IMG/VR virus record: IMGVR_UViG_3300047318_000381
Coordinates: 1 to 24,090 of that record
Length of the DNA: 24,090 bases
Source: a virus
Reading direction: 5' to 3' (one strand)
Shown: positions 1-24,090 of the stretch, piece by piece
How positions within the stretch are numbered: the first letter of the stretch is position 1
Layout: each line of letters opens with the position of its first letter
The notes under the pieces: model-generated
The model's input: only the letters and a program-made list of their open reading frames with translations
Databases searched by the model: none
Told to the model about the DNA's origin: nothing
Translations under genes and position numbers: made by a program

Positions 1-40
1 TGGTCTCGGGAGGGATCGTAAGCAATCAGTGAGACGACGG

Positions 41-589
41 TTACGAGCCGTTCGAAGCCTGCGGCTCGCCATCGTTGTCGTTGGGCAGCCGGTGCAGGTT
101 GCGCTCAGCGCGGCGCCACGCCAGCAGGGCTTCCTGGATCTCCTCCGGGGTGGCGTCGGCCCGGCCGTGCACGACCACGGTCATCCGTGCGCCGTCCGTG
201 CCCGGCAACTGGATCACTTGCGAGTCGATGAGCGCGTCGTCGCTCTCGAGTTCGTCCACCACGCGCAGCGGAAGCTTGTCTCGAAGTGTTCGCTTGGATG
301 CGGGCGGCTCCCCGGTCGCATCGCTGGCGACGGGAGCGGGGGTGGGCTTGCCGCCGTGGAGGATGGCGATGCCGCTGCCGCCCGCCCACCCGAGATGGGG
401 CTCGACTTTCGGCAAGCTCTGGGGCATGCGGCTCGGGCGCCGGTCGACGTCCTCGAGGTTCTGGACACTGCCTTCGCTGACGCCGGCGAGTTCAGCGAGG
501 TCGATCTGCCTGAGGCCGCGTGCCTCGCGGGCGGCACGGATGGCGGTCGCGAGATCGGCCCACAGCAGTTTGGTCCGGTCCTCTGTCAT
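41..589 (-). CDS. XRE-family transcriptional repressor (CI-like)
   Basis: The 182-aa product has an N-terminal helix-turn-helix of the XRE/lambda-repressor type at about residues 10-55. It contains 'RGLRQIDLAELAGVSEGSV', the usual QxxLAxxxGVSxxxV pattern. A proline/glycine-rich middle is followed by a C-terminal part that is conserved-looking but has no peptidase motif I recognise. I start at the ATG at 589 because the HTH follows at once; ATGs at 598 and 601 are possible and none has a strong ribosome site. It is transcribed away from the XRE gene at 879, the standard arrangement for a phage lysogeny repressor opposite a Cro-like gene. That role is inferred from layout. It ends 40 bases from the left edge, so anything co-transcribed downstream is not visible. 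Confidence 0.8.
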   Translation of the reverse strand: MTEDRTKLLWADLATAIRAAREARGLRQIDLAELAGVSEGSVQNLEDVDRRPSRMPQSLPKVEPHLGWAGGSGIAILHGGKPTPAPVASDATGEPPASKRTLRDKLPLRVVDELESDDALIDSQVIQLPGTDGARMTVVVHGRADATPEEIQEALLAWRRAERNLHRLPNDNDGEPQASNGS

Positions 590-634
590 GCGGCTCATCA
601 TGCCGCACGGTCTGGCAACACGCACCCAGGGAAT

Positions 635-668
635 CCCCTAATTGACCAGGATTGATCGGTCTTAGGGG
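635..668. promoter_or_regulatory. Inverted repeat followed by a T-tract in the lysogeny control region
   Basis: CCCCTAA-tt-GACC (635-647) pairs with GGTC-TTAGGGG (658-668) around a 10-base loop. On the + strand AGCTTTTTTG follows at once. Within it ATTGACC and ATTGATC recur 10 bases apart. As RNA this resembles an intrinsic terminator with a real U-tract, unlike the other hairpins in this window, but no rightward gene precedes it. It could instead be a repressor operator upstream of the leftward gene, or a barrier to antisense transcription. Confidence 0.45.
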
Positions 669-726
669 AGCTTTTTTGTTGCCTCATTAGTGCCTCGTTG
701 CGCTTGCGCCCCGTGTTCACTACCGC

Positions 727-768
727 GCACTCCGTGCATCCATGGCCACGGTTCTGTGCCCTCGGCAC
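727..768. promoter_or_regulatory. Two small dyads in the intergenic control region
   Basis: GCAC-tcc-GTGC (727-737) and GTGCC-ctc-GGCAC (756-768) are short inverted repeats with 3-base spacers. A further GGCAC occurs at 774. They lie midway between the divergent XRE genes. Helix-turn-helix dimers often bind such short dyads, but none is proven here. Confidence 0.3.
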
Positions 769-821
769 CGCGTGGCACCCAAGGAAGCCCGAGTAACACC
801 CAACGAATCCGGTGCTTTCTC

Positions 822-851
822 TTGCGGCTGCCGCTTTGTTGGGTCTACGTT
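822..851 (+). promoter_or_regulatory. Likely promoter of the rightward early regulator
   Basis: TTGCGG (822-827) and TACGTT (846-851) are separated by 18 bases, a fair match to a housekeeping sigma -35/-10 pair. The expected start would lie about 20 bases before the GTG/ATG starts of the gene at 879. An inverted repeat ACCCAAC (798-804) / GTTGGGT (838-844) overlaps the spacer, so a repressor bound there would block it. Assignment rests on consensus and position only. Confidence 0.45.
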
Positions 852-878
852 GTGCCTGTGAGACCGAACGGAGCCGCA

Positions 879-1151
879 ATGAAGGCCATCCGCGAGGCAC
901 GGGGGATCAGCCTTCAGCAGCTCGCGAGGCAAATCGGCCGTGACCCCGGCTTCCTCTCCAAGGTCGAAAACGGCCAGCAAGGAGCAGGCGACGGGACCCT
1001 CCACCGCTACGCCGAGGAACTCAACGTGCCCATAGAGGCCATCACCCACAAGGAGACCCCCCGTGACCAGGAACGACCTGGCTCCCCCCACCGAGAACCC
1101 CAACGAGACGACCCTGATCCTCCGCCTGGCGGCGCTGACCGAGGCTGTTGA
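879..1151 (+). CDS. Small XRE-family regulator (Cro-like position)
   Basis: The open frame gives 90 aa. Residues 1-60 form one helix-turn-helix with 'ISLQQLARQIGRDPGFLSKV' followed by ENG, typical of XRE proteins such as those in Streptomyces. The ATG at 879 has GGAG 5 bases upstream; in-frame GTGs at 852 and 858 are alternatives. By position opposite the leftward repressor it would act as the early-promoter regulator. Its last 30 codons overlap the next gene in another frame and encode an Arg/Pro-rich tail that does not look conserved. A run of six C at 1057-1062 lies just before the next start. One extra C would end this protein at about 62 aa with a normal GTGA overlap, so the tail may come from an indel. 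Confidence 0.75.
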   Translation: MKAIREARGISLQQLARQIGRDPGFLSKVENGQQGAGDGTLHRYAEELNVPIEAITHKETPRDQERPGSPHREPQRDDPDPPPGGADRGC

Positions 1152-1386
1152 GCGCCTCGCCGCAGCTTCCACCGCCGCAGAGCTTGAGCTCACGGCGTTC
1201 ACGCCGGCCAAGGCCGCAGAGCTCCTCGGCAAGACCGAGAACTGGGTCATCGAGGCCTGCCAGCAGGGCCGGATCCCCTTCACCTACGTCGGGAAGTCGC
1301 CGCGGCTGACGGCAGCCCACATCCGCTGGGTCCAGGCCAACGGCGAAGTTCGGCCCAGCAAGTACGCCAAGCCCATCGCCGCCTAA
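1063..1386 (+). CDS. Excisionase/MerR-like helix-turn-helix protein
   Basis: 107 aa. The C-terminal half reads 'FTPAKAAELLGKTENWVIE' then 'GRIPFTYVGKSPRLTAAHI'. This is the winged helix-turn-helix layout of excisionase (Xis/AlpA) and MerR-like DNA-binding domains: helix, turn, recognition helix, then a short wing with G(R/K)IP and a basic stretch. The N-terminal 45 residues form a helix that may be a coiled coil. The GTG at 1063 has AGGAG 7 bases upstream. It lies directly after the XRE gene, so it may serve as an excisionase, recombination directionality factor or second early regulator. No integrase is present in the window to settle this. Confidence 0.7.
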   Translation: MTRNDLAPPTENPNETTLILRLAALTEAVERLAAASTAAELELTAFTPAKAAELLGKTENWVIEACQQGRIPFTYVGKSPRLTAAHIRWVQANGEVRPSKYAKPIAA

Positions 1387-1387
1387 C

Positions 1388-1439
1388 GGCCGCGGCCCCA
1401 ACCGCCGGTTCGCACACCGACAGCCGGGGCCACCGCGGC
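1388..1439 (+). terminator. Imperfect GC hairpin after the early regulators
   Basis: GGCCGCGGCCCC (1388-1399) can pair with GGGGCC-a-CCGCGGC (1426-1439), and a smaller CCGG/CCGG pair lies in the loop. There is no U-tract. It lies in the 103-base gap before the next gene and may weaken transcription, end it, or protect an mRNA end. Confidence 0.4.
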
Positions 1440-1489
1440 TCACGCCGCGCGATCCACCTCTCACCATCCCTACAGAGACGAGGCAGACC

Positions 1490-1987
1490 GTGCCTTCATC
1501 ATCCACTACTCCGGAGCGCGAGATCGAGCGACTCCGTATCGAGCGGGACGAGCTCGCTGCCGCCGCGAAGCGTGTGGCCGACTCGCTCCAGTCCTTCATG
1601 AACGACTCCGTGGACCCGGGCACCGAAGCGTTGGGCGCCCACTACGAGGTGTCCCGCCTCCTCGCGAAGCTGGAGAGCAACGGCCAGGTGATTGGAGACT
1701 CCGAGTACCTGTCGCGCTTCTCCGTCACCCCGGCCGAGGTTCACCGCTTCCTGTCCTCCCGTCTCGCCGAGGACGTGCACCTGCGCTACCAGCAGGCCGT
1801 CGGTGGACGTGCAGTCGAGGAGGCCGCGAAGGATCTCCGCATGACGGCCGCCAAGCTGGAGGCCGAGGGCGAGAAGACGACGCCCCGCGGGCTCCGTGAC
1901 GCCGCCAACGAGATCGACCCGCTCAAGCACGGCGGCCCGTTCCCGTCCGAGCTGATCCGCTTCGGCGAGACGGGCGGTGCCCGATGA
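1490..1987 (+). CDS. Hypothetical phage protein with N-terminal coiled coil
   Basis: 165 aa from a GTG start with ACGAGG 6 bases upstream. Residues 8-35 ('EREIERLRIERDELAAAAKR') form a charged heptad-rich helix. The remainder is mostly helical, with no cysteine cluster, signal peptide or membrane segment. I do not recognise the family. It opens a run of tightly overlapping small genes: its stop overlaps the next start (ATGA at 1984), so translation is probably coupled. The coding frame shows the strong third-position G/C bias of its neighbours. Confidence 0.75.
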   Translation: MPSSSTTPEREIERLRIERDELAAAAKRVADSLQSFMNDSVDPGTEALGAHYEVSRLLAKLESNGQVIGDSEYLSRFSVTPAEVHRFLSSRLAEDVHLRYQQAVGGRAVEEAAKDLRMTAAKLEAEGEKTTPRGLRDAANEIDPLKHGGPFPSELIRFGETGGAR

Positions 1988-2235
1988 GCGCCCCGATCCG
2001 TATCCCCGCCCCGCTAGCTGTCGGCCGTCTTGCTGCCGCCCGCACTCCGAAGCACGTCATGGACGCGGTGAGGACACTCGACACTGCCGAGCTTCACCTC
2101 GGCCGCACCTGCTCCCCGTTGTCGGTCGAGGACTTGGGCGACCGGGAGACCGTGCTCGCCGAGTGGCACCGCGCGGACAAGACGCTCGCCGCCACCCCGC
2201 TCCGGCCCGCCGTTTCGACGGAGGTGCTGTCGTGA
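1984..2235 (+). CDS. Small hypothetical protein
   Basis: 83 aa. The ATG overlaps the preceding stop by four bases, and the stop overlaps the next GTG. The sequence is mixed and soluble, with 'AVRTLDTAELHLGRT' in the middle. No recognisable motif, cysteine pair or membrane segment is present. Its reality rests on overlap with both neighbours and on codon bias. Confidence 0.65.
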   Translation: MSAPIRIPAPLAVGRLAAARTPKHVMDAVRTLDTAELHLGRTCSPLSVEDLGDRETVLAEWHRADKTLAATPLRPAVSTEVLS

Positions 2236-2828
2236 ACGCCGCCGAGTTCAACGCCCTGTACCCGGTGGGCACTCCGGTCGTCGCCTACCCGGGCTGCCGC
2301 CCGGAGGACGACGCGAACGACGAGCGTCTCGTCACCCGCACCCGCAGCAAGGCCGAGGTTCTCGGCGGCCACACGGACGTCGTCTGGGTCGACGGGCACG
2401 GCGCCTGCATCGCCCTCAGCCACGTCGACGTCAGCCCGGCAGCCGAGCCGATCACCGATCTGGCCACGGCCGTGGAGGTCATGGGCGCCCTGCCGATGCC
2501 CGCCGGTCCGGCAGACCACGCGCCGCTGAAGCCGCTCCCGTCCCACCTGGCCGCGATCGGTCAGGCCGGATCCGAGTACGAGCAGGCCCTGTACGCCGCC
2601 TACCTGCAGGCGGCGGCCGAGGTTGAGCAGCTGCGAGGCCGGCTGGATGTCGTGGCCGAGTTCGTGGCGAAGCGCGCCGAGTACATCACCGCCATCGAGA
2701 ACTGCCACCCGAACAACGGCCACGACTACAACCGCTGGCAGGGGCACGCCGAGTCGCGGCGCCAGCTCGCACAGCAGCTTGGCCTCCCCGTCGCCTGGCC
2801 CGTCAAGGACGAGGAGGCCGGGCGATGA
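2232..2828 (+). CDS. Hypothetical protein with conserved-looking beta-rich N-terminal domain
   Basis: 198 aa from a GTG at 2232 whose GTGA overlaps the previous stop. An open frame extends upstream to 1977, but that part overlaps the 83-aa gene. The first 70 residues ('YPVGTPVVAYPG' ... 'GGHTDVVWVDGHGACIALSH') look like a small beta-barrel seen in many actinophage early proteins, which I recognise only as a pattern. The second half is helical with a likely coiled coil around 'QAAAEVEQLRGRLDVVAEFV', and ends in an NGHDYNRWQGH motif. Function is unknown. Confidence 0.75.
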   Translation: MNAAEFNALYPVGTPVVAYPGCRPEDDANDERLVTRTRSKAEVLGGHTDVVWVDGHGACIALSHVDVSPAAEPITDLATAVEVMGALPMPAGPADHAPLKPLPSHLAAIGQAGSEYEQALYAAYLQAAAEVEQLRGRLDVVAEFVAKRAEYITAIENCHPNNGHDYNRWQGHAESRRQLAQQLGLPVAWPVKDEEAGR

Positions 2829-3088
2829 CGACGACCCCGCGCCCGATCCGCGACCTGGACGTACCGCTGGCCACCGTGCAGCAGCTCGTCGCCCGGCAGC
2901 GGGCTGCGGCCCGCGCGGAGGAGTCGGCGGCGAAGCTCCGTTGGCTCCTCGCCCACCCGGCACCCAGCCGTCCCGCCACCCCGGGCGAGCTCAAGGAGCA
3001 GCAGCACTGGCTGCACGACGCCGACCCCGACTCCACCGTCCCCGTCTTCCGCGTGAACCTCACCAAGCGCCCCCAGGAGAAGTCGTGA
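2825..3088 (+). CDS. Small hypothetical protein
   Basis: 87 aa with an ATGA overlap to the gene before and a GTGA overlap to the gene after. It contains a helical stretch 'TVQQLVARQRAAARAEESAA' followed by a tryptophan-containing region. No catalytic or metal-binding motif is visible. It belongs to the same translationally coupled run. Confidence 0.65.
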   Translation: MTTTPRPIRDLDVPLATVQQLVARQRAAARAEESAAKLRWLLAHPAPSRPATPGELKEQQHWLHDADPDSTVPVFRVNLTKRPQEKS

Positions 3089-3306
3089 TCGACGACCAGA
3101 CCCGCCTGCTCAACCAGACGCTCGTCCTCGGCAGCAACCCCGACGACATCCAGGTCGCCGAGCAGGACGGCCACACGCTCATCGTCCTCGGCAACGTGGT
3201 CCTCGCCGTCGGCCCGTCCGGTCAGGCCGCGCTCGACAAGCTGGCCACCGTCACCGCGCAGGCCGCCGCCAACTCTCGGGCCCACAGGCTGCGGGAGGTG
3301 GCGTGA
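3085..3306 (+). CDS. Small hypothetical protein
   Basis: 73 aa from a GTG at 3085 overlapping the previous TGA. The open frame reaches back to 2623, but that portion overlaps two better-supported genes. The middle, 'GHTLIVLGNVVLAVGPSGQ', is hydrophobic but short and probably beta-structured rather than membrane-spanning. A helical alanine-rich tail follows. Function is unknown. Confidence 0.6.
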   Translation: MIDDQTRLLNQTLVLGSNPDDIQVAEQDGHTLIVLGNVVLAVGPSGQAALDKLATVTAQAAANSRAHRLREVA

Positions 3307-3479
3307 TGGCCTCCCCGATCCGCCCCGCCGACGTCATCGAGGACGCCCTCATCCGCGTCTACACGCAGGCCCACCGCGACTTCGGCCCCGACGAGCGCAG
3401 TTGGCTGCCGGGCCAGGTCCGCGAATACGAGCTGCGCCTCGATGCCGCCCGCATGGACCCCGAAGCGGCGGTGGCGTGA
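3306..3479 (+). CDS. Very small hypothetical protein (57 aa)
   Basis: The ATG shares a base with the preceding stop (TGATG at 3304-3308), and its own stop is shared with the next start. The product begins MASPIRPADVIEDALIRVYT. It is helical, with two Trp/Tyr-containing segments. No known motif. Support comes from the coupled arrangement and codon bias. Confidence 0.6.
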   Translation: MASPIRPADVIEDALIRVYTQAHRDFGPDERSWLPGQVREYELRLDAARMDPEAAVA

Positions 3480-3646
3480 TGACCACGGCGACACAGCAGA
3501 CGGCGGCACCGTCCCTCGACGCGATCCTCACGGCCCCGGCCGTCGTCGTCCCCGGCATCGCCCGCTGGCTCGGCTACACCGACGACCAGCAGTCCCTCGA
3601 CGAGGACTTCGAGGACTACTGCAACCGCATCAGCAGGGAGGCGTGA
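3479..3646 (+). CDS. Very small hypothetical protein (55 aa)
   Basis: Starts at the ATG of a TGATG overlap. The C-terminal half, 'GYTDDQQSLDEDFEDYCNRI', is strongly acidic. Small acidic early phage proteins are often inhibitors or DNA mimics, but nothing here shows that. Function is unknown. Confidence 0.6.
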   Translation: MTTATQQTAAPSLDAILTAPAVVVPGIARWLGYTDDQQSLDEDFEDYCNRISREA

Positions 3647-3885
3647 TGGGCATGGAGCTCGCCGACTACGGCCCGAAGCCGACCACCGCCGAGGCGGCCG
3701 AGCAGCGCCGGGCCGCACGGCGCGTCGCCGACCAGTTCGGCAAGGAGAACCCGCACCCGCAGGACGACGAGGACCCGCGGCGGGCCGGACGCGAGCTGGC
3801 CAAAGACTCGCTGATCGCCGCCGGAATCCTCGAACTCGTCGCCCAGCTCGGCATCCGACCCGACCAGATCCGGAGGACGAAGTGA
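3646..3885 (+). CDS. Small hypothetical protein (79 aa)
   Basis: Starts at the TGATG overlap at 3646; an internal ATG at 3652 is an alternative. The product is highly charged in the first 50 residues ('EQRRAARRVADQFGKENPHP'). It ends in a helix, 'LIAAGILELVAQLGIRPDQI', which could be a protein-protein interface. No family is recognised. Confidence 0.65.
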   Translation: MGMELADYGPKPTTAEAAEQRRAARRVADQFGKENPHPQDDEDPRRAGRELAKDSLIAAGILELVAQLGIRPDQIRRTK

Positions 3886-4010
3886 TCGCGGACCTCTTCG
3901 CCGCCTACTACCTGACCGCTGAGGGCTGGGCCGTCCTCGCCGCGATCGCCTTCCTGACCGTCGCCGGACCCCGCATCTCGAACCGCATCGCCAGCAAGGA
4001 GCAGCAGTGA
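3882..4010 (+). CDS. Single-pass membrane micro-protein (42 aa)
   Basis: GTG at 3882 overlaps the previous stop and its TGA overlaps the next GTG. Residues 13-30 ('EGWAVLAAIAFLTVAGP') form one hydrophobic segment flanked by an acidic N-terminus and the basic 'RISNRIASK' tail. That suggests a single membrane helix with the C-terminus inside the cell. Its role is unknown. Confidence 0.55.
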   Translation: MIADLFAAYYLTAEGWAVLAAIAFLTVAGPRISNRIASKEQQ

Positions 4011-4563
4011 CCCTCACCGACCTGATCCCCGGACTGAAGGACAACGGCAGCCGGCGCGCCGTCGACAAGATTGCCGAACTCCGCGACGAGAACCGCAAGC
4101 TCCTCACCCGCCAGATGGCAGCCGGCGCGCCGTCGACAAGATTGCCGAACTCCGCGACGAGAACCGCAAGCTCCTCACCCGCCAGATGGCAGCCGACGAC
4201 TACTTCGCCCTCCTCATGCAGGACCGCGACGAGGTGTACGCCGCCTGGGAGTTCGCGGAGCAGGCCCGGCAGGAAGCCGAGATGGTCGCCGCCTGCATGC
4301 AGTCCGAACGCGACGAGTGGCGCGACGAAGCCCTCGCGCTGCGAGCCAAGTTCGGGCCTCAGCTCGCCGCGGAAGCCAACGCGAACTGTGTCGACGTGCC
4401 ACCGATGGTCCGCGACACCACGGCGATGGAGGACCAGGCGACCGGCCCGATCTACGTGAAGCCCCTCTGGGAAGCGCTCAACGTCCGCTACGTCGGACCC
4501 GACGCCGCCAACCCGGTGCACGTCCCGTCGTGGGCCGCGGTCGACGAGCCCGCCACCACCTGA
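4007..4563 (+). pseudogene. Helical early protein gene broken by a 71-bp tandem duplication
   Basis: The gene starts at GTG 4007 (GTGA overlap) and reads MTLTDLIPGLKDNGSRRAVD, then a charged helix. After residue 37 the frame meets a second exact copy of 4046-4116. As 71 is not a multiple of three, it shifts into a nonsense frame ending at 4459. The original frame resumes at ATG 4186 ('MAADDYFALLMQDRDEVYAA') and runs to 4563. Removing one copy gives one continuous 161-aa frame of 486 bases, which shows the ancestral gene. That protein would be a helical, acidic, coiled-coil-like protein of unknown role. The ATG at 4186 has no ribosome site, so the C-terminal 125 residues may not be made well. 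A sequencing or assembly error cannot be excluded. Confidence 0.8.
4046..4195 (+). repeat. Perfect 71-bp tandem duplication
   Basis: 4046-4116 and 4117-4187 are identical over 71 bases. The first 8 bases, GGCAGCCG, occur a third time at 4188-4195. The ancestral sequence therefore had two GGCAGCCG copies 71 bases apart, and slippage or unequal recombination between them would produce this duplication. The identity suggests it is recent. It breaks the gene at 4007-4563. Confidence 0.9.
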
Positions 4564-4569
4564 CTCGCC

Positions 4570-4640
4570 GGGCCGCCGGATGAGACCGGCCGGCGGACCC
4601 GGCGCCCAAGAAGAAACCCCGCCCGGGGTTAGCGGGCGGG
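4570..4640 (+). terminator. Cluster of GC hairpins before the clamp gene
   Basis: GGGCCGCCGG (4570-4579) pairs with CCGGCGGaCCC (4590-4600) with one bulge. Further on, AACCCC (4615-4620) pairs with GGGGTT (4625-4630), and CCCGCCC (4618-4624) pairs with GGGCGGG (4634-4640). The last two share bases and cannot form together. The arrangement fits a terminator, or a switchable attenuator, in the 109-base gap ahead of the DnaN-like gene. There is no U-tract. Confidence 0.5.
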
Positions 4641-4672
4641 ATTCACCAACCAGCATCCCACGAGGAGATCCC

Positions 4673-5698
4673 GTGACCACGATCAACGCCCACAAACTCC
4701 AGCGGCTCATCAAGCAGACCCGCCCGCACATCAGCGTCGACGACACCCGGCCGCCCATCAACGGCATCCGCTTCGAGTGCGACGGCATCCACATCCACGC
4801 CCTCGCCACCGACCGCTTCACCTTCGCCGCAGCCCGAACGAAGGTCCGAGAGGAAACCGACACCTGGGCCGCCATCATCAACGAGGCAGACCTCGACTGG
4901 GTGTCCGCCTGGCTGGCAACCCACGAAGGCGACACCATCCTCGACCTGGCGGCGGGTGCGGACGGGCTGACCATCGCCGACGACCGGGGCAAGCTCCTGG
5001 TCCCGGCGAAGGATCTGACCTGGCCCAAGTGGCAGCACCTGTTCCGCGACGCGCTGCAGGAAGCCGCAACCGCCGAGGCACTGCTGAGCCTCGACACCGA
5101 GATGCTGGCCCGCTGGAAGCACGCCGACAGCCACCTGCGCATGTGGCAGAGCGCAGCCGAGAAGCCGCTCCTGCTGGTCGGCGACGACTTCCTCGGCATG
5201 CAGATGCCGTGCCGCTACAGCGGCGACGTGAAGGACCGCGCCACAGCTTTCGACGCATGGGCCGGGAGCCTCGGGCAGGGAGGCGAGCCTGTCGAGATCA
5301 CCGCACCCCCCGCCCCCGGAGCGGTAGCGGGGATGGCGGAGACCATGCTCCGGCAGACGCTGCGGTCCACCTCCGAGATGTTCGGCGCCGACATGGACAC
5401 CGTGGAGGGCCGCGGCGCATTCAACGCCTGGGTCCACTCCGGCATCTACGCCTGGTCTGCGTACCGGCTCCTGCAAGCCCTGAAGAAGGCCGACCCGGAT
5501 CTGGCCGAGACGACAGTCCGCGACCTCGACGAGCAGCTGGAGTCCGGCGAGATCGGCGAGTGGGCGTGGGACGCCGCCGAGAAGGCCGGCCACAACCCGC
5601 AGCAGTGGCACGACGAGTACGAGGCCCACAAGAAGCAGCTCGCCGAGAAGCGGGCGGCACAGGCGCAGGCCACGACCGAAGCCGTTGGTGCCAACTGA
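4673..5698 (+). CDS. DnaN-like sliding clamp, short and with a C-terminal extension
   Basis: 341 aa from GTG 4673, with GAGGAG about 8 bases upstream. Residues 26-54 ('RPPINGIRFE', then 'HALATDRFTFAAA') match the start of a bacterial beta clamp (RPxLxGvxxE ... aTDxxxxA). Residues 164-181 ('KPLLLVGDDFLGMQMPCR') match the end of a clamp fold (P...v....Y..MPxR). Only about 185 residues lie in this unit, against about 370 for host DnaN, so one domain seems to be missing. The remaining 150 residues are a helical extension I do not recognise. By family it would tether a polymerase or recombination enzyme to DNA; no polymerase gene is in the window. Its stop overlaps the next start. Confidence 0.65.
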   Translation: MTTINAHKLQRLIKQTRPHISVDDTRPPINGIRFECDGIHIHALATDRFTFAAARTKVREETDTWAAIINEADLDWVSAWLATHEGDTILDLAAGADGLTIADDRGKLLVPAKDLTWPKWQHLFRDALQEAATAEALLSLDTEMLARWKHADSHLRMWQSAAEKPLLLVGDDFLGMQMPCRYSGDVKDRATAFDAWAGSLGQGGEPVEITAPPAPGAVAGMAETMLRQTLRSTSEMFGADMDTVEGRGAFNAWVHSGIYAWSAYRLLQALKKADPDLAETTVRDLDEQLESGEIGEWAWDAAEKAGHNPQQWHDEYEAHKKQLAEKRAAQAQATTEAVGAN

Positions 5699-5883
5699 TG
5701 GCCTCCGAGCATCAGCGCGTCTGGAACCGGCGCAGCCAAGACGCCCAGGGCCCGTGGCGGCCGTCGAAGCTCACCACCGAGCAGCGCGCGGACATCACAC
5801 GGCGCCTCGCCGAAGGCGAGACACCGATCGACTTGGCCGCCGAGTACGGCGTCACCGCCAGCCGCATCCGCCAACTCCGCTGA
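5698..5883 (+). CDS. Small helix-turn-helix protein
   Basis: 61 aa. ATG at 5698 shares a base with the clamp gene's stop. The C-terminal 36 residues ('LTTEQRADITRRLAEGETPI' then DLAAEYGVTASRIRQL) form a resolvase/sigma-region-4-like helix-turn-helix. The domain is almost the whole protein, so it probably binds DNA as a small regulator. Its target is unknown. Confidence 0.7.
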   Translation: MASEHQRVWNRRSQDAQGPWRPSKLTTEQRADITRRLAEGETPIDLAAEYGVTASRIRQLR

Positions 5884-5937
5884 TCCACAACCGCAGCCCG
5901 CCGCGGTGCGCGCCCCCCTCGCGCTCCGCGGCATCCA

Positions 5938-5982
5938 GGGCCGCCGCCTCGCGGCAACCCCCCAACCAACAGGCGGCGGCCC
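5938..5982 (+). terminator. Perfect 12-bp stem hairpin
   Basis: GGGCCGCCGCCT (5938-5949) is exactly complementary to AGGCGGCGGCCC (5971-5982), with a 21-base C/A-rich loop. It lies in the 128-base gap between the helix-turn-helix gene and the next gene. There is no U-tract, as is usual for terminators in Streptomyces. Confidence 0.6.
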
Positions 5983-6011
5983 GCCCTTAGTGCACCCAGA
6001 AACGAGACCTC

Positions 6012-6251
6012 ATGTACCTCACCCGCACCTTCGGCCGCTGGCAGTTCGAACTGCACCAGCGGGCCGTGTACCTCACCCGGACACCGAAACCCGACCCGGC
6101 CTGCGGCGCCTGCTACGGGCGCGGCGGCCACGGCTGGCTCACCTACAGCGGCGACCCCGACTGGGAGGACTGCCACTGCATCAAGCAGCTCCGCACCTGG
6201 CGACTGCCCCTCTGGACCCGCACCACCACCCGCGAGGAGTACCCGTTCTGA
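6012..6251 (+). CDS. Small zinc-knuckle protein
   Basis: 79 aa. 'CGACYGRGGHGW' followed by 'WEDCHC' gives two Cys pairs (CxxC and CxC), with the CxxCxGxG half-motif of DnaJ-type zinc fingers. It probably binds one zinc ion. The N-terminus has a small internal repeat (MYLTRT, VYLTRT). The upstream ribosome site is weak (ACGAG). It overlaps the exonuclease gene by one base, so it may assist recombination, but this rests only on position. Confidence 0.7.
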   Translation: MYLTRTFGRWQFELHQRAVYLTRTPKPDPACGACYGRGGHGWLTYSGDPDWEDCHCIKQLRTWRLPLWTRTTTREEYPF

Positions 6252-7189
6252 TGACCACCGGAATCCAGACGCCGACCGGCATTCTCCTCGGGAACTTCAC
6301 GCCCGGCACGCCGGAGTGGGACGAAGCCCGCAAAGGCCTGTGCATCACCGCAACCGAGATCGCCGCCGTCGTCGGACTCTCGCCGTGGATGTCCCGCTTC
6401 ACCCTGTGGCACAAGAAGTCCGGCCTCAACGTCGCCCCGTTCGAGATGACCTCGGCCGTCGAGTGGGGGACCCGGCTCGAAGACTCGGTCGCGGGCAAGT
6501 GGGAGGACGAGCACCCCGGCCAGCTCGCCGCACCGGCCGGGACGTGGCGGAACCGGGAGCGGGAGTGGCAGCGAGCCACCCCCGACCGGCTCATCTACCC
6601 GCAGCCGGCAAGCGAGTTCGAGGTCCGCGATCAGGCGACCGGCCTGCTCGAGGTGAAGACGTCCCCGTTCGGCGACGACTGGGGCCCGGACGGCGCCGAC
6701 GACGGGGTGCCGGTCTGGTACCGCTGCCAGGTCATGTGGCAGATGGACGCCCTCGGCCTCACCCGCACCGACTTCGCCGTCCTCATTTCCGGCCACGACT
6801 ACCGCGAGTACGTCGTCGAGTACGACGAGGGCGAGGCGAAGATCCTCCGCGACGCGGCCGTCAAGTTCCTCGACGAGGTCCGCAACGGGGTGCGCCCGCC
6901 CATCGACGGCGCCGACGACACCTACCGCACCATCCGCGTCCAGCCCGACGGATTCGACGACATCGACGTCGAGATCCCGCTTGAGGATGCGGCCCGCTAC
7001 GAGCTCGCACAGGAAGCCTCCAAGGCCGCCGCCGTCGAGCTCACTGCCGCCAAGAGCACGGTCCTCGACCACATGGGCACCGGCCGCCGCGCCGTCGCCA
7101 ACGGGCGCCGCATCGCCTACCGCATCCCGAAGCCGGACGGCACCACCAAGTCCCTCAACCCGTACAAGACCAGCAAGGAAGCCGCATGA
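6251..7189 (+). CDS. YqaJ/RecE-type 5'-3' exonuclease
   Basis: 312 aa, a usual length for phage YqaJ nucleases. Motifs appear in order: 'ITATEIAAVVGLSPW' (residues 32-46), the family signature with Glu36; 'EWGTRLED' (71-78) with Glu77; the metal ligand in 'ATPDRL' (Asp112); the catalytic 'LLEVKTS' (Glu134, Lys136); and 'WYRCQVMWQM' (156-165) with Gln160. It should digest one strand of linear double-stranded DNA in the cytoplasm with metal ions, leaving 3' single strands. RecT is the next gene, with a 4-base overlap, so the two form a classic recombination pair. Such pairs serve phage DNA repair and concatemer formation. Confidence 0.92.
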   Translation: MTTGIQTPTGILLGNFTPGTPEWDEARKGLCITATEIAAVVGLSPWMSRFTLWHKKSGLNVAPFEMTSAVEWGTRLEDSVAGKWEDEHPGQLAAPAGTWRNREREWQRATPDRLIYPQPASEFEVRDQATGLLEVKTSPFGDDWGPDGADDGVPVWYRCQVMWQMDALGLTRTDFAVLISGHDYREYVVEYDEGEAKILRDAAVKFLDEVRNGVRPPIDGADDTYRTIRVQPDGFDDIDVEIPLEDAARYELAQEASKAAAVELTAAKSTVLDHMGTGRRAVANGRRIAYRIPKPDGTTKSLNPYKTSKEAA

Positions 7190-8028
7190 GCCAGATCAGC
7201 AACGCCATTGCCACCCGCGACAACGGGCCCGAAGCCATCGTCCGCCAGCACAAGGAAGACCTCACCCTCGTCCTCCCCTCGCACGTCAAGGGCGAGACGT
7301 GGATGCGCCTCGCCTACGGAGTTCTGCGCTCCAACGCCCAGCTGCTCCAGGTCGCCACCCGCAACCCGGGCAGCCTCATGACCGCCCTCCAGGACTGTGC
7401 CCGCCTCGGCCACGAGCCCGGCTCCAAGTCCTTCTACTTCGTACCGTTCGGCAACGAGATCCAGGGTCTTGAGGGCTACCGCGGCGTCGTCGAGCGCATC
7501 TACCGGGCCGGCGCCGTCAAAGTCGTCCACGCCGAAGTCGTCTACGCCAACGACGAGTTCGTGTGGGAGCCCGGCAAGGTCGACACGCAGCGGCCGCCCC
7601 GCTGGGAAGGGCCGCAGCAAGTCCCCTTCCACAAGGCCGACTGGTTCGCCGACCGCGGGGAAGTCAAGGGCGCCTTCTCCTACGGCATCTTCCAGGACGG
7701 CACCCCGTCCCGCGTCGTCATCATCAACCGCGACTACATCGACAAGGTCCGCAAGGAGTCCAAGGGCAGCGAGAACCCGAAGTCGCCGTGGGTGAAGTGG
7801 TTCGACCAGATGGTCCTCAAGACCGTCGCCCACCGCCTGGAGCCGTGGGTGCCCACCTCCACCGAGTGGCGCAAGGAGCAGCTCCGCGCCGGGCTCGAAG
7901 TCGCTGCCGAACAGGCCGGACCGACCGTCATTGATGCCGCACCTGCACCGGGTCCGGTGTACCGCGAACCCGTCTCGCCTGAGGACTTCAACGACGAGGG
8001 CCCCGTCGAGGGCGAAATCGTCGAATAA
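7186..8028 (+). CDS. recT: RecT-family single-strand annealing protein
   Basis: 280 aa. RecT features include 'TALQDCARLGHEPGSKSFYF' (residues 66-85, the xxCAxLGLxPxx..YxVPFG block) continuing to VPFGNEIQGLEGYRG. The C-terminal 'WFDQMVLKTVAHRLEPWVP' fits the conserved WxxxMxxKTxxRxLxxWLP helix. The last 50 residues are acidic and proline-rich, as in many RecT tails. It should coat single-stranded DNA made by the exonuclease and anneal it to complementary strands. The ATG lies in an ATGA overlap with the exonuclease stop. Confidence 0.93.
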   Translation: MSQISNAIATRDNGPEAIVRQHKEDLTLVLPSHVKGETWMRLAYGVLRSNAQLLQVATRNPGSLMTALQDCARLGHEPGSKSFYFVPFGNEIQGLEGYRGVVERIYRAGAVKVVHAEVVYANDEFVWEPGKVDTQRPPRWEGPQQVPFHKADWFADRGEVKGAFSYGIFQDGTPSRVVIINRDYIDKVRKESKGSENPKSPWVKWFDQMVLKTVAHRLEPWVPTSTEWRKEQLRAGLEVAAEQAGPTVIDAAPAPGPVYREPVSPEDFNDEGPVEGEIVE

Positions 8029-8040
8029 CCCACCCCGATT

Positions 8041-8075
8041 GGGAGCCGCCGCGGCCCGAACCTGCGGCGGCTCCC
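8041..8075 (+). terminator. Perfect 12-bp stem hairpin after recT
   Basis: GGGAGCCGCCGC (8041-8052) is exactly complementary to GCGGCGGCTCCC (8064-8075), with an 11-base loop. It starts 13 bases after the recT stop and fits a Streptomyces-type terminator without U-tract. Because the following genes share orientation, it may only reduce read-through. Confidence 0.65.
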
Positions 8076-8094
8076 GGAACTAGGAGACCACGCC

Positions 8095-8355
8095 ATGACA
8101 GGACCCGAGCACTACCGCGAGGCCGAGCAACTGCTGAAGAGCGCCGCCGACAACTTCCTCCGTAACGGCAACGCCGGATCGGCGCTCGCCGCCGCACAGG
8201 TGCACGCCACCCTCGCTCACGCTGCGGCCACCGCCATGGGCGCAGTCGTCGAAGACGACCTCGCGGGCTTCACCGTCGAGGAGCGCGACGCCTGGTACGC
8301 CGTCGCCGGCACCAGGCCCGGCGCCACACCCATGGCCAGGGAGTCCGCCTCATGA
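8095..8355 (+). CDS. Small hypothetical helical protein
   Basis: 86 aa, ATG 8095 with TAGGAG 8 bases upstream. The N-terminal two thirds are a run of alanine-rich helices ('YREAEQLLKSAADNFLRNGN', then ALAAAQVHATLAHAAATAM), resembling a helical-hairpin or TPR-like fold. Related-looking small proteins are common in Streptomyces and its phages, without known function. It overlaps the next gene by four bases. Confidence 0.7.
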   Translation: MTGPEHYREAEQLLKSAADNFLRNGNAGSALAAAQVHATLAHAAATAMGAVVEDDLAGFTVEERDAWYAVAGTRPGATPMARESAS

Positions 8356-8759
8356 CCCACATCCAGCCCGCGTTCGACGGTGCCGAGCTCGCCGCCGCGG
8401 CCCCGTCCGTCTCCCGCCGCATAGTCGACGACTTCGAGGCCTGGGTCACCGAGGTCTGGGACGCGTTCGTCGAAGCCGCCGACGGCCGCGAGCCGTTCAC
8501 GATCGCGGACGTTGCCGCGCGCAATCATCTGCCCGATCCGCCCCGCCCGGCCAGCCAGTGGGGCAGCCTGCCGGCCCGTCTGCAGGACGCGGGGATCATC
8601 TGTCACCACGGATTCGGCGGCAGCCAGCGCGCCCACCAGTCCCTCGTCCACGTGTGGATCGGCGTCCCCGTCGCCATGCGGGAGATGGTCGCCGCCAGGC
8701 GCCGCGAAGAACGCGCCGCACGCCGGGCCGCCCGCCAGCAGGAGAGGCGGGCAGCCTGA
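8352..8759 (+). CDS. Hypothetical protein, possible winged helix
   Basis: 135 aa, ATGA overlap. Residues 45-103 ('GREPFTIADVAARNHLPDPP' ... 'SLPARLQDAGIICHHGFGGS' ... LVHVWIG) look like a winged helix: two helices, a basic helix, then a beta wing. The C-terminal 30 residues are almost all Arg, Ala and Glu and should form a positively charged helix. Similar proteins lie near replication or recombination genes in actinophages, so a DNA-binding accessory role is likely but inferred. Confidence 0.65.
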   Translation: MTHIQPAFDGAELAAAAPSVSRRIVDDFEAWVTEVWDAFVEAADGREPFTIADVAARNHLPDPPRPASQWGSLPARLQDAGIICHHGFGGSQRAHQSLVHVWIGVPVAMREMVAARRREERAARRAARQQERRAA

Positions 8760-9514
8760 TGGAGGCCTACTACGAGGACGACACCGTTCAGCTGTACCTC
8801 GGCGACATGCGGGAGATCCTGCCCGCACTCGGGATCACCGCCGACCTGATCGTGGCCGATCCGCCCTACGCCGAGACCTCGCTCGCCTGGGACCGCTGGC
8901 CCGACGGCTGGCCCGCCCTCGCCGCGACCGTCGCGAACTCGATGTGGTGCTTCGGCTCGATGCGCATGTTCCTCGACCGCGGCCACGAGTTCGCCGACTG
9001 GAAGCTGTCACAGGACTACGTGTGGGAGAAGCACAACGGCAGCGGCTTCGCCCGCGACCGGTTCCGCCGCGTCCATGAGACCGCCACCCACTGGTACCGC
9101 GGCAACTGGTCAGGCATCCACCACGACACCCCGCTCATCCCCGCCCAGTTCAACGCCAAGGGCCGCACCGCCTCACACAGTGCAGCCGTCGTGCCCCACA
9201 CCGGAGAGATCGGCGCCCACTCGTACACCGACACCGGAATGAGGCTGGCCCGGTCCGTGCGTCGTAGCCCCTCCGTGCGACGCGGCATCCACCCCACGCA
9301 GAAGCCCGTCGAGATCCTGCGCGAACTCATCGAGTACGCATGCCCGCCCGGCGGGCTCGTCGTCGACCCGTTCGCCGGAAGCGGCAGCACCTTGGACGCC
9401 GCCCGCCAGGCCGGACGCCGCGCGATCGGCATCGAAGCCCACGAGCCCTACGCCGAAGCCGCAGCCCGACGTCTCGACGCACTCGTGCTGCCCCTCGGCG
9501 GAGGTGCCGCCTGA
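8759..9514 (+). CDS. DNA N6-adenine/N4-cytosine methyltransferase
   Basis: 251 aa from ATG 8759, sharing a base with the previous stop. The catalytic motif IV 'DPPY' is at residues 34-37. 'HPTQKP' is at 178-183, and motif I 'DPFAGSGST' follows at 203-211. This order, catalytic motif first and S-adenosylmethionine-binding motif last, is that of beta-class enzymes. It should transfer a methyl group to adenine N6 or cytosine N4 in a specific site. No restriction nuclease partner is next to it, so the probable role is protection of phage DNA from host restriction, or regulation. The site cannot be read from the sequence. Confidence 0.92.
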   Translation: MEAYYEDDTVQLYLGDMREILPALGITADLIVADPPYAETSLAWDRWPDGWPALAATVANSMWCFGSMRMFLDRGHEFADWKLSQDYVWEKHNGSGFARDRFRRVHETATHWYRGNWSGIHHDTPLIPAQFNAKGRTASHSAAVVPHTGEIGAHSYTDTGMRLARSVRRSPSVRRGIHPTQKPVEILRELIEYACPPGGLVVDPFAGSGSTLDAARQAGRRAIGIEAHEPYAEAAARRLDALVLPLGGGAA

Positions 9515-9597
9515 TGGCCTTCTTCCTCGCCTGCCTCGCCCTCATGACCGGCATCGCCGCTGTCGCCTACGCCTCCATCGCCGGGAGGCGGACGTGA
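9514..9597 (+). CDS. Tiny membrane protein (27 aa)
   Basis: ATG 9514 shares a base with the methyltransferase stop, and its TGA overlaps the next GTG. The product is one hydrophobic helix ('FFLACLALMTGIAAVAYASI') ending in GRRT, consistent with a single membrane span with a cytoplasmic basic end. Support is the two-sided overlap and the neighbouring membrane gene. Confidence 0.5.
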   Translation: MAFFLACLALMTGIAAVAYASIAGRRT

Positions 9598-9875
9598 GGG
9601 ACATCGCCGCCACCTGGCTGAACGCCTTCGTGTGGGCGGAGACCGGCGCCGCGATCCTCGTCGCCGCCTGGTGCTTCCTCGCCCTCGGCATAGCCGCCTA
9701 CGTGCTCCACCGCGCCACCCGCTGGGCCCTCAGCCGGGCCCGCCACCGCACCGACCTCGCCCGCATGAAGCGACGCCCTGCGCCCCCACAGACCGCCAGC
9801 GAGCAGGCCGTCCTCGACTACCTCACCATCCGCGTCACCTGGAACCAGCCCACACGAGAGGAGGCACGACCGTGA
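9594..9875 (+). CDS. Small membrane protein
   Basis: 93 aa from GTG 9594. Residues 16-38 ('AETGAAILVAAWCFLALGIA') form a membrane helix, followed by a very basic stretch (HRATRWALSRARHR) expected to stay in the cytoplasm. The soluble tail has no known motif. With the 27-aa protein before it, this makes a two-gene membrane pair. A holin or exclusion role is conceivable, but nothing specific supports either. Confidence 0.65.
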   Translation: MRDIAATWLNAFVWAETGAAILVAAWCFLALGIAAYVLHRATRWALSRARHRTDLARMKRRPAPPQTASEQAVLDYLTIRVTWNQPTREEARP

Positions 9876-10870
9876 GCACCAAGTCCCTGCCGGCGCACGG
9901 CACCTACGCCCGCGCCAACGGCGTCCACGGCCGGCGCGGACCCTGCAACTGCGGGCCGTGCCGCACCATCCGGCTCCGCGTAAAGAAGCGGAACAAGGTC
10001 AACCGCCAGCTCGGACGCGCATCCCGCGTCCCCGCTGGCCTGGCGCAAGCCCACCTCAAAACCCTCAACGAAACCATGACCTGGCCACAGATCGGCGACC
10101 TCGCCGGATGCGACCACGGCAACCTCCGTGAAATCGCCAACGGCCACGTGCCCGTCATCCTCTGCTCCACCCAAAACAAGATCCTCGCCGTCCAGCCTCA
10201 GATCTCCGCGCCCGGCAAGCCCGTCGACGCCACCGGCACCACACGTCGCGTTCGGGGACTGCGGGCCCTCGGATACTCGCCCGCGTTCATCGCGAAGGCG
10301 TTCGGCTTCTCCGAAACGCACGTGCGGCTACTGTCCCGCGGCGACCAGCCCACCGTCCGACACCGCATCGCCGTCAAGGTCGCCGCGGTCTTCACCGAAC
10401 TGGCCACCGTCCCGGCACCGCGAAGCACCAGCGCCACCATGTCCCGCAACTACGCCCAGGCCCACGGCTGGGCACCGCCCGGCGCCTGGGACGACATCGA
10501 CGACCCGAACGCCGTCCCCGACTGGACCGGGCACTGCGGGTCGGACCGCGGCTACTGGATGCACCAGCGCCAGCAGCTGCCGATGTGCCCACGCTGCGAG
10601 CAGGCCCATGAGGCGTGGCTCGACGAGCACGGCCACCTGTCCATGCAGGAACTCAACCAGGAACGCTTCCGCGCCCGCGCCGCCGCAACCACCCGCGAAG
10701 CCGACCTCGCCCACGACGCCCGCGAACTCATGCGGGTCTGCGGGCTTACCACCGAACAGGCCGCCGAACGGCTCGACGTCACCCGGCCGCACCTCCACCA
10801 GGCGCTGAAGCGCCACCCGGCACCGGCCAAGACGGAACCGACGAAGCCTCAGCTGGCCAAGGCCGCCTAG
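9872..10870 (+). CDS. Multi-domain DNA-binding protein with helix-turn-helix segments and Cys clusters
   Basis: 332 aa from GTG 9872. The N-terminus has a basic Cys cluster 'HGRRGPCNCGPCRTIRLRVK' (Cys25, 27, 30). Three helix-turn-helix-like segments follow: 'MTWPQIGDLAGCDHGNLREI'; 'GYSPAFIAKAFGFSETHVRL'; and, near the C-terminus, 'GLTTEQAAERLDVTRPHLHQ'. Between the last two lies a possible zinc site ('HCGSDRGYWMHQRQQLPMCP' followed by RCEQAH). The HGTxARAxGxxxxGC-like opening recurs in actinophage proteins. It probably binds DNA as a regulator or nucleoid-like factor. It is the last gene of the early operon, followed by a terminator. Confidence 0.7.
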   Translation: MSTKSLPAHGTYARANGVHGRRGPCNCGPCRTIRLRVKKRNKVNRQLGRASRVPAGLAQAHLKTLNETMTWPQIGDLAGCDHGNLREIANGHVPVILCSTQNKILAVQPQISAPGKPVDATGTTRRVRGLRALGYSPAFIAKAFGFSETHVRLLSRGDQPTVRHRIAVKVAAVFTELATVPAPRSTSATMSRNYAQAHGWAPPGAWDDIDDPNAVPDWTGHCGSDRGYWMHQRQQLPMCPRCEQAHEAWLDEHGHLSMQELNQERFRARAAATTREADLAHDARELMRVCGLTTEQAAERLDVTRPHLHQALKRHPAPAKTEPTKPQLAKAA

Positions 10871-10883
10871 CCCGCACGACAAA

Positions 10884-10906
10884 GGCCCCGCTGTACAGGC
10901 GGGGCC
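10884..10906. terminator. Bidirectional terminator between convergent genes
   Basis: GGCCCCGC (10884-10891) and GCGGGGCC (10899-10906) form a perfect 8-bp stem with a 7-base loop. It lies between the early operon and the leftward ribbon-helix-helix gene. On the minus strand the stem is followed by TTTGTCGT, a weak U-tract, so it suits the leftward gene best. Confidence 0.7.
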
Positions 10907-10929
10907 GGAGGAAGGAGGAGGACGTGAGG

Positions 10930-11115
10930 TCAGTCGGACTTCGGCGAATCGGGCCGCTTCGGCAGAACAGCCTTCGGCCGGCGCAGGTACCAGGCCACGA
11001 ACTCCCGGATGAGCCGCGACCGCTCCCGTTCGCCAACGAGCGCGCCGAACTCGTCCCAGTCCTCTTTGGGGATTCGGACAGGGCGCGCTCGGGTGTGGGT
11101 CTCCTTCTCGGCCAT
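10930..11115 (-). CDS. Ribbon-helix-helix (CopG/Arc-like) repressor
   Basis: 61 aa, ATG 11115. The sequence 'ARPVRIPKEDWDEFGALVGE' followed by RERSRLIREFVAWYLRR matches the ribbon-helix-helix fold. It has a short basic beta strand (RPVRIP), a first helix, a GxRERS turn with the conserved Ser/Arg, and a second helix with hydrophobic spacing. Such proteins act as dimers that insert the strand into the major groove of short palindromes. Three copies of a palindromic 14-mer lie just upstream (11131-11203), between this gene and the HNH/replication operon, so it probably represses its own promoter and that operon. It is the only leftward gene between 879 and 20670. Confidence 0.85.
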   Translation of the reverse strand: MAEKETHTRARPVRIPKEDWDEFGALVGERERSRLIREFVAWYLRRPKAVLPKRPDSPKSD

Positions 11116-11130
11116 AGCCAGAGCGTAGCG

Positions 11131-11203
11131 CGTGTATGCACACGAACGCCAGATAGAACGTTGCCGTGTACGTACACGAGGGGTAGTGTCGTGTACGTAC
11201 ACG
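11131..11203. promoter_or_regulatory. Three 14-bp palindromic operators
   Basis: CGTGTATGCACACG lies at 11131-11144, and CGTGTACGTACACG at 11165-11178 and again at 11190-11203. The last two are perfect palindromes; the first keeps the outer CGTGT/ACACG arms. Start-to-start spacing is 34 and 25 bases. All lie between the divergent ribbon-helix-helix and HNH genes. Site 2 falls in the spacer of the rightward promoter, and site 3 touches the end of its -10 box. Site 1 lies in the probable leftward promoter. This is the expected pattern for the operator of the adjacent repressor. Confidence 0.85.
11161..11189 (+). promoter_or_regulatory. Promoter of the HNH/replication operon
   Basis: TTGCCG (11161-11166) and TAGTGT (11184-11189) have the ideal 17-base spacer. 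Transcription would begin near 11196 and give a leader of about 88 bases. Operators 2 and 3 overlap it, so repressor binding should shut it. On the other strand a weaker pair, TGGCGT and TACGCT with an 18-base spacer, overlaps operator 1 and would serve the repressor gene. Confidence 0.6.
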
Positions 11204-11283
11204 GGAGCGTTAATTCTCAGTCCCCGTGCGGCTTTTCGCGCTCGCAGACACCGCTGTACAGAACGATCAAAGGACACCACTTC

Positions 11284-12096
11284 ATGGCCGTCTCCAAGCG
11301 CCTCCGCTACGAGATCCTCCGCAGGGACAACCACGCGTGCCGGTACTGCGGTGCCACGGCGCCTGGCGCGAAGCTCAACGTCGACCACGTCATCCCGCAG
11401 GCGCTCGGCGGCAGCGACAAGCCGACCAACCTCGTCACGTCGTGCGCGGACTGCAACGCCGGCAAGACGAGCAGCATGCCGAACGCCACGCCCGTCGCCG
11501 ACGTCGACCAGGACGACTTCCGGCGGGCCGCCGAGCTCAGGCAGGCCGAGCTCACCGACCACCTCTGGCGAGGCGGATACCCGCCGCAATGGGGCCCGCA
11601 AGAGGTCGACCGGCACGCGGCTGAGACTGCCTGGACCTACGCATGGGCCGTTGCCAGTAAAGGGGGAGACCCCAGCCAGGATCAGTACGACGAGTTTCTC
11701 GTACACAGTGCGGCCCTCTTCGAGGCCGGGCACTCCGTCGCGGAGGTCGTCTGCGCCGCGGTGCACGCGGGATCACAGCTGACGCCGCACCTTTCCTGGG
11801 GTCTTCGGATCTGGGACATGCAGTACGCACCGATCTCGGGGGAGCAGTTCAGCCGGATAGATGGCGTGTACGACGGGTGGCTTGAGATCTGGAGGTCGCA
11901 TGGAGGCCTTGACCCCACCGAAGAGGACAAGGCCACATTCCGGGGGCAGCTGATCCTGGCTGCCCGCGGCGATGACGCACGCGACGACATCCAGATCGCA
12001 TCCGGCATGGCCGGGGCGAGCCACAGCGCAGACCTCGACAAGTTCCTCGACCAGTGGCTCCGGGCCCATGCCGAGCCCGTGTGTGGTGAGAACTGA
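11284..12096 (+). CDS. HNH endonuclease-domain protein with long C-terminal domain
   Basis: 270 aa, ATG 11284 with AAAGGA about 9 bases upstream. Residues 19-60 are a full HNH module: CRYCG (Cys19, Cys22), 'LNVDHVIPQALGGSDKPTNL' with the DH pair (34-35), then CADCNAGK (Cys54, Cys57). The zinc ligands and the catalytic His are present, so nuclease activity is plausible. The C-terminal 200 residues are acidic, Trp-rich and helical and I do not recognise them. It is the first gene of the replication operon and overlaps the initiator by one base. A role in nicking or processing at replication start is possible but unproven, and it could equally be a homing-type nuclease. Confidence 0.85.
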   Translation: MAVSKRLRYEILRRDNHACRYCGATAPGAKLNVDHVIPQALGGSDKPTNLVTSCADCNAGKTSSMPNATPVADVDQDDFRRAAELRQAELTDHLWRGGYPPQWGPQEVDRHAAETAWTYAWAVASKGGDPSQDQYDEFLVHSAALFEAGHSVAEVVCAAVHAGSQLTPHLSWGLRIWDMQYAPISGEQFSRIDGVYDGWLEIWRSHGGLDPTEEDKATFRGQLILAARGDDARDDIQIASGMAGASHSADLDKFLDQWLRAHAEPVCGEN

Positions 12097-13166
12097 TGGC
12101 CCGCGGACACGGCCGGATCCTCACCAGCATCTGGGACGACGCGGACTTCCTCGAGCTCGACGAGCAGGAACAGCGCCTCTACCTGTTCCTGATCAGTCAA
12201 CCCAACCTCAACCACGCTGGGCTGCTCGACCTCACATTGCGGCGCTGGTCCCGCAAGGCCCGTGGGCTCACCTCCGCCGAGCTGGAGAAGCTCCTGCAGG
12301 CGCTCGAGGCTGCCCGGTTCATCGTCGTCGATGACGACACCGAGGAACTCCTCATCCGCTCCTTCATCCGCAACGACGGCGTATGGCGCATGCCGAAGGT
12401 GATGGGCGCCATGGTGGCCGGGGCCCTTGAGATCTCCTCCCGCCGCCTGCGGCGTGCACTACTGGCCGAAGTGGACCGCATCCCACTGGAAGAGCTCAGC
12501 GACGAGCCGGGGGCGCGGGGGCCCTCGATTCGCCAGCAGGTAGCCGAACACATCGAGACCCTCCGCAAGGCGTTCTGGGAGCCCAACTCGACCCCCACGC
12601 AAGGGGGTTCGGGAACCCCCTCCGAAACCCCCTCCGATACCCCTCCCGAAGGGGATGGCGAAGAGGGTCCGAAAGGCTCTACGTGCGGGCGCGCGCCCGC
12701 ATCACACGCGCATTCCCCTGCCCCTGCCCCTACCCCTGCCCCCGAAGAAGAGTTGTTCGGGGTCGAGGCCGGCGTCCAGGAGCAGGAAGACGCGGAGCCT
12801 TCGGCATCCGCTGACAGCTCTTCCCGTCCCGACGTCGAGCGCGTCTGTGAGCACCTTGCCGCCGTCATCGAAAAGGGCGGCGGCAAGAAGCAGCGGATCA
12901 CCAAGACGTGGCGCAACGACGTCCGGCTGCTGCTCGACGTCGACGGCGTGACAGCCGACCAGGCCATCACCGCCATCGACTGGGCCCACGCCGACAGCTT
13001 CTGGAATGCCCACATCCTCAGCCCCGGGAAGCTCCGCGCCAAGTACGAAACCCTCCGCCGCCAAGCCTCCAGCCAGCGAGGCCAGCGCCCATTGCCAGCC
13101 GGCCCCGCCCCGGCCCCCCGCAACATGACCGAAGAGGAGAAGAAGCGTGCCCTCAAGTTCGGCTGA
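12096..13166 (+). CDS. Phage replication initiator (DnaD/O-like)
   Basis: 356 aa. The N-terminal 110 residues ('HGRILTSIWDDADFLELDEQ' ... 'LYLFLISQPNLNHAGLLDLT') are a winged-helix domain typical of phage replisome organisers. A Pro/Glu/Ser-rich linker spans about residues 160-245. The C-terminal part ('TKTWRNDVRLLLDVDGVTAD' ... FWNAHILSPGKLRAKYETL) has the SPxKLRxxFxxL ending seen in initiators and helicase-loading proteins. It should bind the origin and recruit the loader and helicase encoded by the next two genes. The linker DNA holds 12-bp repeats and a palindrome that may be the origin itself. Its end overlaps the loader gene by 20 bases. Confidence 0.8.
   Translation: MARGHGRILTSIWDDADFLELDEQEQRLYLFLISQPNLNHAGLLDLTLRRWSRKARGLTSAELEKLLQALEAARFIVVDDDTEELLIRSFIRNDGVWRMPKVMGAMVAGALEISSRRLRRALLAEVDRIPLEELSDEPGARGPSIRQQVAEHIETLRKAFWEPNSTPTQGGSGTPSETPSDTPPEGDGEEGPKGSTCGRAPASHAHSPAPAPTPAPEEELFGVEAGVQEQEDAEPSASADSSSRPDVERVCEHLAAVIEKGGGKKQRITKTWRNDVRLLLDVDGVTADQAITAIDWAHADSFWNAHILSPGKLRAKYETLRRQASSQRGQRPLPAGPAPAPRNMTEEEKKRALKFG
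12602..12701 (+). repeat. Repeat cluster inside the initiator gene; candidate replication origin
   Basis: AGGGGGTTC-gg-GAACCCCCT (12602-12621) is a dyad. Three 12-bp direct repeats follow without gap: ACCCCCTCCGAA (12615), ACCCCCTCCGAT (12627) and ACCCCTCCCGAA (12639). An 18-bp perfect palindrome, TGCGGGCGCGCGCCCGCA, lies at 12684-12701. C-rich hexamer repeats (CCCCTG/CCCCTA) come next, near 12716-12745. Lambdoid phages keep iterons in the linker of the O gene, which supports an origin here. The repeats also encode a simple PSETP-type linker, which could explain them without any DNA role. Confidence 0.5.
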
Positions 13167-13770
13167 CGAACTCAGCCCCCGCGAATCCTGGCTCCAGGAG
13201 CGCAGCCAGCAGGCGCTTCAGCGGTTCGACGAGCGGACCCCGCTCATCTACCGCCAGGCCATCGACGTTCACGAAGACGTCCGCAAGTGGATCGCCGGCT
13301 GGGGAGGCACCAGCCTGTTCCTCACCGGTTCCCTCGGCGTCGGCAAAACCCACAACGCCTGGCGGACCTGCCGCCTCTGGCTCGAAGCCTGGTACGCACC
13401 CACCCGGCCGTGGACCGCGGGCGGCCCCGACGTCCGCACCTACCGCTCGACCGCCCTGTTCGACGCGCTCCGCCCCGATGGCCCCGACGAGGTACGCCGC
13501 ACCCTCGTCAAGGAACTCCAGGACTGCCAGCTGCTGTTCATAGACGACCTCGCCGCGGCCAAGGCGTCCGTCTGGACACAGGAGCGCCTGTTCGAGATCT
13601 TCGATGAGCGGTACATCAACCGCCGCCCCGTGATCATCACCTGCGACGTGCTGCCCGGCGAGCTGTCCGACGTCACGGGCCCGCGGGTCGCCTCCCGTCT
13701 CGCCGAGATGTGCGGCGACAGCATCGTGCTCCTCGAAGGCGAAGACCGCCGCACGGGGGCTGCCGCATGA
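13147..13770 (+). CDS. DnaC/IstB-like helicase loader ATPase
   Basis: 207 aa from GTG 13147, with GAGGAG upstream, overlapping the initiator by 20 bases. Walker A 'GSLGVGKT' is at residues 61-68 and Walker B 'LLFIDD' at 129-134. A sensor I-like 'IITCDV' lies near 163-168, and an Arg-containing 'GPRVASRL' at 178-185 suits the arginine-finger/sensor region of AAA+ loaders. The length is slightly below that of DnaC (about 245 aa), and the N-terminal helicase-binding part is short. It should use ATP to open and load the DnaB-like helicase encoded next onto origin DNA. The next gene overlaps by four bases. Confidence 0.88.
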   Translation: MPSSSADELSPRESWLQERSQQALQRFDERTPLIYRQAIDVHEDVRKWIAGWGGTSLFLTGSLGVGKTHNAWRTCRLWLEAWYAPTRPWTAGGPDVRTYRSTALFDALRPDGPDEVRRTLVKELQDCQLLFIDDLAAAKASVWTQERLFEIFDERYINRRPVIITCDVLPGELSDVTGPRVASRLAEMCGDSIVLLEGEDRRTGAAA

Positions 13771-15134
13771 CCACCGAGACAGGCGTCTGGGATGCCGACG
13801 AGGTCAATCCCGCGCCCGGCGCGGCAGCTGTGGAAGCCGAACGGATCATCGCTGCCTCCGTCATGGCCCGGCCCGAACTCATCGACGAACTCGCCGGAGA
13901 GTTCGACCCCGCCGACATGCAGATTGATGCGCTCCGCTGGGTGTGGCACGCCGTCGACGAGATCCGCGAAACCCTCACCAAGGGCGAGATCCGCTGGCAG
14001 GCCGTCGACCGGCAGCTGCAGGCATGGCGTGCCACCGGCTACCTGCCCGTCCCGCCCCTGAACCTCGCCCAGCTCTCGCAGCTGTATGACCTCGCCCAGA
14101 CGTCCTACCCGGCCGGCTCGTACTACGCAAAGCAGATCACCGAAGCTGCCATCGCTCGCCGGTTCCTCGCGATCAGCTCGGACATCAGCCTGCGTGGACG
14201 GTCCGCGGCCTTCGACTCGGCCACCGATATCTCCGCCATCCAGGACGCCCTCGACGACGTCGTCCGCAACCGCGACACCAGCACCCCCAAGTTGCTGCGC
14301 GACATCATCGGCGGCGCCCTGGAAAGGTCCGTCACCCCGCCGAGCCTTGAGCAGGTCGTCCCTACCGGCTTCATCGACCTCGACGCGCTACTCTCGGGCG
14401 GCTTCAAGCCCGGCCAGCTCGTCGTCGTCGCCGCCCGGCCCTCGATTGGCAAGTCGACCCTCGGCCTCGGATTTGCCCGCGCCGCCGCCATCCGCAACGG
14501 CATCCCGACGCTCTTCGAATCCCTCGAAATGGGCGAGGCCGAGCTCGGCGACAACATCCTGTCCGCCGAAGCCCGCGTCCCCCTGCACCACATCAAGCAG
14601 GGTGTCGTCGACGACGCCGGCGTGCAGCGTGAAGCGCGCGCCATGCCCCGCATCAACGAGGCGCCGCTCTACCTCAATGACTCGTCGGAGCTCTCCCTGC
14701 CGATGCTGCGCGGGCGTGTCCGCCACCTCATCCGCACCGTCGGGCTCCGCATGGTGATCGTCGACTACCTGCAGCTCATGGACGCCCCGAAGGCAGAGAA
14801 CCGGCAGGCGGAGGTCTCCAAGCTGACCCGCGGACTGAAGCTGATGGCCAAGGAGTTCGGCATCACGCTGATCATCCTGGCCCAGCTGAACCGCGGCCCC
14901 GAGCAGCGCACGGACAAGAAGCCGATGGTCTCCGACCTGCGCGAGTCCGGCGCGATCGAGCAGGACGCCGACATCGTGATCCTCCTGCACCGCGAGGACG
15001 CCTACGAACCGGACTCTCCGCGGGCCGGGGAAGCGGACTTCATCGTCGGCAAGCACCGGGCCGGCCCGAAGGCCACGGTCACGACCGCCTTCCAGGGCCA
15101 CTACGCCCAATTTATCGACATGGCGCAAAGCTGA
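13767..15134 (+). CDS. dnaB: DnaB-like replicative DNA helicase
   Basis: 455 aa, a normal length for DnaB. The N-terminal domain (about 15-140) is helical. The RecA-like ATPase core begins near residue 195 ('VVPTGFIDLDALLSGGFKPG'). Walker A 'ARPSIGKST' is at 223-231 and Walker B 'MVIVDYLQLM' at 329-338. 'LAQLNR' (371-376) and 'RESGAIEQDADIVILLHRED' (392-411) are the canonical H3/H4 blocks. The hexameric enzyme should unwind the phage replication fork 5' to 3'. It follows the loader with an ATGA overlap. Position 252 reads LFESLEMG where host enzymes often have FSLEM, so all main motifs are intact. Confidence 0.95.
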   Translation: MTTETGVWDADEVNPAPGAAAVEAERIIAASVMARPELIDELAGEFDPADMQIDALRWVWHAVDEIRETLTKGEIRWQAVDRQLQAWRATGYLPVPPLNLAQLSQLYDLAQTSYPAGSYYAKQITEAAIARRFLAISSDISLRGRSAAFDSATDISAIQDALDDVVRNRDTSTPKLLRDIIGGALERSVTPPSLEQVVPTGFIDLDALLSGGFKPGQLVVVAARPSIGKSTLGLGFARAAAIRNGIPTLFESLEMGEAELGDNILSAEARVPLHHIKQGVVDDAGVQREARAMPRINEAPLYLNDSSELSLPMLRGRVRHLIRTVGLRMVIVDYLQLMDAPKAENRQAEVSKLTRGLKLMAKEFGITLIILAQLNRGPEQRTDKKPMVSDLRESGAIEQDADIVILLHREDAYEPDSPRAGEADFIVGKHRAGPKATVTTAFQGHYAQFIDMAQS

Positions 15135-15427
15135 TGAACCATGACATCGGCGACATCGCAGCCATGCGCCACGACGGCGACCTCAAGGACTACCTGCTCT
15201 CCCTGACCGTCGGTGGGCCCGCCTCCGCCAAGTCGAAGCCGGCCCCGGTCGCCGCGGCTCCCGTCGAGCCCGGCTACCGGATCGCCCACAAGGGGGGCTG
15301 GCCCATCGGCACCACCGCCACCGGCCCCACCCCGACGCACGGCCGCTGCACCTGCCCGCAGTGCGAGCGGGCCGCCGTCGTCCAACTGCCCCGCCCGCAC
15401 GAGCACGTCGAAGGAGAAGCCGCCTGA
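15134..15427 (+). CDS. Small protein with C-terminal CxCxxC motif
   Basis: 97 aa, sharing one base with the dnaB stop and one with the next start. An N-terminal helix, an Ala/Pro linker and a C-terminal 'HGRCTCPQCERAAVVQLPRP' follow in order. The latter gives three Cys and nearby His that could bind zinc. Its placement between helicase and methyltransferase suggests a replication accessory role, by position only. Confidence 0.65.
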   Translation: MNHDIGDIAAMRHDGDLKDYLLSLTVGGPASAKSKPAPVAAAPVEPGYRIAHKGGWPIGTTATGPTPTHGRCTCPQCERAAVVQLPRPHEHVEGEAA

Positions 15428-17046
15428 TGTACCGCCACGACGACGAACTGACTCTTATGGACTGGTTCTGCGGAGCCGGCGGTTCCTCACAGGGCGTCCA
15501 CGCCGTGCCCGGAGTGCGGGTCGAACGAGCCGCGAACCACTGGAAGCTCGCCATCGAGTCCCACGCCGCGAACTTCCCCACCACCAGCCACTACCAGGGC
15601 GACATCCGCAAAGCGCCCGTCTGGGACTGGCCCGTCACGGACATCTTCTGGGCGTCCCCGGAGTGCACGAACTGGTCCGTGGCCAAGGGCAAGAAGCGGG
15701 ACTTCGCGGGGGCGATGCAGGGCAGTCTCCTCGACCTGCTCGCTGCTACCGATGACGATGGGGAGCCGTCCGCGGAGGAAGAGTCCCGCGCGCTGATGGA
15801 GGAAGTGCCGCTGTACCTGCGCGGCGTCCAGGAACGCGGCGGCCTCGTCAAGGCCGGGATCGTCGAGAACGTCACCGACGTCCGGGCCTGGGACCAGTGG
15901 GACCGCTGGATCGGCGAGATCCACAAGCTCGGCTACCGGACTCGGATCATCGCCCTGAACTCGATGCACGCGAACCCGCGCACCGTGCACGCGGCGCCGC
16001 AGTCCCGGGACCGGCTGTACGTCGGCTACTGGCACGAGTCCCTGGGACGGACCCCGGACTGGGACAAATGGCTGCGCCCGCGCGCCTGGTGCTCGGGCTG
16101 CGACGCCTACGTGCAGGCCATGCAGGTGTTCAAGGACCCGAAGCGTGACATGGGCCGTTACCGGCAGCAGTACGTCTACCGGTGCCCGTCGGTGCGTTGC
16201 CGCTACCAGATCGTCGAGCCGGAAGCACTCCCCGCCGCCGCGGCGATCGACTGGGCCATCCCCGGTCAGCGCATCGGCGACCGGGCCAAGCCGCTCGCGG
16301 ACAAGACCCTCGCCCGCATCCAGGCCGGGCTGAAGAAGTTCGCCCAGCCGATCACGCTGGAGGCCGCGGGGAACACCTTCGAGCGCAGGCCCGGCGTGCG
16401 CACCTGGCCCGTTGACGCGCCGCTCACCACGCAGACCACGACCATGACGAAGGCCCTGGCCGTGCCGCCGCTGATGGTCCCGGTCGAGGGCCGCGACGGG
16501 AAAAGCGCCGCGTCGGCGCACAGCCCGCTGCGCGCCATGACCACCCGCAACGAGACCGGCCTGGCCTGGCTGCCGTTCATTGCCGAACTCCGCGGCGGCG
16601 GATCGATCGCCCGCTCGGTGTCCGAGGCCCTGGCCACGGTCACCGCGTCGGGCAACCACCACGGCCTCGTCGCCCCGGCCGGCACGTCCGAGCACATGCT
16701 GATCCCGTACTACGGCAACGGCGCCCCGCGGTCCGTGAGCGAGCCGATAGGCGCGCTCACCACCAGAGACCGGTACGCCCTGGTGCGCGGCGAAGTCGAC
16801 ATCGACGACGTCCTCTTCCGGATGCTCGAACCCCACGAGATCGGCCGGGCCATGAGCTTCGCCGACGAATACGTGGTCCTCGGCAACAAGCGGGAGAAGG
16901 TCCGCCAGTACGGCAACGCCGTCACCCCGAACGCCGCCGAAGTCCTGGTCTGCGCCCTCGTGGAAGCCGTCACCGGCGCCGAGCTGTCGCGGTACGAGGA
17001 CACGTGCGCCCTTGAGGTCGCCCGCCAGCACGACCAGGCCGCGTGA
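15427..17046 (+). CDS. C5-cytosine DNA methyltransferase with zinc-ribbon insertion
   Basis: 539 aa, long for a single-target enzyme. Motif I 'DWFCGAGGSSQG' is at residues 12-23. Motif IV is 'SPECTNWS', with the catalytic Cys at 80. Motif VI 'IVENV' is at 145-149 and motif VIII 'QSRDRLYVGYW' at 192-202. Motif X 'QYGNAVTPNAAEVL' lies near the C-terminus. Motif IV has PEC instead of the usual PCQ order around the Cys. Between motifs VIII and IX, Cys222, 225, 253 and 258 (CxxC ... CPxxxxC) form a likely zinc ribbon, unusual for the family. It should methylate cytosine C5 in DNA. No restriction enzyme accompanies it, so protection from host restriction is the likely use. Confidence 0.92.
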   Translation: MYRHDDELTLMDWFCGAGGSSQGVHAVPGVRVERAANHWKLAIESHAANFPTTSHYQGDIRKAPVWDWPVTDIFWASPECTNWSVAKGKKRDFAGAMQGSLLDLLAATDDDGEPSAEEESRALMEEVPLYLRGVQERGGLVKAGIVENVTDVRAWDQWDRWIGEIHKLGYRTRIIALNSMHANPRTVHAAPQSRDRLYVGYWHESLGRTPDWDKWLRPRAWCSGCDAYVQAMQVFKDPKRDMGRYRQQYVYRCPSVRCRYQIVEPEALPAAAAIDWAIPGQRIGDRAKPLADKTLARIQAGLKKFAQPITLEAAGNTFERRPGVRTWPVDAPLTTQTTTMTKALAVPPLMVPVEGRDGKSAASAHSPLRAMTTRNETGLAWLPFIAELRGGGSIARSVSEALATVTASGNHHGLVAPAGTSEHMLIPYYGNGAPRSVSEPIGALTTRDRYALVRGEVDIDDVLFRMLEPHEIGRAMSFADEYVVLGNKREKVRQYGNAVTPNAAEVLVCALVEAVTGAELSRYEDTCALEVARQHDQAA

Positions 17047-17167
17047 CGTCGCCCGTTGTTTGCCGCCCGACCCTCGGGCCGGGGAAACGGCGCGCACCGG
17101 CCCGACCGATAGGCCCGCCCGCAGTAGGCACAAACCCCAGCGAACCGCCCACCAGACAAGGAACCCC

Positions 17168-17542
17168 ATGACCGACCAGAAGCCCGTCACCGACCAGCAG
17201 CTCGACGACATCGACCGATCCGTCGCCGTCACCTTCGACCAGCTCGAACCCGACGAGACCCGACGCGCCCGCTGGGAAGCCGCCGCGCTGACCGCCAGCC
17301 GCGAGGTCGACCGCAACGCCCTGCGTGTCTACATGGCCGTCGCGGACGCCGAGCAGCGCGCCCTTGCCGACAGCTGGGCCAAATCCGTGGCCGCCGCGGA
17401 CGCCAAGATCCGCAGCCTGCAAGCCCGTGTCGCCGAGATGGAGCCGGACGTCGATCTCCTCGAAGCCCTGCGCGCCTACGGAGTCGACAACTGGGACGGC
17501 TACGACGAGGCCATCCAGGCGGCCGAGTCCGCGTCGTCGTGA
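17168..17542 (+). CDS. Hypothetical helical protein
   Basis: 124 aa, ATG 17168 with AAGGAA about 6 bases upstream. It is nearly all helix, with a coiled coil toward the C-terminus ('DAKIRSLQARVAEMEPDVDL'), and ends in an acidic YGVDNWDGYDEAIQAAESA segment. I do not recognise the family. The 121 bases before it hold only a short CCCGA/TCGGG stem near 17071, so it may be transcribed by read-through from the replication operon or from a promoter I cannot see. Confidence 0.7.
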   Translation: MTDQKPVTDQQLDDIDRSVAVTFDQLEPDETRRARWEAAALTASREVDRNALRVYMAVADAEQRALADSWAKSVAAADAKIRSLQARVAEMEPDVDLLEALRAYGVDNWDGYDEAIQAAESASS

Positions 17543-17553
17543 CCCCCCGCACC

Positions 17554-17582
17554 GGTCGCCGCCTGCCCTACAGGCGGCGGCC
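17554..17582 (+). terminator. 12-bp stem hairpin
   Basis: GGTCGCCGCCTG (17554-17565) pairs with CAGGCGGCGGCC (17571-17582) with one G-U pair and a 5-base loop. It begins 12 bases after the preceding stop. It is a strong Streptomyces-type terminator without U-tract. Confidence 0.7.
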
Positions 17583-17621
17583 GGCCCCCCAATCCTCTCG
17601 CACGATCAAGGAGCAGCAGCA

Positions 17622-18374
17622 ATGACCGACCCCCGCATCGCTGTCCTGTCCGCCCTGTCCTCGCCCGGCTGGCATCCCGTCCCGGAAGCGCATGGCATGC
17701 CGTGGGATGAGGCCGAGGAGCTGCTCGCCGCCTACGACGCATCCCGGGGTGCCGCCGCACCGTCTGCGCCCGCCGACCGGGCCGCGCTGCGCGACCGCAT
17801 CGCCGAACTGTTCCGCTGCCCTCCGGGAGTTGAGCACCTCGGTGACGCGACGCCGGGCGAGATCGCCGACGCGGTGATGGTCCTGCTCGCCGAGCCCGTG
17901 GACATCGATCCGCCGCACGAGCGCGCTGCCCGGTACGCCGCCGCAGGGAACGAGATGGCCGCCAGCCTCGTTCGGGACGGCTTCGGAGACGACGAGATCG
18001 CCGCCATGCTGAACGGGTCGGCCGACGAGGTGGCCCCCGCTCGACACACCTGCCGCGACCGGACGACAGCCGCCGGACCGGACTGGCAGTGCCCGCACTG
18101 CTCGACCCTCCCGAGCCGCATGGCCGTCGAGGCGCAGCAGCCCGAGACGCAGGCTGAGGACCCAGCACGCATCGACCGTCTACGGCCCGAGTTCTTCGAG
18201 CACGCCAGCGTCGAATCGATCGACGTTCAGATCCAGCGGGCACAGAGGCAGCAACGCCAATGGGGGAATCGACTGCAGACGCTGACCATCCTGCGACAGG
18301 CCCGCGTCATGCAGAAGGAACTCGGCGAGTGGCCCGCCGCCGCAGCCCAGCCCGGCAAGGAGGCCACCCAGTGA
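17622..18374 (+). CDS. Hypothetical protein with central CxxC segment
   Basis: 250 aa, ATG 17622 with AAGGAG upstream (17608-17613). The N-terminal 45 residues look like a helix-turn-helix or small helical module. Two alanine-rich helical blocks follow. A possible zinc site spans 'HTCRDRTTAAGPDWQCPHCS' (one Cys, then CPHC). The C-terminal 60 residues form a long Gln/Arg-rich helix ('VQIQRAQRQQRQWGNRLQTL'). Such mosaic proteins occur in actinophages without known function. The stop overlaps the next GTG. Confidence 0.7.
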   Translation: MTDPRIAVLSALSSPGWHPVPEAHGMPWDEAEELLAAYDASRGAAAPSAPADRAALRDRIAELFRCPPGVEHLGDATPGEIADAVMVLLAEPVDIDPPHERAARYAAAGNEMAASLVRDGFGDDEIAAMLNGSADEVAPARHTCRDRTTAAGPDWQCPHCSTLPSRMAVEAQQPETQAEDPARIDRLRPEFFEHASVESIDVQIQRAQRQQRQWGNRLQTLTILRQARVMQKELGEWPAAAAQPGKEATQ

Positions 18375-18745
18375 GCGGCGCGCAGCTGGCCCTCAACATC
18401 CCCGGCAAGCCGCCCACACCCGAGCAATGGGGCGTCGTCGTCGACGAGGTCCTCCTCAACAGCCTCGGCACCGCAGCATCCAACTGGTGGGCCACCCACT
18501 CCGGCCCCTTCCACAGCAGCGGGAAACTCCGGCACCTCGTCGTACTGCCCGTCGGCGCGATCACGGAGATCGGGCCCTTCCCCCGGGATGACGCCGAGTT
18601 CACCCGGGACTACCTGATCGAGAACGGGATCCATCCGCGGGCGGTGAAAGCCCGCCGCTGGACCGAGCAGCCCCACATGCCGAAGTGCCGTCGGGCGAAG
18701 CCGTGCCGCCTGTGCTCGTCGGTGCGAGAGGAGGCCACCTCGTGA
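18371..18745 (+). CDS. Hypothetical protein with C-terminal Cys cluster
   Basis: 124 aa from GTG 18371, with a 4-base overlap. The core ('ASNWWATHSGPFHSSGKLRH' ... VVLPVGAITEIGPFPRDDAEFTRDY) looks like a compact globular domain. The tail 'CRRAKPCRLCSS' carries three Cys in CxxxxxCxxC spacing and could bind metal. I do not recognise the family. Confidence 0.65.
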   Translation: MSGAQLALNIPGKPPTPEQWGVVVDEVLLNSLGTAASNWWATHSGPFHSSGKLRHLVVLPVGAITEIGPFPRDDAEFTRDYLIENGIHPRAVKARRWTEQPHMPKCRRAKPCRLCSSVREEATS

Positions 18746-18780
18746 TCGCTGAGGCCATCGGCACCCCCTGACCCGCTGTA

Positions 18781-18810
18781 CGGCCCGCCTCCACCGACGG
18801 GGGCGGGCCG
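18781..18810 (+). terminator. 12-bp stem hairpin
   Basis: CGGCCCGCCTCC (18781-18792) pairs with GGGGGCGGGCCG (18799-18810), with one G-U pair and a 6-base loop. It lies in the gap before the gene at 18846. Confidence 0.7.
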
Positions 18811-18845
18811 CAACCCCACACCACCACGAACCCTGGAGGACCACC

Positions 18846-19433
18846 GTGACCACCCGCATCTTCACCCGCGACCAGCTCGAAGCCTGGGACCTGCCCGACA
18901 CGTGGGCCGACGACTCGCCCGAGATCCTGTACCGCGAACAGGTCGACGCCCGCCGCCGGGTGTCCGTCCACGAGCTCGTCTTCCGGGCCCCCGACGACGG
19001 TCTGGCGTACCGCGTCTTCTACGAGCAGGGCCTTACCGAGGACCAGGACGACACCGATCCGTGGAACGGCGACGACGAGATCAAGGCCACCGAGGTGGAG
19101 CAACGCCCCGTCGTCACCCGGCAGTGGCGTGACGTCAACGCCCCGGCCGATCCCGGACTCGACCTGGTGCTGCCCGCCTGGGTGGCGATGTACGAGCCGG
19201 GCAACGTGTCCGACTACCTGATCGGCTACGCCAACTCCGAGGCCGGAGCGAAGGGTGCAGCGGAGTCGTGGCTGCGATCCGAGAAGGACGAGCCGGGCCG
19301 GCTGGAGTGGCTGCCGCAAAACCCGGTGGACGGCTACGACACGGAGTTCGAACTCGTTGAGCACCACGACGACGGGATCGACACCGGGCCCGGGATCACC
19401 GTCCGGCACCGCACCCAGAAGCCGACCGCCTGA
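18846..19433 (+). CDS. Hypothetical acidic protein
   Basis: 195 aa from GTG 18846 with TGGAGGA 6 bases upstream, a strong ribosome site. It is acidic throughout ('EQGLTEDQDDTDPWNGDDEI'), with alternating beta-like and helical segments and no Cys, membrane or catalytic motif. It stands alone between two hairpins. An inhibitor or DNA-mimic role would fit its charge but is speculative. Confidence 0.7.
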   Translation: MTTRIFTRDQLEAWDLPDTWADDSPEILYREQVDARRRVSVHELVFRAPDDGLAYRVFYEQGLTEDQDDTDPWNGDDEIKATEVEQRPVVTRQWRDVNAPADPGLDLVLPAWVAMYEPGNVSDYLIGYANSEAGAKGAAESWLRSEKDEPGRLEWLPQNPVDGYDTEFELVEHHDDGIDTGPGITVRHRTQKPTA

Positions 19434-19441
19434 CCCCGCCC

Positions 19442-19468
19442 TGCCGCCCCTGCGTCGTGGGGGCGGCA
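19442..19468 (+). terminator. 9-bp stem hairpin
   Basis: TGCCGCCCC (19442-19450) is exactly complementary to GGGGCGGCA (19460-19468), with a 9-base loop. It begins 8 bases after the preceding stop. Confidence 0.65.
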
Positions 19469-19490
19469 CCCGCACCGAAAGGCACCACCG

Positions 19491-19667
19491 ATGACGACCC
19501 GGATCCTGCGGTTGCTGGTCGATGAGGAGTTCGGCCGCCTGCTGTCGCTGTACGTGCGGCGCGGCGAGAAGCCTCGCGGCGCCCTGCTGATTGCGCTCCG
19601 TCTGCGGGCGACCGCCGACGGGCTGCTCCTGCCCAACGGGCGGATCAAGAACGGGGGTCGGCCGTGA
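19491..19667 (+). CDS. Very small basic protein (58 aa)
   Basis: ATG 19491 with GAAAGG about 8 bases upstream; the stop overlaps the next GTG. The product ('MTTRILRLLVDEEFGRLLSL' then YVRRGEKPRGALL) is basic and may be a ribbon-helix-helix-like or small helical DNA-binding protein, as the strand-helix-helix spacing is suggestive. The family is not established. Confidence 0.55.
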   Translation: MTTRILRLLVDEEFGRLLSLYVRRGEKPRGALLIALRLRATADGLLLPNGRIKNGGRP

Positions 19668-19816
19668 CGGGCATCCCGATGGCGCCGGAGCCGTGCGGCG
19701 GCGCCCTGGCGCACCTCGCCGCCGACCCGGTCCCGCACCCGGATCTGCTGGGGCAGCTCGGCGACGACGAGACCCACGGGCTGCAGACCGTGACCGTGAC
19801 GGGGGAGTGGCTGTGA
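19664..19816 (+). CDS. Very small hypothetical protein (50 aa)
   Basis: GTG 19664 overlaps the previous stop and its TGA overlaps the next GTG. The composition is mixed, with a Pro/Gly-rich start and no motif. Support comes only from the overlaps and codon bias. Confidence 0.45.
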   Translation: MTGIPMAPEPCGGALAHLAADPVPHPDLLGQLGDDETHGLQTVTVTGEWL

Positions 19817-20280
19817 GCACCCCGCCGACCGTGGACCAGCTCCGCAACCTCGCCAGCCGGACCTTCGCCGGGCAGCTGCGGCCCGAGGAATCTGCCCGCC
19901 TGCTGGAGGGCATCGAGCTCCTTGCCGCCAGGAAGCCGCCCAGGCGCCCGTCTAAGCCCCTCGCAGCTGCCAAGCGGATCCAGCGGCTCAAGCAGGCCCT
20001 GTACGAGCTCCACGCCCCCGTGTGGCGTGGCGGCGTTGAGATCTGCTCCGAGTGCTCCGGCTGGGATGGCTTCCGCTGCCGGGGAGTTGTCACCCCGTTC
20101 CCGTGTCCGACCGTCGATGTCGTCGATGTGCAGCGGCGGCGGAGTGGCAGCGAGAGAGCGCGAACGGCCGCAGGCGGCCCTCAGGGCGCCCAGGAGGCCG
20201 TGAACGGCGACCGGGACGTCCGGGGTGCCGTGAGAGCCGCAGGCGGGCGTACAGGGCCGCGAGGGGAGGCGGCGGCGTGA
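19813..20280 (+). CDS. Small zinc-binding protein
   Basis: 155 aa from GTG 19813 with a 4-base overlap. The first 60 residues are helical and basic. 'CSECSGWDGFRCRGVVTPFP' followed by CPT gives four Cys (CxxC ... C ... C) typical of the small zinc-finger proteins that actinophages carry. The last 50 residues are Arg/Gly-rich and unstructured. Function is unknown; nucleic-acid binding is likely from the charge. Confidence 0.65.
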   Translation: MSTPPTVDQLRNLASRTFAGQLRPEESARLLEGIELLAARKPPRRPSKPLAAAKRIQRLKQALYELHAPVWRGGVEICSECSGWDGFRCRGVVTPFPCPTVDVVDVQRRRSGSERARTAAGGPQGAQEAVNGDRDVRGAVRAAGGRTGPRGEAAA

Positions 20281-20396
20281 CAGACGGCCGCCAGAGCGCC
20301 CAGGAGACGACCGGAGCACCAGGACCCCAACCCAGGGCCGAAAGGCCGCCAGAGACGAACTCAGCCCCCAGGAAGGCAAATCAGGCGGGCGAGTGA
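20277..20396 (+). CDS. Possible micro-protein (39 aa), weak
   Basis: GTG 20277 forms a GTGA overlap with the preceding stop, and its own stop forms a TGATG with a further frame. The product is Gln/Pro/Arg-rich and disordered. It fits the coupling pattern of this region but has no conserved-looking feature and could be non-coding. Confidence 0.3.
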   Translation: MTDGRQSAQETTGAPGPQPRAERPPETNSAPRKANQAGE

Positions 20397-20670
20397 TGGC
20401 CTCAGCTCGAACTTGGCGGGCCCGCCTCACCGCCGACGCCGTCCGGCTCCGCCCGCGTCGGACGAGGCCTCTGCCGTGGCACTTTCTCCCTGGCCACCCC
20501 GGCAGCGGCACGAGCCAACTGCGTCCGCAGCTGGTCGAACGCCTGAGGCCCTGACAGATCCCGCAACCTGCGACTCCTGCTCATGCACGACTAACGCCGC
20601 ACCGCGCGGGCCGACACCGGAATACGGCCAAATGGGGCATGTCGCGAACCTCGACTGGGAGCAGCCGTGA
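20397..20670 (+). other. Unresolved end of the rightward region
   Basis: A frame from ATG 20396 to 20554 (52 aa, Arg-rich, begins MASARTWRARLTADAVRLRP) follows the TGATG pattern but has weaker third-position bias than its neighbours. Another frame from GTG 20476 to 20670 (64 aa) ends in 'CDSCSCTTNAAPRGPTPEYG' and then QMGHVANLDWEQP, with a CxxCxC motif like other proteins here. The two overlap. The second is the more likely real gene, but the start is uncertain and I cannot decide. Confidence 0.35.
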
Positions 20671-20679
20671 CACGGGAAC

Positions 20680-20710
20680 GCCCCCGCAGCCAACCCGACT
20701 GCGGGGGCGC
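20680..20710. terminator. 11-bp stem terminator at the end of the rightward region
   Basis: CGCCCCCGCAG (20680-20690) is exactly complementary to CTGCGGGGGCG (20700-20710), with a 9-base loop. It lies between convergent transcription units and probably ends both. On the minus strand TTCCCG follows, so there is no strong U-tract. Confidence 0.75.
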
Positions 20711-20722
20711 TCTGCTGTCCGC

Positions 20723-20968
20723 CTACGCGGCCTCCTCCACCGCCGCCGGCTTCTTCCCGGCAAGCACCTGCCGGATCCAGCTCGGCGTCAACCGCATCCG
20801 CGCCGCCAGCACCTCAACCGGCACGCCCCGCCGGTACGCCGCCCGCAACGCCCTATTCCGCCGGGCCTGCAACCGCTCGGCCGCATCCCTGCCCGCGACC
20901 GTCCGGTGCAGCACCACCGCCAGCCGCAGCAGCAGTCGGCCAGCTATGTCGTCCCACCTGCGTGACAC
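20723..20968 (-). CDS. Small helix-turn-helix protein
   Basis: 81 aa from GTG 20968, chosen because AGGGGGG lies 4 bases upstream; a GTG at 20995 would add 9 residues. The C-terminal half ('YRRGVPVEVLAARMRLTPSW' then IRQVLAGKK) is a helix-turn-helix of the kind found in small Streptomyces and phage regulators. The N-terminal half is a basic amphipathic helix region. It runs opposite to the rightward operon and ends 13 bases before the shared terminator. It probably regulates a nearby promoter; no clear operator is seen apart from GTCGT-cggt-ACGAC at 20980-20993. Confidence 0.65.
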   Translation of the reverse strand: MSRRWDDIAGRLLLRLAVVLHRTVAGRDAAERLQARRNRALRAAYRRGVPVEVLAARMRLTPSWIRQVLAGKKPAAVEEAA

Positions 20969-21056
20969 GAAACCCCCCTGTCGTCGGTACGACACCCCGC
21001 TGACCGTCCACCGTCAGGCGGGTGTGCGTCGGCCGCAAGGGCGCAAACGCCAAAGC

Positions 21057-21079
21057 CCCACCCGTGCTTGACGGGCGGG
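21057..21079 (-). terminator. Terminator after the ASCH gene
   Basis: On the minus strand CCCGCCCGT and ACGGGTGGG (21071-21079 and 21057-21065) pair with one G-U pair around a 5-base loop. GCTTTGGCG follows, which includes a short U-run. It lies 18 bases past the ASCH stop. Confidence 0.65.
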
Positions 21080-21096
21080 ACTGGCGGGGCGGACGG

Positions 21097-21471
21097 TCAG
21101 ACGGCGGGTGCCTGTGCGTCGAGGAGCTCGATCTCGATAGCGAGAGCGCCGAGCGCCTCCTTCTCAGGCGGGTAGATCGAGCGGATGTTCGCGAGCTGCT
21201 CATCGCGGCCGGCTGCCGGATTCACGTTCGCCGGCCCCTCGCCGTCGAGGAGCGCCTCAAAGTCCGGGTACACAGTGACCCGCAGCACCCGGACGTCGCA
21301 CGTCTCGTCGGTGCCTTTGATCCGGAAGCGGATCGTGTCGCCCGCGGCCATGTCGGCGAGGTGTGGATACCGCACCCGGACCTCGATCTTCTTGCGGCCA
21401 GCGGCGACCAGCTCGAAGTACCTGCGGTACAGGTTCAGCTCGTGTCTGCGGGCGGTGGTCATGTCGCTCAT
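21097..21471 (-). CDS. ASCH-domain (PUA-like) protein
   Basis: 124 aa, ATG 21471 in an ATGA overlap with the upstream gene. The sequence 'YRRYFELVAAGRKKIEVRVR' carries the ASCH signature GxKxxExR (Gly25, Lys27/28, Glu30, Arg32). Next comes 'LADMAAGDTIRFRI', the GD..xF beta block, then 'VYPDFEALLDGE' and a closing strand AIEIELL. ASCH proteins have the PUA-like fold; characterised ones bind RNA or act on modified nucleosides (YqfB removes the acetyl group of N4-acetylcytidine). Which applies here is not known. Its coupling to a synthetase-like protein hints at RNA or nucleotide chemistry. It is the last gene of its unit. Confidence 0.85.
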   Translation of the reverse strand: MSDMTTARRHELNLYRRYFELVAAGRKKIEVRVRYPHLADMAAGDTIRFRIKGTDETCDVRVLRVTVYPDFEALLDGEGPANVNPAAGRDEQLANIRSIYPPEKEALGALAIEIELLDAQAPAV

Positions 21472-22577
21472 GGGGCAGTGACGCTCCTTGTCGGTGCGGA
21501 CATCAGGCGGCCGAGTTCGCCGGCCGAGTACGAGCGGAAGAAATGCCGAGGGTCGCTGAGGAATACTGCGGCCATCTCCAGCAGCCGATCGGCGTACTCG
21601 GACAACGACCCGGGCCACAACCTGGTGTCGAGCATCCACGGGGCGGAGCCGACGGGCAACGACGCCTTGCCGTCCCGGATGAGGGACTTGGACAGCTTGG
21701 CGCCGGTGTCCGTGACGACTTGCGGGCAGAACAGCCGCGTCGGGAGCTGCGCGCCGACAAGCCCGATTGCAGTCAGGGCGTTGTCGACGAGGGTCGAGCC
21801 GAACACCCAGTCGCCGCCTTTGACCATGACGGACAGTCGACCGCGGTCCGTGCTGGCAGCGAGCTCCTTGACGAGATTGCGGTACAGGGTCGCAAGGTCG
21901 AGGTAGCCGCCGCTGCCAGGGGCGATGACAACCTCGTATGGGCCGTGGTGCAGGCAGACGGCGTACACCACGGCGTAGTCGTCGCCGAGAAGAACACGAG
22001 TCCGCTCGGCGTACTTCTCGGCCCAGCCGCAACCGGGCTGCGGGCAGGGAACGCGGACGTGCGGGCTGCCGTGGGCCGGGTCCAGCCACCAGCGGGCAGC
22101 ATCGATGCGGCGGTGCGCCCGCAACCAGGTACGACGGAAATGCTCGTCCTCCTGCTGCCGCGAGTACATTTCGACCGCATAGGGGACCGACAGCCGTTCA
22201 GACAGGGCCTTGAACAGGGGCCGGTACAGCTCGTCGACCTGGTCTGCGAGGACGTTCTCACCGAGGGCCTGGGCGTAAGCACGCTGGTACCGGTGCCCCG
22301 ACGCCGGGTCCACGACGATCTCATGCGGCGCGTTGTCGAGGGCGCCGAACATCACCTCGACAGGGATTCCGAAGCGCTGACGGACCCGCTCCGCGGCAGC
22401 AAACGTAAGGGACTGCACGAGGGACGTGCCGAGGTGCGGGACGCCGTTGATCTGTGTTCCGACCACGAACACGATGCGTTCGGGCTGCGCGGTACGGATA
22501 CGGGGCGTGAGCACGTCCTCGGCGCGGCTGAGCGCGTTGGCGAGCACCGTATTCGGTGAAACGGGACATGCGGGCAT
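21468..22577 (-). CDS. Class I aminoacyl-tRNA-synthetase-like protein lacking a clear anticodon-binding domain
   Basis: 369 aa, ATG 22577 with GGGAG 5 bases upstream. Residues 35-50 ('IVFVVGTQINGVPHLG') end in PHLG, in the place of the class I HIGH motif. Residues 291-298 ('TGAKLSKS') match KMSKS. 'GGDWVFGSTLVDNAL' (254-268) resembles the GxDH block. Between them Cys178, Cys183, Cys208 and His210/211 suggest a zinc site, as in class I lysyl-tRNA synthetase. Only about 70 residues follow KLSKS, and host enzymes exceed 450 aa, so a full anticodon-binding domain is missing. It could activate an amino acid for something other than normal translation, or modify an adenylate-type substrate. It overlaps the ASCH gene by four bases, which suggests joint function. 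Confidence 0.7.
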   Translation of the reverse strand: MPACPVSPNTVLANALSRAEDVLTPRIRTAQPERIVFVVGTQINGVPHLGTSLVQSLTFAAAERVRQRFGIPVEVMFGALDNAPHEIVVDPASGHRYQRAYAQALGENVLADQVDELYRPLFKALSERLSVPYAVEMYSRQQEDEHFRRTWLRAHRRIDAARWWLDPAHGSPHVRVPCPQPGCGWAEKYAERTRVLLGDDYAVVYAVCLHHGPYEVVIAPGSGGYLDLATLYRNLVKELAASTDRGRLSVMVKGGDWVFGSTLVDNALTAIGLVGAQLPTRLFCPQVVTDTGAKLSKSLIRDGKASLPVGSAPWMLDTRLWPGSLSEYADRLLEMAAVFLSDPRHFFRSYSAGELGRLMSAPTRSVTAP

Positions 22578-22600
22578 GGCTGCTCCCTGAACGGGCGAGG

Positions 22601-22900
22601 TCAGAGCTCGGTGGTGGTGAACGGCGGCGGCAGCTGCGGCAAGCTGACGTCGAAGACCTGGGCGATCAGGTAGCGGGCCATGGTGTCGTGCTCCAGCTCG
22701 CTGCGCCCGGCGGGCATAGACAGGATGATCTCGCCGCTCTTGCGCTGGACGACCGCGCCGAAGAACTCGGCGTCGGCGATCGAGCTCTCGAAGAGCTCCA
22801 CCCCGGTCTCGGCCAGGAGGTCGGGCAGTGGGGCGTCCAACAGGTGGTCCATGGTGGGCGCCAAACGCTGGGGGAGGGTGCAACCCTGCGCTAAGGTCAT
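22601..22900 (-). CDS. Small hypothetical protein upstream of the synthetase-like gene
   Basis: 99 aa, ATG 22900 with AAAAGGA about 8 bases upstream. The middle reads 'LFESSIADAEFFGAVVQRKS' and continues GEIILSMPAGRSELEHDTMARYL. This FFG ... I.L..P.GR..xEHDxxAR layout is reminiscent of the N-terminal half of ImmA/IrrE-type proteins, but no HExxH metallopeptidase motif is present. It lies 23 bases before the synthetase-like gene and probably shares its transcript. Function is unknown. Confidence 0.65.
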   Translation of the reverse strand: MTLAQGCTLPQRLAPTMDHLLDAPLPDLLAETGVELFESSIADAEFFGAVVQRKSGEIILSMPAGRSELEHDTMARYLIAQVFDVSLPQLPPPFTTTEL

Positions 22901-22936
22901 GGGTGTAGTCCTTTTCTGACGGGACGGATTACGGAA

Positions 22937-22988
22937 CAGCGAGCTCGAACTCGCTGGATGAACTGGCCGGGCGTTGCTGCGCCCGGCC
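22937..22988 (-). terminator. Two hairpins between the GIY-YIG/GntR gene and the next unit
   Basis: GGCCGGGCG (22965-22973) pairs exactly with CGCCCGGCC (22980-22988), 6-base loop, starting 16 bases past the GIY-YIG/GntR stop. A second stem CAGCGAG (22937-22943) / CTCGCTG (22950-22956) follows. The first fits a terminator for the upstream gene. The second may be part of the promoter or leader of the next unit. Confidence 0.6.
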
Positions 22989-23004
22989 GTTCGCGTTACT
23001 GGGG

Positions 23005-23670
23005 CTATTCGACTTCGGAGACGGGCCTGCGCTTCGTCATCCAGAGCGCGGCAACGAAGGCGGCGAGCTGTTCGTCGGTCATTACTCCGCTGAGGATGGC
23101 AGCCGCCTCCTCCGGGCGGTCCACGGGAATCTTCACCACGCCTTCGTCCGGCATGGGCCAGGGGACGGAGTGGCGGCGATCGAGCAGGCCCGCATCGACC
23201 AAGGATTCGCACGCTCGCTTGACGGTCTCGATGCCGACTCCGAACTCCCTGGCGTACACCGGATTCGGCACCTTCGCCCCCGGCGGCAGCTCACCCGTAT
23301 CGATCTTCCTGCGGATGGCCTCGGCAACCTGGTAGTACCGGGTGAAAGGGCCCTGGTGGGGGAGTAGCTCTGATCGGGCGGCGCGACGTTGACGGACCTT
23401 GGTGACGTCTTCGCTGAGGTGCGGGTTGTCCCGCACGTTGAAGCGTGGACGTTCTTTCGCTATCGCCTCGATCTCTGCGCGATCGGCGGCCTCGCGAGCC
23501 TCGAACCACTCGTCGGTCCGGCGGGCGGCTAGAGGCCACCACGTGTCCGAGGCGCTCTTCGCGTGCTGCCGCTGGCGGGCATCCGGGTCATAGGCGATCC
23601 CCACGTACAGCAGGCTGTCGTCCTCGGCGAAGAACCGGTAGAGCGCGGTGCGTTCGGGGGTTTCGGGCAT
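23005..23670 (-). CDS. GIY-YIG nuclease domain fused to GntR winged helix
   Basis: 221 aa, ATG 23670 with AAGGAG about 5 bases upstream, preferred to an upstream in-frame start at 23709. Residues 9-50 ('ALYRFFAEDDSLLYVGIAYD' then PDARQRQH) are a GIY-YIG module: LYR and YVG in the GIY/YIG places, and Arg32 as the probable catalytic Arg. 'AEIEAIAKERPRFNV' (65-79) supplies the Glu and the PxFN ending. Residues 112-165 ('YYQVAEAIRRKIDTGELPPG' ... 'YAREFGVGIETVKRACESLV') are a full GntR winged helix. No ligand-binding domain follows. The fusion suggests a DNA-bound regulator with a nuclease-like domain that may be active or only a fold. It has a likely operator upstream (23717-23744). Confidence 0.85.
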   Translation of the reverse strand: MPETPERTALYRFFAEDDSLLYVGIAYDPDARQRQHAKSASDTWWPLAARRTDEWFEAREAADRAEIEAIAKERPRFNVRDNPHLSEDVTKVRQRRAARSELLPHQGPFTRYYQVAEAIRRKIDTGELPPGAKVPNPVYAREFGVGIETVKRACESLVDAGLLDRRHSVPWPMPDEGVVKIPVDRPEEAAAILSGVMTDEQLAAFVAALWMTKRRPVSEVE

Positions 23671-23716
23671 GCCGCTCCTTACTGAGCGTGTGGCGTCGGC
23701 CACTCTCACGTGACCG

Positions 23717-23744
23717 CAACTGTATTAGTAACGCCGAACAGTTG
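23717..23744. promoter_or_regulatory. Inverted repeat upstream of the GIY-YIG/GntR gene
   Basis: CAACTGT (23717-23723) is exactly complementary to ACAGTTG (23738-23744), with a 14-base AT-richer centre (ATTAGTAACGCCGA). The arms are 21 bases apart, two helical turns, suitable for a dimer or two dimers. It lies 47 bases upstream of the start, probably in the promoter, so autoregulation by the GntR domain is likely. Confidence 0.55.
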
Positions 23745-23778
23745 GCTACCCCGAGGCGCTGATTCCCGGCAACGCAAA

Positions 23779-23804
23779 GCCCCCGACTCGCGCGAGTCGG
23801 GGGC
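23779..23804 (-). terminator. 26-bp perfect palindrome downstream of the GntR/UTRA gene
   Basis: GCCCCCGACTCGC meets its exact complement GCGAGTCGGGGGC without spacer. RNA would fold to an 11-bp stem with a CGCG loop. On the minus strand TTTGCGTT follows. It starts 15 bases beyond the GntR/UTRA stop and should end that transcript. Confidence 0.8.
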
Positions 23805-23818
23805 GGGTTCGGCGGCGC

Positions 23819-24090
23819 CTAGAAGTCGTACTGCAGCTCGTACATGTGGCCGGCCTTCGCCATGATCTCCGCTTGGATCGGGCGGTCGTCGGTGCTGTAC
23901 GTAGTGCGGAACGTCCGCAGGACCGGAAGCTTGGTCGGCATTTGCAGGGCTGCGTACTGCTCTGGCGTCGGCAGCTGTGCCGAGACCTTGTCCTCGCATC
24001 GAAGGCTCGGATAGCCGAGGTCTTCCAGGACCCGACCCGATCCACCGCGCAGAAGGTGATTGCTCATCAGCTTGGTATCTCTCGCGATCT
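23819..24090 (-). CDS. GntR-family regulator, C-terminal UTRA domain (partial, KorSA-like)
   Basis: The frame is open to the right edge, so only the last 89 residues are seen. They read IARDTKLMSNHLLRGG, then 'GSGRVLEDLGYPSLRCEDKV', and end in 'QAEIMAKAGHMYELQYDF'. The block 'LPTPEQYAALQMPTKLPVLR' and the later 'TDDRPIQAEIMA' match the UTRA ligand-sensing domain of HutC-type GntR regulators (LxxPxxxPLLxLxRxTxDxxGxPxE). Members such as KorSA control transfer or plasmid functions in Streptomyces elements. The DNA-binding part lies outside the window. The true start is unknown; an internal Met at 24067 is not it. Confidence 0.8.
   Translation of the reverse strand, partial: IARDTKLMSNHLLRGGSGRVLEDLGYPSLRCEDKVSAQLPTPEQYAALQMPTKLPVLRTFRTTYSTDDRPIQAEIMAKAGHMYELQYDF

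Follow-up and report, generated by a model that had tools for sequence, protein, structure and literature searches.

The locus and its gene pair

The window, by which we mean the whole 24-kb stretch of DNA analysed (24,090 nucleotides), is a virus record whose source is an actinophage, a phage of soil bacteria. It carries no tRNA genes. The features relevant to this study are the following:

Plus strand: genes for RecE/RecT-type recombination, a replication initiator, DnaC- and DnaB-like helicases and two DNA methyltransferases
21097-21471, minus strand: ASCH-domain protein of 124 residues (PF04266, phrog_19935), with its ATG at 21471 and its end at 21097
21468-21471, minus strand: 4-bp ATGA overlap, formed by the synthetase stop and the ASCH start
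21471-22577, minus strand: codons of the synthetase-like gene (369 residues), with its TGA stop at 21468-21470
21945-22046, minus strand: candidate zinc-type insertion within the synthetase, C178-x4-C183 ... C208-x2-H211, with four invariant residues
22601-22900, minus strand: small ORF of 99 residues upstream of the synthetase

The synthetase-like and ASCH genes share the ATGA at 21468-21471, the four-base overlap that an earlier note on this DNA had reported, and this arrangement is predicted to couple their translation. The same note had described the small upstream protein as conserved-looking and had envisaged a set of three co-occurring genes. The protein is real as an ORF, but it is conserved only in close viral relatives: among the 92 loci described below it occurs in five, the window and the viral loci L082, L084, L085 and L086, but is missing from every chromosomal locus, so that the three-gene set does not hold. 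Pfam, PHROG and PADLOC all lack a match to it. Because it is confined to close viral relatives, it was ruled out as a third member of the unit.

A separate observation concerns positions 23005-23709 of the minus strand, where one phage protein combines a GIY-YIG endonuclease-like N terminus with a GntR-type helix-turn-helix. The supporting matches are GIY-YIG in Pfam (E = 0.0014, below the cut-off), an endonuclease in PHROG (E = 2.5e-16) and the GntR helix-turn-helix (E = 2.6e-9).

Fold and motifs of the synthetase-like protein

The 369-residue protein contains a HIGH-like motif (P47-H48-L49-G50) and a KMSKS-like motif (K294-L-S-K-S298). Across an alignment of 30 homologues, whose other members are 52-84% identical to the window protein, P47, H48, G50 and the whole of KLSKS do not vary. 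The same is true of the candidate zinc ligands C178, C183, C208 and H211 and of K253, G254, D256 and W257, whereas relatives in which the synthetase is fused to ASCH have a C-x2-C in the zinc-type insertion. Class I synthetases bear an anticodon-binding domain at the C terminus. Here, just 71 residues follow KLSKS and the total is 369 residues versus ~508 in the class I LysRS structure 1irx, and with so short a C-terminal stretch the anticodon-binding domain is absent. Thus both motifs, the possible zinc insertion and the shortage of sequence for such a domain, all claimed in the earlier note, are borne out.

The motifs suggest that the protein forms an adenylate. They also bear on a different identity, that of a cyclodipeptide synthase. 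Cyclodipeptide synthases have a class I-like fold without HIGH and KMSKS, and this candidate was ruled out because the HIGH-like and KLSKS motifs are both present and invariant.

The AlphaFold2 model of the protein (pLDDT 86.6, pTM 0.86) gave 166 Foldseek matches in the PDB at E ≤ 0.001. Class I LysRS (1irx; E = 2.6e-9) ranks first, followed by GluRS, CysRS and MetRS, and the best 50 of the 166 are class I aminoacyl-tRNA synthetases with the exception of BshC. This similarity is at the level of the fold, with a TM score of about 0.5 and 15% identity. Class I LysRS likewise heads the matches of the model of a fused relative, which also include a domain of PyrN (9l8v), assigned to class I by fold match. 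The earlier note had named structure prediction as a check of the class I assignment, and by this route the protein is predicted to have the Rossmann-type fold of class I aminoacyl-tRNA synthetases. It resembles class I LysRS (PF01921; 1irx) in the catalytic fold, in a zinc-type insertion between the two halves, and in HIGH/KMSKS-type motifs arranged in co-linear order, though there are differences. The window protein lacks a Pfam match and the C-terminal helical anticodon-binding domain, and it is paired with an ASCH protein.

Searches at the level of sequence gave no named relative. No Pfam model (up to E = 1) or NCBIfam model matches the protein, and neither a PDB sequence search nor a profile of the 30 sequences found a convincing solved relative. 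PF01921 (tRNA-synt_1f) does not match the protein, whereas the same model finds Streptomyces class I LysRS at E ~1e-115. PF01406 and the GluRS catalytic-domain family PF00749 are likewise without a match. Comparison by hhalign with Streptomyces class I LysRS was co-linear and not significant (E = 0.23), the profiles being shallow and of little power; with actinobacterial CysRS and MshC it gave a short match in the HIGH region at low probability (E = 0.007 and 0.012, again from shallow profiles). A sequence-level tie to LysRS-I, CysRS or MshC was rejected on these grounds, as nothing significant emerged from Pfam, NCBIfam, the PDB profile or hhalign. In the comparison with named synthetases that the earlier note had suggested, structure places LysRS-I first and the LysRS-I and CysRS profiles are not significant.

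These results bear on whether the gene could be a spare housekeeping synthetase that resists an inhibitor, that is, a resistance gene of the LysRS-I type. Class I LysRS is the best structural match, and most sampled Streptomyces encode a class I LysRS. However, the window protein is much shorter than the host LysRS-I, has no anticodon-binding domain, and is linked to the Streptomyces enzyme neither by PF01921 nor by a significant profile match, and we consider this explanation highly improbable.

The family already bears a label in databases. The PHROG family phrog_35625, 'tRNA synthetase', matches the protein at E = 5e-183, and the window protein is 71% identical to a gene labelled tRNA synthetase in the Streptomyces phages Picard and Mojorita. 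Both phages have phrog_35625 and phrog_19935, the same families in the same order as the window pair, with the same 4-bp overlap in Picard; these genes bear database labels only ('tRNA synthetase' and, adjacent to it, 'RNA-binding protein'). A fold search of phage relatives (BFVD) gave as its best match an unnamed 511-residue protein, A0A345MNG5. The open-access literature searched yielded no description of the synthetase–ASCH pair, no paper joining an ASCH domain with an aminoacyl-tRNA synthetase and none relevant with Streptomyces; the original ASCH paper (PubMed 16322048) lies outside this scope and could mention the family. The term 'tRNA synthetase' is absent from the main text of the EVE/ASCH census. 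The earlier note had known of no such system, and this stands for the pair, which is apparently undescribed, but not for the first gene, which is already annotated. What is undescribed appears to be the pair as a system rather than the label of its first gene, and that label needs qualification because it suggests ordinary translation.

The ASCH partner and its coupling to the synthetase

The downstream protein is matched by PF04266 (E = 4.3e-11; 43.9 bits versus a cut-off of 21.2) and falls into phrog_19935, 'RNA-binding protein'. ASCH/PUA domains are binders of RNA or of modified bases: ASCH proteins from other families bind or cleave RNA (PMC5615036) or are considered readers of modified bases (PMC7641849). 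The N4-acetylcytidine amidohydrolase YqfB uses a Lys21-Thr24-Glu74 triad in which Thr24 is the proposed nucleophile (PMC6972931). The window family shares with YqfB the ASCH fold and the Lys and Arg of G-x-K-x-x-[T/E]-x-R, keeping the form G-x-K-x-x-E-x-R throughout its alignment, but the triad is not kept: the position of Thr24 is Glu30 in the window protein, and this glutamate is conserved across the family. Since a glutamate takes the place of the proposed nucleophile, the coupled ASCH does not have the identity of a YqfB-type amidohydrolase. On the window protein, the NCBIfam model for YqfB reaches 14 bits against a cut-off of 93.

More distant Streptomyces relatives of the ASCH protein, about 42-49% identical, are often fused to or adjoin NUDIX or methyltransferase sequence. 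Fusion to NUDIX hydrolase-like sequence was seen at five loci (L145 4546-6027, L146 4028-5509, L147 4756-5625, L148 5045-5872 and L154 5249-6118), two of which also have an N-terminal methyltransferase; further methyltransferase and NUDIX genes, as read from the sequence, are clustered around these loci.

Homologues of the synthetase were collected at 92 loci, comprising 80 genome loci (the best 80 of 147 from about 85,000 species scanned), 11 viral loci and the window. All 80 genome loci fetched are from Actinomycetota. An ASCH domain lies directly downstream or within the same ORF at 91 of the 92 loci, a few of which are duplicates of one element, and the sole locus without one stops at a contig edge. 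The spacing is exactly -4 bp at 68 of the 69 unfused loci measured. Synthetase and ASCH also diverge in parallel, with pairwise divergences correlated at r = 0.90 over 83 loci and at r = 0.69 over the 72 that are unfused; 0 of 2000 permutations reached the observed r in either set. The association across genomes, which the earlier note had put forward as a test, is thereby upheld: the coupling of synthetase and ASCH is genuine and nearly obligate, not a product of chance.

About a dozen loci, from Actinomadura, Glycomyces, Lentzea, Kutzneria, Nocardiopsis and Actinokineospora, encode both parts in a single ORF with the ASCH domain C-terminal. A Streptomyces locus, L028, is also fused and sits inside unfused relatives on the tree. 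This is suggestive of an independent fusion, though a single indel in the overlap, perhaps a sequencing error, would yield the same ORF. Modelled whole (pLDDT 88.1, pTM 0.86), a fused relative has an ASCH part that superposes on Pyrococcus PH0355 (2z0t) with a TMt of 0.90 and 39% identity. The Pyrococcus proteins PH0355 and PF0455 (2z0t, 1s04), in contrast, were solved as single small proteins, 2z0t under the title of hypothetical protein. Because gene order, the 4-bp overlap, parallel divergence and fusion all fix the partner, purification is feasible for the two proteins together or for a natural fusion, and the amino acid and acceptor are directly testable. Through this coupling a defined enzymatic partner can be assigned to ASCH, a domain that is widespread but has been given few functions.

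Distribution, gene neighbourhood and proposed activity

In a sample of 199 Streptomyces species, the close ASCH subfamily (scores above 130 bits) occurs in 26; comparison of coordinates places the synthetase or its remnant beside ASCH in 24 of the 26. The ASCH-coupled synthetase appears intact in about 20 of the 199, and several more have frameshifted or residual pieces. An intact synthetase of the coupled type without ASCH was not seen in these 199 genomes, the number of cases being few. At L155 5108-5467, L151 5241-5597 and L152 5109-5429 (genomes G100, G179 and G019), ASCH of the coupled subfamily remains and the synthetase is lost or absent.

Among phages, the pair is present in one of 16 other records related via the replication initiator and searched whole, and the two nearest phage relatives of the window carry it too. 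In Picard, the pair is flanked by the lysis region and a serine integrase. The tree requires five switches between carriage by viruses and carriage by chromosomes, and well-supported branches force at least four of these. Some loci have apparent relaxase and mobilisation genes (read by eye). The patchy phage carriage and the repeated switches mark the pair as accessory mobile cargo, distributed patchily among Streptomyces, actinophages and mobile elements.

Such a distribution recalls toxin–antitoxin or phage-conflict and defence modules, where the synthetase would be harmful by mis-acylating or sequestering tRNA or by burning ATP, and ASCH would restrain or aim it. The pair has two genes with an ATGA overlap, is patchy and mobile, leaves remnants and is accessory in phages; in addition, a broken or missing synthetase beside an intact ASCH occurs among the 199 Streptomyces genomes, and the ASCH-coupled group showed no case of the opposite kind. 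That bias is weak, however, since the counts are low and the synthetase gene has three times the length of its partner, and a toxin and its antitoxin would not usually be expected to share one conserved polypeptide throughout a clade. Moreover, no PADLOC model matches the synthetase, the ASCH protein, the small protein or the fused relative. The earlier note had considered phage defence or anti-defence cargo; the pair is indeed accessory and mobile, and support for a defence role is circumstantial. On balance, a module of this kind is improbable. PADLOC matches among the downstream neighbours involve many different models, each represented by few proteins, and a defence-island reading was rejected given this scatter and the blank result for the pair.

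Genes upstream of the pair vary among Streptomyces loci. A regulator-like cluster is found at most six genes away in 56 of the 72 unfused loci. Helix-turn-helix models match three of the five regulator-like clusters counted and the corresponding Picard gene; the largest cluster has no Pfam helix-turn-helix match and was assigned by inspection of its sequence. An HD/YfbR-like gene lies upstream in some loci. There is no constant third gene downstream, where NUDIX is the commonest Pfam family with 6 of 111 proteins. The fused group has an AAA_28 P-loop gene directly upstream in 13/13 loci and, in 12/13, also a gene of about 280 residues from an unknown family. AAA_28, ~280-residue and fused synthetase–ASCH genes apparently constitute a three-gene operon. 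A 200-residue AAA_28 protein and the ~280-residue protein precede the fused gene at L071-L081 and L092, and also at L107 4950-6412.

We tentatively propose that the pair is a two-component aminoacyl-transfer enzyme that acts on RNA, or on a nucleoside that is part of RNA, and uses ASCH for recognition. The synthetase core would activate an amino acid by adenylation, as its motifs suggest, and ASCH, co-translated or fused, would supply recognition of the acceptor. This acceptor would most likely be RNA, for example tRNA or a nucleoside in tRNA that may be modified, and the pair would pass the acyl group to it, probably to the benefit of the carrier. ASCH is cast as the acceptor recogniser chiefly because the fusions place it where the anticodon-binding domain would sit. 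A fuller version is more doubtful, namely that ASCH replaces the anticodon-binding domain and steers the class I core to a (possibly modified) nucleoside, giving a novel aminoacyl modification outside translation, with the phages and mobile elements of Actinomycetota as its vehicles.

Synthetases that have been truncated or repurposed are a well-established source of new chemistry, including tRNA nucleoside modification, protein modification and natural product ligases. GluQ-RS (YadB), which is paralogous to the catalytic domain of GluRS, acts on queuosine in tRNA-Asp (PMC3542578). The proposed principle would be alike, that of a class I core without an anticodon-binding domain aminoacylating a tRNA nucleoside. 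The window protein differs in having no GluRS Pfam match and in that recognition would reside in a PUA-like module, whether separate or fused; to our knowledge, GluQ-RS has no ASCH partner.

Several findings speak against acylation of RNA. The synthetase has no sequence-level link to any known aminoacyl-tRNA synthetase, the NUDIX and methyltransferase fusions of the next ASCH relatives fit nucleotide rather than RNA binding, and a distant homologue lies in a biosynthetic-looking cluster without ASCH. The main rival is a small-molecule ligase, which would join the activated amino acid to a free nucleoside, a nucleotide or another small amine; ASCH would bind the small molecule or the product, and the reaction would yield a metabolite or signal instead of modified RNA. 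We regard this as possible, yet less probable than aminoacyl transfer to RNA. The NUDIX and methyltransferase fusions fit it, as do the AAA_28 gene directly upstream in the fused group, the HD/YfbR-like gene of some loci, the lead of NUDIX among downstream families (only 6/111, however) and the biosynthetic-looking cluster of the distant homologues at L105 and L111. Natural product pathways provide a precedent in aminoacyl-tRNA synthetase-like ligases such as SbzA and AcmF, which are synthetase-type enzymes outside translation, SbzA having the class I fold (PMC12945691). Unlike these ligases, the ASCH-coupled pair has no constant biosynthetic neighbourhood: its neighbours are variable and no biosynthetic partner recurs. 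The context of L105 and L111 may also not transfer, as these homologues lack an adjacent ASCH and occupy a long branch far from the ASCH-coupled group.

The two loci of this distant type (L105 864-10280 and L111 2-9887) have similar biosynthetic-looking clusters. That of L105 contains PALP, an AurF N-oxygenase, an ornithine cyclodeaminase family protein, an OTC-family carbamoyltransferase, a methyltransferase, a PhyH dioxygenase and an amino-acid-type ABC transporter; the combination of PALP and cyclodeaminase is reminiscent of diaminopropionate synthesis. At another locus, L106 5824-7302, a single ORF links the greater part of an M20 (ArgE/DapE-type) peptidase with the C-terminal half of a distant relative of the synthetase that has KLSKT, and is perhaps the deletion junction of two neighbouring genes or a true chimaera.
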